Shown piece by piece: positions 1-64,000 of a stretch of DNA of 64,000 nt. The notes beneath the pieces were generated by a model. The model had not been told where the DNA came from, made no database searches, and saw nothing but the letters and a program-made list of their open reading frames with translations. Made by a program: the position numbers and the translations under genes. The DNA is from Niallia sp. XMNu-256 (lineage in GTDB: Bacteria; Bacillota; Bacilli; Bacillales; Cytobacillaceae). Location of the stretch: the NCBI RefSeq assembly GCF_036670015.1, contig NZ_CP137636.1, forward strand, positions 226,501 to 290,500, written 5' to 3'. Position 1 is the first letter of the stretch; each line of letters begins with the position of its first letter.

Positions 1-1
1 T

Positions 2-2587
2 GGTGTCGGAAATGCTACGATTACTGGACAGCATATTGAAGAGGTAGAACTTCAATACAACCAAGAAAAGTTAGAAGAGCTTGGCTTAACAGAGCAAGAT
101 GTGAAGGATATGATCCAAGCGAGTAACTTAGGTGTGTCACTAGGATTATATGAGTTTGAAGAAGGGGAGCAAGCTATAAGAGTTGACGGGAAGTTCATGA
201 CTGAAGAAGAATTACAAGAAATGCTCATTCCAGTCACACCAAGCGAAACAAATCCTGCTCCATTTGTTAAATTAAGTGATATTGCCGCAATTGAATTAGT
301 CGGTAAAGTAGAATCTGTCGCAAGAACAAATGGCGAAGATGCCATAGCGATTCAAATAGTGAAAGAACAACAAGCCAACACAGTAGATGTCGTAAATGAT
401 GTTAAAGAATTAGTTGCAGATGAAGAAGAAAGAATTGAAGGCTTAAAAGTCGATATTTCTCTTGATCAAGGAGAACCGATCGAAGAAGCTGTGTTTACTA
501 TGGTAGAAAAGGCCGTATTTGGTGGTTTAATCGCTGTATTGATCATTCTTTTATTCCTTCGTGATTTTAAATCAACGATTATTTCAATAATTTCCATCCC
601 GGTATCAATCTTTATGGCATTCTTACTTTTAAATTGGCTGGATATTACGTTAAATATTATGACATTAGGTGCAGTCACAGTAGCGATTGGACGGGTGATT
701 GATGACTCGATTGTTGTTGTTGAAAATATTTATCGAAGACTCCATTTAAAGGGAGAAAAATTATCGGGTCGTGCATTAATCCGTGAAGCGACCATTGAAA
801 TGTTTAAACCCATTTTATCCTCTACATTAGTAACAGTAGCTGTATTTGCTCCATTAATTTTTGTAGGTGGGATGGTCGGCGAATTGTTCAAGCCGTTTGC
901 ATTAACAATGACATTTTCATTAGGTGCATCTCTATTAGTTGCAATTACAATTGTACCGGCTTTATCACATACTTTATTTAAGAAAAAGCTATACAGTGAA
1001 AAGACTGAAATTAAGCATAAGGAAGCTGGGAAACTAGCAAACTCGTATAAGAAAGTCTTGAAATGGTCATTAAACCATAAAGTGATTACCTCATTGATTT
1101 CGGTCATTTTATTAGGCGGAAGCATTGCGTTAATGCCATTAATTGGTTTTAGTTTCTTAGGTTCTGAAGAAGAAAAGGTTATGTATTTAACCTATACTCC
1201 TGCAGCTGGGGAGCTTGAAGAAGAAACATTGAAGAATATCTCTATAGTTGAAGAAGAATTGCTTAAACGAGATGATATTGAAATTCTTCAATTATCGGTT
1301 ACAGACAGCAGTGATCCGATGGCTGCCATGATGGGTGGAGGAGCAAACGGTGCACTCATGTACCTGATTTTTGATGATGAATTGGAAAACTTCCCAGAAG
1401 TACGCAATGAAATAGAAGAGTATGTCTTTAATATGGAACAATCTGGGGAATGGAAAAACCAAGACTTTGCTTCTATGGGCTTTGCTTCAAATGAGGTAAG
1501 TTACACATTTTACAGTGAAAATTTAGTTAGATTAAATGAAGCTGTGAAAATGGTTGAAGAAGTTATGAATGAAAATAATCGCTTAGAAGATGTATCATCA
1601 ACCGCAAAGGATGCTTTTGTAGAATATACCTTTAAAGTGGATCAAGAAGAATTACTGCAATATGGTTTAACAGCAGGCCAAATTGTCATGATGCTAGCTC
1701 CAGATCATTCAAAAGATGTATTAACTACCATTGAAAAAGACGGCGAATCTTTAGATGTTATAGTGAAGAAAGAGCAAGCTGCTGGAGAACAGCCTAAATC
1801 AATTGATGAAATGCTGGAAAAGCAAATACCAACTGCATTAGGAACAATGATGCCGTTAAAAGAGCTTGTAACCGTTGAAGAAGGGACAACATTAAATACA
1901 TTATCTCGGAGTGCTGGAGAGTATTATGCAACCGTTTCAGGAAAAATTTTAGACAAGGATATTTCAAAAGCGACAGCAGAAGTGGATGCAGCGATAGAGG
2001 AACTTGATTTACCTAAAGGTGTAACAGTGGGTATAGACGGGGTTGCTGCAGATATGCAAGAAACCTTTACACAACTTGGAATTGCTATGATCGCAGCAGT
2101 AGCGATTGTCTACTTTATTCTCGTTGTTACATTTGGTGAAGGACTTGCTCCATTTGCCATTCTTTTCTCATTGCCATTTACAATCATTGGTTCATTTGTC
2201 GGGTTATGGATTACAGGGGAAACCATTTCTGTACAGGTAATGATGGGTCTCTTAATGTTAATTGGGATCGTTGTTACGAATGCGATTGTACTGGTTGACC
2301 GAATTATCCGCATGGAAAAGGCTGGAATGAGTATGCGTGAAGCCATCTTAGAAGCGGGAGCAACCCGTCTGCGTCCAATCTTGATGACGGCGATTGCTAC
2401 AATTGGTGCATTGCTACCACTAGCATTCGGGTCAGGTGGCGGAGGTCTCATTTCCAAAGACTTAGGAATTACGGTTATAGGCGGATTAATCAGTTCAACT
2501 GCCTTAACATTGATTATCGTACCGATCGTTTATGAAATCTTATCAAAGCTTTTAAAGAAAAATCGTAAAGAGGTTCAGGAGAATTAA
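2..2587 (+). CDS. RND efflux pump, HAE1/AcrB family (SwrC-like), 5'-truncated by window
   Basis: The frame is open from base 2, so the gene begins before the window; about 861 C-terminal residues are visible against roughly 1,050 for the family. An ATG at 101 is internal. After a porter-like segment comes the first membrane block, with the TM4-type motif VIDDSIVVVENIYRR, which carries the acidic pair of proton-translocating RND pumps. A second periplasmic block and a final membrane block (VTNAIVLVDRIIRM, then GATRLRPILMTA) follow. Its role is proton-driven export of amphiphilic compounds; B. subtilis SwrC (surfactin self-resistance) is the nearest match I recall. It resembles the RND gene at 31.7-34.8 kb. 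A terminator follows the stop. Substrate unknown. Confidence 0.93.
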   Translation, partial: GVGNATITGQHIEEVELQYNQEKLEELGLTEQDVKDMIQASNLGVSLGLYEFEEGEQAIRVDGKFMTEEELQEMLIPVTPSETNPAPFVKLSDIAAIELVGKVESVARTNGEDAIAIQIVKEQQANTVDVVNDVKELVADEEERIEGLKVDISLDQGEPIEEAVFTMVEKAVFGGLIAVLIILLFLRDFKSTIISIISIPVSIFMAFLLLNWLDITLNIMTLGAVTVAIGRVIDDSIVVVENIYRRLHLKGEKLSGRALIREATIEMFKPILSSTLVTVAVFAPLIFVGGMVGELFKPFALTMTFSLGASLLVAITIVPALSHTLFKKKLYSEKTEIKHKEAGKLANSYKKVLKWSLNHKVITSLISVILLGGSIALMPLIGFSFLGSEEEKVMYLTYTPAAGELEEETLKNISIVEEELLKRDDIEILQLSVTDSSDPMAAMMGGGANGALMYLIFDDELENFPEVRNEIEEYVFNMEQSGEWKNQDFASMGFASNEVSYTFYSENLVRLNEAVKMVEEVMNENNRLEDVSSTAKDAFVEYTFKVDQEELLQYGLTAGQIVMMLAPDHSKDVLTTIEKDGESLDVIVKKEQAAGEQPKSIDEMLEKQIPTALGTMMPLKELVTVEEGTTLNTLSRSAGEYYATVSGKILDKDISKATAEVDAAIEELDLPKGVTVGIDGVAADMQETFTQLGIAMIAAVAIVYFILVVTFGEGLAPFAILFSLPFTIIGSFVGLWITGETISVQVMMGLLMLIGIVVTNAIVLVDRIIRMEKAGMSMREAILEAGATRLRPILMTAIATIGALLPLAFGSGGGGLISKDLGITVIGGLISSTALTLIIVPIVYEILSKLLKKNRKEVQEN

Positions 2588-2599
2588 TTGTGTTGAAAG

Positions 2600-2634
2600 C
2601 CTGACAAGAGGGGGACTTCTTGTTGGGTTTTTTT
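2600..2634 (+). terminator. Rho-independent terminator after RND gene
   Basis: An imperfect stem (CCTGACAAGA with TCTTGTTGGG) is followed by seven T residues, 12 bases after the RND stop codon. Confidence 0.75.
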
Positions 2635-2658
2635 GTTAATATGGGCAAGTGTTTGCTG

Positions 2659-2775
2659 GAATACGATTAGTTTTACTAGAAATGGTGAAAAAGTGATAGT
2701 ATTGGTCGGGAATACGATCAATTTTAATCGAAAAACGGGGAAAATGATTGTGTTAGGGGGAAATACCATTGTAGT
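2659..2775. repeat. 51-bp tandem repeat, about 2.3 units
   Basis: Two near-complete units begin with GAATACGAT at 2659 and 2710, and a degenerate third start lies near 2760. The 51-bp period is a multiple of three, so the bottom strand reads as a 17-residue repeat containing LIVFP. I see no ribosome binding site and read this as repetitive intergenic DNA, not a gene. Confidence 0.6.
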
Positions 2776-2875
2776 TAATAATTAAAAAACGGTGATGTAA
2801 CGGAGGTCTAAATTAAATTTAATTTTGTTAACTATTAAAATTAACTATATGAATGCAGTTAAAGGGGAGGAAAAT

Positions 2876-3379
2876 ATGAGTAAAACTTGGAATCGCTCCA
2901 AAATCAATATTCCAAAAACAAAGAGTGAATGGGTTTGGGATATCATTGGAGTGACTATTTTCGTGGTTACCACATTCTTTCTATTTTATGTTTGGAATCT
3001 CCTTCCAGATAAAGTGCCAGCTCATTATAATGCAGTTGGTGAGGTGGACCGTTGGGGTTCAAAGGCCGAGTTGCTTATTTTGCCTGGTATTGGACTATTT
3101 ATGTTGCTATTTATGGGAGTACTTGAGAAGTTTCCCGAAATTCATAATTACCCAAAACGCATCAATGAATCAAACGCTGAACAATTTTATCTACACAGCC
3201 GGAAGTTATTAAATCAATTGAAAAATATTTGCCTAATTATCTTTTCGATTATATTATTCGAATCTGTATCTATTGCCTTAGGATGGAGTGGCTTTGGTAT
3301 TTGGCTTATGCCGATTATCCTTGGAGGCACATTTATCCCAATTATTATTGGGTTAGTTAAGCAAAGAAAAATTAAATAA
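2876..3379 (+). CDS. DUF1648-domain membrane protein
   Basis: 167 residues from the ATG at 2876, which has a GGGGAGG ribosome binding site 6-7 bases upstream; an upstream in-frame start has none. Residues about 22-42 form a transmembrane helix, followed by the DUF1648 signature (LPDKVPAHYNAVGEVDRWG), in which solvent-side residues between helices are conserved. Three more hydrophobic stretches lie near 63-80, 113-130 and 138-160. DUF1648 is shared with the SdpI immunity family, but the partner SdpI domain is absent, so no immunity role can be claimed. It stands alone between a repeat and a flavodoxin gene. Confidence 0.75.
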   Translation: MSKTWNRSKINIPKTKSEWVWDIIGVTIFVVTTFFLFYVWNLLPDKVPAHYNAVGEVDRWGSKAELLILPGIGLFMLLFMGVLEKFPEIHNYPKRINESNAEQFYLHSRKLLNQLKNICLIIFSIILFESVSIALGWSGFGIWLMPIILGGTFIPIIIGLVKQRKIK

Positions 3380-3528
3380 TACCTTTAAAAAGAGGGAACG
3401 AATCATCGTCTTAATCTCACCCTATTCCAAGAAACATTGATGTAGGTCAATTTATCCAAACAAATATTAAAGTATGATCATTTTGTGAGATTTGAATGTT
3501 ATTAACCTATTTTTGGGGTGAGGATAAA

Positions 3529-3978
3529 GTGAAAACGATGATTGTTTATGCAAGTATGACAGGGACAACAGAATTGATGGCGCAAACGATCGCTGATGAA
3601 CTAATTAAAGCGGGGGATCAAGTGATCATAAAGGATGCCCTGGCGGTTTATGCAGAGGAGCTGCAGTCCTATGAGAGAATTCTAGTTGGGAGCTATACAT
3701 GGGGGGACGGGGGTTTGTCCGATGAAATTCTTGCTTTCTATGATGAGTTAACGGAAGTTGATTTAACCGGGAAGGTTGCGGCAGCATTTGGTTCAGGTGA
3801 TTCGACTTATGAACAATTTGCGAGAGCGGTGGATCTTTTAGAGGAAGCCCTTCAAAATCAAGGATGTACAATCCTAACAAAAGGTTTGAAGGTGGATAGT
3901 GGATTGGAGGACGAAGTAGAAATTGAATTGAAGTGTAGAGGATTTGTTAATAGGCTAATAGGAATGTTAAGTGCGTGA
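3529..3978 (+). CDS. Flavodoxin
   Basis: 149 residues from a GTG at 3529 preceded by GGGGTGAGG; the longer frame from 3496 has no ribosome binding site. The N-terminal beta strand and phosphate loop (MIVYASMTGTTELMA) is the FMN 5'-phosphate-binding T-x-T-G-x-T element of short-chain flavodoxins. The 50s loop GSYTWGDGGLSDE and the 90s loop FGSGDSTYEQF provide the expected isoalloxazine contacts. It is a cytosolic one-electron carrier that can replace ferredoxin. It stands alone here; a 2-oxoacid:ferredoxin oxidoreductase at 20.9-24.2 kb is a possible but untested partner. Confidence 0.9.
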   Translation: MKTMIVYASMTGTTELMAQTIADELIKAGDQVIIKDALAVYAEELQSYERILVGSYTWGDGGLSDEILAFYDELTEVDLTGKVAAAFGSGDSTYEQFARAVDLLEEALQNQGCTILTKGLKVDSGLEDEVEIELKCRGFVNRLIGMLSA

Positions 3979-4327
3979 ATGTTCCGGTTTGATGGTTGGA
4001 GTGATGAGAAGTTGAAATGAGTAGCGCGGGAACGTTCCTGTTAGCGATAGGAGTAATCGAAAGAGGTAATAATGGGAGCGTGAACATAGCCGATGGGCCC
4101 TCGTCAAAGATCCGTTGGACGTAGATTTTAAGGAAAAGAATAAGTGAACAAAGAAACTAACAATGGCACACGATCAAGAAACGAGATAATCTATGAGAGT
4201 TTTTTTATTGTGAAATATAAAACAGTTACGAAAGAAGTGGCGGTCTCCAAAAAAGTGAAAACATACATTTTATGGGATGGATTACTTTTTTGGAGATCAA
4301 CTTTCTTGTGCCAAAAACAATACTAGA
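3979..4327. other. Intergenic stretch with a 13-bp inverted repeat
   Basis: No convincing gene lies here. A 60-codon open frame at 4144-4326 has no ribosome binding site or recognisable domain. Within it are perfect 13-bp inverted arms at 4244-4256 (TCTCCAAAAAAGT) and 4284-4296, separated by 27 bases. The second arm contains a T run, so this could be a weak terminator or a remnant of a small mobile element. Confidence 0.5.
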
Positions 4328-4792
4328 TTAGTAGGATGGAGATGGTTCTAGTTGGGTAACCTTTGTTTTTAATAGGGCGTTTAGTTGGGCTAACATCACA
4401 ACTTCATCTTTCTGATTGGTTACACTAAACTTTATGGTAACCTCCCCGCGGGTTGGTTTAGATGTCGATCTTAATCCAACAATTTCTATTTCAGGGGTTA
4501 ATTCATCATTTGCCCTTACTGGATTTGTAAAGTTTATGTAATCAAAGTTTTTACCGACAATAAATTCATTTCCAAATACCCCTGAGCGAATCCACTGTCC
4601 CCACACAGCACTCACAGTTAAAAATCCAGAGCTAATAATCCCATTGAAAATAGAATGTTCATTGGCATAGTGTGAATCAATATGAATCGGATGAGGATCA
4701 TATTGACTAGCAAAGGTATGAATTTCTTCAGCCGTCACAATAAACGGTTGACAACGGAATACTTGTCCTACTTCAAATTCTTCAAAATACAT
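4328..4792 (-). CDS. MaoC-like (R)-hydratase / acyl dehydratase
   Basis: 154 residues with GGAG just upstream of the ATG. The hot-dog-fold catalytic motif appears as ASQYDPHPIHIDSHYA (about residues 28-43), where the Asp and His of the DPHPIH stretch are the usual hydratase dyad, followed by the Gly-rich GIISSGFLT helix. MaoC enzymes hydrate trans-2-enoyl-CoA or related thioesters. There are no fatty-acid genes beside it, so the substrate cannot be inferred. Single-gene unit. Confidence 0.85.
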   Translation of the reverse strand: MYFEEFEVGQVFRCQPFIVTAEEIHTFASQYDPHPIHIDSHYANEHSIFNGIISSGFLTVSAVWGQWIRSGVFGNEFIVGKNFDYINFTNPVRANDELTPEIEIVGLRSTSKPTRGEVTIKFSVTNQKDEVVMLAQLNALLKTKVTQLEPSPSY

Positions 4793-4951
4793 CCTTTTTC
4801 TCCTCCAAGGTTATTATAATTTCTATTTTTTCGAAATGTACAATAATTTTAAGGGATGCCCTTTCCATTGTAAATAAAAATACACTTTGAGAAAGTTAAG
4901 AGAACAGGGTAATTTTTGGGTTGGTTCTAGTGGCCTAAAGGCATTGTATGT

Positions 4952-5006
4952 TTGACATATAACCAAAAGGTGTTATATTAATTAAGGTAAAACCAAAAGG
5001 TGTTAT
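4952..5006 (+). promoter_or_regulatory. Promoter with two 16-bp operator repeats for the AHSA1-ArsR operon
   Basis: A TTGACA -35 (4952-4957) and TATATT -10 (4974-4979) are 16 bases apart. The sequence AACCAAAAGGTGTTAT occurs identically at 4961-4976 and 4991-5006, a 30-bp period or about three helical turns. The first copy fills the spacer and -10 region and the second covers the likely start of transcription. This suits repression by the ArsR protein encoded in the operon. The binding itself is inference. Confidence 0.8.
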
Positions 5007-5030
5007 TATGTAGCGATTAGGAGGAAGAGA

Positions 5031-5456
5031 ATGCATACTAATGGACAAGAACTACCAGATATTAAACAAACGATTGTTTTAAATGCTCCTATACAAAAGG
5101 TGTGGGAAAAAGTATCAACTTCAGAGGGAATTTCCGCTTGGTTTATGCAGAATGATTTTGAACCAAAGGTTGGCCATGAGTTTCATGTACAATCACCATT
5201 TGGCCCTTCACCATGTAAAGTGTTAGAAATTGATGAACCAAATCTCATCAAGTTTTCTTGGGATACAGATGGTTGGGTTGTATCACTTATCTTGAAAGAT
5301 TTAGGCGATCAAACAGAGTTCACGCTAATCCATGGAGGTTGGAGTACTGAAATGATTAGCAAGGCAAATAGAAAAGCTGCTGAGATCCGTGAAACGATGG
5401 ACAAAGGCTGGGAACAAATTGTTCATGACAGGCTTAAAAAGGTTGTTGAGGGATAA
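5031..5456 (+). CDS. SRPBCC / AHSA1-family protein
   Basis: 141 residues with AGGAGGAAG upstream of the ATG. It has the N-terminal AHSA1 pattern ([19 protein letters not shown], then [13 protein letters not shown]) and the late WSTEM...KGWEQI region typical of the START-like helix-grip fold. Members bind hydrophobic ligands, and in Bacilli they are commonly paired with an ArsR regulator, as here: the next gene starts directly after the stop. The ligand is unknown. Confidence 0.88.
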
Positions 5457-5843
5457 TTGTCAGCGGTTAAGCATGATGTCTTTCAGGCTATTGCCGATCC
5501 AACGAGAAGGAAAGTACTTCAGTTACTGGCTCAAGAGGAATTGTCTATTTCAAAAATAGCGGAGAACTTTTCAATAAGCCGTACTGCTGTTGTCAAACAT
5601 TTAAATATCCTATCTGAAGCCAATTTAGTTCATGGACGTAAAGAAGGAAGGGAAAAAATTTATCAGTTAGACCCGAAACCTTTACAAGAAGTACAAGATT
5701 GGCTTACGTTTTACGAACGGTTTTGGAATAACAAGTTGTCGATTCTAAAGCATCTTGTTGAGAATGATGGAGAGAATATCAAGTTAGCAACTGTCCATTC
5801 TGAAAAGGTCAAAGCCAAGAATTATCATAAAGATAAGCACTAG
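5457..5843 (+). CDS. ArsR-family transcriptional regulator
   Basis: 128 residues from a TTG directly after the AHSA1 stop, indicating translational coupling. The winged helix is clear: FQAIADPTRRKVLQLL, then the recognition helix SISRTAVVKHLNILSEANLV and the wing KEGREKIYQLD. There is no CxC or other metal-site cysteine pair, which fits the non-metal ArsR subgroup associated with AHSA1 proteins. The duplicated operator upstream suggests autoregulation. Confidence 0.9.
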   Translation: MSAVKHDVFQAIADPTRRKVLQLLAQEELSISKIAENFSISRTAVVKHLNILSEANLVHGRKEGREKIYQLDPKPLQEVQDWLTFYERFWNNKLSILKHLVENDGENIKLATVHSEKVKAKNYHKDKH

Positions 5844-5854
5844 CAAGAAGCCAA

Positions 5855-6077
5855 TAAAATAAAAGCCTATTTCCTTGGTTTTATCCCACTCTTTACAGGC
5901 AATAAGAGCCTACTTCAAGTTTTCGAGTAAGGAAGTTGGGAGAATCAACTGCCAGTAAAGGCTTGAAAGTTTAACAAAGACTAAATAGGCCTGTGGCAGC
6001 GTCTGTGTGACTAGCATCCTGTGGGCTAAGGCTTCCATCAGTGGGGAATGGATGAAATCCTCCACTGATGGAAGTTT
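5855..6077 (+). repeat. Dispersed structured repeat element, copy 1
   Basis: The element shares AACTGCCAGTAAAG (5947-5960), a following GAAAGTTTA and a later AC(C/T)AGCAT block with the element at 53.6-54.0 kb. It ends in a perfect 13-bp stem (CTTCCATCAGTGG with CCACTGATGGAAG, about 6031-6073) followed by TTTT. The 3' hairpin can also stop transcription from either side, since convergent genes flank it. Boundaries are approximate. Confidence 0.6.
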
Positions 6078-6083
6078 TCTTAC

Positions 6084-6692
6084 TTATTTTGGTCGTTGGA
6101 TTGAGAAAATCTCTCCAATTTTAGCATAGTTTGTTCCTGCCAAGCGGCTTACAGCTCCTAAGCCGACTGGGTCGATTCGGCCTTCTTCATAGATTTCATG
6201 ATCGATATGAAACTGTACAATTTTGCCAATGATTAAGTCACAACCAGGAGATTCTTCTCCACCTAATACAACAGAATGCTCTAATTGACATTCAAAGCGA
6301 ACCTTTGCTTCCTTAATTCCTGGAACAGAGATCTTGCTGCTAGGAACTGGAGTTAAACCTGCTAAATCAATTTCACTTTGGTTAGGAGGGAGACTTGCCG
6401 CTGTTTGATTGATCGGATCCACATTAAGATCGTCGACAATATGAATAACAAATTCCTTCGTTTCTAAAATATTTCGAGCGGTATCCTTTTGAATCCCCCC
6501 AGATCGTTGGATTGAGATAGACACCATCGGCGGGTTAGAGGAAACGATATTAAAGTAGCTGAAAGGGGCACCATTAAGAACCCCGTCTTTTGACACAGAT
6601 GTTACAAATGCAATCGGTCTAGGGATAATACTTCCAATTAATAGTTTATAGTTTTCTCTTTCTGTATTTTGAGTTGGATCAATGGCTATCAT
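6084..6692 (-). CDS. Flavin reductase-like FMN-binding protein
   Basis: 202 residues with AAGGA upstream of the ATG. The split-barrel flavin-binding pattern is present: RPIAFVTSVSKDG, FNIVSSNPPMVSISIQR and RNILETKEFVIHIV. These proteins bind FMN and often serve as reductases or flavin carriers. It lies 15 bases downstream of the ring-cleaving dioxygenase gene on the same strand, so the two form one transcription unit, probably handling quinones or related electrophiles. Confidence 0.88.
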   Translation of the reverse strand: MIAIDPTQNTERENYKLLIGSIIPRPIAFVTSVSKDGVLNGAPFSYFNIVSSNPPMVSISIQRSGGIQKDTARNILETKEFVIHIVDDLNVDPINQTAASLPPNQSEIDLAGLTPVPSSKISVPGIKEAKVRFECQLEHSVVLGGEESPGCDLIIGKIVQFHIDHEIYEEGRIDPVGLGAVSRLAGTNYAKIGEIFSIQRPK

Positions 6693-6707
6693 CGTAATCA
6701 GTCCTTT

Positions 6708-7649
6708 TTAGTCTAATTTTCGCACCTCGAATGGCAGAATCGTACGCTCAATTTTGTCACGATGAGATTCATACTGAGCTGGTAACATTAATTTTTCACC
6801 CATCGTTTGCTGTGACTCATCATGAGCAAATCCTGGAGGATCTGTCGCAATTTCAAATAAAATATCACCATGTTCTCTGAAATAAATCGCATTAAAGTAG
6901 TTTCGGTCCTTAACAGGAGTAACGCCGTACCCATGTGTTTCTACATACTCTCGCCATTCTAATTGATCTTGATCATCACTCGCTCTCCAGGCAATATGAT
7001 GAACAATGCCAACGCCCATCTCACCGCGAGGAAGGGTGGTCATGTTTAGGTCGATGATGTTGCCGATATCTGCAGTCGAACGGAAACGGGCAATATTTTC
7101 TTCTATTCCCACTTTTTCAAGTCCCATAACATCTTCTAATGCTTTTGCAGTCCCAGTCGGGTTTGCGGAAAAGAGAATGGCCCCTCCAAATCCTTTGATG
7201 GCTACCTCTGGTGTAACCTCACCAAAGCTCCAGGTGTTAATTTTTCCCGCTTTTCGTTCAACTAATTCTAAGTGTAGTCCATGAGGATCATCAAAGCTTA
7301 CATATTGTTCACCAAATCGCTCCGTTTTTGTATAGGCAATATTGAATTTTTTGAGTCTATTTTCCCAGAAGGACATCGCTCCCACAGGGATGACATACGT
7401 TGTAACCCCAACTTGCCCGCCACCGTTCTTCCCTTTGTGTGCATTTGGCCAAGGGAAAAATGTAATAATGGTTCCTGGTTCCCCACCTTCATTGCCAAAG
7501 TATAAATGATAGGTTTCAGGGTCATCGAAATTAACGGTTTTCTTAACTAATCTTAATCCTAGTACACCAGCATAGAAGTCAACATTTTCTTGTGGATGCC
7601 CAACGATGGCGGTAATATGGTGAATTCCGGTTGTTTTTTTCTTCATCAT
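6708..7649 (-). CDS. Ring-cleaving dioxygenase, VOC family (MhqO/MhqA type)
   Basis: 313 residues with AAAGGAGCG before the ATG. There are two VOC (glyoxalase/extradiol dioxygenase) modules: one from TGIHHITAIVGHPQENVDFY, one from about residue 150 with VHHIAWRASDDQDQ and ending ILFEIATDPPGF. The conserved His and Glu residues are the expected 2-His-1-carboxylate metal ligands. The family includes B. subtilis hydroquinone-specific dioxygenases induced by quinones. A matching operator lies at 7725-7746 and a MarR gene lies just upstream, supporting an electrophile-stress role. The exact substrate is inferred. Confidence 0.88.
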   Translation of the reverse strand: MMKKKTTGIHHITAIVGHPQENVDFYAGVLGLRLVKKTVNFDDPETYHLYFGNEGGEPGTIITFFPWPNAHKGKNGGGQVGVTTYVIPVGAMSFWENRLKKFNIAYTKTERFGEQYVSFDDPHGLHLELVERKAGKINTWSFGEVTPEVAIKGFGGAILFSANPTGTAKALEDVMGLEKVGIEENIARFRSTADIGNIIDLNMTTLPRGEMGVGIVHHIAWRASDDQDQLEWREYVETHGYGVTPVKDRNYFNAIYFREHGDILFEIATDPPGFAHDESQQTMGEKLMLPAQYESHRDKIERTILPFEVRKLD

Positions 7650-7724
7650 GCTCGCTCCTTTAAAGTATTTTTTATTATTAGAAATAGCAAGTGCAAATAT
7701 AGTGTAAAGCTTTCAAGTCGGCCG

Positions 7725-7746
7725 TATATCTTGAACTCAAGATATA
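7725..7746. promoter_or_regulatory. Perfect 22-bp palindrome, MhqR-type operator before the dioxygenase
   Basis: Ten-base arms TATATCTTGA and TCAAGATATA are separated by AC. The pattern closely follows the ATCTTGAA/TTCAAGAT style of operator recognised by B. subtilis MhqR (recalled as TATCTCGAAnTCGAGATA). It lies about 75 bases upstream of the dioxygenase start. Confidence 0.8.
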
Positions 7747-7798
7747 TGGTCGAAAAAATTTGAAAAAATTGACCCATGAACATTTTTATGAATCAATT

Positions 7799-8218
7799 TT
7801 ATTCCTGTTTTACCTTTTGTAATAGACTAACCAATGACTGGGCTTCCTCATGATTTAAAGAATCGAACATTTTATTAATAAATGCCTGATATTCAGGCAT
7901 GATTTTATCCATTAATTCTTCACCGGTTGGTGTTAATGTAATAAAAATAGCTCGTCTATCATTTGGGCAGTCGGTCCGTTTTAACAATCCTTTTTTCTCT
8001 AATTTATCAATAACATAGGTCATCGATCCACTCGAGATTAAGATGCTTTTGCCTATTTGGTGGATCGTTTGTTGTCCTTTATGGTAAAGAGTTTCCAAAA
8101 CGGAAAATTCCGTAATATTTAAATTATGCTTGCTTATTTCAACTTTAATTTGGTCTTGGACATGTTTGGACGTTTCCATCAATAGTTTAAAAGGCTCACT
8201 TTTACAAGCTCTTTCCAT
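7799..8218 (-). CDS. mhqR: MarR-family regulator, MhqR-like
   Basis: 139 residues with AGGAGGTGA before the ATG. It is a MarR winged helix: ITEFSVLETLYHKGQQTIHQIG, SGSMTYVIDKLEKKGLLKR, then the wing DCPNDRRAIFITLTPTGEELM. No sensing Cys is obvious apart from C6 and the cysteine in DCPNDRR. It sits directly upstream of the dioxygenase/flavin reductase unit, and similar TATCTTGAA-type sites occur in both promoters, so I infer repression of both units. The MhqR name rests on this context and on the operator. Confidence 0.82.
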   Translation of the reverse strand: MERACKSEPFKLLMETSKHVQDQIKVEISKHNLNITEFSVLETLYHKGQQTIHQIGKSILISSGSMTYVIDKLEKKGLLKRTDCPNDRRAIFITLTPTGEELMDKIMPEYQAFINKMFDSLNHEEAQSLVSLLQKVKQE

Positions 8219-8243
8219 TGAGAATCACCTCCTAAAGGTTTGT

Positions 8244-8276
8244 ATCTCGAATTAAAATATCTTGAATATAAGATAA
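8244..8276. promoter_or_regulatory. MhqR-type operator sites before the MarR gene
   Basis: TATCTCGAATT (8244-8254) is followed by TATCTTGAATATAAGATA (8259-8276), whose arms TATCTT/AAGATA are perfect. These match the palindrome before the dioxygenase and imply autoregulation. Confidence 0.7.
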
Positions 8277-8380
8277 TAATATAATGGATTATTAGTTTTG
8301 TCAATCGTTATCATGATTCCTGTTAAAATCTCCTAAAAACTTTGTTATCATGTAGCTATTCAAAATAAAGGATGGGTTAA

Positions 8381-9127
8381 ATGAAGCAGAATGAAGAATT
8401 TGTAAGGTTAAAAGCGGTCACTTTTAAATTTAAAGAACAGACTGTCATAGAGAATGTAAATCTTTCGTTAAAACAAGGTTCATCATATGCACTAGTTGGT
8501 AAATCGGGAGTGGGAAAAAGCACGTTATTAAATTTGATTTCAGGCTTTTTGCACCCTAGTAGTGGGGAAATCAAGATTAATGGGAAATCGGTTAATAAAA
8601 CGAGCAATGGGATTGCCTTTTTGTTTCAGGATTTAGGTCTTTTCCCGTGGCAGACTGTGTTTGAATCTGTATCCATGCCACTGAAGTTAAAGAATGTTCA
8701 AGGGATTGAACAGGAGATAATCGAGCTTTTGCAGGAGATGGAGTTAGATCATTTGAAGGACAAATATCCTCACGAATTGAGTGGAGGCCAAAAGCAGCGG
8801 GTTGGGATTGCGCGGACGTTAATCGGGAAACCACAACTTTTATTAATGGATGAACCGACCTCTGCTTTAGATGCAATGACAAAGGAATATATACAATTTC
8901 TGGTTTTGAAGCAGCAGCAAAAGCTGAGGACGACCATGTTATTTGTGACTCATGATATCGAGGAAGCTGTATTTCTAGGCAGAGAGGTCTTAATTTTAAA
9001 AGAGGATGGGAGCATTCAGCAGGTTGAAAATCCTTATTTTGCCCAAACGAATGCTAAGGAACAGCTTGGCTTTTACGAGGCTTGTATTAACATAAGGAAA
9101 TTAATGAATGTGGGGATTCCTAAATGA
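8381..9127 (+). CDS. ABC transporter ATP-binding protein (SsuB/TauB type)
   Basis: 248 residues. Walker A GKSGVGKST (about residues 39-47), Q-loop FLFQDLGLFPWQ, signature LSGGQKQRVGIARTL, Walker B LLLMDEPTSALD and the H-loop VTHDIEEAVF are all intact. The QDxxLxPW segment is typical of nitrate/sulfonate/aminopyrimidine importers. The next gene, the permease, overlaps by 4 bases. The binding protein is encoded on the opposite strand beyond a shared terminator. Confidence 0.92.
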   Translation: MKQNEEFVRLKAVTFKFKEQTVIENVNLSLKQGSSYALVGKSGVGKSTLLNLISGFLHPSSGEIKINGKSVNKTSNGIAFLFQDLGLFPWQTVFESVSMPLKLKNVQGIEQEIIELLQEMELDHLKDKYPHELSGGQKQRVGIARTLIGKPQLLLMDEPTSALDAMTKEYIQFLVLKQQQKLRTTMLFVTHDIEEAVFLGREVLILKEDGSIQQVENPYFAQTNAKEQLGFYEACINIRKLMNVGIPK

Positions 9128-9873
9128 AGATCTATAAAAAAATAGTAAATAGTCAAATTGTGATCGGATTTTTTAGTTTTGTACTATTCTGGGAAATCCT
9201 CCATCTTGCCATTCCTACTCATACGATTCCATCTCCATTGGAGACCTTCAAATACTTAGGGACGGTAGCAGGGGAATTAGTACTTCATTCACTAGGAAGT
9301 GTGTTGCGGGTATTGACAGCGATAAGCATTTCATTAGTTATTGGAATTCCCCTTGGCATTTTACTTGGTGTTAACAAGAGGTTCAATCGGATTTTTTCTC
9401 CCTTCTTATATTATATGTATCCGATTCCAAAGGTCGCATTCCTACCAGTGTTCATGCTTTTGTTTGGACTTGGGAATGGATCAAAAATTTTGTTGATCAT
9501 TTTTATTATTATTTTTCAAATCATTTTATCGGTTCGTGATGGGGTTATGCAAATTCCCTCAACCTACTTTAAAGTCATGGACAGTTTCTCCGCGTCCAAT
9601 AAGCAGCAATATCGGTATTTAATCATTCCGGCCGTCCTGCCACAAGTGTTCTCAGGGTTAAGGGTCAGTATCGGAATTTCACTTGCCACATTATTTTTTG
9701 CTGAAAACTATGCGACAACTTATGGAGTTGGATATTTTATATTGAGCGCCTGGTCGAAAATGAATTATCCAGAAATGTTTTCGGGAATTGTCGTCTTAGG
9801 GTTTATTGGATTGTTATTTTTTAAATTATTGGACTGGTTAGAGACACATTTTACACCATGGAATCAGAAATAA
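9124..9873 (+). CDS. ABC transporter permease (SsuC/TauC type)
   Basis: 249 residues starting in an ATGA overlap with the ATPase gene. About six membrane helices are predicted; the ATPase-contact loop with its conserved glycine is near DSFSASNKQQYRYLIIPAVL. It forms the membrane channel of the importer. The substrate is not evident; B. subtilis YtlD and the ThiX-type and SsuC permeases are the relatives I recall, and no TPP or S-box riboswitch precedes the operon. Confidence 0.9.
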   Translation: MKIYKKIVNSQIVIGFFSFVLFWEILHLAIPTHTIPSPLETFKYLGTVAGELVLHSLGSVLRVLTAISISLVIGIPLGILLGVNKRFNRIFSPFLYYMYPIPKVAFLPVFMLLFGLGNGSKILLIIFIIIFQIILSVRDGVMQIPSTYFKVMDSFSASNKQQYRYLIIPAVLPQVFSGLRVSIGISLATLFFAENYATTYGVGYFILSAWSKMNYPEMFSGIVVLGFIGLLFFKLLDWLETHFTPWNQK

Positions 9874-9910
9874 ATGGAGGTTGTCCCCGGTTTGGATAAC
9901 CTCCATTATT
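9873..9910. terminator. Bidirectional terminator between convergent transporter units
   Basis: A perfect 10-bp stem, AATGGAGGTT (9873-9882) with AACCTCCATT (9898-9907), separates the permease gene from the convergent binding-protein gene. T-rich tails lie on both sides. Confidence 0.8.
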
Positions 9911-9915
9911 AGTTT

Positions 9916-10896
9916 TTACTTAATAAATGAGTAATCGGTTAATTCCTCATACGTATACTTATTTTTAATTTGGCCCTTTTCTTGTGTCCAAGCAATAATG
10001 CTGTCAAATTGTTGTTGGTCAATTTTACCAGCATGTTCAATATCATACGGCAAGTTCGTTAAATAGGTACTCATAGCTTCAGGGAATTGATAATCAGCCA
10101 AAATATCGCTGTATTCAGTAGCTTCTGTTTCATTTATATAATCGACAGCTTTATTATAAGCGCGGTAAAAGGCTTTAATATCTTCTGGTTTCTCCTTAAT
10201 CATTTCTTCCGTAAATGAAATGGTTCCGCCTTTAATTCCAGCCTCTTTAGAACTTCCTAGTAAGTGTGCACCTTGTTGGACTAATAAACCAGCCTGTGGC
10301 TCTGTGAAAACAACTCCATCAATTCGGTCTTGAAGTAGTTGTTCGAATCGATCAGAGAAAGAGGCAATTTCAACAATTTCGTATGAGAAATTACCTTTCT
10401 TTGCAAATTCGTCCATGATGTATTCTAAAATGAAGTTTGGTACAAGTGAAACTTTTTTACCATCTAATTGATTCATTTCTGTAATTCCTGAATTAGGAGA
10501 AGAAAGGATTTTGAAATCTTCACTAATATCAGATGTGATTTTCATGTTAATGCCATTTTGTTTAAAAGAAGCGACTGTCATTACATCGCCAATCGTAGCG
10601 TCTAACTGTCCAGCTTGTACAGCAACATTTCGGTCCATCGGATTTGAAAAGGGTTGAATTGCTACATTCACACCTTCGTCTTCAAAAAAGCCTTTCTCCT
10701 TCGCAAGGATAATTGGAATCCCTGATTCTGCGGCAAGTATGCCGATTGCAAACTCCTCACCAGACGGTTCTGAACCTTTGTCTTGTTTTTTTGTGTCTGT
10801 TGGTTCGGACGTATTTTCATTTGTATTTCCATTTCCACATGCAGCTAGGAACACCATTGTTACCAGCATCATTAAAGTAACTAGTTTCTTTTTCAT
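9916..10896 (-). CDS. ABC transporter substrate-binding lipoprotein (NMT1/THI5-like)
   Basis: 326 residues from the ATG at 10896 (GAGGAA 7 bases upstream); an ATG at 10911 is also in frame but has poor spacing. A lipoprotein signal ends in LAAC, followed by a Ser/Thr/Asn-rich linker. The mature domain is NMT1-like: FAIGILAAESGIPIILAKEKGFF, then RNVAVQAGQLDATIGDVMT. It presumably feeds the SsuBC-type ATPase and permease encoded convergently. The deacetylase gene upstream overlaps its possible first start, so the two are co-transcribed. Confidence 0.88.
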   Translation of the reverse strand: MKKKLVTLMMLVTMVFLAACGNGNTNENTSEPTDTKKQDKGSEPSGEEFAIGILAAESGIPIILAKEKGFFEDEGVNVAIQPFSNPMDRNVAVQAGQLDATIGDVMTVASFKQNGINMKITSDISEDFKILSSPNSGITEMNQLDGKKVSLVPNFILEYIMDEFAKKGNFSYEIVEIASFSDRFEQLLQDRIDGVVFTEPQAGLLVQQGAHLLGSSKEAGIKGGTISFTEEMIKEKPEDIKAFYRAYNKAVDYINETEATEYSDILADYQFPEAMSTYLTNLPYDIEHAGKIDQQQFDSIIAWTQEKGQIKNKYTYEELTDYSFIK

Positions 10897-10907
10897 CTTA
10901 AAATTCC

Positions 10908-11654
10908 TCATTCTCCTAAAATTTTTGTAAAAGCATCCATGTCGATAAAATATGGAACCACATTTCTTCTTAAATGAAGGGGATCAGTTTCCTGCGTATT
11001 AGGTCCAGTTTCTGTAGTAAATGCCAACTTAAAGCCTTTTTCTTTTAGAACATTGACATTTCGATCATTGAATAATCCAAATGGGTAGGCAAATACATCT
11101 TTCACCGGAACATATTTATTACACTTATCCAAATCTTGAGCAAACTCTTCATCGGTTGTAGACATCATCATACTTGTCTTCACATCTGTTCGTTGATGAA
11201 AGGAATCGGTATGGTTTGCATATTGGAAGACGTCTGTCATTTCAGTTAAATCCTCTTTCGTTAAACAAACGGACCGTTCGGGGGTAAACCCTTTCCCGAC
11301 CTCGTGAAGCCAGCCTGTTACGACAAAGGATACCGCATGAAATCCGTATTCCTTTAGAATAGGATAAGCATATTTTTTCATAGATTGGTAACAGTCATCA
11401 AAAGTAATTAATACAGACTTTTCGGGAATATCTATTCCAGCATAATAGTAATTCTTCACTTCATCCACGGTTAAGATATGAAAACCTTCATTATGTATAT
11501 ATCTCATTTGTTCCTCAAAATGTTCTAAAGTGACAAACAGTGGCGACGGGAGAATATCGTTATAATCTTGTGTTACATCAATGGCAGATGGGCTTTCTGG
11601 ATTAAACTCTGCTTTTTTCCTAATTTCGTGATAGACTAATGTAGTAAATCCCAT
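10908..11654 (-). CDS. Polysaccharide deacetylase family protein
   Basis: 248 residues, no signal peptide. NodB-homology motifs: VLITFDDCYQS carries the DD metal/catalytic pair but has Cys where TFDDG is usual; YANHTDSFHQRT is the metal-binding H-x-x-x-H stretch; FAYPFG is motif 3. In Bacilli such cytosolic forms may act on small N-acetyl compounds and not on cell wall. Co-transcription with a solute-binding protein suggests processing of the imported substrate, which is inference. Confidence 0.85.
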   Translation of the reverse strand: MGFTTLVYHEIRKKAEFNPESPSAIDVTQDYNDILPSPLFVTLEHFEEQMRYIHNEGFHILTVDEVKNYYYAGIDIPEKSVLITFDDCYQSMKKYAYPILKEYGFHAVSFVVTGWLHEVGKGFTPERSVCLTKEDLTEMTDVFQYANHTDSFHQRTDVKTSMMMSTTDEEFAQDLDKCNKYVPVKDVFAYPFGLFNDRNVNVLKEKGFKLAFTTETGPNTQETDPLHLRRNVVPYFIDMDAFTKILGE

Positions 11655-11874
11655 AGTTTGCTCCTTTTTAAAAAAGTTATATTAATTGATTTATTATATG
11701 GATTTACTTTTTTATAAGTCAATGAACAATTTAAGAACTTTTACATTGGAAAACATAATAATATTGAAAATGTCCTAAATGTCACTTTAATATGATATGA
11801 CAAAAAGTAAACTTTCTTATAAAATAGAATTTAAAAGATTTTTTGTAAAATAGGATTTATAGGAGGCAATCAGG

Positions 11875-12687
11875 GTGAGTGAAGCAAAATTTATTAATAA
11901 AGAGGCAAGACAGGCATTGAAGAAGACCAGCCGGACATTCTATATTCCAATTACTCATTTAAGTAAAGGATTACAAGAAGCGGTTGCGTCTGCCTATTTA
12001 TGTATGAGAGCGATTGATGAGATTGAAGACCACCCCCAGCTTCCAGCCAAGGATAAAATTGATTTGCTGCTCTCCGTCCACAAAATCCTTCAAAAACCTA
12101 CTCACGAGGATTTAGCAAAGTTATTTGAACCTTACGAGTCTATCCTTCCAGCTGTTACTTTAAAATTATCTGATTGGATTGAAGTTTGCCCGTCTGGTAT
12201 TGTCAATAAAATGTTGGAAGCCACTGCTACAATGGCAAAAGGGATGGCTAAATGGGTGGAAAAAGATTGGGTGATCGAATCAGAAAATGATTTAGATGAT
12301 TATACTTACTATGTGGCTGGTTTAGTAGGTCTTATGCTTAATGATATTTGGAAATGGTATGATAACACGGAAACAGATGAGCATTTAGCGATTGCGTTTG
12401 GTCGTGGCTTACAAGCAGTTAATATCCTCCGTAATTATAAGGAAGACGAAACCCGAGGTGTAAGCTTTTTTCCAAAAGGGTGGGGTTTAGAGGAAATGTT
12501 TGCATACGCACAGAAAAACTTAGAAATGGCTGACCTCTATATAAAAGATCTGCAAACCGATAGCATTATCAAATTTTGTGAAATTCCATTGGCGTTGGCA
12601 CACGGAACGCTCAAAGCCCTTATGGAAGGTAAGGAAAAAATGAGCAGAATTGAAGTCTTAAAAGTCGTCGGTCGAGTAGTGAACTAA
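11875..12687 (+). CDS. Squalene/phytoene synthase-family protein (YisP-like)
   Basis: 270 residues from a GTG with AGGAGG upstream. The trans-isoprenyl synthase fold is indicated by CMRAIDEIEDHP (first Asp-rich motif, near residue 50) and NILRNYKEDETRGVSFFPKGW (second motif region). The second motif lacks the full DxxxD of canonical synthases. B. subtilis YisP, a close-length homologue, acts as a farnesyl diphosphate phosphatase making farnesol, and this protein probably does likewise. Single-gene unit with its own terminator. Confidence 0.8.
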   Translation: MSEAKFINKEARQALKKTSRTFYIPITHLSKGLQEAVASAYLCMRAIDEIEDHPQLPAKDKIDLLLSVHKILQKPTHEDLAKLFEPYESILPAVTLKLSDWIEVCPSGIVNKMLEATATMAKGMAKWVEKDWVIESENDLDDYTYYVAGLVGLMLNDIWKWYDNTETDEHLAIAFGRGLQAVNILRNYKEDETRGVSFFPKGWGLEEMFAYAQKNLEMADLYIKDLQTDSIIKFCEIPLALAHGTLKALMEGKEKMSRIEVLKVVGRVVN

Positions 12688-12691
12688 ATAT

Positions 12692-12740
12692 AAGGGTGTA
12701 AGGAATCCTCAGAAGAGAAGATACCTTGCACCCTTTTTTC
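12692..12740 (+). terminator. Terminator after the YisP-like gene
   Basis: Stem AAGGGTGTAAGG with CCTTGCACCCTT, then TTTTTTCTTTT. Confidence 0.85.
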
Positions 12741-12867
12741 TTTTGACTACGTTTTTTTTTCTATAGTAATATTCGGGAATTAACAAAATATAGAATTCTG
12801 ATAATTGCAAGAAAAAAATCAAATGAACATAAAATAGTTAGGGAATTTATTAACATTTTGTAACAAT

Positions 12868-12896
12868 TTGTAGAATTTTGTTGAAAATTGTATAAT
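12868..12896 (+). promoter_or_regulatory. codY promoter with an embedded CodY-like box
   Basis: TTGTAG (12868-12873) and TATAAT (12891-12896) are 17 bases apart. The spacer contains AATTTTGTTGAAAATT (12874-12889), close to the CodY consensus AATTTTCWGAAAATT but one base longer in the centre. CodY bound here would occlude RNA polymerase. Confidence 0.6.
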
Positions 12897-13013
12897 ATCA
12901 ATTATGATGTTATTATAGATATTAGAAAAGTTATATATTTTAGAACATTAAAGGTAGTTAAGCCTAAATAATAAAAAAGATGTCGAAAATGACTTTAACT
13001 ATAGGAGGAAACT

Positions 13014-13787
13014 ATGGAATTATTAGCGAAGGTTAGAAGAATAAATACAATGTTACAAAATACAAGAGGTACTTCCGTAAACTTCACAGATGTGGCTGAG
13101 CTATTAAGTGAAATCATTGATACCAATGTTTTTATCATCAGTACGGACGGTAAAATTCATGGCCATGCACTTGCTTACCAAATTGAAAGTGACCACATGA
13201 AGCAAGTATTAGAGAGCGGAGAGGCGTCCGAGTCTTATAAGAAAGCATTATTAGATCTTAATGAAACAATTGCTAATGAAAATGTTGATAGTGAATACAG
13301 TGCATTCCATGGCGAAAATAAAGACTTATTTGCGAACGGTCTGACCACTTTAGTACCAATTATTGGCGGTGGGGAAAGATTAGGGACACTTATTTTATCC
13401 CGTGTTGATAAAGCGTTTGATAATGATGATTTATTATTAACGGAATACAGTGCAACAGTAGTTGCGGTTGAAATTATGCGTGAGCGCTCAGAGGCGGCAG
13501 AAAAAGAGGCACGCAGTAAAACTATTGTACAAATGGCAATCAGCTCGCTATCCTATAGTGAGTTAGAAGCAGTAGAGCATATTTTTGAAGAGCTAAATGG
13601 AAATGAAGGTTTGCTCGTTGCATCTAAAATAGCCGACCGCGTGGGAATTACTCGATCTGTTATCGTAAATGCTCTTAGAAAGCTAGAAAGTGCAAGTGTT
13701 ATTGAATCTCGTTCACTAGGAATGAAAGGAACCTTTATCAAAATCCTTAACGACAACTTCCTTGCTGAACTTGAAAAAGTGAAATAA
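13014..13787 (+). CDS. codY: CodY-type GTP/branched-chain amino acid regulator, free-standing and divergent
   Basis: 257 residues (B. subtilis CodY 259), AGGAGG upstream. The C-terminal half is nearly identical to canonical CodY, including the HTH ([18 protein letters not shown]). The N-terminal GAF domain aligns without gaps to B. subtilis CodY as I recall it, but isoleucine-pocket positions differ: R61 is H, M65 is V, F71 is A, P72 is S and P99 is H. R44 and R45 near the GTP site are T and D. Canonical codY lies in the codV-clpQ-clpY-codY operon; here it is monocistronic, so this is probably a paralogue with changed or lost ligand sensing. Confidence 0.92.
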
Positions 13788-13822
13788 GACAGTCTCAATT
13801 AGTATTTGGTCTTAAAATGTAA

Positions 13823-13868
13823 AAGGCCCAATCTACTTTCTTGGAGAAATAGATTGGGCCTTAGACTT
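13823..13868. terminator. Terminator after codY
   Basis: A perfect 13-bp stem AAGGCCCAATCTA (13823-13835) with TAGATTGGGCCTT (13850-13862). Confidence 0.85.
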
Positions 13869-13943
13869 TATTTTAACGGATTTCTATAGCGTGATTACTT
13901 ATTAGGGTATGATAAAGGATAGTTTTTATTTTGAGGTGAATCT

Positions 13944-15035
13944 GTGATGACATATGAGATATTTATTTCAGAGTATTTAACAGAGACAGCTATTGCGATT
14001 GGGATCTTCCTTTTATTTTTAGTGTTAAGGAAGCTATTTGCAAAATATGTGTTTAATTTACTATTAAGGTTTAGCGACAAGATAAAAACAACGGTGTTAA
14101 CATCAATTTTTACAGCTTTTGAAAGACCTGTTCAATGGTTATTTGTTGTAATTGGATTGTATGTTGCTGTACGCTATTCTTCAATATTGGATCATAATAA
14201 TATACTGTTTTTAGATATCGTGCGCTCAGGGGTTGTCATTATCATTAGCTGGGGATTATACAACTTAACAGCGTCTACTTCCAATATTTTCGACAAGCTT
14301 ACTAATAGATACAGTCTTGAAATTGATAAAATACTAATTCCATTTATTTCAAGAATTTTAAGAGTCATTATTGTTTTAATCACAATTAGTATTGTTGCTC
14401 AAGAGTTTGATTACAATGTGTCAAGCTTTGTAGCGGGGCTTGGCATTGGAGGCCTTGCGATTTCCTTAGCTGCCAAAGATGCAATCGCAAATTTGTTTGG
14501 TGGCTTTATCATTATTACAGAAAAGCCGTTTACGATTGGTGATTGGATTAAAACGCCTGCAGTCGAGGGGACCGTTGAGGAAATCACTTTTCGTAGTACA
14601 AGAGTTCGAACAGCAGCAGATGCTGTTGTGACCGTGCCAAATGCGACATTATCAAATGATACGATTACTAACGTGAGTAAAATGGAAAAAAGACAAGTCA
14701 ATTTTCAATTAAATATTTTATACAATACTTCAAAAGAACAATTAGGACGGGTCGTTAATAAAATCAGGGAATTGTTGATGAATGACCCAGGGATTCATCA
14801 AGATGCGATTACAGTCTCTTTTGACCAATATCAAGAAAATGGATATGGAATCTCTCTTAATTTCTTTACCATAACAACAGAATATGTTGATTATGTAAAA
14901 GTGAAGGAAGAAATTAATTTTAAAATTATGGAGATCCTTGAGCAAGAAGGTGTTAAACTGGCCATTCCAAGTAGGAATCTAGCATTAGGCGAGGAATTAG
15001 AGAAGCAATTGAAAAAAGGAAATGTACAAGGTTAA
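13944..15035 (+). CDS. MscS-family mechanosensitive channel
   Basis: 363 residues starting GTG-ATG, with GAGGTGA upstream. There are four hydrophobic segments before residue 190. The pore helix TM3 and following beta domain show the MscS signature GLGIGGLAISLAAKDAIANL, then GGFIIITEKPFTIGDWI. A cytoplasmic beta and alpha/beta domain completes the protein. It is a turgor-gated channel of the plasma membrane that releases solutes on osmotic downshock. Monocistronic with its own terminator. Confidence 0.92.
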   Translation: MMTYEIFISEYLTETAIAIGIFLLFLVLRKLFAKYVFNLLLRFSDKIKTTVLTSIFTAFERPVQWLFVVIGLYVAVRYSSILDHNNILFLDIVRSGVVIIISWGLYNLTASTSNIFDKLTNRYSLEIDKILIPFISRILRVIIVLITISIVAQEFDYNVSSFVAGLGIGGLAISLAAKDAIANLFGGFIIITEKPFTIGDWIKTPAVEGTVEEITFRSTRVRTAADAVVTVPNATLSNDTITNVSKMEKRQVNFQLNILYNTSKEQLGRVVNKIRELLMNDPGIHQDAITVSFDQYQENGYGISLNFFTITTEYVDYVKVKEEINFKIMEILEQEGVKLAIPSRNLALGEELEKQLKKGNVQG

Positions 15036-15068
15036 ACCTCTTTCGGTTATTGAAAGAGGTTTTTGTTT
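15034..15068 (+). terminator. Terminator after the MscS-family gene
   Basis: Stem AAACCTCTTTC (15034-15044) with GAAAGAGGTTT (15052-15062), then TTGTTTTG; it overlaps the stop codon region. Confidence 0.85.
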
Positions 15069-15180
15069 TGAAAAATATGGACTGATTTATTATTTAGTTA
15101 TGGATATAGTGGAAAGTCCATATTCCTGATATATTATTTTTACACAATTAAGTGAAGAAAGAATAATTGGGGGAATAAGA

Positions 15181-16062
15181 ATGTTACAAACAAGTACAGA
15201 CAGAGAAAAGCGTGGAGTAGAGATACAAAAGGGCGGCGTAATTATGGATGTCGTAAACGCTGAGCAAGCAAAAATTGCTGAAGAGGCAGGCGCAGTTGCG
15301 GTTATGGCGTTGGAGCGTGTCCCTTCTGATATACGTAAAGCAGGCGGAGTCGCTAGAATGGCAGATATCTCAATTATAGAGGAAGTTATGAATGCGGTAA
15401 GTATCCCGGTTATGGCAAAAGCTAGAATCGGTCATATTGTTGAAGCTAGAGTCCTTGAAGCTTTAGGGGTTGACTATCTTGATGAATCCGAAGTATTAAC
15501 ACCAGCGGATGAAGAATTTCATTTAAATAAAAAGGATTTTACGGTTCCATTTGTTTGTGGTTGTCGTGACCTAGGTGAAGCCGCCCGTCGAATTGGTGAA
15601 GGGGCATCCATGCTTCGTACGAAAGGGGAGCCTGGAACAGGTAATATTGTGGAAGCCGTTCGACATATGCGCAAGGTAAATGCTCAAGTTCGTAAATTGG
15701 TGCATATGAATGAAGATGAAATTATGACCGAAGCAAAAATACTTGGAGCTCCATATGAGGTCCTTTTACAAATTAAAGAGCATGGGAAGCTTCCTGTTGC
15801 CAACTTTGCTGCAGGTGGAGTAGCAACACCTGCTGATGCTGCGCTTATGATGCAATTAGGTGCCGATGGGGTCTTTGTTGGTTCTGGAATTTTCAAATCG
15901 GACAACCCGGCTAAATTTGCAAAAGCGATTGTCAAAGCAACGACTCATTATCAAGATTATAAGCTAATAGCTGAGCTTTCAAAAGGATTAGGTGAACCAA
16001 TGAAAGGGCTAGAGATCTCATCAATCGCTCCTGAACATCGCATGCAGGAACGCGGCTGGTAA
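15181..16062 (+). CDS. pdxS: Pyridoxal 5'-phosphate synthase subunit PdxS
   Basis: 293 residues, GGGGG upstream of the ATG. It matches B. subtilis PdxS nearly end to end. Both catalytic lysines are present, in [11 protein letters not shown] and [12 protein letters not shown], and the C-terminal tail MQERGW is complete. PdxS condenses ribose 5-phosphate, glyceraldehyde 3-phosphate and ammonia to PLP in a dodecamer. Its glutaminase partner PdxT, normally the next gene, is absent from this window; a terminator follows immediately. Either pdxT is elsewhere, this is a second pdxS, or the enzyme uses free ammonia. Confidence 0.95.
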
Positions 16063-16113
16063 GGAATTTTCAAGGATATAAAAGTACAGGTTGTTATGTA
16101 TTAATATAAGTAG

Positions 16114-16145
16114 ACCCGCCATGCTATGCCTGGCGGGTTATGTTT
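16114..16145. terminator. Terminator after pdxS
   Basis: Stem ACCCGCCA (16114-16121) with TGGCGGGT (16131-16138), then a T-rich tail. Confidence 0.75.
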
Positions 16146-16148
16146 GTT

Positions 16149-16164
16149 AATCAAACGTTTGATT
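16149..16164. promoter_or_regulatory. Perfect 16-bp palindrome between pdxS and the MocR gene
   Basis: AATCAAACGTTTGATT lies between the convergent 3' ends. A related sequence, AAACAAATGTTTGATT, lies after rodA near 50596. It may be an operator or a repeat remnant; no gene starts here, so promoter control is doubtful. Confidence 0.35.
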
Positions 16165-16200
16165 GAAAATTATTTTAGAGATGTAAAAGCAAAAAATGAA

Positions 16201-17631
16201 TTAATTTAAAGCTTTAGCCAAACGCTCAACCCCTTCAATGATCTGGTGTGATTCTAGGTGAGCAAATCCCAGTAATAAACCTCTTCGGTTACTATTTAAA
16301 CAATAAGGACTGAGAGGGAAAACGCCAACGCCAGCTCTTAATGCAGTTTGAACGGCTTTATACTCATCAAAGCCTTCATTCGCTTCTAAAAGAACATGAA
16401 GTCCTGAGTCGGTTCCTTGTATTTGAAATTCTTGTGATAAGCTAGATGTGTTTAATGTTTGAATAATATCACGATGGCGTTTACTGTAAATCGAACGCAT
16501 ACGTCGAACGTGTTTTAATAACTCACCTGTTTCAAAAAATTGTCCTAGTGTGAGTTGTTCCATAATCGGAATATGGCGGCACACAAATTCCTGTACCTTT
16601 GCCAATCTCTCTATTGCTTCCTTGGGACCAATAACTGCTGCTAAACGAATTCCAGGAGCCAGAAGCTTGGTAAAGCTTAGGAAATACAAAATATTTGTCG
16701 GCATTTGTGAGTATAAACTCGGTATTGGACCACCACGGTAACGGAATTCTCCATCATAGTCATCTTCAATAATCCACGTTTGATTTTGGCGGGCAAATTG
16801 AATTAATTCTTGCCTGCGATTAGCTGACATTAATACACCGGTAGGGAATTGATGGGATGGTGTGGTAAAGATCATTTTAGTGTGTGGTGAAATTTGGTCA
16901 ACACAAATTCCTTGTTGGTCAACAGGAACCGGTTCAATTTCCATTTTGCGATATTGCATGGAGGACCAAGCAACTGGAAATCCAGGATCCTCAACGGAGA
17001 CTAAATCTCCTTCTTGAAGCAGAGCTTGTGCAATAATATCCATAGTTTGTCTAGCACCTAGTGTCAACAAAATTTGGTCGGGTTCTACATGGATTCCCCT
17101 TTCAATTGCTAGATAACGAGAAATTTGTTCTCTTACAGAATACAGCCCATATGATGAGCTGTAGCCCCAATCAAATAAGCTGTTCTCCTTCAAAGCAGTA
17201 TTGGATGCCTGCCGCCAAGCCTTTTGGAAAGTAGAATCAATAAATGGGGCATGGAGACGGAAATCAATTTCTGCCTTTTCTTCTGCTTTCATATCAGGCC
17301 AGTGTTCCGCTTGCCTCGACTTATCCTCTAATAGAGGATTACTTGGAATAACAGGAGGATCGTCCTGGGTATCAGCTGATACATGATCTCCCATGATATC
17401 ACAGACCCTTGTTCCGCCACGTCTGGATGTAGTTACATAGCCCCGTGATTGCAGCTCTTCATAAGCAATTTGCACACTGGATCTAGAAATCGATAATTCA
17501 CGAGCCAGTTGACGAGTAGGTACTAATGGATCACCTGGTGAGAGTTGTCCTTCCTCGATATATTCAATAACATGGTCAACAATCTGTAACCAAAGCGGAC
17601 GCTTATCCTTTTTGTCAATTTCTATATACAT
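16201..17631 (-). CDS. MocR/GntR-family PLP-dependent transcriptional regulator (PdxR-like)
   Basis: 476 residues. An N-terminal GntR winged helix (GDPLVPTRQLARELSISRSS, residues about 36-55) is joined to an aminotransferase-fold domain. The PLP lysine lies in LSFTKLLAPGIRLA, and the upstream NPGFPVAW-like and IIEDDYDGEFRY motifs are those of fold-type I enzymes. MocR proteins bind PLP and often control pdxST; lying next to pdxS, though convergent with it, makes a PdxR role plausible. The upstream inverted repeat at 17659-17676 is a candidate autoregulatory site. Confidence 0.88.
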   Translation of the reverse strand: MYIEIDKKDKRPLWLQIVDHVIEYIEEGQLSPGDPLVPTRQLARELSISRSSVQIAYEELQSRGYVTTSRRGGTRVCDIMGDHVSADTQDDPPVIPSNPLLEDKSRQAEHWPDMKAEEKAEIDFRLHAPFIDSTFQKAWRQASNTALKENSLFDWGYSSSYGLYSVREQISRYLAIERGIHVEPDQILLTLGARQTMDIIAQALLQEGDLVSVEDPGFPVAWSSMQYRKMEIEPVPVDQQGICVDQISPHTKMIFTTPSHQFPTGVLMSANRRQELIQFARQNQTWIIEDDYDGEFRYRGGPIPSLYSQMPTNILYFLSFTKLLAPGIRLAAVIGPKEAIERLAKVQEFVCRHIPIMEQLTLGQFFETGELLKHVRRMRSIYSKRHRDIIQTLNTSSLSQEFQIQGTDSGLHVLLEANEGFDEYKAVQTALRAGVGVFPLSPYCLNSNRRGLLLGFAHLESHQIIEGVERLAKALN

Positions 17632-17658
17632 TGCTATAACTCCTATCGAAATTATGGA

Positions 17659-17676
17659 TTACTATTTTTATAGTAA
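17659..17676. promoter_or_regulatory. Inverted repeat upstream of the MocR gene
   Basis: Seven-base arms TTACTAT and ATAGTAA flank TTTT, with further ATAGTA-like repeats just beyond. It lies 28-45 bases upstream of the MocR start, a good place for autoregulation. Binding is inferred. Confidence 0.5.
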
Positions 17677-17829
17677 TATAGTAGTAGGGATAAGTCCATA
17701 AGTATATTAAACAATGAAATGCTAATGGTGCCTATGACATCTAGTAGATCCCTTTAAACCCCAGTAAAAATCATAAATACTTGTTCCCTCCCATATATTC
17801 TTATGAATAGAAAAAGGGAGGGATCTGCT

Positions 17830-18255
17830 TTGCAATTTTATTACGGTGGACAAATGCCGTTAAGGATTTTAGATGAGGCTGAGTTTTGGAAGCATCAGGA
17901 GGAAGAACATACGGTTGTCATTAGAGAGTTGACCCCTGATCTAGAAACAGAGTATGTGAATGCATTACATGAGTGGGAACGAGCTTTAAGTGAAACACAT
18001 AAACAAGTGATTCGTTTTATTGAATCTGTTATTCGATCAGGCTACCAGCTCACAAATGCACTCTATCAACAGGTACTGCAATTGGTTACCTTTTGCTTAC
18101 AACAAAGCTTGGAGTTTATTAAGCTTTGTCAACTAATAAAAACAGAAAGTGTAGCCGTAAGCGCAAATCCAACGGCTAAAGTAGTTATCGACCATATTAT
18201 TCGTGAATCGGAGTATTTTGTCGGGATTGCTCAAGCGCTTTTATATAATCAATGA
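17830..18255 (+). CDS. DUF2935-like protein
   Basis: 141 residues from a TTG at 17830, chosen because GGGAGGGA lies 6 bases upstream; an ATG at 17803 is in frame but has no ribosome binding site. The sequence is helical, with FWKHQEEEHTVVIREL near the start and DHIIRESEYFVGIAQAL near the end. This His/Glu spacing resembles one half of DUF2935, a ferritin-like four-helix family that is usually about twice this length. Metal binding is possible but unproven. Confidence 0.65.
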   Translation: MQFYYGGQMPLRILDEAEFWKHQEEEHTVVIRELTPDLETEYVNALHEWERALSETHKQVIRFIESVIRSGYQLTNALYQQVLQLVTFCLQQSLEFIKLCQLIKTESVAVSANPTAKVVIDHIIRESEYFVGIAQALLYNQ

Positions 18256-18263
18256 GAGGATAG

Positions 18264-18356
18264 AGGCTGTCTCAGATGTGTTACATACTTTAACGATCTA
18301 TCTAGGGTCAAAGAAGACCCTGGAGAGATCGTACACAAGTGAGACAGCCTTGTTTT
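18264..18356. repeat. Inverted-repeat element with AGGCTGTCTCA ends, copy 1
   Basis: Outer arms AGGCTGTCTCA (18264-18274) and TGAGACAGCCT (18340-18350) enclose nested stems (CGATCT/AGATCG and AGGGTC/GACCCT). The same 11-bp ends occur at 50539-50582. It lies between convergent genes and probably also terminates transcription. Confidence 0.7.
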
Positions 18357-18748
18357 CATTGTTTATTATAATAACGCAAATAATCAAAGTTGGAGGTTGG
18401 AACCGATTTAATAATCTCTCCATCTAGACCTCGATACACTTCGTATTCACGATATTCCTCAATGATATAATCCCCATCAACTGTTTTTTCCTCTAAAAGC
18501 ATTTCTAACGTATAATCTGCAAAGGCTTTTTCGACTTCCTCTAGATTTTCAGCGCCTTCATTCTCTTTGGAATCAGAAGATACCGTTTCCGATACTTCTT
18601 CCAACGCTTCTACTTTTGCTAGAATAACTTCATTCGGAATACTTGTTACTTCAACGTACTCCTTATTTAGTAGTGAATAAGGCGAATCTAAATAAATCAT
18701 CATCATAATTACAATAATAAAACCAAAGAGGGGAAGTATTTTTCTCAC
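18356..18748 (-). CDS. Hypothetical membrane-anchored protein
   Basis: 130 residues, AGGAG upstream of the ATG. A single N-terminal hydrophobic helix (residues about 4-20) is followed by an acidic outer segment, with a Ser/Glu-rich stretch near residues 50-75 and a Tyr-rich end. Reads as an extracytoplasmic protein held by an uncleaved signal anchor. I do not recognise a family. Confidence 0.6.
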   Translation of the reverse strand: MRKILPLFGFIIVIMMMIYLDSPYSLLNKEYVEVTSIPNEVILAKVEALEEVSETVSSDSKENEGAENLEEVEKAFADYTLEMLLEEKTVDGDYIIEEYREYEVYRGLDGEIIKSVPTSNFDYLRYYNKQ

Positions 18749-18869
18749 GGTCTCCTACTCCTTTAAAATCATCCTTACACTCCATATATATCTATGCATG
18801 TCCAAATAGCGATAGAACTGAGCCTTAAGCATTTTGTTCACAAAAAGGATGCAATTTATTGTGAACAAT

Positions 18870-18885
18870 AGTGATTAATATCACA
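18870..18885. promoter_or_regulatory. Fnr-type box
   Basis: AGTGATTAATATCACA follows the Fnr/Crp pattern TGTGA-N6-TCACA with one mismatch. It lies 100-115 bases upstream of the DUF1858 start. Low-oxygen induction would suit a hemerythrin-type product. Confidence 0.65.
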
Positions 18886-18918
18886 TTGTTAATTTCATAA
18901 AACACTATACTTCAAGTA

Positions 18919-18933
18919 TGATAATCATTCTCA
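18919..18933. promoter_or_regulatory. Fur-type box
   Basis: TGATAATCATTCTCA matches the 7-1-7 Fur consensus TGATAATNATTATCA at 14 of 15 counted positions, with position 8 free. It lies 52-66 bases before the DUF1858 start. PerR prefers TTATAAT arms, so Fur is more likely. Confidence 0.6.
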
Positions 18934-18984
18934 ACTTAGGAATGAATCAGACAACCTAAGTCTCATTATAAGAGGTGGGTTTAA

Positions 18985-19212
18985 ATGAAAAAGATGGTTG
19001 ATATGACAAAAAGTGTTTATGAATTATGTACAGAAGACCCTTTTATTATAGAAATTATGAAAGAACTAGGTTTTGAAAGAATTACCAGACAAGGAATGCT
19101 ACAAACTGCAGGACGGGTAATGACGATCCCAAAAGGGGCCCGCATGCAAAACATGGAACTCTCTACGATCATTGAAAACTTTGAGAAGAATGGATATACG
19201 GTCAAACATTAA
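18985..19212 (+). CDS. DUF1858-domain protein
   Basis: 75 residues, AGAGGTGG upstream of the ATG. The whole protein is a DUF1858 domain: KSVYELCTEDPFIIEIMKEL, then a central GR stretch. Such domains accompany hybrid-cluster, hemerythrin or DUF438 proteins and often carry a Cys; here C12 is the only one. The DUF438 gene follows after 24 bases, so the pair forms an operon under the Fnr-like and Fur-like boxes. Confidence 0.85.
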   Translation: MKKMVDMTKSVYELCTEDPFIIEIMKELGFERITRQGMLQTAGRVMTIPKGARMQNMELSTIIENFEKNGYTVKH

Positions 19213-19236
19213 TCGACCTTTAAGGGGGAGAAATAC

Positions 19237-20487
19237 ATGAGCGAACTAATTAATAATCGTGAAAGCTTTACAGAAACGAAAAATGAACGTCAACAAATGT
19301 TAAAGGAAATCATTAAAGAACTTCACGCAGGAAAAGATGTTGATGAGGTAAAGGCGAAATTTGAGGAAGCGGTTGGGGATGTAACAGTTGCGGAAATCTC
19401 ACAAATGGAACATGACTTAATGGTCGAAGAGGGGATTCCAGTTGAAGAGGTGCAACGTTTATGTTCCGTTCATGCAGCGATATTTAAGGGGTCGATTGAA
19501 GAAATTCATCGTTCAGAAAGGCCAGAAGATGAACCAGGACACCCTATTCATACATGGAAAGTAGAAAATAAAGAATTCGACATGCTCGTTAACTTCAAGC
19601 TTCAACTTCATAAAGAACGTTTTGAAAAAGATGATTCTGATGAAAATCGTTTTAAGCTATTAGAAGATTTAAATCTGTTAATGGATTTAGATAAACATTA
19701 TTCAAGAAAAGAAAACCTTCTCTTCCCATTCCTTGAGAAGTATGGAATTGATGGTCCCACTAAAGTAATGTGGGGCGTTGATGATGCGATTCGCCTCGCC
19801 ATTAAAGAGACAAAAAATAATTTAATAGAATATCATGGAAATAAAGAAGAGATAATTGCTGATTTAGAACTAGTCATTAAAGAAGTAACGGAAATGATTT
19901 TTAAAGAGGAAAATATTTTATTTCCAATGGCTCTTGAGACATTAACTGAAGATGAATGGATAAAAATTGCTGCAGAAAGTGAAGAAATTGGTTTTTGCTT
20001 AACTGCCCCATCTGGAGTATGGAAGCCGGAACGCCATCCATTAGCAATTGAAGAGACAAAGGAAGAGGTCAAACCAGAAGATGGATTTATTCGATTTGAT
20101 ACAGGGATTCTATCAATTAAACAATTAGAATGCATCATGAATCACTTACCAGTTGACCTTACTTTTATTGATAAGAATGATGTAGTACGTTACTTCTCAC
20201 ATGGACCTGATCGAATCTTTGCGAGAACGAAAGCAGTGATTGGACGCACGGTTCAAAACTGTCATCCCCCTCAAAGTGTTCATGTAGTTGAAAAGTTATT
20301 AAAAGATTTTAAAGCAGGGGTAAAAGATACTGAAGATTTCTGGATCCCTGTAAAAGGTATGTTTGTCTATATTCGTTATTTTGCTGTTCGAGATGAAGAA
20401 GGAAATTATTTAGGCACACTTGAATTTACACAAAATGTCAAGGGCATTCGTGAATTAGAAGGGCAAAAACGAATTTTATCAGAATAA
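19237..20487 (+). CDS. DUF438 protein with hemerythrin-like and PAS domains
   Basis: 416 residues, AAGGGGGAG upstream. Order: DUF438 (about 12-85), HHE/hemerythrin-like domain (about 85-235) with HAAIFKGSIEEIH, DKHYSRKENLLFPFLEKYG and KEENILFPMAL supplying His/Glu diiron ligands, then a PAS-like domain (about 290-410, LTFIDKNDVVRYFSHGPDRIF). The architecture suits a diiron redox or nitric-oxide/oxygen sensor-repair protein of the anaerobic response. The pairing with DUF1858 is common in Firmicutes. Function in detail is unknown. Confidence 0.88.
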   Translation: MSELINNRESFTETKNERQQMLKEIIKELHAGKDVDEVKAKFEEAVGDVTVAEISQMEHDLMVEEGIPVEEVQRLCSVHAAIFKGSIEEIHRSERPEDEPGHPIHTWKVENKEFDMLVNFKLQLHKERFEKDDSDENRFKLLEDLNLLMDLDKHYSRKENLLFPFLEKYGIDGPTKVMWGVDDAIRLAIKETKNNLIEYHGNKEEIIADLELVIKEVTEMIFKEENILFPMALETLTEDEWIKIAAESEEIGFCLTAPSGVWKPERHPLAIEETKEEVKPEDGFIRFDTGILSIKQLECIMNHLPVDLTFIDKNDVVRYFSHGPDRIFARTKAVIGRTVQNCHPPQSVHVVEKLLKDFKAGVKDTEDFWIPVKGMFVYIRYFAVRDEEGNYLGTLEFTQNVKGIRELEGQKRILSE

Positions 20488-20490
20488 TAG

Positions 20491-20523
20491 ACAAAAACCC
20501 CCTAATTTCCAGGGGTTTTTTGT
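20491..20523 (+). terminator. Terminator after the DUF438 gene
   Basis: Stem AAAACCCC with GGGGTTTT, then more T residues. Confidence 0.85.
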
Positions 20524-20860
20524 TACATAATATTGCATGATATCTTGAAATCAAACTGTCCTAGCTAAGAAATTTTTCTGTTTTATAAAAAGTTTGTTTA
20601 AAATGGTTAGTCCGCTAAATAACTTTGTAATGGTAGGAATAAAGCCGATATATTTGATTTTATTTTGGATATCTTGCTTTTCTATTTAAAAAACTTTTAA
20701 TAGAAAAATAAACTTAATGCATTTAATAAAAAACTGTTGTACTAATTTTTAGATGTTGTTACAATAAAAATAATATTTGATGAATATTCTAAATTTTAGC
20801 TGTTTATTACAAATTTCTCACTTTATCGACAAATATACTGTTTAGAACGGAGGAATTACT
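20524..20860. other. AT-rich intergenic stretch before the oxidoreductase operon
   Basis: About 337 bases of very AT-rich sequence with no open frame, hairpin or riboswitch that I can support. It must hold the promoter of the following operon, but no strong -35/-10 pair stands out. Confidence 0.4.
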
Positions 20861-21865
20861 TTGACAAGGTTACCCAAAGTAAATGAATTAGGATTTTTTG
20901 AAATTCGCCTCGAATCAATCGGAGGCTTAGGTGCAAACTTAGCTGGAAAATTACTTTCAGAAGCTGGTGTTGTTGGAAACGGATTTAATGGTCTTAGTTT
21001 TTCATCTTATGGTTCTGAGAAAAAGGGATCGCCAGTAAAAGGTCATATTCGTTTTTGTGAACCTTATACAAATATTCGGGATACTACACCTGTTGAGCGT
21101 CCGCATGTAGTGGCAATTTTCCATGATGAGCTTTATAAAACATTAGATTGTACAAGCGGTACTTATCCAGATAGTACGATTCTAGTAAACTCTAAGAAAT
21201 CACCTCAAGAGCTGAAGGAATTAATGGGAGTAGATGGCGGAGTTATGGCCGTCGTAGACGCTACAAAAATTGCATTAGAAGAAAAAACAAAGGTTAATAC
21301 GGCAATGTTAGGGGCACTCTACCGTATTCTAGATTTCCTAGATGCAGATTCCATGAGAGACACCATTCGCCGTACATTTGAAAAGAAATATCCTCATCTA
21401 GTAGAATCTAACATTCGTACATTTGATAGAGGGTATAACGAGGTTGAGTTTAAAACAATTGAGTCAAGTCCAGATGCAGCATCAAAACCATTTGTTCGTG
21501 AAGAACCGGTTCTTGGTTATGAAACACAGCCAATGGGTGGACTTGTTATCGATCCAGGTAATAGTATTTTCAAAGATTTAAGTATTTCCCGTGCAGGGAT
21601 GCTGCCGCATTACCATGCAGACAGCTGCATTCATTGCGCTGCTTGTGATACAGCGTGTCCTGACTTTTGTTTTGTGTGGGAAGAAGGAGCCGATAAAAGG
21701 GGCCGTCCACAAATGTTCCTTCAAGGAATTGATTATCAATATTGCAAAGGCTGCTTAAAATGTGTACATGCCTGCCCAACAGATGCATTATCAAGTGAAG
21801 TTGAAACAAACGATGGTTATGCAGAAGCAAACCGAGTGCCACATCTATTTGAACTTGTAAAATAA
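20861..21865 (+). CDS. 2-oxoacid:ferredoxin oxidoreductase, fused gamma-delta subunits
   Basis: 334 residues from a TTG with GGAGG upstream. Residues about 10-195 form the gamma-type catalytic domain (LESIGGLGANLAGKLL). Residues about 250-320 form a delta-type ferredoxin domain with two 4Fe-4S motifs, CIHCAACDTACP and CKGCLKCVHACP. With the next gene it makes a complete pyruvate/2-oxoacid synthase that oxidises a 2-oxoacid to acyl-CoA and reduces ferredoxin or flavodoxin. The 24 bases to the next start show one transcript. Confidence 0.92.
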   Translation: MTRLPKVNELGFFEIRLESIGGLGANLAGKLLSEAGVVGNGFNGLSFSSYGSEKKGSPVKGHIRFCEPYTNIRDTTPVERPHVVAIFHDELYKTLDCTSGTYPDSTILVNSKKSPQELKELMGVDGGVMAVVDATKIALEEKTKVNTAMLGALYRILDFLDADSMRDTIRRTFEKKYPHLVESNIRTFDRGYNEVEFKTIESSPDAASKPFVREEPVLGYETQPMGGLVIDPGNSIFKDLSISRAGMLPHYHADSCIHCAACDTACPDFCFVWEEGADKRGRPQMFLQGIDYQYCKGCLKCVHACPTDALSSEVETNDGYAEANRVPHLFELVK

Positions 21866-21889
21866 TCTATAGTGAAAGGTGAATACGTC

Positions 21890-24208
21890 ATGTCAAAAGA
21901 GATCATTATTGATAAAGAAAAAGCAGGGCTATCAGAAGGCTCAGTTGAACAAGCAATCGTATTTGAATCAGGAAATGAAATGGCGGCCTATGCGGCCCAC
22001 CAAATTAATTATCATATTATGGGGTACTACCCAATATCCCCTTCAACAGAAGTAGCTCAATTCCTTGATGGAATGAAAGCAAGAGGACAGCACGATATTA
22101 AATTAATTGCTGCTGATGGTGAGCATGGTTCTGCAGGGATTTGTTATGGCGCAGCTACTGGTGGCGGCCGTGTATTCAACGCAACTAGTGCAAATGGTTT
22201 CTTATATATGATCGAGCAATTGCCGGTTCAATCAGGAACTCGTATGCCAATGGTTCTGAACTTGGTTAACCGCTCTGTATCAGGTCCGTTAAATATCCAT
22301 GGGGATCACTCCGACCTTTACTTTGCTTTAAATATTGGCTGGCCAATCTTAATGGCTCGTGACCCGCAAGTTGTATACGATATGAATATCATGGCCATTA
22401 AACTAGCAGAAGATCCTGAAGTTCGCTTACCGGTTATTGTTTCTTATGATGGTTACTTCACTTCTCACCAAAAGAGACGTGTACAAGTGGTTAAAGACAA
22501 TGATGAAATTCGGAAATTTATTGGCCCAGTTCCAACGAACTATCCGCATGCATTAGATCGTGATAACCCAGTATCAATCGGTGCATATATGAATGAGCCT
22601 GATACGATTAATAACCGTTATCAACAATCTCAAGCCATGTATAATGCAGAGAAAGTATTTGAAAGAATTTCAAAAGAATATGCTGAATTAACAGGTCGTG
22701 AATATCCAATTCTAGATCTATATAAAATGGAGGATGCTGAAGTAGCTGTATTTATGTTAAACTCCGCTACTGAAGTATGTAAGGACGTTGTCGATCAATT
22801 ACGTGCAAAAGGGATTAAAGCAGGGGTTATTTCTCCAAATATCCTTCGCCCATTCCCTCAAAAGCAAATTGCAGAAGCATTGAAAAATGTAAAAGCCATT
22901 ACAGTGGGTGACCGTGGAGATTCATACGGTGCACACGGTGGAAATATGGCACTTGAAGTAAAAGCAGCACTACACACATATGGAAATACGGATATTAAAG
23001 TAATCAACCGTGTTTATGGTTTAGGTGGTAAAGACTTTTATGCAGATGATGCAGAACAGTTCTTCCAATTAGCGATTGATGCAGTAGAGGCTGAAAAAGT
23101 AGAAGTTCCATTTGATTATTTTGGACATACTCCTGGTAATCCTGAATTTGCACCAAAACGTCGTGTAGAACCGTTGAAAAAAGAAGATGTTCGTACAGGT
23201 CTTATCACTGTAACACCTGATGAAGAAACCGGCGAATTAAAAGTTAAGATTCCACCACTACGTGCATTAACGAAGAAACCAAAACGTATTTCTTCCGGTC
23301 ATGGAGCATGTCCTGGTTGTGGAATTTTCTCCGGACTCGAATTATTCTTTAAAGGAATCGAAGGAGACATTGTTGCTCTATTCCATACTGGCTGTGGGAT
23401 GATTGTTACAACTGGATATCCTTACAGTTCACATAAAGCAACTTATATTCATAACTTATTCCAAAACGGTGCCGCTACTCTATCTGGACTTGTTGAAATG
23501 TTCCATGAAAGAAAACGCCGTGGTGAATTTGAAGAATTAGGCCTAAGCGATGACTTTACATTCGTTATGGTTACTGGTGACGGTGGTATGGATATTGGTA
23601 TGGGACCTGCAATTGGTACAGCTTTACGTAACCACAAAATGATTATCCTTGAATATGATAATGAAGGTTACATGAATACAGGAAGCCAATTATCTTATTC
23701 AACTCCACTTGGCCATATGACAAGTACATCTGGGGTTGGACCGGAACAACAAGGTAAAACGTTCCACCATAAGGACACCGCTCAAATTATGGCTGCAACA
23801 CATATTCCTTATGTGTTCACTGGCTCAGAAGCATTTGACCGTGACCTATTGAAAAAGGCTGCTAAAGCACAATGGTATGCAAACAATGTAGGATTGGTTT
23901 ATGGTAAAATCCTAATTGCTTGTCCGTTGAACTGGAAGTCTAATGAAACATTAGGTCAAGAAATTGTAGGTGCTGCTGTTAACTGTAATTTCTTCCCGCT
24001 ATATGAAGTGGAAAAAGGAATTACAACGATTACTCATGATCCAGAAGCTAAAAAGAAAAAGGTTGAAGTGCGTGATTGGCTGAAACATATGGGTAAAACA
24101 AAACATATGTTAACAGAAGAAAACAGCGAGCTATTAAAAGAGTTTGAAAACGAAGTAGAACGCCGTTGGAACCAATTAAAAGCAAAACACGAAAGTCCAT
24201 ATCTATAA
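21890..24208 (+). CDS. 2-oxoacid:ferredoxin oxidoreductase, fused alpha-beta subunits
   Basis: 772 residues from the ATG at 21890 (AAAGGTG 9 bases upstream). The alpha part (about 20-440) opens with the transketolase-pyrimidine region YYPISPSTEVAQFL. The beta part (about 455-770) contains the cluster and thiamine diphosphate region: GHGACPGCGIFSGLELF, HTGCGMIV and GDGGMDIGMGPA, the last being the metal-ThDP GDG motif. The alpha-beta and gamma-delta fusions reduce the usual four subunits to two proteins. Substrate is pyruvate or another 2-oxoacid; the sequence alone does not settle which. Confidence 0.92.
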   Translation: MSKEIIIDKEKAGLSEGSVEQAIVFESGNEMAAYAAHQINYHIMGYYPISPSTEVAQFLDGMKARGQHDIKLIAADGEHGSAGICYGAATGGGRVFNATSANGFLYMIEQLPVQSGTRMPMVLNLVNRSVSGPLNIHGDHSDLYFALNIGWPILMARDPQVVYDMNIMAIKLAEDPEVRLPVIVSYDGYFTSHQKRRVQVVKDNDEIRKFIGPVPTNYPHALDRDNPVSIGAYMNEPDTINNRYQQSQAMYNAEKVFERISKEYAELTGREYPILDLYKMEDAEVAVFMLNSATEVCKDVVDQLRAKGIKAGVISPNILRPFPQKQIAEALKNVKAITVGDRGDSYGAHGGNMALEVKAALHTYGNTDIKVINRVYGLGGKDFYADDAEQFFQLAIDAVEAEKVEVPFDYFGHTPGNPEFAPKRRVEPLKKEDVRTGLITVTPDEETGELKVKIPPLRALTKKPKRISSGHGACPGCGIFSGLELFFKGIEGDIVALFHTGCGMIVTTGYPYSSHKATYIHNLFQNGAATLSGLVEMFHERKRRGEFEELGLSDDFTFVMVTGDGGMDIGMGPAIGTALRNHKMIILEYDNEGYMNTGSQLSYSTPLGHMTSTSGVGPEQQGKTFHHKDTAQIMAATHIPYVFTGSEAFDRDLLKKAAKAQWYANNVGLVYGKILIACPLNWKSNETLGQEIVGAAVNCNFFPLYEVEKGITTITHDPEAKKKKVEVRDWLKHMGKTKHMLTEENSELLKEFENEVERRWNQLKAKHESPYL

Positions 24209-24219
24209 GATTAATACAA

Positions 24220-24252
24220 ATGGCCCCAGTTTTTGAAACTGGGGTTATTTTT
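24220..24252 (+). terminator. Terminator after the oxidoreductase operon
   Basis: Stem CCCCAGTTT (24224-24232) with AAACTGGGG (24236-24244), then TTATTTTT. Confidence 0.85.
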
Positions 24253-24344
24253 AGTGATAAAACTAGGTGCTTTCATAGGAAAGGGGACCATCACTCTTAC
24301 TATAAGAGGTAAGTTAAATGTAAGACTTTCGATCTTACATCAAA

Positions 24345-24444
24345 ATCGGAATAATTGCACTAGAATCGAGGTTAATTGCACCAAAATCGGAGTTAATTGC
24401 ACCAAAACTGCGGTTAATTGCACCAAACTCCACTCGAATTGCAC
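24345..24444. repeat. 21-bp tandem repeat array (AATTGCAC core), five units
   Basis: AATTGCAC occurs at 24353, 24374, 24395, 24416 and 24437, exactly 21 bases apart each time. The most conserved unit is AATTGCACCAAAATCGGAGTT. Read on the top strand in one frame the array gives a 7-residue repeat containing NCTK. No spacers or cas genes are present, so it is not a CRISPR. Single related copies lie at 49461 and inside cobQ at 62205. Confidence 0.85.
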
Positions 24445-24474
24445 CTATCCCCTTTCTTCTGGAAAAAGCCACAA

Positions 24475-24503
24475 TAAAAAGACGGTTCTGCAAGGGAGAA
24501 CCA
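24475..24503 (-). terminator. Terminator after uppP
   Basis: On the bottom strand, stem GGTTCT/AGAACC is followed by a T-rich tail. Confidence 0.55.
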
Positions 24504-24512
24504 CCTTAGATT

Positions 24513-25355
24513 TTACAAATATATAATAAAGATCAACAAAGCCACAATGATCCGATAAATCGCAAATGGGACGAGTTTAATTTTATTAATCAACTTCAAG
24601 AAGAAACGAATCGAAATTAAAGCAAAAATAAACGCGCTTATAAAACCAGCAATGAAAAACGGTAAAGCATCCATACTAAAATACTCTAGGTTTTTAACTA
24701 GTGAAATGAAGCTAGCACCGGCCATAATTGGCACAGCCATAATAAAAGTAAAATCAGAGGCGACACGGTGATTTAAGCCAGTTATCACCCCACCTGAAAT
24801 GGTTGCACCAGACCGCGAGAATCCGGGCCATAATGAGAAACATTGTATTAAGCCTACAATCATCGCATGCTTATATGTTAGCCCATCTAGGCTATGAACC
24901 GTAGGAGGGTGTTTTTTACTCTGAATATCAGCATAAATCATTAGAATAGCACCTAGAACCAATCCGATTGCTACGGTTTCCGTAGAAAACAGGTACTCAT
25001 CAATATAATCTTCAAATAGCACACCAAGAATACCAGCTGGAATGAGTCCTACAATCACATGAAGCAGTGTAAAGCGGCCTTCTCCAGGCTCTTGTTTACG
25101 CTCTTTATGGAAAACGCGATTTAAGCCAAGAATATCGATAAACCGATCTTTAAAAACAATGACAGAAGCCAAAATCGATCCAAGTTGAATCATTACCTTA
25201 AAGGTATTTGCCGGATACTTTCCTAGAAACTCTTCTGATTGCAACCATAAATCATCAACAATAATCATATGACCGGTAGAGGAAACAGGAGCAAATTCGG
25301 TTAATCCTTCAACGATCCCTAAGATAATGGCTTTTAATATTTCAATAAAATCCAT
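24513..25355 (-). CDS. uppP: Undecaprenyl-diphosphatase UppP (BacA family)
   Basis: 280 residues, GGAG upstream. It has the two BacA signatures EGLTEFAPVSSTGH (about residues 17-30) and PGFSRSGATISGG (about 170-183), which supply the catalytic Glu, Ser, His and Arg. About eight membrane helices. It dephosphorylates undecaprenyl diphosphate to the monophosphate, recycling the lipid carrier, and gives bacitracin tolerance. The DedA gene lies 26 bases upstream on the same strand. Confidence 0.95.
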   Translation of the reverse strand: MDFIEILKAIILGIVEGLTEFAPVSSTGHMIIVDDLWLQSEEFLGKYPANTFKVMIQLGSILASVIVFKDRFIDILGLNRVFHKERKQEPGEGRFTLLHVIVGLIPAGILGVLFEDYIDEYLFSTETVAIGLVLGAILMIYADIQSKKHPPTVHSLDGLTYKHAMIVGLIQCFSLWPGFSRSGATISGGVITGLNHRVASDFTFIMAVPIMAGASFISLVKNLEYFSMDALPFFIAGFISAFIFALISIRFFLKLINKIKLVPFAIYRIIVALLIFIIYL

Positions 25356-25381
25356 TGTATAAAGTTCTCCTCACTAAATTA

Positions 25382-25993
25382 TTAAGATTTCTTTCTTTTT
25401 TTGCTAAAAAAGTAGAATAGGAAAATAATGATCCCCATGCCAATAATCGCATAGGCAAAGTTAGAGTAAACATCCATGAAGCTTAAAATGGAAGCCCAGT
25501 TTTCCCCTAATGTAGCACCAACAGAAACGAGAATAATATTCCAAATTAACGTTCCAATCGTGGTGAAAATAAGGAATAATCCAAATTTCATGTTTGACAT
25601 CCCAGCCGGAATGGAAATCAAGCTGCGAATCAATGGGATCATCCGACAAAATAATACAGTCCAAATTCCGTATTTATCGAACCATGCATCAGCTTTATAA
25701 ATATCTTCTTTTGTTATCCGTAAAACATGACCGTATCGGTCGATAATTTTTTCCAAACGTTCCACATCAAGTAACAGCCCAATCCCATATAAAATGACAG
25801 CTCCAACAACCGATCCTGCTGTTGAAGCAATTACTACACCTGTTACAGTCATACTCGTATAGGTCGTCATAAAGCCACCAAAAGTAAGAACAACCTCTGA
25901 TGGAATCGGGGGGAAGACATTTTCCAAAGCAATCATGAGGAATACGCCTAAATAGCCATATTGCTCCATAAATTGTGTTATCCAGTTTTCCAT
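25382..25993 (-). CDS. DedA-family membrane protein, probable undecaprenyl-phosphate flippase
   Basis: 203 residues, GGAGG upstream. DedA/SNARE-associated motifs: ENVFPPIPSEVVLTFGG (about 24-40) and FCRMIPLIRSLISIPAGM (about 115-132), which carries the conserved Arg residues. A basic C terminus follows the last helix. Recent work showed some DedA proteins (UptA in B. subtilis) translocate undecaprenyl phosphate. Being directly upstream of uppP fits lipid-carrier recycling. The flippase assignment is inference from family and context. Confidence 0.9.
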   Translation of the reverse strand: MENWITQFMEQYGYLGVFLMIALENVFPPIPSEVVLTFGGFMTTYTSMTVTGVVIASTAGSVVGAVILYGIGLLLDVERLEKIIDRYGHVLRITKEDIYKADAWFDKYGIWTVLFCRMIPLIRSLISIPAGMSNMKFGLFLIFTTIGTLIWNIILVSVGATLGENWASILSFMDVYSNFAYAIIGMGIIIFLFYFFSKKRKKS

Positions 25994-26242
25994 TACGAAC
26001 CTCCATTACTATGTAAATACTTTAGCTATAATCTATTGCCAAAGATTAGGTTGTCCTAATCCATTATATGTTCAATAAAAAAGTCCATGCAGAAAGATTA
26101 CCATAAATTATGGATATTGCCCATTCCTTTTAGAATAATAGGCAGTTTGTCATCATAAAAAATGGAGCCCAATCTTATATAAACTGGACTCCAAATATAT
26201 GGAAGGAATGATGTTATTCAACAGGGTGGAAATCTTTGCTAT

Positions 26243-27223
26243 TTAATAAACATCCTGTCTTGTAAAAACAAGGAAGGAGCCAGCAAGTCCTATTAGCCAC
26301 CAAACAGCTAAGATTATAATGGAGAATTGTAATGTCATGCCTTCAACAGGTGGGGCAGTTCCATTTAAATAACCAGTTAAGTTCAAGTTCACCATAAATA
26401 AGTATTTGGCAGAATCCCAGGAAGAGACCATTGAACTTAAAATTGAACCTGAAATTAACGCAGCAAGCATAATCCCCATGCCAGCGGCTGTGCTGCGGAT
26501 TAACACTGAAATCATAAATGAAAGTGTTCCGACTACAACAGCGACAAACCAAACAAGGCCAAAGTCCATTAGGAGAAATTCCCATTGGCTAATCATCCTT
26601 ACATTCGATAAGTCTAATTCTCCATTTGCAGCAGTGAACCCTGTAATCACGGGTGCGTTCAATCCTTTATATCCGAACACTAGCCCTGAAATAAGAAAGG
26701 AGAGGACGCCTACAATGGCAACGATGAGCGAGACCGCCATAATTAAAGTAATATACTTGCTCAGGAGAATTCGCCATCGTTGGACAGGCCTTGTTAGCAG
26801 TAGTTTGATTGACCCTAATGTATGTTCCGAAGAAACTAGATCGCTAGCAATAACCATGACCAGTAATGGAATAAACATGGGTCCAGCGTTCTCAATGAAC
26901 ATTCGAACAAAAGTTGGCGCGCCTGGTTCTGCTGGATTAATGTCATGATCCAAATAATATTGTTGTTGCTGTAGTGTTATTTGAAATCTCTCACGCTGTT
27001 CATCTGACATTCGATTGGAACTCAAGCGATTCGTAAGATCGATAATTCGAGTCTGTACAGCAACCCGCCAATTAGTTGAGCCAAGCTTTTCTTGTTGTTC
27101 TAACGTTTCCTTAAATTGTGCATATGTAAATAAACCAACGAGAACGGAAACGATAATCGCGATAACAATAAATCTTCTTCGTGCCATCAGTTTCATCATT
27201 TCATTTTGTACCAGCTTAATCAT
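26243..27223 (-). CDS. ABC-2 type transporter permease
   Basis: 326 residues from the ATG at 27223, which has AGGTGGT 7 bases upstream; a GTG at 27235 is less well placed. One membrane helix (about 19-38), a long outer loop, then five further hydrophobic helices from about residue 112, the BcrB/ABC-2 layout. It overlaps the end of the ATPase gene and forms the membrane part of that exporter. Confidence 0.88.
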   Translation of the reverse strand: MIKLVQNEMMKLMARRRFIVIAIIVSVLVGLFTYAQFKETLEQQEKLGSTNWRVAVQTRIIDLTNRLSSNRMSDEQRERFQITLQQQQYYLDHDINPAEPGAPTFVRMFIENAGPMFIPLLVMVIASDLVSSEHTLGSIKLLLTRPVQRWRILLSKYITLIMAVSLIVAIVGVLSFLISGLVFGYKGLNAPVITGFTAANGELDLSNVRMISQWEFLLMDFGLVWFVAVVVGTLSFMISVLIRSTAAGMGIMLAALISGSILSSMVSSWDSAKYLFMVNLNLTGYLNGTAPPVEGMTLQFSIIILAVWWLIGLAGSFLVFTRQDVY

Positions 27224-28124
27224 GGCTCTCACCACCTGTCAGCTGTAAAAATAGTTCCTCAAGGACAAGAACTTTACGATTCATTTCAAAGATAGAAACT
27301 CCTTCTTCGATCAGTGTCTTGCTCCATTCCGCTGCTTTTTTTTCATGGTATGAAGTAATGAGGGTTTCACCATCGACGATAACATCTGTGTACCTTTCCA
27401 AAATTTGTTTACCCGTTGATAAGGGAGAAACTCGCCAAACAATCCTTTCCTGTTTAGTCAGTAAGTTTTCTACAGAATCGACTTGAATAATCTCGCCATT
27501 TTTCATAATAGCGACACGGTCGCATAGAAGTTGAATTTCACTTAACAGATGACTAGAGACGAGGACACTTAATCCTTCGCTCTCTGCCAGGTTTCGGATG
27601 AATTCACGCATCTCCCGTATCCCTGCAGGATCAAGACCATTCGTAGGCTCATCTAAAATCAAGACTTGTGGACGATTCAGCAGCGCTTGAGCAATGCCAA
27701 GTCTTTGGCGCATGCCTAGAGAATAAGTTTTTACTTTATCGTGAATTCGTTTATCAAGCCCCACAAAATCAACCGTTTCTTTTATATCCTTCTCTGTTAC
27801 GTTTTGCAGCATATTGGCAAAGTGTAAAAGGTTATTCCAACCAGACAGAAAGGGATACAGTTCTGGATTCTCAACAATGCAACCTAAATGTTGCATCGCA
27901 TTCGTAAAGTCTTTTCGCACATCGTATCCACAGATCGAAATCGTTCCTTTTGTCGGCTTTATAAGTCCTGTTAGCATCCGGATTGTTGTTGTTTTTCCAG
28001 CTCCATTTGGTCCAAGAAAGCCAAATACTTCTCCTCTTCTTAACTCAAAATTTAAGCCTTTAATAATTTCCTTCCGGCCGATAGTTTTGCGTAAATTTTT
28101 AACAGAAAGAGTTATATCATTCAT
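27216..28124 (-). CDS. ABC transporter ATP-binding protein (BcrA-like)
   Basis: 302 residues. Walker A GPNGAGKTT, signature SLGMRQRLGIAQALL, Walker B VLILDEPTNGLDP and switch SSHLLSE are all present, followed by the C-terminal extension typical of BcrA/DrrA exporter ATPases. It overlaps the SGNH hydrolase gene (8 bases) and the permease gene (8 bases), so three genes form one operon. Antibiotic or lipid export is likely; the uppP-DedA neighbours hint at an envelope role. Confidence 0.92.
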   Translation of the reverse strand: MNDITLSVKNLRKTIGRKEIIKGLNFELRRGEVFGFLGPNGAGKTTTIRMLTGLIKPTKGTISICGYDVRKDFTNAMQHLGCIVENPELYPFLSGWNNLLHFANMLQNVTEKDIKETVDFVGLDKRIHDKVKTYSLGMRQRLGIAQALLNRPQVLILDEPTNGLDPAGIREMREFIRNLAESEGLSVLVSSHLLSEIQLLCDRVAIMKNGEIIQVDSVENLLTKQERIVWRVSPLSTGKQILERYTDVIVDGETLITSYHEKKAAEWSKTLIEEGVSIFEMNRKVLVLEELFLQLTGGESHD

Positions 28125-28917
28125 TGCTTTCGACTTCCTTTTCCCAAGTAATTAGCGGGGCTAATCTTTCGCCAATTAGTTCATACCCGGCTTGGTTTGG
28201 ATGGAAATAATCCGTATATAAATAGTCGTTCACCGACAACTGAAATAAATCAAAGGTTGGAACAAACACGATGTTTTCAAACTTTCCAGTCAGAGCTTCT
28301 GTCGCATAATTCCATCCACGGACGACATCGTTCGTAACTTTTGTTGAATCCAGCTCAATAAATGGATTATAAAGACCAAGTATAAAAATCGTTGCTTGTT
28401 CATTATGAGTCCGAATCGTTGAGAAAATTTGTTCGAGGTTTTGTATATATTGATCCTGCAGCCCTTTAATTTTTTCAACGTTTAAATCGACAAGAGTGTC
28501 TCCGCCTTGGAAAAGGTCATTACCTCCAATTGTCATTAAAATAACATCTGCTTGTTGTATTTGATCTACGACATTTTTTTCACTTAGTTGCTGGAGTAAT
28601 TGGGTGGATGTTTGGCCGTTAATGCCCAGGTTTTGGACGAACACATTGTCTAGTTCCTCTTTTAATTGCTTAGTTACAAGACCAACATAACCTTCTCCTG
28701 TTTCATCCCCAGTACCTCTTGTCAAGGAATCTCCTAGAGCCAAGACTGTTAAATCTAAATTTTCCTTTTGCTCCAATTCAGATGCCGACTGATTTTCTTC
28801 AATCCCTTCAGCCTGTCCAAAACTGGAGTCCTGAATCGTCCAAGCAAATCCAAACAGCCACAAAAAAGAGAGCAAAACTGCGATGATGGTTGTAATTCGC
28901 ACGGCCGTATTTTTCAA
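28117..28917 (-). CDS. SGNH/GDSL hydrolase, membrane-anchored
   Basis: 266 residues from a TTG with AAGGAGATGA upstream. An N-terminal hydrophobic segment (about 8-27) acts as signal or anchor. SGNH blocks: I, LALGDSLTRGTGD (Ser nucleophile); II and III, NLGINGQT and TIGGNDLF; V, TDYFHPNQAGYEL (Asp/His). Probably an extracytoplasmic esterase or lipase; B. subtilis YpmR is the relative I recall. First gene of the ABC exporter operon. Confidence 0.9.
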   Translation of the reverse strand: MKNTAVRITTIIAVLLSFLWLFGFAWTIQDSSFGQAEGIEENQSASELEQKENLDLTVLALGDSLTRGTGDETGEGYVGLVTKQLKEELDNVFVQNLGINGQTSTQLLQQLSEKNVVDQIQQADVILMTIGGNDLFQGGDTLVDLNVEKIKGLQDQYIQNLEQIFSTIRTHNEQATIFILGLYNPFIELDSTKVTNDVVRGWNYATEALTGKFENIVFVPTFDLFQLSVNDYLYTDYFHPNQAGYELIGERLAPLITWEKEVESNE

Positions 28918-29096
28918 ACAATCATCTCCTTGAAATCATATATAGTCGAGTCTACTATATCCAATTTAATTATTTCTATTGTTCATTAAGATTAGACTAG
29001 TTTAAATAAGGAATTTAGAAAAGGAGTACATGGTGTGGGAGTCTGCGTGAGATTATAGTTATTGTAACAAAGTAATTAACCAGTTGTACATAAAAA

Positions 29097-29122
29097 ATGA
29101 ACCTCTCAAGAGAGAGGTTCAT
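29097..29122 (-). terminator. Terminator after ilvD
   Basis: A perfect 11-bp stem ATGAACCTCTC (29097-29107) with GAGAGGTTCAT (29112-29122). The bottom strand continues into TTTTTT. Confidence 0.85.
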
Positions 29123-29129
29123 TCCAATA

Positions 29130-30809
29130 TTAGATTTTCATTACTCCGCCTGAACTTGCATTCGTTACAAGTTTAGAATAACGAGCTAAGTAACCTTTTT
29201 TCACTTTCGGTTCAAAGCCTTTCCAATTTGCCTTACGTTTTTCCATTTCTTCATCAGAAACTTCAAGGGTAATCTTACGGTTGTTCATATCTAATTCAAT
29301 GATATCACCGTCTTGAACGAATGCGATTGGACCGCCTTCAGCCGCTTCAGGAGAGATATGGCCAATTGAAATTCCGCGAGAGGCACCTGAGAAACGACCA
29401 TCTGTAATTAATCCAACTTTAGCACCTAAGCCACGACCAACAATTTGTGAAGTTGGAGCAAGCATTTCTGGCATTCCCGGACCGCCTTTAGGACCTTCAT
29501 AACGGATAACGACAACATGTCCTTCTTCAACTTTACCAGTGATAATTCCAGAAAGAGCATCTTCTTGAGAATCAAAGCAGATTGCTGGTCCTCTGTGGTA
29601 ACCACCAACTGATTCATCAACGGCACCGACTTTAATAATTGAACCTTGAGGAGCGAGATTTCCAAATAATACAGCTAGTCCTCCACGCTCATCGTGTGGA
29701 TTATCTAATGGACGGATGACATCTGTGTCCTGAATTTCAGCGCCTTCAACATTTTCGCGTAATGTTTTACCTGATACAGTTAAGCAGTCTCCATGCATAG
29801 CACCTGGCTTTTTCAATACCTCATTAATGATCGCACTTACGCCACCGGCTCTATGAACATCTTCAATGTGATAGTCTGAAGCAGGAGCGATTTTTGCAAG
29901 ATGTGGTACGCGTTCTGCTACTTCATTGATACGTTCGATCGGGTAATCAATTTCAGCTTCATTTGCTAATGCAAGAGTGTGAAGAACCGTGTTTGTTGAA
30001 CCACCCATAGCCATGTCCAATGCAAATGCATTATCGATTGCATCAATTGTTACGATATCACGAGGCTTAATATCTTTTTTAATAAGCTCCATCAATTGTT
30101 TTGCTGATTTTTTCACAAATTCACGACGCTCTGGTGCAACTGCTAGAATCGTACCGTTGCCTGGTAGTGCTAGTCCTAATCCCTCTGCTAAACAGTTCAT
30201 AGAGTTTGCTGTAAACATACCAGAACATGATCCACATGTTGGGCAGGCAACTTGTTCGATTTCTTGTAATCTTTCAGCTGAAATGTTACCAGCTTGATAG
30301 GCTCCCACGCCTTCAAAAACGGAAGTTAAGTCAAGTGCGTTACCTGCAGCATCAGTACCAGCCATCATTGGGCCACCGCTGACAAATATTGTAGGAATAT
30401 TCACACGAAGGGCCGCCATCATCATTCCAGGTGTAATTTTGTCACAGTTTGGAATACATACCATTCCATCAAACCAGTGTGCTGAAACAACTGTTTCAAT
30501 TGAATCAGCAATAATTTCACGGCTTGGTAATGAGTAGCGCATACCGATATGGCCCATTGCAATTCCATCATCTACACCAATTGTATTAAATTCGAAAGGT
30601 ACGCCACCCGCTTCACGGATTGCTTCTTTCACGATTTTTCCAAATTCTTGTAGGTGAACGTGTCCTGGAACAATATCAATATATGAGTTACAAACCGCGA
30701 TAAACGGTTTACCGAAATCCTCCTCTTTAACGCCGGCTGCTCGAAGCAAACTACGATGCGGCGCACGATCGACACCTTGGGTGATCATACTACTACGTAA
30801 TTCTGTCAA
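29130..30809 (-). CDS. ilvD: Dihydroxy-acid dehydratase
   Basis: 559 residues from a TTG at 30809 preceded by GAGGGA. This start gives [12 protein letters not shown], matching the B. subtilis N terminus, while the longer frame from 30836 adds nine unmatched residues. Cluster ligands are in [17 protein letters not shown] and [11 protein letters not shown]. It dehydrates 2,3-dihydroxy-acids to 2-oxoacids in valine, leucine and isoleucine synthesis. It stands alone, outside the ilv-leu operon. A dubious CodY-like match (four mismatches) lies just upstream. Confidence 0.96.
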
Positions 30810-30999
30810 TCTAATTCCCTCGCTTTCTTTTAACAAAAAAATTCTAAGTGAATTTTTGAACTTTTAATTATTTTAGCACTAGATATAAAAATTTGGTAGG
30901 TTTTTTGATTGGTAGAAAGTGGGGAGATCCATTTTTGAGTAGATATATAGATAAAATAATGATTATATTAGGGTAAACAAGGCTTTTAGAGGTTTTTCT

Positions 31000-31599
31000 C
31001 TAAAAGCTTTGTTTTTTCCGGGTACGGGAAACATAGGGATTCCCTTCAATGAAAAAACGCCATGGGTAATCTTTGGCTTCACCAGTATTTTCAATGCCTA
31101 TTCTAGGGCTTGTAGAAATATCTGCTGGAATGATTCCAGAAGCAATATAAAGCGGCGGAGTTATGAATGAATGTCCGTAATCTTCCATTGTAATACCAAG
31201 GGCTTTTGAAAGTTTTCCAGGACCGTTCGTTAAATTTATTAGATTGGGTAAATTACGCCTTCTTTGCATTAAATCAATTCCAACTTTTGGTTCAATTGCT
31301 CTAATGAGGACCGCTTCCGGCTTTTCAATTGCACCGCTGACTACGTTGACTAATGTATGGGTATGCATTTGGTATGTATAGACAAGACCAGGCTCATGAA
31401 ACATAATTTCCGTTCGTTTCGTCCTCCGGTTCCCAAAACTATGGGCTGCCCGATCCTCCGGTCCCATATAGGCCTCAGTTTCAACTATATAACCTGCAGC
31501 AGTACCTTCATCTGTTTCTTTAACAAGAAGACAACCTAATAGACTTTTAGCCAGTTCCAATGTTGACTTTTGATAAAAGTTAAGTGGTAATGGTTTCAT
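31000..31599 (-). CDS. DNA-3-methyladenine glycosylase (AAG/MPG family)
   Basis: 199 residues from the ATG at 31599 (GGGAGTG upstream); a longer open frame to 31815 runs into the RND gene and is rejected. AAG motifs: LLGCLLV, YIVETEAYMGPEDRAAHS with the catalytic Glu, RTEIMFHEPGLVYTY, and NGPGKLSKALGI. It excises alkylated purines in base excision repair. The stop codon lies inside a hairpin (30981-31010) that may serve as terminator. Confidence 0.92.
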   Translation of the reverse strand: MKPLPLNFYQKSTLELAKSLLGCLLVKETDEGTAAGYIVETEAYMGPEDRAAHSFGNRRTKRTEIMFHEPGLVYTYQMHTHTLVNVVSGAIEKPEAVLIRAIEPKVGIDLMQRRRNLPNLINLTNGPGKLSKALGITMEDYGHSFITPPLYIASGIIPADISTSPRIGIENTGEAKDYPWRFFIEGNPYVSRTRKKQSF

Positions 31600-31693
31600 A
31601 TCTAGACACTCCCAAAAAGTTGTTTTACCTAGTTTAACAAAGAACATAATTGTATCAAAGTGAGGAAGGGGATTCATATGTTTGTTCAAAATG

Positions 31694-31722
31694 AAAAAAA
31701 ACGAGCCGAAGCCCGTTTTTTT
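31694..31722 (-). terminator. Terminator after the RND efflux gene
   Basis: On the bottom strand a GC-rich stem (ACGGGC, TTCG loop, GCTCGT) is followed by a run of T residues, two bases after the RND stop codon. Confidence 0.85.
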
Positions 31723-31723
31723 G

Positions 31724-34700
31724 CTACATCGTAATTTCATTTTCAATATTTGCAGCCATTCGTTGCTTTTTCGACTTCCTGAAATACAGCAGTTCATAAA
31801 CACAAGGAATAACAATTAAGGTTAACATTGTTGCCATTGCCAAACCACCAATGACAACGATCGCTAGACTTTGTGAGACGAGGCTACCGGTTTCTGTTTG
31901 TTTAAGTAAAAGCGGGAGCATTGCACATATGGTTGCAATAGCTGTCATAAGGATTGGCCTTAATCTTGTCGCTGCTGCCTCAACAATCGCATCACGAATA
32001 ATCATTTTTTGTTCATTCTGTCTGACGCGGTCTAATAAAACAATTGCATTAGTAACAACAATACCGATTAGCATTAATGCACCTAGCAGGGCTGTAATAT
32101 CGACTGAAATTCTGCTAATTACAATTCCTAAGATCGCTCCGATTGCTGCGAGTGGGAGGGAGCAAATAATTGCAATGGGTGCTCTTATGGATTTGAATGT
32201 AATGACCATGATTAAAAAGACAACCCCAATCGAGACGAGCATGATTAAGAATAAGTCGGTAAAATCTTCAGCCTGTTGGGTGCTTGCTCCTCCGATCGCT
32301 ACTTCAATATCTTTGGGAATATCGATCCCTTTATTATTAGCCTGATCACCAAATATAGCTGCATTTACCTTCGTAGTTATTTCGGAAAGCTTTACAGGAT
32401 CAACGGATGCCGTTACCTGAAGATAAGGTTCTCCATCTTTATGAAATTGGGTTGTAGAACGGCTTTCGCTCTCAAGTGTGGCAACCTGTGAAACAGGAAC
32501 CATTCCCGTATCGGTCATTACAGGAATATTTTTAATATCCTCCGGTGTTTTTGTATCTAGTACTGGTTCTAAGATAACTGGTGTTTGTCGGTCATTCAGG
32601 TTGACGGTACCAATTGGGGTTTTATTTAACATAACAGCTAACTGTCCAGCCACTTGTTCAGTATTTCCTTTTGTCGGATCAACTACTAAAGAATAGACGG
32701 TTTTCTTTTCATCCTGGTTTGTCGTAACCTTTTCAACACCATCAATCTCTACAACCTTTTCTTTAATTGTACCCGCTACTTCTTCAAGTTTAGCAAGATC
32801 ATCACCAATAACGTCAATCGTAATGTTCGTACTTGAACCACCCATCATGAACGAAGCAGCTGTTACTTCTAATGTAGCATCAGAATATTGATCTTTTTTC
32901 TTCTCGATTTCTTCAATGACCTTATCTGTATCCTTTTTGTTACTTAGTAAAATACTGAAGCTTGCTTCTGTCGGCGATCCAACCCACCCGTATTGCGCAG
33001 CTTCTGAAGGAGAACCAACCTGCATGAAGAGATCTTTCACCTCATCCATATCGCTAATAGAAGCTTCAAGTTCGATTGCATTTTCTTTTACGGTTTCAAT
33101 AGGTGTTTCGTTTGGATAACTTAGTGTAGCTACCACATAGTCAGCGGAAGAATTGTCAACTGCACCCTTTGGAATTGCGAAGTAGGTTACAATCGATCCA
33201 GCAAAAAGTAAAATCGAAATCGTGAATACAATCCATTTATGGTTTAAAGACCAAGTCACCATTTTAGGAAAACGGACCGCTGGTTTAGGTTCGCCCAGTT
33301 TTGTGTTTTTCAGTAACCCTGCACTCATTAGTGGAACAACAGTTAGAGCAACAAGTAAAGATGCAAGCAATGAGTAAGTAACTGTTAAAGCAAATGGTAA
33401 AAGAAATTCCTGTAAGCCACCATTTAATAAACTCATTGGTAAAAAGACGGCAACCGTTGTTAAAGTGGAGGCTGTAATCGCTACACCGACTTGTTTTGTG
33501 GCATCAATGATCATTCCTACTGAAAGCTTCTCTTTTTGCATTTTACGGAAGATGTTTTCAATAACAACGATTGAATCATCAACAAGACGACCGACAGCTA
33601 CGGCTACTCCACCTAGTGTTAAAATGTTCAAAGTGACTCCAGACAGCGATAATAAGAATAATGTTAAGCAAAGTGAAAGTGGTATAGAAATAATGGTAAT
33701 AAAGGTAGACCGTATATTTCGTAAAAACAGCATAATGACAATGGTTGCGAAAAAGGCGCCAAGAAGCACTTCTTTAATCATGGTGTGGACTGAATTCTCT
33801 ACTAGATCGGCAGAGGAAACATAAATAGTTGATTCTTGTAGATCGTATTTCTCGTTGATTTCATCAGTTAGCCGTTCTACTTCTTTACTCACGTCTACAG
33901 CATTTGAATTACTGTCCTTCGTAATGCTGATATCTAAACCTTCTTTTCCATTAAAACGGCTAATGAAATTAGCATCACTTGTTTCTTCGACAGATGCAAT
34001 ATCTCCAAGTTTCACATCAGGGGCAATCGTAAGACTCTTTAAAGCATCAATGCTAGATAAGTCCCCAATCACTTTGATATTACTTGTTTTTCCATCAATC
34101 ACTTTTTCGCCAATAGCTAAGGCAGTATTTTGTCCTTGTAATACACTCATAATAGTTTGAAGAGGAACTTGTTTTTCTGCTAATTCATCATTATTAATTT
34201 TTACAGAAACAACAGAATCTGTAGCCCCGTATATATCAACGTTTGCTACCCCCTTGATATCATCATATAAAGGCTTAATTGTTTCTTGCATAAATTCTAT
34301 ATTTTCGGTTGTTAATCCATCGGAGAAAGTGACCGCAATGTTTGCGATCGGAATCATAGAAGTATTAAGTTGAGAAACGATCGGTTTGGATATGTATTGC
34401 GGCAGGTTGGTAGAATTTAGAGCTTCTTGTACGTCTAATTTTGCTTGTTTCATATCAGAGCCGGCTTCAAAGAATAAATCCACCTTTGAAAAACCATCAC
34501 CTGTTGTAGAAATAACAGATGTTTTTCCGTCAATCCCTGCAACAGCCCTTTCAATAGGTTCGGTAACTTCATTTTCCATTGTCTTTGAGTCTGTGCCTTG
34601 TCCCATGGAAATAATCGTAACCTGAGGGTTATCAGCACTAGGCAAAAATTCCATCGGGAGTCTAAAATAGCTGACAACACCAATAACTAAAATTAGAATC

Positions 34701-34756
34701 GTCATTAATGAAACTGCGGCTTTATTACTAAAAGCCCATTTTGTAAAAAATGACAT
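31724..34756 (-). CDS. RND efflux pump, HAE1/AcrB family
   Basis: 1,010 residues from the ATG at 34756 (GGAAGGGG upstream); an extra 18 codons to 34810 lack a ribosome binding site. Complete architecture: TM1 (FFTKWAFSNKAAVSLMTILI), porter domain, membrane block with GRLVDDSIVVIENIFRKM, second porter, and C-terminal block with VTNAIVLLDRV and AATRLRPILMTA. As a Gram-positive RND pump it works without an outer-membrane channel. It is homologous to the truncated RND gene at the window start. Confidence 0.94.
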   Translation of the reverse strand: MSFFTKWAFSNKAAVSLMTILILVIGVVSYFRLPMEFLPSADNPQVTIISMGQGTDSKTMENEVTEPIERAVAGIDGKTSVISTTGDGFSKVDLFFEAGSDMKQAKLDVQEALNSTNLPQYISKPIVSQLNTSMIPIANIAVTFSDGLTTENIEFMQETIKPLYDDIKGVANVDIYGATDSVVSVKINNDELAEKQVPLQTIMSVLQGQNTALAIGEKVIDGKTSNIKVIGDLSSIDALKSLTIAPDVKLGDIASVEETSDANFISRFNGKEGLDISITKDSNSNAVDVSKEVERLTDEINEKYDLQESTIYVSSADLVENSVHTMIKEVLLGAFFATIVIMLFLRNIRSTFITIISIPLSLCLTLFLLSLSGVTLNILTLGGVAVAVGRLVDDSIVVIENIFRKMQKEKLSVGMIIDATKQVGVAITASTLTTVAVFLPMSLLNGGLQEFLLPFALTVTYSLLASLLVALTVVPLMSAGLLKNTKLGEPKPAVRFPKMVTWSLNHKWIVFTISILLFAGSIVTYFAIPKGAVDNSSADYVVATLSYPNETPIETVKENAIELEASISDMDEVKDLFMQVGSPSEAAQYGWVGSPTEASFSILLSNKKDTDKVIEEIEKKKDQYSDATLEVTAASFMMGGSSTNITIDVIGDDLAKLEEVAGTIKEKVVEIDGVEKVTTNQDEKKTVYSLVVDPTKGNTEQVAGQLAVMLNKTPIGTVNLNDRQTPVILEPVLDTKTPEDIKNIPVMTDTGMVPVSQVATLESESRSTTQFHKDGEPYLQVTASVDPVKLSEITTKVNAAIFGDQANNKGIDIPKDIEVAIGGASTQQAEDFTDLFLIMLVSIGVVFLIMVITFKSIRAPIAIICSLPLAAIGAILGIVISRISVDITALLGALMLIGIVVTNAIVLLDRVRQNEQKMIIRDAIVEAAATRLRPILMTAIATICAMLPLLLKQTETGSLVSQSLAIVVIGGLAMATMLTLIVIPCVYELLYFRKSKKQRMAANIENEITM

Positions 34757-35088
34757 GAACAAATCCCCTTCCTTAGCACTAATTGAACACTGCTTAAAAT
34801 CATAGCACAACTTAACGGAGAATTTTGTAATTATTTGACTTAATTTAAATTTTACAAATATTTAAAAATACAAATATAAAAAGTGTTTTATCCCTTCCTT
34901 TACTAGATCCATTCTAAATTCAATTCGGCTTTTCAGAAATGAACTTAAAGCGTATTTAATGTGAGACTTAAGGCTGATAAGGAAAAGAATAAAAGCAATC
35001 GAAAGTGTAATTAACAAATAATTTACAAAAATATCCACAATGAGATTGAAAGGGAGAATAGCCTTCCGTACAATGGTTATAGATCTAA
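34757..35088. other. Intergenic stretch, no gene seen
   Basis: AT-rich sequence holding the RND promoter on the bottom strand. Short open frames at 34862-35116 lack ribosome binding sites. I see no terminator, riboswitch or operator I can support. Confidence 0.4.
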
Positions 35089-35308
35089 CTTCATTCAGCA
35101 GAGCTTTTTGTACCAATAATTACGACAGGTATAGAAGGACCCACTTCTATAAGAGGGGCTCAGCTTGGCTGAATAAGTTAAACCTCCTGAGAATGCCGCG
35201 GCTCTATTTAGGAATTTATCAGGCGAGCATGAAAGAGTCTGGTGCGAATTCGGCAGGCGAATTCAGAGGGGTGAACGCCCTCATTGGTGGAAGTTTCACT
35301 TTATAATA
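35089..35308 (+). repeat. Dispersed structured repeat element, copy 2
   Basis: The start CTTCATTCAGCA (35089) pairs with GCTGAATAAG downstream, followed by CCTCCTGAGAATGCC. The end is GGAAGTTTCACTTTAT. Both ends match the element at 53641-53980; the middle differs. It lies on the same strand as, and just ahead of, the AIM24-like gene, so it would be in that gene's 5' leader if transcribed. Confidence 0.6.
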
Positions 35309-35335
35309 GGTTGAATCGAAACGGAGGAAAACCAT

Positions 35336-36127
35336 ATGAATAATCATGAAATTGATTACAAGATTCATGGAGACGACATGCAGTTTGTTGAAGTGGAATT
35401 AGATCCAGGCGAGACCGTCATTGCAGAGGCTGGCGGGTTGATGATGATGGAAGACGGTATTAAAATGGAAACGGTCTTTGGGGATGGCTCCAATGCTAGT
35501 GGCGGATTTATGGGTAAGCTTATTAGCGCCGGGAAAAGAGTGGTTACAGGTGAAAGTCTGTTTATGACGACTTTTACAAATGAAGACCACAGTAGCAAAA
35601 AGCACGTATCCTTTGCCTCACCATACCCAGGAAAAATCATCCCGATGGATTTAAGTGAGCTCGATGGGAAAATTATTTGTCAGAAAGATGCATTTCTTGC
35701 AGCAGCCAAGGGAGTATCGGTTGGAATTGAGTTTCAACGAAAAGTTGGAGTGGGTTTCTTTGGTGGTGAGGGCTTTATTATGCAAAAGCTTGAAGGGGAC
35801 GGTCTATCCTTTGTTCATGCAGGCGGAACAATTATTAAAAAAGACCTTTCACCAGGAGAAGTTCTTCGTGTAGATACGGGATGCTTAGTTGCAATGACAA
35901 GTGACGTAAACTATAATATCGAAATGGTTAAAGGGATTAAAACTGCTTTATTTGGTGGAGAAGGGCTGTTTTTTGCGACACTCCGCGGCCCGGGTTCCGT
36001 TTGGGTTCAATCGCTGCCATTTAGCCGATTAGCAAGCCGTGTGTTTGCTGCTGCTCCACAAGGGGGAGGGTCCTCAAAAGGTGAGGGCGGGATCGGTGGT
36101 TTCTTTAATATGTTTAGTAATGATTGA
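35336..36127 (+). CDS. AIM24 / TIGR00266 family protein
   Basis: 263 residues, CGGAGGA upstream of the ATG. It shows the AIM24-type repeated beta pattern: [35 protein letters not shown] and a Gly-rich [17 protein letters not shown], ending in a Gly/Ser tail ([16 protein letters not shown]). The family is conserved but its biochemical role in bacteria is unclear. Monocistronic, with a repeat element in its leader. Confidence 0.88.
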
Positions 36128-36147
36128 GTAACATTATATAATAGAAG

Positions 36148-36183
36148 AAAAAGGATGTACGGCCAAGCCCACACATCCTTTTT
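36148..36183. terminator. Bidirectional terminator, AIM24 gene and arsR
   Basis: Stem AAAAAGGATGT (36148-36158) with ACATCCTTTTT (36173-36183) between convergent genes. Confidence 0.85.
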
Positions 36184-36185
36184 CT

Positions 36186-36548
36186 TTAAGACAATTCATC
36201 TGTTGTTTCTTTCACATCATCTTCATCATCTTGGAACTTATCTAGTATTTCAATGGTGTCGATAAGATGGTTGTTAAATATCTGTTTCGCAACAGCAAGC
36301 AAATCAATAATTAATGGATCACGTAAAGAATAAATGACACGATTTCCATTTTTAGTACCAACAACAATATTTTTATTTCTTAATACCATTAATTGTTGAG
36401 AAACAGTAGACCCTTCACTGCCTATTGCATTTTGAATTTCATTAACACCAAATTCACCTTGTGTCAGTACTTCTAATATTTTAATTCTCAGTGGATGGGC
36501 AAGAGCTTTGAAAAATTCTGCTTTAAATTGTTGCAATTCCAGATTCAT
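36186..36548 (-). CDS. ArsR-family regulator, partner of SulP transporter
   Basis: 120 residues. Winged helix: FFKALAHPLRIKILEVL, then SEGSTVSQQLMVLRNKNIV and wing KNGNRVIYSL. The protein has no cysteine, so a thiol-based metal or persulfide switch is excluded. A Glu/Asp-rich C-terminal tail follows. It is the second gene of a sulP-arsR operon, 42 bases after the SulP stop, and the AT-rich triple repeat upstream of sulP is the likely operator. Confidence 0.9.
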   Translation of the reverse strand: MNLELQQFKAEFFKALAHPLRIKILEVLTQGEFGVNEIQNAIGSEGSTVSQQLMVLRNKNIVVGTKNGNRVIYSLRDPLIIDLLAVAKQIFNNHLIDTIEILDKFQDDEDDVKETTDELS

Positions 36549-36590
36549 ATATCCAACTCCTTAAGAGATGGACGTCTAATATTGAACGTC

Positions 36591-38360
36591 CTAATATTGA
36601 CTAATTGAAGTATATCCCTTTTTACCTTCAAGTACCAATTCTTTCGTGCTAGAAAGATCTTTACACTCACTAAAAGCAAAGTGTTTGCAGCTTTTACATT
36701 TGGTTGTATCCAGTAGGTTGAGGGAGTATTGAATAGCATGACCAGTATTTTGGAAAAATTTCTCTTCACCTATGATATCATATAAACCAGTTTTCTTTAA
36801 CATCTCTTTTGGTTGTTCATTTAAGCCCGATATCAGGACCGTTCCGTGTTTTGAAAAGTTTTTAACGATACTGGCTAAATGAGCCTCTCCGGTAATATCA
36901 ATAAATGGTACTTTTCCCATTCGTAATAGAAGAACCTTTGGCTGATGATTGATTGTATTCATGACCGTTTGTTGAAACGATTGCGCTACCCCAAAGAATA
37001 AAGGTCCCTCAATATTATATATGGTGATTTGTGGGCAGTCATGCCCATCGGCAACCATTTGTGTTTCAATCTTTTGATTGACTGTATTTAAGTTAGGCAA
37101 CGCTCTTTCCACGACTTGTGAATCCACCATTCTTTTTGTGAAAAGAACCACAGCGAGCAGCAGGCCTACTTGTACAGCGGTAGTTAAATCAACAAGAACG
37201 GTCAATAGAAATGTGACAACTAATACGAGTGAATCAGATGTTTTTGTTTTTAAAATATATGAAAACACATATCTCTCGCTCATATTCCAGGCAACAATCA
37301 TTAGAACAGGAGCTAGACTTGCCAGTGGAATATGGGAGGCGTATGGTGCAAATACCATTAGTACAATTAAAACAACGATCCCATGAATCACCCCTGATAA
37401 AGGTGAAACGGCTCCGCTTTTAATATTTGTAGCAGTTCTTGCGATGGCTCCAGTAGCTGGAATTCCACCAAACAGTGGTGTAATTACATTGGCGATCCCT
37501 TGACCGATAAGTTCTTTATTACTATTATGGCGGCTATTTGACATTCCATCCGCTACAACCGCAGACAGTAAAGATTCTATACCACCTAATAGGGCTATCA
37601 CAAAAGCTGGTCCAAGGAGTTTACCGATTGTTGCTAAATCAACCTCAGGAAATGAAATCTGCGGCAATGAGTTTGGAATTTCACCATAAGCAGTACCAAT
37701 TGTCGCAACTTCACCAGGATAGAGAATGGCTGCAACAAAAGTCGAGATCAACAAGCCAATTAAGGGTCCAGGTACCTTAGGGAATAGTTTTGGTGTAAGT
37801 AAAATGGTAACTAAGCAGATGACGGCTGTAATGATGCTGTATAAATTAACTGTATTTAAATGTACAAAGATTTCCGCCATATTTTCATGGAAGTATTCCT
37901 TTTGCTCAATTCCTGTAAGGCCTAGGAAATTGGTAATTTGTCCAGTAAAAATTGTTACGGCAATACCAGTTGTAAACCCTATTGTTACAGGGCGGGGAAT
38001 ATATTTAATGAGTGATCCGAGTTTGAATATTCCCATTAAGATTAGGATAACTCCGGCCATGAATCCGGCAATTAGCAGGTTTTCATAACCATAGGTAATG
38101 ACAATGCCGAAAAGGATCGGAATGAACGCACCAGTTGGCCCACCAATTTGGAACTTGGAACCACCAAAAAGTGATATGAGAATCCCTGCAATGATTGTTG
38201 TATAAATACCATACTCAGGTTTCACTCCAGATGCGATCGCAAAAGCCATGCCTAAAGGGATTGCAATAATTCCAACAATAATACCTGAAATGAGGTCCTT
38301 TTGCAAAGACTTCCAATTGTAATGTTGAAACCTTTCATCGATAAGAAGTTTTCCAAACAT
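36591..38360 (-). CDS. SulP/SLC26-family anion transporter with STAS domain
   Basis: 589 residues. The transmembrane part (about 20-400) begins LISGIIVGIIAIPLGMAFAIASG, the SulP signature region, and includes GGIPATGAIARTATNIKSGA. A STAS domain (about 445-550) with LLRMGKVPFIDITGEA follows. An unusual C-terminal tail holds a cysteine cluster (TKCKSCKHFAFSEC). It carries sulfate, bicarbonate or another anion; the substrate cannot be told from sequence. First gene of an operon with arsR. Confidence 0.9.
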   Translation of the reverse strand: MFGKLLIDERFQHYNWKSLQKDLISGIIVGIIAIPLGMAFAIASGVKPEYGIYTTIIAGILISLFGGSKFQIGGPTGAFIPILFGIVITYGYENLLIAGFMAGVILILMGIFKLGSLIKYIPRPVTIGFTTGIAVTIFTGQITNFLGLTGIEQKEYFHENMAEIFVHLNTVNLYSIITAVICLVTILLTPKLFPKVPGPLIGLLISTFVAAILYPGEVATIGTAYGEIPNSLPQISFPEVDLATIGKLLGPAFVIALLGGIESLLSAVVADGMSNSRHNSNKELIGQGIANVITPLFGGIPATGAIARTATNIKSGAVSPLSGVIHGIVVLIVLMVFAPYASHIPLASLAPVLMIVAWNMSERYVFSYILKTKTSDSLVLVVTFLLTVLVDLTTAVQVGLLLAVVLFTKRMVDSQVVERALPNLNTVNQKIETQMVADGHDCPQITIYNIEGPLFFGVAQSFQQTVMNTINHQPKVLLLRMGKVPFIDITGEAHLASIVKNFSKHGTVLISGLNEQPKEMLKKTGLYDIIGEEKFFQNTGHAIQYSLNLLDTTKCKSCKHFAFSECKDLSSTKELVLEGKKGYTSISQY

Positions 38361-38382
38361 TATTTACCTTATCTCCCTTTTA

Positions 38383-38406
38383 TATATATTTATATATTTA
38401 TATATT
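38383..38406. promoter_or_regulatory. Triple 8-bp repeat upstream of sulP
   Basis: TATATATT occurs three times in tandem, 23-46 bases before the SulP start and just upstream of its ribosome binding site. It is a candidate ArsR operator overlapping the promoter, though plain AT-richness could produce it. Confidence 0.4.
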
Positions 38407-38604
38407 TGAATATAACAATATATAAGATACATTGATTTTATTTCTTTGTCAAAGGTTTTATCCCAATTAGACATAAGTTACAAAATAATGACGTTTTTCG
38501 ATAAAAATCGAATAGAAATTTAAACATAAATTATATTTGAAAAATGCCATTAACGTTATAATGGTTTAAAATGAAGGTAATATCATTTAGGAAGGGGCAT
38601 AATT

Positions 38605-40248
38605 ATGAAGTATTTCTCCCTCTATCGGATTTTTACTATTGTATGGATGGCCGTTAGAATTTTTATAGAGATCATTTCGTTTCGGAAAAAACATCGTCGC
38701 AATTGGACCGATCAAACGGATAAGCGATGGGAAGCTCTGCTAAGGAGACAGGCAAAGAGATATAAGGAGAAGGCTCTTTACTTAGAAGGTGTATTAATAA
38801 AGCTCGGTCAATACTTAAGTACACGTAAAGATATCATGCCTGATGCCTATTTAGAAGAACTTACGGACTTACTTGACCAAGTTCCAGCCGTTTCCTGGGA
38901 GAGGGCTAAAGTGGTATTGGAAGAGGAATGGGGAGAGCCTTATACAGCAGTATTAAAGGATATTAGTAAAGATCCTATTGCCTCAGCTTCAATTGGTGAA
39001 GTTTATAAAGGGATATTACATAATGGACAATTAGTGGCGGTAAAAATCCAGCGGCCTAAGATTGGAAAAATTATTTATAGTGATTTTAGAGCGGTACGTA
39101 TTGTTTTATGGATGCTAAAACGTTTTACTAAATTGGAAAACTCAATGGATCTTTCTCTGTTTTATCGTGAATTTGTTCGTACAATCGGGGATGAACTTAA
39201 CTTCGAACTCGAGTTACAAAACGGACTTTATTTTAAAAAGAAGTATGAAGACTTCCCAGGTATTGAGATACCAGACTATTACTCCGAGTATTCTACAAAA
39301 AGGGTACTTGTTATGGATTGGATGGAAGGAAGCCGGCTTACAGATATCAATTTTTTAGCAAAACATCGCTTAGATCGGTATAAAATAGCCAATGTTTTAT
39401 TGGAGGCTTTCTTAGGACAACTTCTTCAAGAAGGGAAATTCCATGCGGATCCACATCCAGGTAATATTATGGTCAAGGCGGATGGAACGATCGTGCTGAT
39501 TGATTTCGGAATGGTTGGAGAGATTAAAAAGAAAGATGCGATGCATATTCGTGATATTGTCATTGGAATTATGATCAAAGATTATGATCGAGTCGTGCAT
39601 GCGTTGGAAGGGATGAAATTTCTACTCCCTCACGCAGATAAAGACGAAATTGCTAGAATCATTAAGATGTTAGTAGATACATATAGTGACAATGGAATAA
39701 AAGCAGGGGATACAAGAGTTGTCGAAGAGATCATGACCGATATTGAGAAACTCGTAAATGAACAACCCATTCAACTTCCAAGTGAATATGCATTTTTAGG
39801 ACGAGCGATTTCTACCTTCATTGGAAATTTATACACATTAGATCCTAAAATGGACCTATTGGCTATGTGTAGCCCGATTATTAAGAAATGGCTAAAGGAA
39901 AATATGGGAAGTGCAAAGGATACCGTCTTAAACTTTGCTAAGTCTACTCTTAAACCGCTAGTATCTTTACCTAATCAATTGCAACAAATTTTGGACGAAC
40001 CAAAGAAATATCGAGAATGGCAAAAGAGTAGTCAATTACTCCGTATGAAACATGAAATGGTGGTCTCTAGAAAAAGAGATGCCTTTCTATTAGTTTTATT
40101 AAGTCTCATTCTTACCTATGTAAGTTACTTTTTAAATCAAACTTACCTTTTATATGGAAGTATTGGAGTATTTGTGATTAGTTACCTTTATTATTTAAGA
40201 ATGCTTTTACGGCATCGTAAATTAGTCAAACATGGATTTAAATCATAA
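38605..40248 (+). CDS. ABC1/AarF/UbiB-family atypical kinase
   Basis: 547 residues, GGAAGGGG upstream. UbiB motifs in order: KxGQ region LIKLGQYLSTRKDIMPD, the Ala-rich nucleotide loop ASASIGEVYKG, VAVKIQRP, catalytic FHADPHPGNIMV and metal-binding IDFGMVG. Two C-terminal transmembrane helices (about 490-535) anchor it. UbiB-like proteins support quinone or prenyl-lipid metabolism at the membrane; in a menaquinone-using Bacillus its substrate is unknown. Monocistronic. Confidence 0.93.
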   Translation: MKYFSLYRIFTIVWMAVRIFIEIISFRKKHRRNWTDQTDKRWEALLRRQAKRYKEKALYLEGVLIKLGQYLSTRKDIMPDAYLEELTDLLDQVPAVSWERAKVVLEEEWGEPYTAVLKDISKDPIASASIGEVYKGILHNGQLVAVKIQRPKIGKIIYSDFRAVRIVLWMLKRFTKLENSMDLSLFYREFVRTIGDELNFELELQNGLYFKKKYEDFPGIEIPDYYSEYSTKRVLVMDWMEGSRLTDINFLAKHRLDRYKIANVLLEAFLGQLLQEGKFHADPHPGNIMVKADGTIVLIDFGMVGEIKKKDAMHIRDIVIGIMIKDYDRVVHALEGMKFLLPHADKDEIARIIKMLVDTYSDNGIKAGDTRVVEEIMTDIEKLVNEQPIQLPSEYAFLGRAISTFIGNLYTLDPKMDLLAMCSPIIKKWLKENMGSAKDTVLNFAKSTLKPLVSLPNQLQQILDEPKKYREWQKSSQLLRMKHEMVVSRKRDAFLLVLLSLILTYVSYFLNQTYLLYGSIGVFVISYLYYLRMLLRHRKLVKHGFKS

Positions 40249-40306
40249 GGCACAACAAATCGACGATATATGTCATATTATTTACTACATTGAAAAACAT
40301 GATGAT

Positions 40307-40350
40307 AAGAAGGTGTAAACAACATTAGTTGGTTTCATCTTCTTTTTTTC
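40307..40350 (+). terminator. Terminator after the UbiB-family gene
   Basis: An imperfect stem, AAGAAGGTGTAAAC with GTTTCATCTTCTT, then seven T residues. Confidence 0.65.
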
Positions 40351-40803
40351 TAGAAAAGTTAAAAAGAGATGTTGAGATTTTGTAAAGCGTTTAATTTCCA
40401 TTTTTTTAAAGTTTCTGTTTAAATAAATGTGAATCATATATTAGTATATTTATTAAATTATGAAGATACCATATGCGAGAAAGTTTACAAATTGAGAATT
40501 AAGTTGTTTAATATAGAAGGTGACCCTACTTTGCAGAAAACTCGAAAAATATAAATTGGTAAATTTTTATTCACAAATTTGTAACAAATATCTTCGGTAA
40601 ACTGTGTTATCATCGTAACTATAGTGTTAATATAGATGTGCGAAAGGAGCAGGTTCAACATTTGTGACAATTATTTGAATAATATTTGTATAATTTGTGA
40701 ACTTTTCAACGAGGTAAGGTTACGAATCTAGCTTAACATCTTAGTTTTGCTTTCAGTATAACCAAATAATTATTTTAGTATATTTAGGGAAAGGGGTATT
40801 CTA
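40351..40803 (+). other. Long leader/promoter region of the qox operon
   Basis: About 450 bases with no supportable gene. TTTGTGAA (40694-40701) is shared with the promoters of the two small membrane-protein genes after qoxD. A ribosome-binding-site-like AAAGGAG near 40644 leads only to a few codons. Respiratory regulators such as Rex or ResD may act here, but I cannot place a full site. Confidence 0.4.
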
Positions 40804-41694
40804 ATGAAGTTAAAAGCGGCTTTCCTCATGGTGTTATTCACGATAGCCACTATACTTTCAGGTTGTGAACCGTTATTAGTACTAGATCCTAAAGGTCCAC
40901 AGGCTGAGAGGCAAGCTCACGACATTATGATTTCAATTGGAGTTATGTCGTTTATTGTCATTTCTGTATTTATTGCTCTAATCATTATCTTATTTAAGTA
41001 TCGTGCTTCAAAACAAAGCCCGGATTACGAACCACCTGAAATTGAGGGACATCCTTGGCTTGAGGCTATTTTATTTGGTATTCCAATTGTAATCGTAGCT
41101 TATTTATCTGTCGTAACTGTACAAAGTAACTACATCGTTGAGGCAACACCTAAAGGATATGAAGATCAAGAACCATTAGTTATTTATGCATCTTCTTCTG
41201 ACTGGAAATGGCATTTTAGTTATCCTGAAGAGGATATTGAAACAGTAAACTATCTATATATTCCTACAGACCGTCCACTTGAGTTTAAATTATATTCATA
41301 TGGACCAATCACAAGCTTCTGGATCCCACAATTAGGTGGACAAAAATATGCGATGGCAGACATGTTAACAACACTTCATTTGGCAGCTGATTCTCCGGGT
41401 GAAATGGTGGGCCGAAATGCGAACTTTAGTGGTAAAGGATTTGCTGAAAATACATTTAATGTCACTGCTATGACTCAAACTGAATTTGATGAATGGGTTG
41501 AGGAAGTGCACGATAGAGCGGAACCTTTAACAGAAGAAAAATTCGAGGAATTATTAGAGCCTGGACATCTTGGACAACTGACCTTTACAGGCACGCACTT
41601 AGAGTTTTCACCACCGCCAGCTCCTCATAGCATGCACAATGATTCTGAGGAAATGGATGAGGAGAATATGACTGAGGGTCATAATAATCATTAA
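40804..41694 (+). CDS. qoxA: Quinol oxidase aa3 subunit II
   Basis: 296 residues, AAAGGGG upstream. A lipoprotein signal ends in LSGC, followed by two membrane helices (about 40-65 and 85-105) and an outer cupredoxin domain. Residues that would bind CuA (two Cys, two His, Met) are missing around SFWIPQLGGQKYAMADM, which identifies a menaquinol oxidase and not a cytochrome c oxidase. The C terminus is His/Glu/Met rich. First gene of qoxABCD. Confidence 0.95.
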   Translation: MKLKAAFLMVLFTIATILSGCEPLLVLDPKGPQAERQAHDIMISIGVMSFIVISVFIALIIILFKYRASKQSPDYEPPEIEGHPWLEAILFGIPIVIVAYLSVVTVQSNYIVEATPKGYEDQEPLVIYASSSDWKWHFSYPEEDIETVNYLYIPTDRPLEFKLYSYGPITSFWIPQLGGQKYAMADMLTTLHLAADSPGEMVGRNANFSGKGFAENTFNVTAMTQTEFDEWVEEVHDRAEPLTEEKFEELLEPGHLGQLTFTGTHLEFSPPPAPHSMHNDSEEMDEENMTEGHNNH

Positions 41695-41767
41695 TAACTA
41701 GTTTTATATTGAATGAGATTGTACGAATATAGATTTATAAATTTCTCTCGAAAGGAGTTCTTTAAGG

Positions 41768-43714
41768 ATGGAGTTCTTTGAACGATTTGCCGTACCACAT
41801 CCAAGTCCTGCGATTTATGCTTCAATGGTTGCCATTGCCTTAACAATGATTGCGATTTTTGCAGGGTTAACCTATTTTAAAAAATGGGGTTACTTATGGC
41901 GTGAGTGGTTGACAACGGTTGACCATAAACGTATCGGTATTATGTATATACTTTCCGCCATATTAATGTTATTCCGTGGTGGAGTTGATGCGGTTATGTT
42001 GCGTGCACAGCTTTCAGCACCGGAAGCTAAATTACTAGATGCACAGCACTATAATGAGATTTTTACTACACACGGGGTTGTCATGATTATATTCATGGCT
42101 ATGCCATTCATTATGGGTTTTATGAACTATTTGATTCCCCTACAAATCGGAGCGCGTGACGTTGCGTTTCCACGAATGAATGCTATTAGTTTCTGGTTAT
42201 TCTTCTTTGGTGCAATGTTATTTAATATTTCGTTCGTTGTCGGTGGTTCACCAGACGCTGGTTGGACATCATACTTCCCACTAGCAGGAAATGATTTTAG
42301 TACATCTGTTGGGACGAACTATTATATGTTGTCAATTCAGATTGCAGGTCTTGGTACATTATTGACAGGTATTAATATGATCACCACGATTGTTAAAATG
42401 AGAGCACCTGGTATGACATTGATGAGAATGCCAATGTTTACTTGGACAACATTCATTACAAATCTAATCATTGTGACAGTTTTCCCGATCTTTGCTATTG
42501 CATTAGGAATGGGAACAATGGACCGTTTATTTGGAACAAACTTCTTTACATCAACAAATGGCGGTATGGACATGCTTTGGGCCAACCTATTCTGGATTTG
42601 GGGACACCCTGAAGTATATATCTTAATCCTACCCGCTTTTGGATTATACAGTGAGATTGTTCAAACATTCTCAGGACGTAACCTATATGGTTATAAATCA
42701 ATGGTTGGTTCGGTTGTAATTATCTCAGTTTTATCCCTACTTGTTTGGGCGCATCACTTCTATACAATGGGTCAAGGAGCACTTGCAAACAGCTTCTTCT
42801 CAATTACAACAATGATGATTGCTGTACCAACAGGGGTCAAGATCTTTAACTGGCTACTGACGATGTGGAAAGGAAAAATCCGCTTGGCAGTACCAATGCT
42901 TTACACTGTAGGATTTATTCCGTTATTTACAATTGGTGGGGTAACAGGGGTTATGCTAGCGATGTCAGCTGCTGACTATCAATACCATAATACAATGTTC
43001 TTAGTTGCTCACTTCCATAATACAATTATTCCTGGTGTTGTTTTCGCAATGCTTGCTGGACTAACGTATTACTGGCCAAAAATGTTTGGATTTATGCTAA
43101 ATGAAAGAATTGGAAAGTGGACGTTCTGGTCCTTAGCAATTGGATTCTGTCTATCTTTCTTCCCAATGTACATTACTGGTTTAGACGGGCAAGCTCGTCG
43201 TATGTACACATATTCTGAAGCAACTGGCTTTGGACCATTAAATATGCTTTCGTTTGTTGGAGCAGGAATTATGGCTATTGGATTCGTGTTGCTTGTATAC
43301 AATGTATATTACAGTATTCGTTACTCACCAAGAAATGTTGGAGCCGATCCATGGGATGCTCGAACACTTGAATGGGCGACACATACGCCAGTTCCAGTTT
43401 ACAACTTTGCGATTGAACCACAAGTTGCTTCAAGACAGCCATTATGGGATGAAAAGAAAAAGGGACACGAACTATTCCCAGGAGAGTATAAAGAGATCCA
43501 TATGCCAAATAGAAGTGGCGCACCATTTATATTTGGAGCAATCTTCTTTGTATGGGGCTTCTCGTTCGTATTTGCGATCTGGCCGCTAGTTATAATCAGT
43601 ACAATTGCCTTCTTTACAGTTATGGCTATCCGTTCATTTGAAAAAGACGATGGACATCACATTACTGTGGAAGAAATTGAAGAAACTGAAACGAAATTGC
43701 GAGGTGCTAACTAA
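41768..43714 (+). CDS. qoxB: Quinol oxidase aa3 subunit I
   Basis: 648 residues (B. subtilis QoxB 649), AAAGGAG upstream. Heme-copper motifs: WLTTVDHKRIG at the start, the heme ligand in IFTTHGVVMI, the CuB site HPEVYILILPAFGLYSEI with the cross-linked His-Tyr pair, the CuB histidines in VWAHHFYTMG, and the heme ligands in VAHFHNTI. It carries the oxygen-reducing binuclear centre and proton channels. It overlaps qoxC by one base. Confidence 0.97.
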   Translation: MEFFERFAVPHPSPAIYASMVAIALTMIAIFAGLTYFKKWGYLWREWLTTVDHKRIGIMYILSAILMLFRGGVDAVMLRAQLSAPEAKLLDAQHYNEIFTTHGVVMIIFMAMPFIMGFMNYLIPLQIGARDVAFPRMNAISFWLFFFGAMLFNISFVVGGSPDAGWTSYFPLAGNDFSTSVGTNYYMLSIQIAGLGTLLTGINMITTIVKMRAPGMTLMRMPMFTWTTFITNLIIVTVFPIFAIALGMGTMDRLFGTNFFTSTNGGMDMLWANLFWIWGHPEVYILILPAFGLYSEIVQTFSGRNLYGYKSMVGSVVIISVLSLLVWAHHFYTMGQGALANSFFSITTMMIAVPTGVKIFNWLLTMWKGKIRLAVPMLYTVGFIPLFTIGGVTGVMLAMSAADYQYHNTMFLVAHFHNTIIPGVVFAMLAGLTYYWPKMFGFMLNERIGKWTFWSLAIGFCLSFFPMYITGLDGQARRMYTYSEATGFGPLNMLSFVGAGIMAIGFVLLVYNVYYSIRYSPRNVGADPWDARTLEWATHTPVPVYNFAIEPQVASRQPLWDEKKKGHELFPGEYKEIHMPNRSGAPFIFGAIFFVWGFSFVFAIWPLVIISTIAFFTVMAIRSFEKDDGHHITVEEIEETETKLRGAN

Positions 43715-44310
43715 TGAAAATGGATCACTCGCTCCCACTTGAATATAGTACACATGAAAACGATCTGAAAATTTTCGGGTTCTGGGTATTCCTTGCAGCT
43801 GAAATTATGCTGTTTGCAACATTATTTACCGTTTATTTTACGTTAGAACATCGAACAGGATCTGGACCGTCAGGAGCGGAGATTTTTGAAATTACTCCAA
43901 TACTAATTGAAACGTTTCTTCTTTTAACTAGTAGTTTTACGATTGGTCTTGCTGTTCATGCAATGCGCCTAGGAAGAAAAAAGGCAATGATGACATTCTT
44001 TGGAGTTACACTTCTATTAGGCTTAACTTTCTTAGGTGTTGAGATTTATGAATTTGTTCATTATGTAAATGTAGGTGCAGGACTTCAAACGAGTGCCTTT
44101 ACAGCAATTTTGCTGTCAACGTTAGCAACACACGGCGCCCACGTTACATTTGGTTTGTTCTGGGGTGTTATGATCATGATTCAAGTGAGAAAGTACGGTT
44201 TGACTGCTAGAACGACGAATAAATCATTCATTTTCTCACTATATTGGCACTTCCTTGATGTTGTCTGGATCTTTATCTTCAGTTTCATCTACTTGAAAGG
44301 ACTGATGTAG
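43714..44310 (+). CDS. qoxC: Quinol oxidase aa3 subunit III
   Basis: 198 residues, starting in a TAATG overlap with qoxB. Five membrane helices are predicted. Typical subunit III sequence: FGFWVFLAAEIMLFATLF near the start and FSLYWHFLDVVWIFIFSFIY at the end. It stabilises subunit I and its proton path. Confidence 0.96.
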   Translation: MKMDHSLPLEYSTHENDLKIFGFWVFLAAEIMLFATLFTVYFTLEHRTGSGPSGAEIFEITPILIETFLLLTSSFTIGLAVHAMRLGRKKAMMTFFGVTLLLGLTFLGVEIYEFVHYVNVGAGLQTSAFTAILLSTLATHGAHVTFGLFWGVMIMIQVRKYGLTARTTNKSFIFSLYWHFLDVVWIFIFSFIYLKGLM

Positions 44311-44311
44311 A

Positions 44312-44593
44312 ATGAAAGAGTTATTTCCGGTTAAACAGATAAATGGCTTTGTTGCATCGATCCTTTTGACAGTAATTGCACTATCCGTGATTTACTTTGA
44401 TCTATCATTTAATACGGCTATGGCAATATTACTTATTACTGCTTTTACTCAGGCTTTCCTTCAATTTGTTGTGTTCATGCATGCTGGGGAAACGGATGAC
44501 AAAGGATTTATTTTTGGTAAAGTTGCCTTCATGATGTTTGCTTCCATTGTTACAATTTTAGGTACTTTACTTCTCTTCCTTTGGGACATGTAA
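44312..44593 (+). CDS. qoxD: Quinol oxidase aa3 subunit IV
   Basis: 93 residues with three membrane helices, starting one base after the qoxC stop. It includes FLQFVVFMHAGETDDKG, usual for CyoD/QoxD subunits. Last gene of the operon; a strong hairpin follows. Confidence 0.93.
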   Translation: MKELFPVKQINGFVASILLTVIALSVIYFDLSFNTAMAILLITAFTQAFLQFVVFMHAGETDDKGFIFGKVAFMMFASIVTILGTLLLFLWDM

Positions 44594-44602
44594 TGAGAAA
44601 CT

Positions 44603-44638
44603 AAGAGAGCGTCTACTAGACGCTCTCTTTATTTTTTG
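44603..44638 (+). terminator. Terminator after qoxD
   Basis: A near-perfect palindrome of AAGAGAGCGTCTA and TAGACGCTCTCTT around a single C, followed by T residues. It overlaps the end of the convergent gene. Confidence 0.88.
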
Positions 44639-44844
44639 CTCTTAGTTAACATTTCTTCTGCTGCAATGAGGAACATGCTAATAATGAAGATAAAAACAGC
44701 CCCCATAACCGCTCCGACACCAATACCACTAATAAAGACATAATCGTTTACAATCATACCGTATAGAAAAGTAGCAATTCCAATTGTGAGAATAATTGCA
44801 CCTACCGTTTTTGTTGCAGTTAACATTCTAGCAAATGGATTCAT
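44629..44844 (-). CDS. Small two-helix membrane protein, paralogue A
   Basis: 71 residues from the ATG at 44844, with AGGGGGG about 8 bases upstream; an in-frame ATG at 44877 lacks one. Two hydrophobic helices (about 9-29 and 37-60), ending FLIAAEEMLTKSKK. The pattern IGIATFLYGMIVNDY...GIGVGAVMGAVFIF recurs in the neighbouring gene, so the two are tandem paralogues. No known domain recognised; nearness to qox hints at a membrane or respiratory role only by position. Confidence 0.72.
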   Translation of the reverse strand: MNPFARMLTATKTVGAIILTIGIATFLYGMIVNDYVFISGIGVGAVMGAVFIFIISMFLIAAEEMLTKSKK

Positions 44845-44879
44845 TCGTTCATCCCCCCTATAGAATATGGTATTCAAAT

Positions 44880-44899
44880 ATGTTCACAAAATTGTCAAA
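44880..44899 (-). promoter_or_regulatory. Shared promoter element, copy A
   Basis: The bottom strand reads TTTGACAATTTTGTGAACAT, including a TTGACA -35. The same 20 bases are found at 45291-45310 before the paralogue. TTTGTGAA also occurs upstream of qoxA. Confidence 0.7.
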
Positions 44900-44967
44900 A
44901 ATTTAGTGGATTTTTCATAAATACTTGAACTTATGCAATATTCTAAGGCTGGAAGTAGAACCTTTAT

Positions 44968-45240
44968 TTATCTTTTTACTAAATATAAGTGAGGCCGCTT
45001 TTCCTTTGCGATAGGGCTGATTACAACACCTTTGTAGGTAGTTTCCACCATTTCCTCTGATGCCACAAGGAACATCCCCAAAATAACAATAAAAATCGCC
45101 CCAACTTCTACACCAATTCCAATTCCGATCACTGAACTGTAATCGCTTACAATTCCGTATGCTAATGTTGCAGCTCCAATAAAGAATAGGAAGATGGCGA
45201 TAAGTTTCGTTACAGTTATGATTTTTTTGTGTGAGTTCAT
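44968..45240 (-). CDS. Small two-helix membrane protein, paralogue B
   Basis: 90 residues, AGGGGGT upstream. Two hydrophobic helices (about 8-28 and 37-60) with FFIGAATLAYGIVSDY and GAIFIVILGMFLVASEEM, matching paralogue A position by position. It adds about 25 C-terminal residues that are polar and basic. Function unknown. Confidence 0.72.
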   Translation of the reverse strand: MNSHKKIITVTKLIAIFLFFIGAATLAYGIVSDYSSVIGIGIGVEVGAIFIVILGMFLVASEEMVETTYKGVVISPIAKEKRPHLYLVKR

Positions 45241-45290
45241 TTATTGACGACCCCCTTAACTAAATCATATTTGTATATCTATTATTGATA

Positions 45291-45310
45291 ATGTTCACAA
45301 AATTGTCAAA
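45291..45310 (-). promoter_or_regulatory. Shared promoter element, copy B
   Basis: Identical over 20 bases to 44880-44899, including the TTGACA -35. It lies about 50 bases before the paralogue B start. Confidence 0.7.
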
Positions 45311-45430
45311 TATTTTTTAGGATTTAGACTATCTTTTTGTTGTTAATTATGTAGATATAGGATTTTTATCAGTATTGCCTTTTTTTACAAAACCATTCAA
45401 GAGTCTATATTATTCAATACCCAAAAAAGG

Positions 45431-45459
45431 TTGACATAAAACAATTATAGTTAGATATT
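45431..45459 (+). promoter_or_regulatory. Candidate promoter of potABCD
   Basis: TTGACA (45431-45436) and GATATT (45454-45459), 17 bases apart, lie about 140 bases before potA. The rest of the 360-base gap (45241-45600) shows no gene. Confidence 0.5.
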
Positions 45460-45600
45460 ATTAAATATTTTTGTTTAATTTTTAGATTAATAAAGGTACA
45501 CTAGAGGACGTATGGATTTTATTCAGTCAAGAGTATACGAGAAATATGAACGATAATTGTATCCATACCTAGAAAAAATTCATATTGGGAGGGAACAAGA

Positions 45601-46701
45601 ATGGGAGATCAAACAATCATTCGCTTTGAAAATGTAACAAAACAATACGACCAGGATCCAGCCATCTTAAAGAATGTTAGTTTTGAAGTTGAGCGCGGAA
45701 AATTTTATACCTTACTTGGCCCATCTGGATGTGGAAAAACAACCATTTTAAGATTAATTGCAGGCTTTATTGAACCAACAGAAGGTAATATTTTTATAAA
45801 TGATAAATTAATTAATCATGTACCAGCCAATAAACGACAGGTGAATACCGTTTTTCAAGATTATGCTCTATTTCCTCATTTAAATGTATTTGAAAATGTT
45901 GCATTTGGTTTGAGAATTAAGAAAATGAATCAAAAACATATCAATGAAAAAGTGAAAGAGGCCTTGAAGTTTGTCAACTTAGCAGGCTTTGAAAATAGAG
46001 AAATCAAAGAGATGTCTGGCGGACAAAGACAAAGGGTTGCCATTGCTCGTGCGATTGTGAATGAGCCTGAAGTGATTCTTCTCGATGAGCCGCTATCAGC
46101 TCTTGATTTAAAATTACGTACTGAAATGCAGTATGAATTAAAAGAGCTTCAACAACGCCTTGGTATTACCTTTATTTTTGTTACTCATGATCAAGAAGAG
46201 GCGCTTGCGATGTCGGATGAAATCTTTGTTATTAATAATGGGAAAATTGAGCAAAGCGGAACACCAACAGATATCTACGATGAACCAATCAATCGGTTTG
46301 TGGCAGACTTTATTGGTGAATCCAATATTGTATCTGGAATTATGAAGAAAGACTTTTTAGTAGAGTTTGTTGGAAGGGAATTCGAATGCGTAGACCAAGG
46401 TTTCAATCGCGATGAAAAGGTTGAAATCGTAATCAGACCAGAGGATTTAGAAATAACTACAGCAGAAAAGGGAAAGTTTGTTGCTCGCGTTGATTCATTG
46501 TTGTTCCGCGGGGTTCATTATGAAATTTCCTGCCTTGACCAAGACGAAAATGAGTGGCTTGTACACTCTACAAAAAGGGTGCAGGTGGGTGACAGGATTG
46601 GCTTAGACTTTGATCCTGAGGCCATCCATGTGATGCGACTTGGTGAAACGGAAGAAGAGTTTGATAAACGACTAGAAGCATATGGTGATGATCATGAATA
46701 A
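45601..46701 (+). CDS. potA: Spermidine/putrescine ABC transporter ATP-binding protein
   Basis: 366 residues, GGGAGGG upstream. Walker [11 protein letters not shown]-loop [10 protein letters not shown], signature [13 protein letters not shown], Walker [13 protein letters not shown] and switch VTHDQEEAL are all intact. A C-terminal TOBE domain (about 285-345, [10 protein letters not shown]) is typical of PotA. It powers polyamine import. The usual Bacillus regulator gene potR is not next to it. Confidence 0.95.
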
Positions 46702-47500
46702 TCACAATACGCGTAACTTCTATCTAGTTCCTTATATGTTTTGGATTGCATTTTTTGTTGTAGCACCGATTCTACTCGTCATTTATTATTCTTTCTTAGA
46801 TATTAACGGGAATTTTACTTTATCCAATTACGTTAATTTTTTCACACCTGTTTATATCCAAATGACGATTAGTTCTTTTTGGTATGCCTTTTTAATTACC
46901 GCCTTTTCGTTATTAATTGGGTATCCAACGGCTTATTTTCTGACAAAAACAAAGCATAAGCATTTGTGGTTATTGCTCATTATTTTGCCGTCCTGGATAA
47001 ACCTGCTTTTAAAGGCGTATGCGTTTCTAGGAATTTTCGGTGCTTATGGAATAACGAATAACTTTCTGGAAATGATCGGGATTGGCGCTAGACAAATTCT
47101 TTTCACTGATTTTAGTTTTGTATTTGTATCTGTATATATATTTATTCCGTTTATGATTCTGCCTATTTTTAATTCATTGGATAAATTAAATCCAACGTTA
47201 GTTGATGCATCGTCTGATCTAGGGGCATCGAAATGGACAACCTTCCGCCGGGTTATTTTTCCGTTAACATTAGACGGGGTTAAGTCTGGCTGTCAAGTGG
47301 TCTTTATCCCTGCATTATCCTTGTTCATGTTAACGAGATTGATCGCTGGAAACCGGGTGATTACTTTAGGGACAGCGATTGAACAGCATTTTCTCGTTAC
47401 ACAGAACTGGGGAATGGGTGCCACCATTGCTGTATTCTTAATCATTGCCATGTTCCTAATCATGATGATCACAGGGAATAAAAGGAGGGGGAGAATTTGA
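46694..47500 (+). CDS. potB: Spermidine/putrescine ABC transporter permease
   Basis: 268 residues; the ATG at 46694 overlaps the potA stop by 8 bases, with earlier in-frame ATGs at 46682 and 46688. Six membrane helices; the cytoplasmic EAA-type loop [20 protein letters not shown] contacts PotA. Confidence 0.93.
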
Positions 47501-48294
47501 AGCTTAAACTATCAACGATTTATTTGATTGTCGTTTTTTTCGTCCTCTATGCACCAATTTTTTATTTGATTTTTTACTCGTTTAATAGTGGTGGAACTAT
47601 GTTCGATTTTGAAGGGTTTACTCTGGATTGGTACAAAGAGCTTTTCAGTAATACGAGAATGTTAATCATTGTCTTGAATACAATCATCATTGCTCTTTTG
47701 TCAGCAGCGATATCTACGATTATTGGGGTCATTGGGGCACTAGGAATCGCTTATGTCAAAAAAAGACAAACTCGAAATACTCTTTTATCTTTAAATAATG
47801 TCTTAATTGTTAGTCCAGATGTGATTATAGGTGCTTCATTTTTAATTACGTTTACGATTTTAGGGATACAATTAGGGTTTACATCTGTTTTATTATCACA
47901 TATTGCATTTAGTGTTCCTATTGTTGTAATTATGGTGTTGCCAAAGATACAGGAAATGAGTTCAACCCTTATTGATGCTGCAAGGGACTTAGGGGCAAGT
48001 CGCTGGGATGTATTAACGAAGGTTACGATCCCCTACATTTTTCCAGGGATCTTTGCAGGGTTCTTTATGGCGTTGACTTATTCACTTGATGACTTTGCGG
48101 TAACCTTCTTTGTGACGGGAAATGGTTTTACAACCTTATCAGTTGAAATCTATTCGATGGCAAGAAGAGGGGTTTCCTTAGAAATTAACGCATTGTCAAC
48201 CCTGTTGTTTCTATTCACAATGCTGCTTGTTATCGGGTACTACTTTATTAATCAACGTTATAAACGCTCATCCAAAGTGGGGGTACGAAAATGA
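47497..48294 (+). CDS. potC: Spermidine/putrescine ABC transporter permease
   Basis: 265 residues from a TTG with AGGAGGGGG upstream, overlapping potB by 4 bases. Six membrane helices and the EAA loop IDAARDLGASRWDVLTKVTI. Confidence 0.93.
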   Translation: MKLKLSTIYLIVVFFVLYAPIFYLIFYSFNSGGTMFDFEGFTLDWYKELFSNTRMLIIVLNTIIIALLSAAISTIIGVIGALGIAYVKKRQTRNTLLSLNNVLIVSPDVIIGASFLITFTILGIQLGFTSVLLSHIAFSVPIVVIMVLPKIQEMSSTLIDAARDLGASRWDVLTKVTIPYIFPGIFAGFFMALTYSLDDFAVTFFVTGNGFTTLSVEIYSMARRGVSLEINALSTLLFLFTMLLVIGYYFINQRYKRSSKVGVRK

Positions 48295-49364
48295 AAAAGC
48301 TCATTCAGGCGTTTGTAGTCATTCTCATCGTATCTTCGTTGCTCATGTTTTGGGTTTCAAGATTAAATTCCTCTGAAGGCTATTCATCAGGTAATACGCT
48401 TACGGTTTTTAACTGGGGAGACTATATTGATGAAGCCTTGGTCGATAAATTTGAAGAGGAAACTGGGATAAAAGTGATTTACGAAACTTTTGACTCCAAT
48501 GAATCAATGTTAACGAAAATCCAGCAAGGCGGAACCAGTTATGATATAGCCGTTCCGTCAGAGTACATGATTGAAAAAATGAGAAATGATGATTTACTTA
48601 TTCCACTTGATCATTCGATGTTACCTAATTTAAAACACATTGATTCAAGGTTTATGGACCTTCCCTTTGACCCAGGGAATCAATATTCGGTTCCTTATTT
48701 CTGGGGAACAGTTGGGATTGTTTATAACCCGGAAATGCTAGGTGATGTAGAACTAAAGAGTTGGAACGATTTATGGAATCCAGAATTGAAAAATGAGATA
48801 TTGATGGTCGATGGTGCCCGTGAAGTGATTGGGATCGGGTTAAACAGCCTTTACTATTCTTTAAATGATAAAAATAAAGATCATTTGCTTGAGGCGAAGG
48901 CTAAGTTAGATACTCTAACCCCTAACTTAAAGGCGATCGTCGGTGATGAAATTAAACTCCTGATGGCCAATGAGGAAGCGGCCATTGGAGTCGTGTGGTC
49001 AGGCGATGCTGCTGATATTATGTGGGAAAATGAAAAGTTGGATTACGTAGTCCCAGAGGAAGGGTCTAATCTTTGGTTTGATAATATGGTAATTCCAAAA
49101 ACAGCAAAGAATGTTGAAGGAGCCCATCAATTTATTAATTTTATGTTGGATCCTGAAAATGCTGCCCAAAATACCGATTATGTTAGCTACTCTACTCCAA
49201 ATAAGGCTGCACTTCAGTTTTTGGATGAAGAAGTAGTGAACGATGAACGATTTTATCCATCAAAAGAGTTAACCGAAAAGCTTGAGGTATATGAGGATCT
49301 AGGAAAAGAAATGCTTGCTTATTATAACGAACTTTATTTAAAGTTTAAAATGCATCGCAACTAA
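48291..49364 (+). CDS. potD: Spermidine/putrescine-binding protein
   Basis: 357 residues, overlapping potC by 4 bases. The N terminus is a hydrophobic signal (about 4-24) without a lipobox cysteine, so it looks like an uncleaved anchor or secretory signal and not a lipoprotein. The mature domain opens LTVFNWGDYIDEALVDKFEE, the PotD signature, with YDIAVPSEYMIEKM and VPYFWGTVGI forming the polyamine site. Last gene of the operon. Confidence 0.93.
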   Translation: MKKLIQAFVVILIVSSLLMFWVSRLNSSEGYSSGNTLTVFNWGDYIDEALVDKFEEETGIKVIYETFDSNESMLTKIQQGGTSYDIAVPSEYMIEKMRNDDLLIPLDHSMLPNLKHIDSRFMDLPFDPGNQYSVPYFWGTVGIVYNPEMLGDVELKSWNDLWNPELKNEILMVDGAREVIGIGLNSLYYSLNDKNKDHLLEAKAKLDTLTPNLKAIVGDEIKLLMANEEAAIGVVWSGDAADIMWENEKLDYVVPEEGSNLWFDNMVIPKTAKNVEGAHQFINFMLDPENAAQNTDYVSYSTPNKAALQFLDEEVVNDERFYPSKELTEKLEVYEDLGKEMLAYYNELYLKFKMHRN

Positions 49365-49368
49365 TGAA

Positions 49369-49400
49369 AAGAGAGGGGATATTCACCTCTCTTTTTTTGT
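49369..49400 (+). terminator. Terminator after potD
   Basis: Stem AAGAGAGG with CCTCTCTT, then T residues. Confidence 0.85.
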
Positions 49401-49455
49401 TTTTAAAATTTCGGTAAAAAAAATCGAGGGGGTGGGAAGGTATTGACCAGATTGT

Positions 49456-49474
49456 CGGTTAATTGCACCAAAAC
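49456..49474. repeat. Single copy of the AATTGCAC repeat
   Basis: CGGTTAATTGCACCAAAACT matches the 21-bp units at 24.35-24.44 kb. It lies about 70 bases upstream of a truncated gene. Confidence 0.7.
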
Positions 49475-49543
49475 TAATCACATAGCCCCCCCATTTAGTG
49501 AAATAATACAAACTCATAATTTTGACGACTAATTAACCCAAAC

Positions 49544-49825
49544 TTGAGGCAACTTAAAGCGGAAGAATTATCAATACCATATTTGGAAAACAATATTTTT
49601 TTTGATCATGTCTATACTGAACAGCATATATATAAACAAGCCTCCAGATTAATTGAAGAACTGGATGAAGATAAGAGCCTAATTGCGATTGGCCATGTTG
49701 GAATTACGGGTGATAAAGTTGTTACAGCCTTAAAAAGTTATATTCCTGAATATCAAAAACAGGCAGATATTGTACCGCTATCACTTTTGCTTCCTGGTGC
49801 TCAATTGCTAGAAAGCCCCTTATGA
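49544..49825 (+). pseudogene. 3' remnant of a divergent polysaccharide deacetylase (YibQ/DUF610-like)
   Basis: 93 codons. IPYLENNIFFDHVYTEQHIY and IAIGHVGITGDKVVTALKSYIPEYQKQADIVPLS resemble the last third of YibQ-type divergent polysaccharide deacetylases (lPfleNnvFLDN, then AIGHp.T). The N-terminal catalytic portion is missing and the only start is a TTG without a clear ribosome binding site, so this is most likely a deletion remnant. Confidence 0.6.
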
Positions 49826-49891
49826 TAAAGTGAAACTCCTTTAGTAGGGAGCGCTTATTACCGTTAATAATGTGGCAATCTTAGAGAACAC

Positions 49892-49932
49892 AAAAAAGGA
49901 GTTGTGACTAATCTCACAGACTCCTTTTTTGA
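49892..49932. terminator. Bidirectional terminator between remnant and dps
   Basis: AAAAAAGGAGTTGTGA pairs with the later CTCAC...ACTCCTTTTTT. Confidence 0.85.
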
Positions 49933-49967
49933 ATTCCATTAAACTTATAGGAAGGGATTTCCAAGCA

Positions 49968-50423
49968 TTATGCTTCTAAGTATGCATTAAGCATCCAAAC
50001 ATGCGTATCAATTTTTCCGATTAATCCGATAGCAAGATCGTTGGTGATGGTATCGCCTTCAGCATCTGTTAGTGCAGCCAATTCATTTAAGCTTTCTTTA
50101 ATGGCTGTGTAATCTTTAACGAGTGTAGCAACCATTTCTACGGCTTTTGTTTCATTGGCTGATTCTTCGATTGTTGCTGCTTCTAAGTATTCTTTCATTG
50201 TAGCGATGGGCTGACCGCCAATGGCAAGTAGACGCTCAGCGACTTCATCAACTGTCAGTGCTGCTTCATTATAAAGTTCTTCAAATTTAGCGTGTAGTGT
50301 GAAGAAAGAAGGTCCTTTAACATACCAATGGAAACGGTGAAGTTTTGTATATAGAACGCTCCAGTTTGCAATTTGTAAATTTAATTCAGATTGAGTGGTT
50401 TTAGTTTGTACTGTCAAAGTCAT
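49968..50423 (-). CDS. dps: Dps-family ferritin-like DNA-protection protein
   Basis: 151 residues, AGGAGG upstream. The inter-subunit ferroxidase site is HRFHWYVKGPSFFTLHAKFE with its distal DEVAERLLAIGG helix. A dodecamer that oxidises and stores iron with peroxide and shields DNA. The PerR-type box upstream is that of an MrgA-like peroxide-stress gene. Confidence 0.93.
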   Translation of the reverse strand: MTLTVQTKTTQSELNLQIANWSVLYTKLHRFHWYVKGPSFFTLHAKFEELYNEAALTVDEVAERLLAIGGQPIATMKEYLEAATIEESANETKAVEMVATLVKDYTAIKESLNELAALTDAEGDTITNDLAIGLIGKIDTHVWMLNAYLEA

Positions 50424-50494
50424 GATTAATAACTCCTCCTTTGATATCTTATAGTCTTATTATATCAAATACTTTTTTAAAAATCAATACTAAA

Positions 50495-50509
50495 TTATAA
50501 TTATTTTAA
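50495..50509. promoter_or_regulatory. PerR-type box upstream of dps
   Basis: TTATAATTATTTTAA matches TTATAATNATTATAA with one mismatch, 72-86 bases before the dps start. Strong AT-richness lowers the weight of the match. Confidence 0.65.
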
Positions 50510-50536
50510 TTAAATTATTATTATAAATAAAAAAGA

Positions 50537-50590
50537 GAAGGCTGTCTCATAAACAAGGTGTTAAAACCTTATGAGACAGCCTTCTTCTTT
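50537..50590. repeat. Inverted-repeat element with AGGCTGTCTCA ends, copy 2; terminator after rodA
   Basis: A perfect 16-bp stem GAAGGCTGTCTCATAA (50537-50552) with TTATGAGACAGCCTTC (50569-50584). Shares its outer 11 bp with 18264-18350. Confidence 0.8.
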
Positions 50591-50606
50591 TTAAACAAAT
50601 GTTTGA

Positions 50607-51812
50607 TTAGAAATTATGTTCGTGTGCCTTTGATTCTGTGTAAGTGTGATTTGATGAGAACATATAACTGCGATGATGGTAATGAATACTGTATACGAGC
50701 CCCATTGCAAACATGTTTCCCATAAGAGAGCTTCCCCCATAACTAATAAAGGGGAGGGGAATTCCAGTAATTGGCAATACCTGAATGGTCATGCCAACAT
50801 TTTGAAATACATGAAACGCAATCATACTTATGATCCCAACGCAAATATACGTATTAAAAGGATCCTTTGTTTCTAATGCAGTTTTTGTTAGATGGTAAAT
50901 GAGAAGAAAAAATAAACCTACAACAATGCTAGAGCCTAAAAAGCCATATTCTTCACCAATAACACTAAAAATAAAATCAGTGTGACTTTCAGGGATATAC
51001 ACTTTTCGATCCCCAAACCCTTTTCCGGTTAATTGACCTGAGCCAATAGCTTTTAACGAGTTAGATAAATGATAACCTGCGGCATGATTATTTGGATCAA
51101 GCCAAGCATAAATACGGTCAAATTGATAAGGCTTTACATTTAAGTATTTTTCTAAAATTTGTGGTGCCCAAATGACAAAATATAAAATAATCCCCATAAG
51201 GGCAATTCCTAATCCATAAATTGCCGTAATAATTTTCCATGAAATTCCTGAAACGAAAATGACTCCAGTCATAATTGCCAGCATGACAAGGGATGTTCCG
51301 AGGTCAGGCTGCATCATCACAAGAGCAATTGGAAGTCCTGTAACGAGTGCAATTTTGAAAAGTAATATAAAATCGGTCTTAAGTGTTCGATTTAGGATTT
51401 TCTCATTATGGCCTTGAACCGTTTTACTTAAGGCGATAATAAGAAAAACCTTCATAAATTCGGATGGTTGAATCGAGCCGATTGGAAGTTGAAACCAACT
51501 TTGAGCTCCATTTATTCTCGGTGTGAATGCAGTAACAGGGGAAACAGCCAAAATGAGCAATAGCAAGATGCCAAATCCGTAAATAATCCAAGTAAGCCCT
51601 TTTAATTGATCACTGTCAAAATACATCACGACCGCAATAATCCCTGCGCCAACTGCATACCAGAAAATTTGTTGGATCAAGAAGTTGGTCTCACCATATT
51701 GTCCTGAGGCTTGTCCGCTGTATATCGCAACACAACTTACTAGAAAAAATAAAAATAATAAAAGGGTTAAGGACCAATCGAATCTCTCAGCCACTTTATT
51801 TTTATTTTCCAT
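50607..51812 (-). CDS. rodA: RodA/FtsW-family SEDS peptidoglycan polymerase
   Basis: 401 residues with about ten membrane helices. SEDS motifs: QPSEFMKVFLI, MQPDLGTSLVM, the extracellular loop with LTGKGFGDRKVYIPESHTDF, VIGEEYGFLG and GIPLPFISYGGSSLMGNM. RodA type is favoured over FtsW or SpoVE by the PESHTDFIFSVIGEE region. It polymerises lipid II glycan strands with a class B PBP. Monocistronic. Several Bacilli carry more than one RodA-like gene. Confidence 0.88.
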   Translation of the reverse strand: MENKNKVAERFDWSLTLLLFLFFLVSCVAIYSGQASGQYGETNFLIQQIFWYAVGAGIIAVVMYFDSDQLKGLTWIIYGFGILLLLILAVSPVTAFTPRINGAQSWFQLPIGSIQPSEFMKVFLIIALSKTVQGHNEKILNRTLKTDFILLFKIALVTGLPIALVMMQPDLGTSLVMLAIMTGVIFVSGISWKIITAIYGLGIALMGIILYFVIWAPQILEKYLNVKPYQFDRIYAWLDPNNHAAGYHLSNSLKAIGSGQLTGKGFGDRKVYIPESHTDFIFSVIGEEYGFLGSSIVVGLFFLLIYHLTKTALETKDPFNTYICVGIISMIAFHVFQNVGMTIQVLPITGIPLPFISYGGSSLMGNMFAMGLVYSIHYHHRSYMFSSNHTYTESKAHEHNF

Positions 51813-51950
51813 AAATGTTCACCTATTTCTTCCCTAATCAAGGATAAAAATATAATCGTATGATTCTTATTAACAGACTAGCAGAGAATTCCTTTTTCGA
51901 CAATATATTTAACGTTCTAACGACGCGTTAGGTTTCACTTTTATTAATAG

Positions 51951-51979
51951 AAAAAAAGACACAAATAGAATGTGTCTTT
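51951..51979 (-). terminator. Terminator after mgtE
   Basis: Stem AAAGACACA (51955-51963) with TGTGTCTTT (51971-51979); the bottom strand continues into TTTTTTT. It abuts the mgtE stop codon. Confidence 0.8.
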
Positions 51980-53348
51980 AAATTAAATAATAGATAAAAG
52001 CAGTTGCAATTCCAAAATAGATAATTAATGAGAAGATATCATTTAACGTAGTAATAAGTGGTCCTGATGCCACAGCAGGATCAATTTTCATTTTATAAAG
52101 ACATACTGGGATAATCGTTCCGGCTAAGGTACCGATGATAAGAGTAAAGAATAGAGAGGCACCTACAACAAGGCCAAGGATCGCGTTTCCTTGCCACACA
52201 TATGCAATAATCGAGATTAATATCCCGCAAGTTAAACCAATAATTAGCCCAACTTTGAACTCTCGCATGACAACTCGAAAAATGGCTTTTTTATCAAGAT
52301 CGTCTGTTGCTAACCCTCGTACGACTACGGCCAATGATTGGGTACCCGTATTTCCAGTCATCCCTGAAATCATCGGCATGAAATAGGTAAGAGCAACCAC
52401 TTGCTGCAATGTTTGCTCATAGCCACTTATGATACTTCCTGAGATGAGTCCGATAAATAATAACAAGATCAGCCAGGGGAGACGACGATAGGAAGCAACA
52501 AAGGCTTTTGTATCAAAGTCAATTGCTTTACCTGAAGCAGATAATTTTTCAATATCTTCATTTGCCTCTTGAATGACAACATCAATGATATCATCGACGG
52601 TAACAATTCCGACTAACACTTGTTCATCGTTAACAACAGGAATGGCAAGAAAGTCATAGCGTCCAATCAGCCTGGCGACTTCCTCTTGGTCAGCGATGTC
52701 AGGCACAGAAATAACCCGTTCGTACATAATGTTATGGATCCTCTGGTTGGCATCAGCCAACAGCAAGTCACGATAGGAGACAACGCCCACAAGCTTTCGG
52801 TGCTGATCGACTACATATAAATAATTAATCGTTTCAGCATACTCTGCAAAACTTTTTAGCTTTTCAACTGCATCTCTGACTGTATAATAATCACGGATCC
52901 ACACAAATCGGTTTGTCATCATCCGCCCAGCTGTTTCAGGAGGATAGTTGAAAATGTCCTGAACGATTTGGGACTCTTCCTCTTTCATCCCGGATAACAA
53001 AGCTTCCATTTTTTCAGGTGATAATTCATCCAATAGGGAGGCTAAGTCATCGTTATCCATCTCATCAAGAACTTTATTTTTTCGATCAATCCCGAGACGA
53101 TTTAAGACATTTAGCTGCTCCTCCGGACTTAACTCTTGGATGAAGTCGGCTAGGACATTGATCTTTAAGTGAAGGAGAAAGCGAGTTCGGTGCTTTTCGG
53201 GTAAGTCTTCATAGATTTGGGCAATGTCATAGGGGTGCAATTCTTCCAATATGGCATCTAAGTCTTTTTGTTTATTTTCTTTTAAAGCCTTAATAATTTG
53301 AAGTGTAATTTGATCCTCGGTTAAATTGTGAATCATAATACTTCTCAC
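51978..53348 (-). CDS. mgtE: Magnesium transporter MgtE
   Basis: 456 residues, GGAGAG upstream. Order: N domain (about 10-130) rich in LxxLxPxD-type repeats, two CBS domains (about 135-255), the plug helix, then five membrane helices with MISGMTGNTGTQSLAVVVRG, the Mg-selective pore motif, and GPLITTLNDIFSLIIYFG. CBS and N domains gate the channel by cytosolic Mg. No M-box riboswitch is visible in the upstream region. Confidence 0.95.
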   Translation of the reverse strand: MRSIMIHNLTEDQITLQIIKALKENKQKDLDAILEELHPYDIAQIYEDLPEKHRTRFLLHLKINVLADFIQELSPEEQLNVLNRLGIDRKNKVLDEMDNDDLASLLDELSPEKMEALLSGMKEEESQIVQDIFNYPPETAGRMMTNRFVWIRDYYTVRDAVEKLKSFAEYAETINYLYVVDQHRKLVGVVSYRDLLLADANQRIHNIMYERVISVPDIADQEEVARLIGRYDFLAIPVVNDEQVLVGIVTVDDIIDVVIQEANEDIEKLSASGKAIDFDTKAFVASYRRLPWLILLLFIGLISGSIISGYEQTLQQVVALTYFMPMISGMTGNTGTQSLAVVVRGLATDDLDKKAIFRVVMREFKVGLIIGLTCGILISIIAYVWQGNAILGLVVGASLFFTLIIGTLAGTIIPVCLYKMKIDPAVASGPLITTLNDIFSLIIYFGIATAFIYYLI

Positions 53349-53640
53349 TCTCCTTCCACCGAAAAAAGTTTATTCCTAATCTAGTATAAACGTACAGTGC
53401 TTCATCGCTTATTATAATGAAAAAGTAATTTAATTTAAATGAAAGATTTTAAAGCTTTGTGAAAAAGTAAAGAACAGTTATATAAAATATGCATGTCTTT
53501 AATAAAGGGGACGTAATAAATACACATTTTTTTATTAATTATTACAAAGGAATAACATTATTCACAGATGTAAGATATTTTCCCTTTAATCTGCTATTAT
53601 ATAAGCATGATATAGTGAAAATAGAAATTTCTTTATAAAA

Positions 53641-53980
53641 CTTCATTCAGCAAACTTTTTTTGTGCTGAGAGGCTGCGATAAACACAGGAGTCCCTATCT
53701 CGATTAATGGGGTGTAGAAAAGCTCTCTGATTTAGCAAGGTTCATATTTCGTCGCTGAATGAAGTTAAGCCTCCGGCGGATGCCTCGGATTTTTTAGTAA
53801 TTTTCCGCGTCTTAACGGCAGTAATCCCCCTACCTCGAGTTAATCACATAGTGAAAGGTAGGAATTAAAACTGCCAGTAAAGATCCGAAAGTTTACACAT
53901 GTCTATGTAACCAGCATTTCTGCTAGCCTCGATGTACCGTCACTGGGAAGAACCCACATGGTTGGGAGTTTCACTTTATT
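53641..53980 (+). repeat. Dispersed structured repeat element, copy 3
   Basis: The start CTTCATTCAGC (53641-53651) pairs perfectly with GCTGAATGAAG (53754-53764). A second domain has GGCAGT pairing with ACTGCC around an inner CCTACCT/AGGTAGG stem. AACTGCCAGTAAAG (53869-53882) matches copy 1, and the start and the GAGTTTCACTTTAT end match copy 2. Similarity to copy 2 may continue to about 54095. It lies in the presumed leader of the next gene. Confidence 0.65.
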
Positions 53981-54115
53981 GAGCGTGCTCGGCGACGGGC
54001 AGGACGTCCTCCTAGTGAAGCTAGAAATAAGGATGTGGAGTTCTGTAGCGTGATAAAATTCGAGTGCAAATTCGACGGAGCGAATTTGACTTTAACGTAT
54101 TCGGGGGTCCTGTTG

Positions 54116-54886
54116 TTGAGAAGGAATCGGAAACAAGATGTTATTTACGTCCATTTAAATGAAAAAAACCGTTTTGTTTTATCTTCAGGGATTTTTTTTA
54201 ATGAATTTGTTCAAGCCTTGAATGAATCGATTAATCATATTCTTTTACTTAAACATCGGTTTGACGACGCTGATTTTAATCTACATACCTTGCTTGATTA
54301 TATTCCCCAAAAACGGGTGATGAAACTTGCAGGTGAGGACGTGTCCCAATACGGTGATTTTTGCTGGATCGACTTTGAGGAGATGGAAGGGCTAGATGAA
54401 ATTCCCGGACAAGTGTTAGCTGAATTGCTCTATCTTGGCCATATGAAGGAACCTCTACGTGCTCCGTTTTATAATTATTTAGGAAATCGTTTTACCTATT
54501 TAGCAATAGATGATGGATGGTTTAATAAAACGTATTACCGGAATTTAAATGATTTTTATCGATTGCTAGGCGAATTAATTCCGATGAAATTGGACGTAAT
54601 TAAACCGGATAAAAGTCTCTTAGGGTTAAAAAGAAAAAAAGTCTACCCTGTAGTCGACCAGCACCTCCTTCATTCATTAAAGGGATACATGAGTGAAGGC
54701 ATGGTCTTGTCCTTAAGAGAAATTGTTCAAAATCGTCATCGAATCGAGATTCCAATGTGGGTCATTGGTGACTTTTCCAACATGGATGATATGCATGAGG
54801 AATATGAAAAAAATCGTAAACGCTCATGTGATGCCAAACTGATTTTTGATAAAAAGTCAAATGAATGGAAAATTCGCTCTAGTTAA
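54116..54886 (+). CDS. Hypothetical protein
   Basis: About 256 residues from a TTG at 54116 (GGGGG 8 bases upstream). The frame is open back to a GTG at 54035, but those codons lie in sequence resembling the repeat element, so a downstream start is preferred. Mixed alpha/beta, acidic, no signal or membrane segment. Contains FCWIDFEEMEGLDEIPGQ and NRFTYLAIDDGWFNKTYYR. I do not recognise a family. The cobalamin riboswitch operon starts about 100 bases further on. Confidence 0.6.
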   Translation: MRRNRKQDVIYVHLNEKNRFVLSSGIFFNEFVQALNESINHILLLKHRFDDADFNLHTLLDYIPQKRVMKLAGEDVSQYGDFCWIDFEEMEGLDEIPGQVLAELLYLGHMKEPLRAPFYNYLGNRFTYLAIDDGWFNKTYYRNLNDFYRLLGELIPMKLDVIKPDKSLLGLKRKKVYPVVDQHLLHSLKGYMSEGMVLSLREIVQNRHRIEIPMWVIGDFSNMDDMHEEYEKNRKRSCDAKLIFDKKSNEWKIRSS

Positions 54887-54930
54887 TCCGACAAAATTCG
54901 AGCCGTTTTGAAAAAGCTACTACCTATTTT

Positions 54931-54948
54931 ATTATAGCATGCTATAAT
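54931..54948. promoter_or_regulatory. Perfect 18-bp palindrome overlapping a -10 hexamer
   Basis: ATTATAGCATGCTATAAT is its own reverse complement, and its end is a TATAAT -10 (54943-54948) upstream of the cobalamin riboswitch. Candidate promoter and operator of the corrinoid operon. Confidence 0.6.
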
Positions 54949-54981
54949 GTTTAATAATGAACGAAACAATTTCATACGAAG

Positions 54982-55215
54982 AATTAGGTGTCTTTGGGAA
55001 AGGAGAGAGGCTTTGGCCTTTCTGCTTTTCTGTTCACAAGACTTAAAAGGGAAGTTGGTGAAACTCCAACGCGGTCCCGCCACTGTAATTGAGAGTAACC
55101 TGCATAACCACTGTACAAGCTGTATGGGAAGGAGCAGGGAACGATGACCAAGAGCCAGGAGACCTGCCTTATTCTTGCACCAGAAACAACCTACGAGGAT
55201 AGGCAGGTGTATGAA
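54982..55215 (+). ncRNA. Cobalamin (B12) riboswitch
   Basis: The aptamer core reads GGGAAGTTGGTGAAACTCC, then GCGGTCCCGCCACTGT, and ends with the B12 box AGCCAGGAGACCTGCC. A closing GGCAGGTG near 55202 pairs with the box region. It is followed by a terminator hairpin at 55246-55276, so control is by transcription termination when adenosylcobalamin binds. It governs the uptake and salvage genes that follow. Confidence 0.96.
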
Positions 55216-55245
55216 CGACTAATTATACATAACTATAGTCTTTCT

Positions 55246-55280
55246 GCATCTCCGATACGTTAGGGGATGCTTTTTTGTTT
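55246..55280 (+). terminator. Riboswitch expression-platform terminator
   Basis: GCATCTCC pairs with GGGGATGC, then TTTTTTGTTTTTC. Confidence 0.85.
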
Positions 55281-55330
55281 TTCAAAAATAAAAAGGCATG
55301 TAATAAATATTAAAAAAAGGGGAGAGTATT

Positions 55331-56299
55331 TTGAAGAAACTTTATGCACTATTATTCACATTCCTTCTGTCAATCGGTATCTTGGTTGGCTGTGGGACAG
55401 GAAATGAAGCAGAAACCAATGAAGGTAAACAAGAATCACAACAAGATCAACAGGAACAAACAAAAACTTCCGAGTTTCCGGTAACAATTAAAGATGCCTT
55501 GGATCAAGAAATTGTTATTGAAAAGAAACCAGAAAGAATTATTTCACTGATTCCGAGTAATACGGAGATTGCCTTTGAATTAGGACTTGGGGACGAAATT
55601 ATTGGGGTAAGTAATTTTGATAACTATCCCGAGGAAGCAGCAAAAAAGGAAAAGATTGGGGACCAAACTCTTAACCTAGAGAAAATTTTTTCTCTTAAAC
55701 CAGATTTAATTCTTTCACATCATTCAGCAATGGGTGTTTCTTCTGAGGTCATCCAGCAATTAAAGGATGCAGGTATTACGGTTCTAACTGTAAATGATGC
55801 GAAGACGTTTACTGAAGTGTATGATTCAATTGAATTAATTGGGAAATCTACAGGTACGAGTGAAGAAGCGGAACAATTAGTTTCCGATATGCAAACAAAA
55901 CTAGAGGAAATCCAAGGGAAAACGGCTGATATTAAAGAGAAGAAAAAAGTTTATGTAGAAATTGACCCTACTCTTTTTGCTGCTGGTAAAAATACATTTA
56001 TTGATGAGATGCTAACACTAATTAATGCAGAGAATATGGTAACAGAACCTGATTGGCCACAATTAGATCAAGAAGCCATTATCGCAGCTAACCCAGATGT
56101 CATTATTACTACCTATGGGGGATATATTGAAGGTGCAGGGGATCAAGTTTTAAGTCGTGAAGGCTGGCAGGATATTAATGCAATTAAAAATAAGCAGGTG
56201 GTTGATGTAGATTCAGACAAAGTGACCCGTCCTGGCCCTCGTATTGTTGAAGGAGTAGAGGAACTTGCAAAAGCAATTTACCCGGAAGTTTTTAACTAA
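55331..56299 (+). CDS. btuF: Cobalamin ABC transporter substrate-binding lipoprotein
   Basis: 322 residues from a TTG with GGGGAGAG upstream. A lipoprotein signal ends in LVGC, followed by a Gln/Glu-rich linker. A helical-backbone class III binding protein: PERIISLIPSNTEIAFELG, LKPDLILSHHS and NPDVIITTYGG. It captures corrinoids outside the membrane and delivers them to BtuC. First gene after the B12 riboswitch. Confidence 0.93.
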   Translation: MKKLYALLFTFLLSIGILVGCGTGNEAETNEGKQESQQDQQEQTKTSEFPVTIKDALDQEIVIEKKPERIISLIPSNTEIAFELGLGDEIIGVSNFDNYPEEAAKKEKIGDQTLNLEKIFSLKPDLILSHHSAMGVSSEVIQQLKDAGITVLTVNDAKTFTEVYDSIELIGKSTGTSEEAEQLVSDMQTKLEEIQGKTADIKEKKKVYVEIDPTLFAAGKNTFIDEMLTLINAENMVTEPDWPQLDQEAIIAANPDVIITTYGGYIEGAGDQVLSREGWQDINAIKNKQVVDVDSDKVTRPGPRIVEGVEELAKAIYPEVFN

Positions 56300-57323
56300 T
56301 AAATGGATTGCTTATCCCATTGCAGGAGCCATTTTCCTTGGCTCCATGCTATTAGCGATTTCAATTGGTACAGTTCAGGTACCGATTTTTGATATCATCC
56401 AAATTTTGGGTGCTGAAATTTTTCGTTATTCCACGAGTCACATTGACCCAATGTACACGAATATCGTTATGAATATTCGCTTACCACGAGTGATATTGGC
56501 TGGTTTAGTAGGGGCGTCTCTTGCAATTGCAGGGGCCGCCTTTCAAGGTTTATTAAGAAATCCTCTCGCTGACCCTTATACACTTGGTGTTTCATCAGGT
56601 GCATCTGTAGGTGCAGTGCTTACCATCTTCTTAAATATTTCACTACCCATCATCGGAGAATTTACATTGCCGTTTTTAAGTATCATCTTTTCCTTTTTAA
56701 CGATTCTAATGGTTCTCCTATTTGCACAGAAAATTGAACGCTCTATGAAGGTAGAAACAATTATTTTAACTGGGATTATTTTTAGTTCATTTTTAGGGGC
56801 TTTTATTTCATTAATGATTGCGTTAACGGGTGATGAACTCCGTCATATCATTAGTTGGCTGCTAGGAAGTGTGTCGATGAGAGGTTGGGATTATATTAAA
56901 ATCATTTTACCATTCTTTATCGTTGGCACGCTCTTGCTACTTGTAAATGCGAATGAACTAAATGCAATGTCGTTTGGTGAAGAACGGGCCCAGCATTTGG
57001 GGGTAAATGTTCAAAGACGTAAAATGCTTGTTTTAACGGCAGGATCTATTTTAACAGGCGCTGCAGTGGCGGTTTCAGGGGCAATAGGCTTTGTTGGTCT
57101 TGTCGTTCCACATTTAACTCGGATTTTATGGGGACCTGATCATAAGCATTTATTGCCTTTATCTTTGCTAACAGGAAGCGGATTCTTAATGTTAACGGAT
57201 TTGGTAGCAAGAACGATCATTTCCCCTGTGGAACTACCCATCGGGGTCATTACCTCATTAATGGGAGCACCTGTGTTTGCAGCTATATTAATAGCACGTA
57301 AAAGAAAGGAAAGGAGGGGATGA
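56265..57323 (+). CDS. btuC: Cobalamin ABC transporter permease
   Basis: 352 residues from a TTG overlapping btuF by 35 bases (GGAG/GAGG just upstream). FecCD-type permease of about ten helices: IRLPRVILAGLVGASLAIAG, the ATPase-contact region GAIGFVGLVVPHLTR, and GPDHKHLLPLS. Overlaps continue through the operon, showing tight translational coupling. Confidence 0.93.
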   Translation: MQKQFTRKFLTNKWIAYPIAGAIFLGSMLLAISIGTVQVPIFDIIQILGAEIFRYSTSHIDPMYTNIVMNIRLPRVILAGLVGASLAIAGAAFQGLLRNPLADPYTLGVSSGASVGAVLTIFLNISLPIIGEFTLPFLSIIFSFLTILMVLLFAQKIERSMKVETIILTGIIFSSFLGAFISLMIALTGDELRHIISWLLGSVSMRGWDYIKIILPFFIVGTLLLLVNANELNAMSFGEERAQHLGVNVQRRKMLVLTAGSILTGAAVAVSGAIGFVGLVVPHLTRILWGPDHKHLLPLSLLTGSGFLMLTDLVARTIISPVELPIGVITSLMGAPVFAAILIARKRKERRG

Positions 57324-57325
57324 GG

Positions 57326-58801
57326 ATGATTGACATTCAACATTTGTCCGGAGGTTACGGAAATGAAAATGTACTTTCAAATGTGACATGTCAAATTCGA
57401 AAAGGTGAACTTTTTGGCATCATCGGACCAAATGGCAGTGGAAAAACGACCCTTTTAAAGATGATGAGTGGAGTCCAGGCTTTTAATGACGGAGAAATTT
57501 ATGTGAAAGGTCAGTCTTTAAAAAAATACTCTGCTATAGGGCTCGCTAAGGTGATAGCGGTCTTGTCTCAACATAGCTCTGAATCTTTCTCCTATAGTGT
57601 CAAGGAGACCGTTTCATTAGGTAGGTACGCCCATCAAAAGGGATTCTTCAAAGAGTGGAGTAAAGACGATGAGGATATTGTTCAAGAGGTAATGAATTGG
57701 ACAGGGGTTGCTTCCTTGCAGGACCATCCGATTCAACTTCTTTCTGGCGGAGAAAGGCAACGTGTTTTCCTTGCCCAAGCCCTTGCGCAGGAACCCGAAA
57801 TTCTCCTTCTTGATGAACCAACCAATCACCTTGATTTATCTTATCAGAAAGAACTGCTTGATTTATTGAAAAAGTGGACCCGTGAAAAGTCATTAACGGT
57901 AGTTTCTATTTTTCATGATTTAAATTTAGCTGGTTTATATTGTGATCGGTTAATACTTCTTGAGAATGGCAAGATCAAGCGTTACGATGAACCGAATGAA
58001 GTGTTAAAGCAAGAAATTATTGAAGAAGTATACCATACAAAAATTGAAAAGCACCCCCACCCAAAGGTACCGGTACCACAAATGGTTCTTCTTCCAGAAA
58101 GTGGACTTATAGAGGGAGAGGAAAATATAAATGACACTTATTTAACGGTTACAACTGAATATATTGTTTTGAAAGCACCATCGCCCCTTCGAACCATGTC
58201 ATCCGGTGTGATCGGCTCTGGAACAGGCTGGCATGACACTTTTGTCAATAGACATGTGGATAAAAACTATCACTGCAACAACCATCGAGAAGAAATGGCG
58301 AACTATTTAAGAAAAAGTGGCTTCGAACCATCCCAAACGGTCGGGATGATGACGGCAGTTGTAACAGAGGATGTTGTATCAAAGGTTTACGAGGAAAACG
58401 GCTGTTCCATACTAGTTGTGGTGACAGCAGGCGTGGGAAATGCGGTTGATGTATCTAAAAGTTATGAACAAAACTTTGACATCCAACAACCGGGTACCAT
58501 TAATACTTGGGTATTTGTGAATGGAAACCTAACAGAAGAGGCTTTCATCCAAAGTATCATGACTGCGACGGAGGCAAAGGTAAAGGTGTTACAGAAACTA
58601 GAAGTAAAGGATCCGAGAACGGAAACGCTTGCTACTGGAACTTCAACAGACAGTATCCTTATTGCAGCCATTCAAAAAGGGAAGTCTTTTGAGTTTGCGG
58701 GTACAATCACACCCTTAGGTCGTTTAATTGGTAAAGGTGTCTATCAATGTACAAAAGAAGCCATTCAGAAAAGCAATCGTAGAAAAGAAGGCTTACGATG
58801 A
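57326..58801 (+). CDS. Fusion of BtuD ATPase and CbiZ adenosylcobinamide amidohydrolase
   Basis: 491 residues; the ATG at 57326 has GGAGG 8 bases upstream, while the one at 57320 is too close. Residues about 1-250 are an ABC ATPase: GPNGSGKTTLLK, LLSGGERQRVFLAQALA, ILLLDEPTNHLD and FHDLNLAGLYCD. Residues about 265-490 are CbiZ: VLKAPSPLRTMSSGV, VTAGVGNAVDVS, NTWVFVNGNLTEEA and ATGTSTDSILIAA. CbiZ cleaves the aminopropanol arm of adenosylcobinamide to give cobyric acid. The fusion ties corrinoid import to remodelling in one polypeptide. Confidence 0.93.
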   Translation: MIDIQHLSGGYGNENVLSNVTCQIRKGELFGIIGPNGSGKTTLLKMMSGVQAFNDGEIYVKGQSLKKYSAIGLAKVIAVLSQHSSESFSYSVKETVSLGRYAHQKGFFKEWSKDDEDIVQEVMNWTGVASLQDHPIQLLSGGERQRVFLAQALAQEPEILLLDEPTNHLDLSYQKELLDLLKKWTREKSLTVVSIFHDLNLAGLYCDRLILLENGKIKRYDEPNEVLKQEIIEEVYHTKIEKHPHPKVPVPQMVLLPESGLIEGEENINDTYLTVTTEYIVLKAPSPLRTMSSGVIGSGTGWHDTFVNRHVDKNYHCNNHREEMANYLRKSGFEPSQTVGMMTAVVTEDVVSKVYEENGCSILVVVTAGVGNAVDVSKSYEQNFDIQQPGTINTWVFVNGNLTEEAFIQSIMTATEAKVKVLQKLEVKDPRTETLATGTSTDSILIAAIQKGKSFEFAGTITPLGRLIGKGVYQCTKEAIQKSNRRKEGLR

Positions 58802-59778
58802 TTGGACACGTATTAGCAATCACACTAGCTCTTATCATTGATCGGTTCATAGGTGACCCACCTTCATGGCCGCATCCGGTTAAATGGATGGGGTCATTAA
58901 TCTGTATTCTAGAGAAAAAGTGGAATCATGGTTGGAACCGTAAATGGAAAGGGATTATGATGGTTCTGTTTGTTTTACTTTCCATATTCTTACCTGCCAT
59001 ATTCATTTGTGCGATATCTTATAAGATTCATTTTGTCGTAGGAATACTTGTAGAGAGCATCCTTATTTCAACAACGATTGCCCATAGGAGTCTAAAGGAA
59101 GCAGCCATGGAGGTTTTTACCCCATTAAAGCAGACAGACATCGGGCAAGCTCGCCTTAAACTCTCTTATATTGTTGGTAGAGATACAGACCAATTAATGG
59201 AAAGCGAAATCGTCCGTGGGACCGTTGAAACGGTTGCTGAAAATACGAGTGATGGAGTCATTGCTCCTTTATTTTGGGCATGGATTGGAGGCGCCCCATT
59301 GGCTTTGCTTTATCGGGCTATTAATACTTGTGATTCAATGGTTGGCTACAAGAATGACCGCTATTCGGACTTTGGTTGGGCTTCTGCCCGTCTAGATGAC
59401 TTTATGAATTTGATTCCAAGCCGATTAACCGGATTTGCGATGCTGCTGTCCAATCGTCCTTTTAATAATCGTACGAAACAAGCTTGGGAGATTCTGTTTC
59501 GGGATGCGAAAAAACATCCAAGCCCAAATAGTGGCTGGTGTGAAGCAAGTGCTGCTGCACTTTTAGGCGTTCAACTTGGCGGCATGAATACATATAAAGG
59601 GATCGTGTCAAATCGGGCATTAATGGGCGACCCTGTGATTTCTCTTAGTAGAGATCATATTCTAAAAATGAATCAGATCTTAACGCGAACAACATTAATG
59701 TGTTTACTATTCTTATGGCTTGGAGGTGTTTTGATTGTTATGGCCAGCACATGGATCAAATCCGCATTATTTATATGA
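58798..59778 (+). CDS. cbiB: Adenosylcobinamide-phosphate synthase CbiB
   Basis: 326 residues, in an ATGA overlap with the fusion gene. CbiB motifs: IDRFIGDPPSWPHPVKWMG at the N terminus, YIVGRDTDQL, VETVAENTSDGVIAPLF and HPSPNSGWCEASAAALLGVQ. It attaches aminopropanol phosphate to cobyric acid in the membrane, directly using the CbiZ product. Confidence 0.95.
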   Translation: MIGHVLAITLALIIDRFIGDPPSWPHPVKWMGSLICILEKKWNHGWNRKWKGIMMVLFVLLSIFLPAIFICAISYKIHFVVGILVESILISTTIAHRSLKEAAMEVFTPLKQTDIGQARLKLSYIVGRDTDQLMESEIVRGTVETVAENTSDGVIAPLFWAWIGGAPLALLYRAINTCDSMVGYKNDRYSDFGWASARLDDFMNLIPSRLTGFAMLLSNRPFNNRTKQAWEILFRDAKKHPSPNSGWCEASAAALLGVQLGGMNTYKGIVSNRALMGDPVISLSRDHILKMNQILTRTTLMCLLFLWLGGVLIVMASTWIKSALFI

Positions 59779-60820
59779 TGCAGCCGGACTAAAGCAACCA
59801 GATCGAGTCATTGATTTTAGTGCCAACATTAATCCGTTCGGTTCCCCAACTTCTGTTAAGGAAAACTGGGGAAAGTTATTTGAAGGGATTGAAACCTATC
59901 CTGATCCGCAAAGTACTTCATTGAAAAAGAAGCTTGCTCATTTTGTGAAGATCGATGAAAAGCAAATATTAATTGGAAACGGTGGCTCTGAAATCATCAG
60001 TTTGATTGGGAGATGGTTAGCCGGCAAAAAGGTGATGATTGTTCAGCCTGCTTTTTCAGAATATGAAAGAGTATGTGCAGGGAATGGTTGTGAGGTTTCC
60101 TATTTTCACTTAACAAAGGATTGGAAAGTAGACTTTGATTCTTTTAAGGATAAGTTGGTGGATATAGATGCCGTTTTTTTCTGTAATCCGAATAATCCAA
60201 CGGGAGTATTTTTCAACAAGAAGATGATCGAGAGAATTTTAGGAGAATGTCAAAAACATGATTGTTATTTGATTGTTGATGAGGCTTTCTATGACTTTGT
60301 TGCCGATTACCAGTCGCTCGTACCTTTCCTCAAAGATTATTCAAATTTACTTTTAATTAGGTCGATGACGAAGATGTACGCCATCCCGGGCCTACGATTA
60401 GGGTATATGATGGCAAGTCCCGCTCTCGTTGAAACACTTTCAACCTTTCAATCCCATTGGAGTGTGAATAGCATGGCAATGAAAGTGGGAGAACTGTGTT
60501 TAGCGGAAGAAGAATATGTTCATCATGCGATTCGATTTATGGACTCACAGCGAGAGTACCTTTTTTCCTTTTATAAAAAGAATGGATTCCAAGTGACCGA
60601 TTCGAAGGTAAACTTTTATTTGTTAAAAGATCTTGAGCTAGACGACCAAATCCCCTTGTTCCGATTTTTACTGGAAAAGGGAATCGTTCCCCGACATACA
60701 TTCAACTTTCCCGGCCTAGAGGGAAGATGGCTGAGGTTCGCAATTCGGACAACGGAGGAAAATCAGCAACTTTTGGAGGCGATGCAAGAATGGCGCAGCA
60801 TTCACCCATCATCTTCATAA
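59735..60820 (+). CDS. cobD: L-threonine-O-3-phosphate decarboxylase CobD
   Basis: 361 residues from a TTG with GGAGGTG 8 bases upstream, overlapping cbiB by 44 bases. A fold-type I PLP enzyme: IDFSANINPFGSP, NGGSEIISLIGRW, FCNPNNPTGVF, and the PLP lysine in SMTKMYAIPGLRLG. It makes the (R)-1-amino-2-propanol phosphate used by CbiB. Confidence 0.93.
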   Translation: MLWPAHGSNPHYLYDAAGLKQPDRVIDFSANINPFGSPTSVKENWGKLFEGIETYPDPQSTSLKKKLAHFVKIDEKQILIGNGGSEIISLIGRWLAGKKVMIVQPAFSEYERVCAGNGCEVSYFHLTKDWKVDFDSFKDKLVDIDAVFFCNPNNPTGVFFNKKMIERILGECQKHDCYLIVDEAFYDFVADYQSLVPFLKDYSNLLLIRSMTKMYAIPGLRLGYMMASPALVETLSTFQSHWSVNSMAMKVGELCLAEEEYVHHAIRFMDSQREYLFSFYKKNGFQVTDSKVNFYLLKDLELDDQIPLFRFLLEKGIVPRHTFNFPGLEGRWLRFAIRTTEENQQLLEAMQEWRSIHPSSS

Positions 60821-61371
60821 CGGGCGGGGTTCGAAGTGGGAAGAGCAGTTTCGCGGAAAAGCTAGCGGGGGAACAATCGAGGATGGAGCCTTTTGGGCAA
60901 CTCCATTACATTGCCGCCATGCAGTCCTCGGATGAGGAAATGAAGCAAAGAATCCGCGTTCACCAAAATGAACGCTTGCACAGTGATCTTGTTTGGACAA
61001 CGTGGGAAAAACCAACTTCTATCGGTGAGCTTGCCGGAAACTTTGGAGAGAAGGATGTCGTTTTGCTCGATTGTTTAACGACATGGCTGAATAATGAATT
61101 GTTTTTTGAAATGGATGGTTGGAGAGATGATGCTTATTTAAGCCAACTCTTTGAAACCATGTGGGATGAGATGATTTCCATTAGTCGGAAAGTGAAGACC
61201 TTCATTATTGTAAGCAATGAAGTCCTTTATGAACCGATCGAATCGAATGATCTTGTCTTTGTTTACAGTTCTTTGCTCGGAAAATTGCATCAAAAAATAG
61301 TCGCCCAAGCACGTCTTGCTTATTTAGTAGAGGGGGGGATTCCGATCGTAATGAAAGGAGATATAAAATGA
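60790..61371 (+). CDS. cobU: Adenosylcobinamide kinase / phosphate guanylyltransferase CobU
   Basis: 193 residues from the ATG at 60790 (GGAGG 11 bases upstream); earlier in-frame codons lie within cobD. Walker [19 protein letters not shown], the guanylyl-acceptor region [20 protein letters not shown], and [16 protein letters not shown]. It phosphorylates and guanylylates adenosylcobinamide for lower-ligand attachment by CobS. The usual late EVG-x-GIVP motif is weak here ([17 protein letters not shown]). Confidence 0.9.
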
Positions 61372-62327
61372 AAGGTGTGATGATTCAAGGCACAGCTTCA
61401 GATGTTGGAAAAAGTTTAATTGTTACAGCGCTGTGCCGGCTTTTTTCTGATGAAGGGTTCAAAGTGGCACCCTTTAAATCGCAAAATATGTCCAATCATA
61501 TTTATTTGACAGCTGAAGGTTTGGAAATTGGACTTGCCCAAGGGATTCAAGCAGAAGCCGCTCGAACGAAAGCAACGGTTTGGATGAGCCCGATTTTGCT
61601 AAAGCCTCGAACAGACCAGGTTTCAGAGGTGATTTTATTAGGAAAACCAATAGATTCCTTGTCTGGAAAAGGATATCGTGAATCCTTTTATGAAAAGGGG
61701 TTAGAGGTGATTGGAAAGGCAATCGAACAACTTAAAAAAGAGTACGAGCTATTGATTTTAGAGGGGGCTGGGAGTCCGGTTGAAATGAATCTGAAGGATC
61801 GAGAACTGGTGAATATGAAGGTTGCACAAATGGCAGATGTACCTGTGATATTAGTAGCGGATATTGATCGAGGGGGGATTTTTGCAAGCCTTGTTGGAAC
61901 GTTAGAGTTGCTGACTCCTGAGGAACGCAGGAGAGTTAAAGGAATCATCATCAATAAATTTCGTGGGGACATAGAGTTGTTTAAAGATGGGGTAAGGTGG
62001 ATTGAGGACAAGACAGGGATCCCTGTTGTCGGTGTCCTGCCTTATATTCATAACCACATGATTGATCCTGAGGATTCCTTTTCCATTGACGAGTTAGGAA
62101 GGGAAAGTTCAGCAAGTGCTTATCAAGCTTACAAGGATACGGTGGAGGCTCCCGGCGGAGGCCACAGATTTACGAAGGAAGCGGACTCGATCAAACCTGG
62201 GAGCAATTGCACCAAGGCGCATTTGATTGATAGTCGCTATGACAAACTAGCTACCGAAATGGGAGCCCACTTGGATTGGGCTGAAATTAAGCGGATCATT
62301 TGGGATGGGGAGATTCTTTCGTCATGA
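61368..62327 (+). CDS. cobQ: Cobyric acid synthase CobQ lacking its amidotransferase domain
   Basis: 319 residues against about 500 normally, in an ATGA overlap with cobU. Residues 1-245 are an intact dethiobiotin-synthetase-like ATPase domain: [41 protein letters not shown] and [12 protein letters not shown]. After DSFSIDE, about 50 unrelated residues containing NCTK lead straight into the normal C terminus ([19 protein letters not shown]). The whole glutaminase region (PxxSNFxDFD, GxCGGYQ, GTYxHG) is gone, in frame. It cannot use glutamine, and activity with free ammonia is uncertain. Confidence 0.88.
62205..62215. repeat. AATTGCACCAA repeat core inside cobQ
   Basis: The 11 bases match the core of the 21-bp units at 24.35-24.44 kb and 49461, and encode NCTK in the same phase as in that array. 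They lie at the scar where the CobQ amidotransferase domain is missing. Confidence 0.5.
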
Positions 62328-63115
62328 AGATGGTAAAAGGTCTTGTAATGTGCATTCAATTCTTCACGAGTATTCCCATTCCTTATGAAGTGCCAATGGA
62401 TCGAATACATATCAATAAAGCAGTTAAAATGTTTCCGGTGCTAGGAGTGTTACAAGGAATCCTTTATAGTGCGTTCCTTTATGTTTTGTTACAATGGACC
62501 CCTCTTTCACCACTAGCCATCGCGTTTTTCGTTTGGTTAGCATTGATTATCATCACAGGTGGAATTCACCTAGACGGGTGGATGGATTGTAGTGATGCCT
62601 ATTTTTCTTATCGTGATCAGCAGAAGCGGATTGAAATTATGGCAGATCCAAAAATCGGTGCGTTTGGTGTCCTATCCGTTATTGTGCTATTGAGTGCAAA
62701 GTTTTTATTTATATATGAAATTGTGTTGCGGTTTAATGATAATACTTTTTTACTGATTATCTTGATCCCGTTTTTAGGAAAAGTTGTAATGGGGATGTTG
62801 TTGTTGAACATAAAGTCTGCTAAAGAAGAGGGGCTTGGTTCCCTGTTTAAAGAAGCGGCATCACAAGGATCGCTTTGGATTTATCCAGTATATGTGGTCA
62901 TGTTGGGCCTAATTATATTTTTGATAGGGTTAAAAGCGATGAGCGGATTTCTACTGTTAGTTCTGGCAGCTTTAGTATTTTTTATCGTGATCTCAAGGAA
63001 AATTGTTCGCTGGTTTGGTGGAATTACAGGGGATGTATTAGGCGCATCAGTGGAAGGGGTGGAATGCTTATTATGGATGACCGTGTGGTTGTGGCATTAT
63101 TTCGTCACGGGTTAA
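62324..63115 (+). CDS. cobS: Adenosylcobinamide-GDP ribazoletransferase CobS
   Basis: 263 residues from the ATG at 62324, overlapping the cobQ stop. Motifs: [27 protein letters not shown] (metal-binding Asp residues), [21 protein letters not shown] and [16 protein letters not shown] at the C terminus. An integral membrane enzyme that joins alpha-ribazole or its phosphate to adenosylcobinamide-GDP. Confidence 0.94.
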
Positions 63116-63696
63116 CCGAACTAAATAAACAGAAGACCTATATGGGGTGGACAGATGAACCGATTTGTGAGGAGGCTAAAGAAAGCTTAACCGCTTTACA
63201 ACCAAATCCATACCAAGTTGTGGTCACAAGTGACTTAATTCGCTGTTTGCAAACGGCCGCTATTCTGTTTCCAGAAAAAGACCCCATCCCTTTTCTAGAG
63301 TTTCGTGAAATGAATTTTGGCCCTTTTGAAAGAAAACGGTATGAAGAGTTAGCAGGCGATCCGCGATATGAGGAGTGGATAAGCAGTCATTTTGAAAGCA
63401 ACGTTCCAGGTGCCGAAACTTTTACCGATTTTACGCAGCGGGTCGAGAACGGCTGGACAAACCTATCCACTTTGGTAATGAGGGATAAGGTTGATTCATT
63501 GGCAGTTGTCACTCATGGAGGTGTTCTTCGATATTTATTATCAAAATTTGCACCGACTGAAAAGAGTTTTTGGGAATGGCGGGTTCCTCATGGAAATGGA
63601 TTTGAATTTGTATGGCCAAATCGGGAGACTTTCAGGAGGGGTGAACGATGCACTTTGTTACGGGAGGTGCTTTTAACGGAAAATCAGCATGGGTAA
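63064..63696 (+). CDS. cobC: Alpha-ribazole phosphatase CobC (histidine phosphatase family)
   Basis: 210 residues from an ATG with AAGGGG upstream, overlapping cobS by 52 bases; a longer open frame upstream lies within cobS. The catalytic [10 protein letters not shown] motif is near residue 14, with the second His in VVTHGGVLRYLL and the acid in FREMNFGPFE. It removes the phosphate from alpha-ribazole phosphate or cobalamin 5'-phosphate. The next gene starts 48 bases before its end. Confidence 0.9.
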   Translation: MLIMDDRVVVALFRHGLTELNKQKTYMGWTDEPICEEAKESLTALQPNPYQVVVTSDLIRCLQTAAILFPEKDPIPFLEFREMNFGPFERKRYEELAGDPRYEEWISSHFESNVPGAETFTDFTQRVENGWTNLSTLVMRDKVDSLAVVTHGGVLRYLLSKFAPTEKSFWEWRVPHGNGFEFVWPNRETFRRGERCTLLREVLLTENQHG

Positions 63697-64000
63697 GGGC
63701 ATATAATCAATTAACCCAAGAGAATTGTCAGTGGTTTAGTGCCTATCACTGTGATCCAATTCCCGTTGATTTTGACCAAGTGACGACGGATTATCTCGTC
63801 TTAGAAGGGATTGAACGGTGGATTCGGGAAGGGTTACAAGGTAGCAGTGGTGACGAAGTTCAGGAAACGTGGCGTGGGCTTTTGAGGCAATTGGAAAATT
63901 GGGAAAGCATGGATGGAAAAGGAAGTGTTATTTTAATTGGAACGGATATAACAAAAGGAATTGTTCCGCTAGAGCGGGAAGACCGCTTGTGGCGTGATGT
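63648..64000 (+). CDS. CobU-like adenosylcobinamide kinase/guanylyltransferase, second copy, 3' end beyond window
   Basis: 117 residues visible from an ATG preceded by AGGAGGGG. FVTGGAFNGKSAWV is a CobU-type P-loop, and GTDITKGIVPLEREDRLWRDV matches the CobU late motif that is weak in the first CobU. The residues between them diverge from standard CobU. Two CobU-type genes in one operon suggest division of the kinase and transferase steps, which is inference. Last visible gene of the B12 operon. Confidence 0.82.
   Translation, partial: MHFVTGGAFNGKSAWVRAYNQLTQENCQWFSAYHCDPIPVDFDQVTTDYLVLEGIERWIREGLQGSSGDEVQETWRGLLRQLENWESMDGKGSVILIGTDITKGIVPLEREDRLWRD

Follow-up and report, generated by a model that had tools for sequence, protein, structure and literature searches.

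Cobyric acid synthase (CobQ or CbiP, EC 6.3.5.10) appears under this name in the available text of three papers (PMC3541065, PMC7242693, PMC8123684), two of which describe it as using glutamine. CobQ/CbiP counts as a glutamine amidotransferase, and salvage of B12 precursors is predicted from its presence; the part of PMC8123684 available to us includes a Paenisporosarcina species in a table of CbiP-bearing salvagers. No description of a CobQ lacking the glutamine amidotransferase (GATase) domain was found in the open literature on CobQ and cobalamin, as judged from titles and the beginnings of abstracts, the enzymology of CbiP and CbiA lying outside this scope. In the lipid II amidotransferase MurT/GatD, the GATase is kept as a separate subunit, and no such subunit was found for the protein described here. 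NadE, the single-domain, ammonia-using NAD synthetase, belongs to an enzyme family different from CobQ and provides a functional parallel, being a synthetase without a glutaminase domain whose nitrogen donor is ammonia. The single-domain form of NAD synthetase is probably ancestral, according to the available part of PMC3376133, whereas the short form of CobQ is derived by loss. The CobQ of this locus shares with described CobQ/CbiP the ATPase domain, most near-invariant residues, the C-terminal helices and the place in the operon. It differs in lacking GATase_3, and hence the glutaminase Cys and His, in carrying His in place of Asn44 of the QNMSNN loop (a criterion drawn from 95 compared proteins and not a published definition), and in belonging to a genome without the corrin pathway. 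It also shares the fold of dethiobiotin synthetase (BioD), with 14-22% identity in structural alignments and 37 bits on TIGR00347, below the NCBIfam cut-off of 83.3; unlike BioD, it sits in a cobalamin operon.

Architecture of the short CobQ and its operon

The window, a stretch of 64,000 nucleotides from Niallia sp. XMNu-256, carries on its forward strand a cobalamin operon preceded by a cobalamin riboswitch (54997-55185; Rfam RF00174, 99.4 bits). The operon encodes, from 5' to 3', a BtuF-like corrinoid-binding protein (55331-56299; named from sequence and position) and a BtuC-like permease (56265-57323), both ORFs keeping their place in relatives; a fusion of a BtuD-type ATPase with the adenosylcobinamide amidohydrolase CbiZ (57320-58801; PF00005 over residues 19-169, PF01955 over residues 287-477); CbiB (58798-59778; PF03186, TIGR00380); the threonine-phosphate decarboxylase CobD (59735-60820; TIGR01140 above cut-off); CobU (60727-61371; PF02283), which may in fact start downstream of its listed position; CobQ; CobS (62324-63115; PF02654), the ATG of which at 62324 overlaps the cobQ stop; and an alpha-ribazole phosphatase-like CobC (62875-63696; PF00300 over residues 74-236) with a real start probably further downstream. 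The CbiZ neighbour named in the original prediction is therefore present, fused to BtuD in a single protein; in locus L041 (genome G043) the CbiZ match is a separate 256-residue ORF. The start of a second CobU-like gene, an ORF that runs off the window (63648-64000), ends the operon. This gene is shorter, and its counterpart in L039 (10991-11434; PF02283, 42.7 bits) matches the C-terminal half of Pfam CobU only.

The cobQ gene (61368-62327, forward strand), recognised from the ORF list, Pfam and NCBIfam profiles, a genome match and alignment, encodes 319 residues, and the same sequence is carried by the genome assembly. A Pfam scan of the protein matched CbiA and AAA_26, and GATase_3 was absent. 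NF001989 aligned residues 3-246 with profile positions 2-244 of 480 (363.3 bits, cut-off 273), and TIGR00313 aligned residues 4-249 with positions 1-245 of 477 (316 bits, cut-off 309.9). These NCBIfam cobyric acid synthase models thus cover the protein by their first half only, yet exceed their curated cut-offs, so that an automatic pipeline may well name the short protein CobQ. Compared with L002, a full-length congener, identity is 77% over residues 1-243 and 63% over residues 286-313. Since GATase_3 of L002 spans residues 253-446, the alignment indicates that approximately 227 residues have been replaced by approximately 42. The protein accordingly consists of a dethiobiotin-synthetase-like ATPase domain (residues 1-246; 61368-62105), delimited by NF001989, TIGR00313, the AlphaFold model and the fold match to 1dae; a linker in place of the GATase region (residues 244-285; 62097-62222), placed by the L002 alignment and the model; and two C-terminal helices (residues 283-299 and 304-313; 62214-62306), the last part of the synthetase fold, placed by the identity of the L002 tail and the model. 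An in-frame deletion of the GATase domain between a normal ATPase domain and C terminus had been predicted, and both points agree with the continuous ORF, the Pfam scan and these identities; the proposed exchange of about 200 residues for about 50 stands as a replacement, with the sizes corrected to about 227 lost and about 42 between the conserved parts. The ATGA overlaps of cobQ with cobU and with cobS are both intact and the reading frame is unbroken, as had been noted for an intact operon.

In the AlphaFold model, pLDDT falls under 50 for linker residues 261-275, and the C-terminal blocks 291-300 and 301-310 average 96 and 98. The fold match to dethiobiotin synthetase (1dae) reaches residue 307; a sequence search found no solved structure of a CobQ synthetase domain. 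Structure models show the GATase inserted into a dethiobiotin-synthetase-like ATPase fold, where it separates the core from the final two helices, and its loss therefore leaves a complete, foldable domain. The linker was considered as a degenerate GATase remnant on the hint of a MAFFT alignment, and this was rejected: local protein alignment of the linker to four relatives scored no better than shuffles, and DNA and six-frame tests gave nothing convincing, the best score (against L002) being reached by 25 of 500 shuffles. Nor were GATase motifs found in another frame, an outcome that the original prediction had named as speaking against it, six-frame translations of the junction aligning with the L002 GATase no better than shuffles. 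Repeats at the junction were short and chance-like only, and no plasmid match to the junction was found.

The genome of the window strain (G000; 4.36 Mb, 4 contigs, 99.74% complete) contains no second CobQ and no CbiC as judged by genome search, and its three TP-methylase genes match uroporphyrinogen-III methyltransferase, 16S rRNA methyltransferase and YabN. As CbiC is present in all four congeners sampled, this lineage seems to have given up making the corrin ring and to depend on salvage. The genome therefore looks salvage-only, as had been supposed.

Occurrence, ancestry and exchange of the short form

Searches among relatives and in the order and class, together with a scan of named genomes, gave at least 38 distinct GATase-less CobQ proteins of the window type, the window included. 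The carriers include Neobacillus bataviensis, Cytobacillus firmus, Psychrobacillus, Sporosarcina, Paenisporosarcina, Oceanobacillus, Virgibacillus, Siminovitchia and others, and both named Paenisporosarcina CobQ proteins examined (L062, L063) are without GATase. L050, at a contig edge, is left out of all counts, L081 and L176 (same contig and sequence) form one entry, and genomes G427-G441 come without completeness figures. With a form that is under selection yet has no glutamine half, the annotation can mislead across a whole group of Bacillales. In the order survey, based on match listings compared by eye, CobQ was matched in 173 of 397 genomes, and seven of the 173 had an intact short frame by open-frame length (G000, G043, G133, G159, G323, G357 and G392); the second CobQ match of G088 fell outside the coverage. 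The other short matches were a contig-edge fragment in G242 and a frame with an internal stop in G332 (contig 13, about 187841-188359), apparently a real cobQ pseudogene.

At the 38 short loci, cbiZ was present in 36, cbiB in 36, cobD in 35, cobU in 37, cobS in 37 and cobC in 36, with mostly the same gene order wherever cbiZ occurs. The L178 locus lacks cbiZ. In L179 (G474), the short CobQ, which retains Asn44, lies beside BtuFCD only, other cob genes being absent; it pairs in the tree with a Paenibacillus full-length CobQ and possibly represents a recent, separate loss of the GATase. A short CobQ of a different clade was seen in L040 (4266-5006; G010); it is tail-less, keeps Asn44 in a QNMSLNS loop and adjoins ORFs that by eye resemble thiamine genes. 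L040 entered the first tree and stands outside the 38, the conservation comparison of 24 short forms and the second tree.

In a likelihood tree built from the ATPase domain (117 rows, 25 short), at least 10 changes between short and full-length forms were required, five of them forced by strongly supported branches, and a second tree with column 44 removed (91 rows, 39 short, without L040 and 43 distant full-length rows) gave 10 changes, three forced. The exact number is unsafe, as several branches are long and gene exchange can inflate it. Short forms other than L040 and L179 fall among CobQ of the salvage-operon type in both trees, and the full-length, CbiC-associated CobQ of Psychrobacillus sp. 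OK032 (L082) lies in another part of the first.

Both forms occur in genus g17, which is probably Cytobacillus, as the gene of G357 shares 96% identity with its C. firmus DS1 counterpart; CobQ is full-length in G020 and short in G357 and C. firmus DS1. Along the g17 cobQ locus, the DNA of the flanks and gene ends is about 83-98% identical over most 60-base steps and that of the gene body about 45-77%, and between G357 and the full-length form the cobQ dS is 1.97 versus 0.18-0.63 in flanking genes. The locus is thus a mosaic (L048 and L057 versus L007) in which the gene body is swapped between full-length and GATase-less alleles, and the two alleles look to have been exchanged as a cassette by recombination. 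A burst of fast evolution after GATase loss in G357, suspected from a CobQ identity of 70% to L007 versus 85-94% for CobD, CobU and CobS, was rejected because synonymous divergence is also high and the identity profile is mosaic, which recombination fits better.

Nitrogen donor, corrin pathway and residue 44

The short CobQ gives the impression of a functional variant, not of a broken gene. Its best simple reading, which the original prediction had named as an option, is a glutamine-independent cobyric acid synthase variant carrying out ammonia-dependent amidation and kept for salvage, to which we assign a probability of roughly 0.48. The protein would still activate corrinoid side-chain carboxylates with ATP, free ammonia replacing glutamine-derived ammonia; both the donor and the corrinoid substrate are what we infer. 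Its use would likely be of low flux, the amides of imported or damaged corrinoids being finished or repaired before CbiB makes adenosylcobinamide phosphate, and in a few species the short form might even carry de novo synthesis to its end. Of the 38 carriers (G010 excluded, duplicate removed), 31 lack CbiC, and most are thus without the corrin pathway that would supply the usual substrate, which speaks against an ammonia-using variant. Among the seven CbiC-bearing carriers, four (G003, G434, G437, G781) also encode a full-length CobQ as a separate gene, no more than about 12 kb from CbiC. De novo synthesis is therefore not always left to the short form, which is the only one present in the other three (G043, G357, G392). 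In the cbi operons of these three, CbiH, J, C, D, ET, L, F and G were recognised by NCBIfam models, and CbiA by an NCBIfam match in G357 and G392 and by similarity in G043; the operons look full (L044 2389-11499 in G043, L163 10512-19904 in G357, L164 8917-19161 in G392). These three genomes give the best genomic hint that the short form may still act as a cobyric acid synthase. The cbi genes of G357 are still under purifying selection, although they hold 41 unique amino-acid changes versus 24 in G020 (p = 0.046; CbiJ and a CbiH-like gene left out), a hint of relaxed selection that weakens the case.

Asn44, in the QNMSNNS loop, occurs in all 95 full-length CobQ proteins compared and is replaced in 35 of the 38 distinct short ones (F in 19, Y in 6, L in 5, H in 3, K and R in 1 each), a replacement that a mere change of nitrogen donor does not require; in the window protein, the alignment places His at codon 44 (61497-61499). 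The three short forms retaining Asn44 are L039, L087 and L179. All 13 full-length CobQ proteins from CbiC-lacking genomes keep Asn44, so the replacement is linked to loss of the GATase rather than to a salvage lifestyle. Among 67 ATPase columns at least 97% conserved in 92 full-length CobQ proteins, 43 remain invariant through 24 short forms, and others are altered in part of these 24, namely Thr48 in 10, Ala57 in 11, Arg199 in 10 and Asp165 in 5. By a weak profile alignment, position 44 falls within the segment that directly follows the dethiobiotin synthetase lysine, which we take to be Lys37. The association of GATase loss with position 44 is drawn from raw counts and from parsimony (10 versus 10 changes), and both kinship and horizontal exchange reduce the number of truly independent events; an independent-pairs test found only three pairs on starred branches, with a median p of 0.5. 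In NAD synthetase, according to the available part of PMC3376133, ammonia users and glutamine users could not be told apart by any active-site residue; the Asn44 pattern of CobQ is therefore unusual and allows for a different substrate. As far as sequence comparison goes, the repeated loss of Asn44 suggests that more than the nitrogen source may have changed, and we infer from it a meaning of position 44 for enzyme function.

A repurposed enzyme is accordingly a possible, if less probable, alternative to ammonia-dependent amidation. The synthetase domain would have adopted a different ATP-dependent step in CbiZ-type salvage; it might, for example, bind cobyric acid that CbiZ has set free, or activate the free f-carboxylate of this acid and pass it on to CbiB, the loop around position 44 having been retuned. 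Besides the distribution of Asn44 and its place, by the weak alignment, just after the synthetase lysine, this would suit the presence of cbiZ at 36 of the 38 loci and the position of the full-length gene near CbiC in the four genomes with both forms. On the other side, CbiB and CbiZ are each present in 36 of 38, we know of no missing reaction in CbiZ-type salvage, and three cbi-positive genomes have the short form only. Taken to its full extent, and only tentatively, this alternative would make the GATase-less CobQ an enzyme form that arose repeatedly, can be exchanged horizontally and serves as a new, ATP-dependent corrinoid enzyme of the CbiZ salvage route alone, converted from CobQ by losing the inserted GATase and replacing an otherwise invariant Asn44. 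Its substrate would be other than adenosylcobyrinic acid a,c-diamide, on which glutamine-hydrolysing CobQ carries out four amidations. Natural allele pairs with and without the GATase in one genus, together with one separating residue, allow direct tests of nitrogen transfer and of substrate choice in CobQ.

Selection and the remaining alternatives

The original prediction also offered an early stage of pathway decay. As a relic, CobQ, unneeded once corrin synthesis was lost, would have suffered a harmless chance in-frame deletion and would linger in a translationally coupled operon. The absence of CbiC from 31 of 38 carriers is in keeping with such a relic, as are the long branches of several short genes and the broken cobQ of G332. 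CbiC is also lacking in 31 of 34 genomes with the short form only versus 14 of 33 with the full-length form only (Fisher p = 2e-5, a value that ignores kinship and compares genome sets from different draws). The same 14 genomes show, however, that to call CobQ unnecessary in a salvage-only cell was too strong. ATPase dN/dS ranged from 0.050 to 0.102 in short pairs (six of seven, one saturated) and from 0.030 to 0.144 in full-length pairs (eight of nine, one saturated), and the short ATPase domains are under purifying selection about as strong as that on full-length ones. With G003 as outgroup, which itself carries a short CobQ, 20 unique changes fall on the window CobQ and 16 on its full-length relative in G002; the corresponding counts for its operon neighbours are 35/16 in CbiB, 50/27 in CobD, 35/19 in CobS, 16/15 in CobU and 21/21 in BtuC, and a gene no faster-changing than its neighbours appears to be kept and not drifting. 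With the recurrence of the short form in many lineages, the recurrent change at residue 44 and the apparent exchange of the allele as a cassette in one genus, decay is improbable.

A split enzyme, in which another cellular glutaminase feeds ammonia to the short CobQ in trans, is more doubtful still. Separate glutaminase subunits exist elsewhere, as in MurT/GatD and the two-subunit NAD synthetase, but the sole GATase_3 match over cut-off in the window genome is a gene that by eye resembles HisH among histidine genes, and no detached cob GATase, whether of GATase_3 or of CobQ second-half type, was seen there. The operon has no extra ORF at the place of the GATase, and a CobQ-profile search of 25 carrier genomes gave second-half matches of at most 26.3 bits outside full-length CobQ. 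An assembly or sequencing artefact can practically be set aside, for although the window species is represented by one assembly only, the reading frame is unbroken and flanked by ATGA overlaps at either end, and the same short architecture, with differing junctions, recurs in many other assemblies. Among the 92 full-length proteins, a single one, the CobQ of Thermoactinomyces vulgaris (L074), carries Gly in the column of the GATase catalytic Cys.
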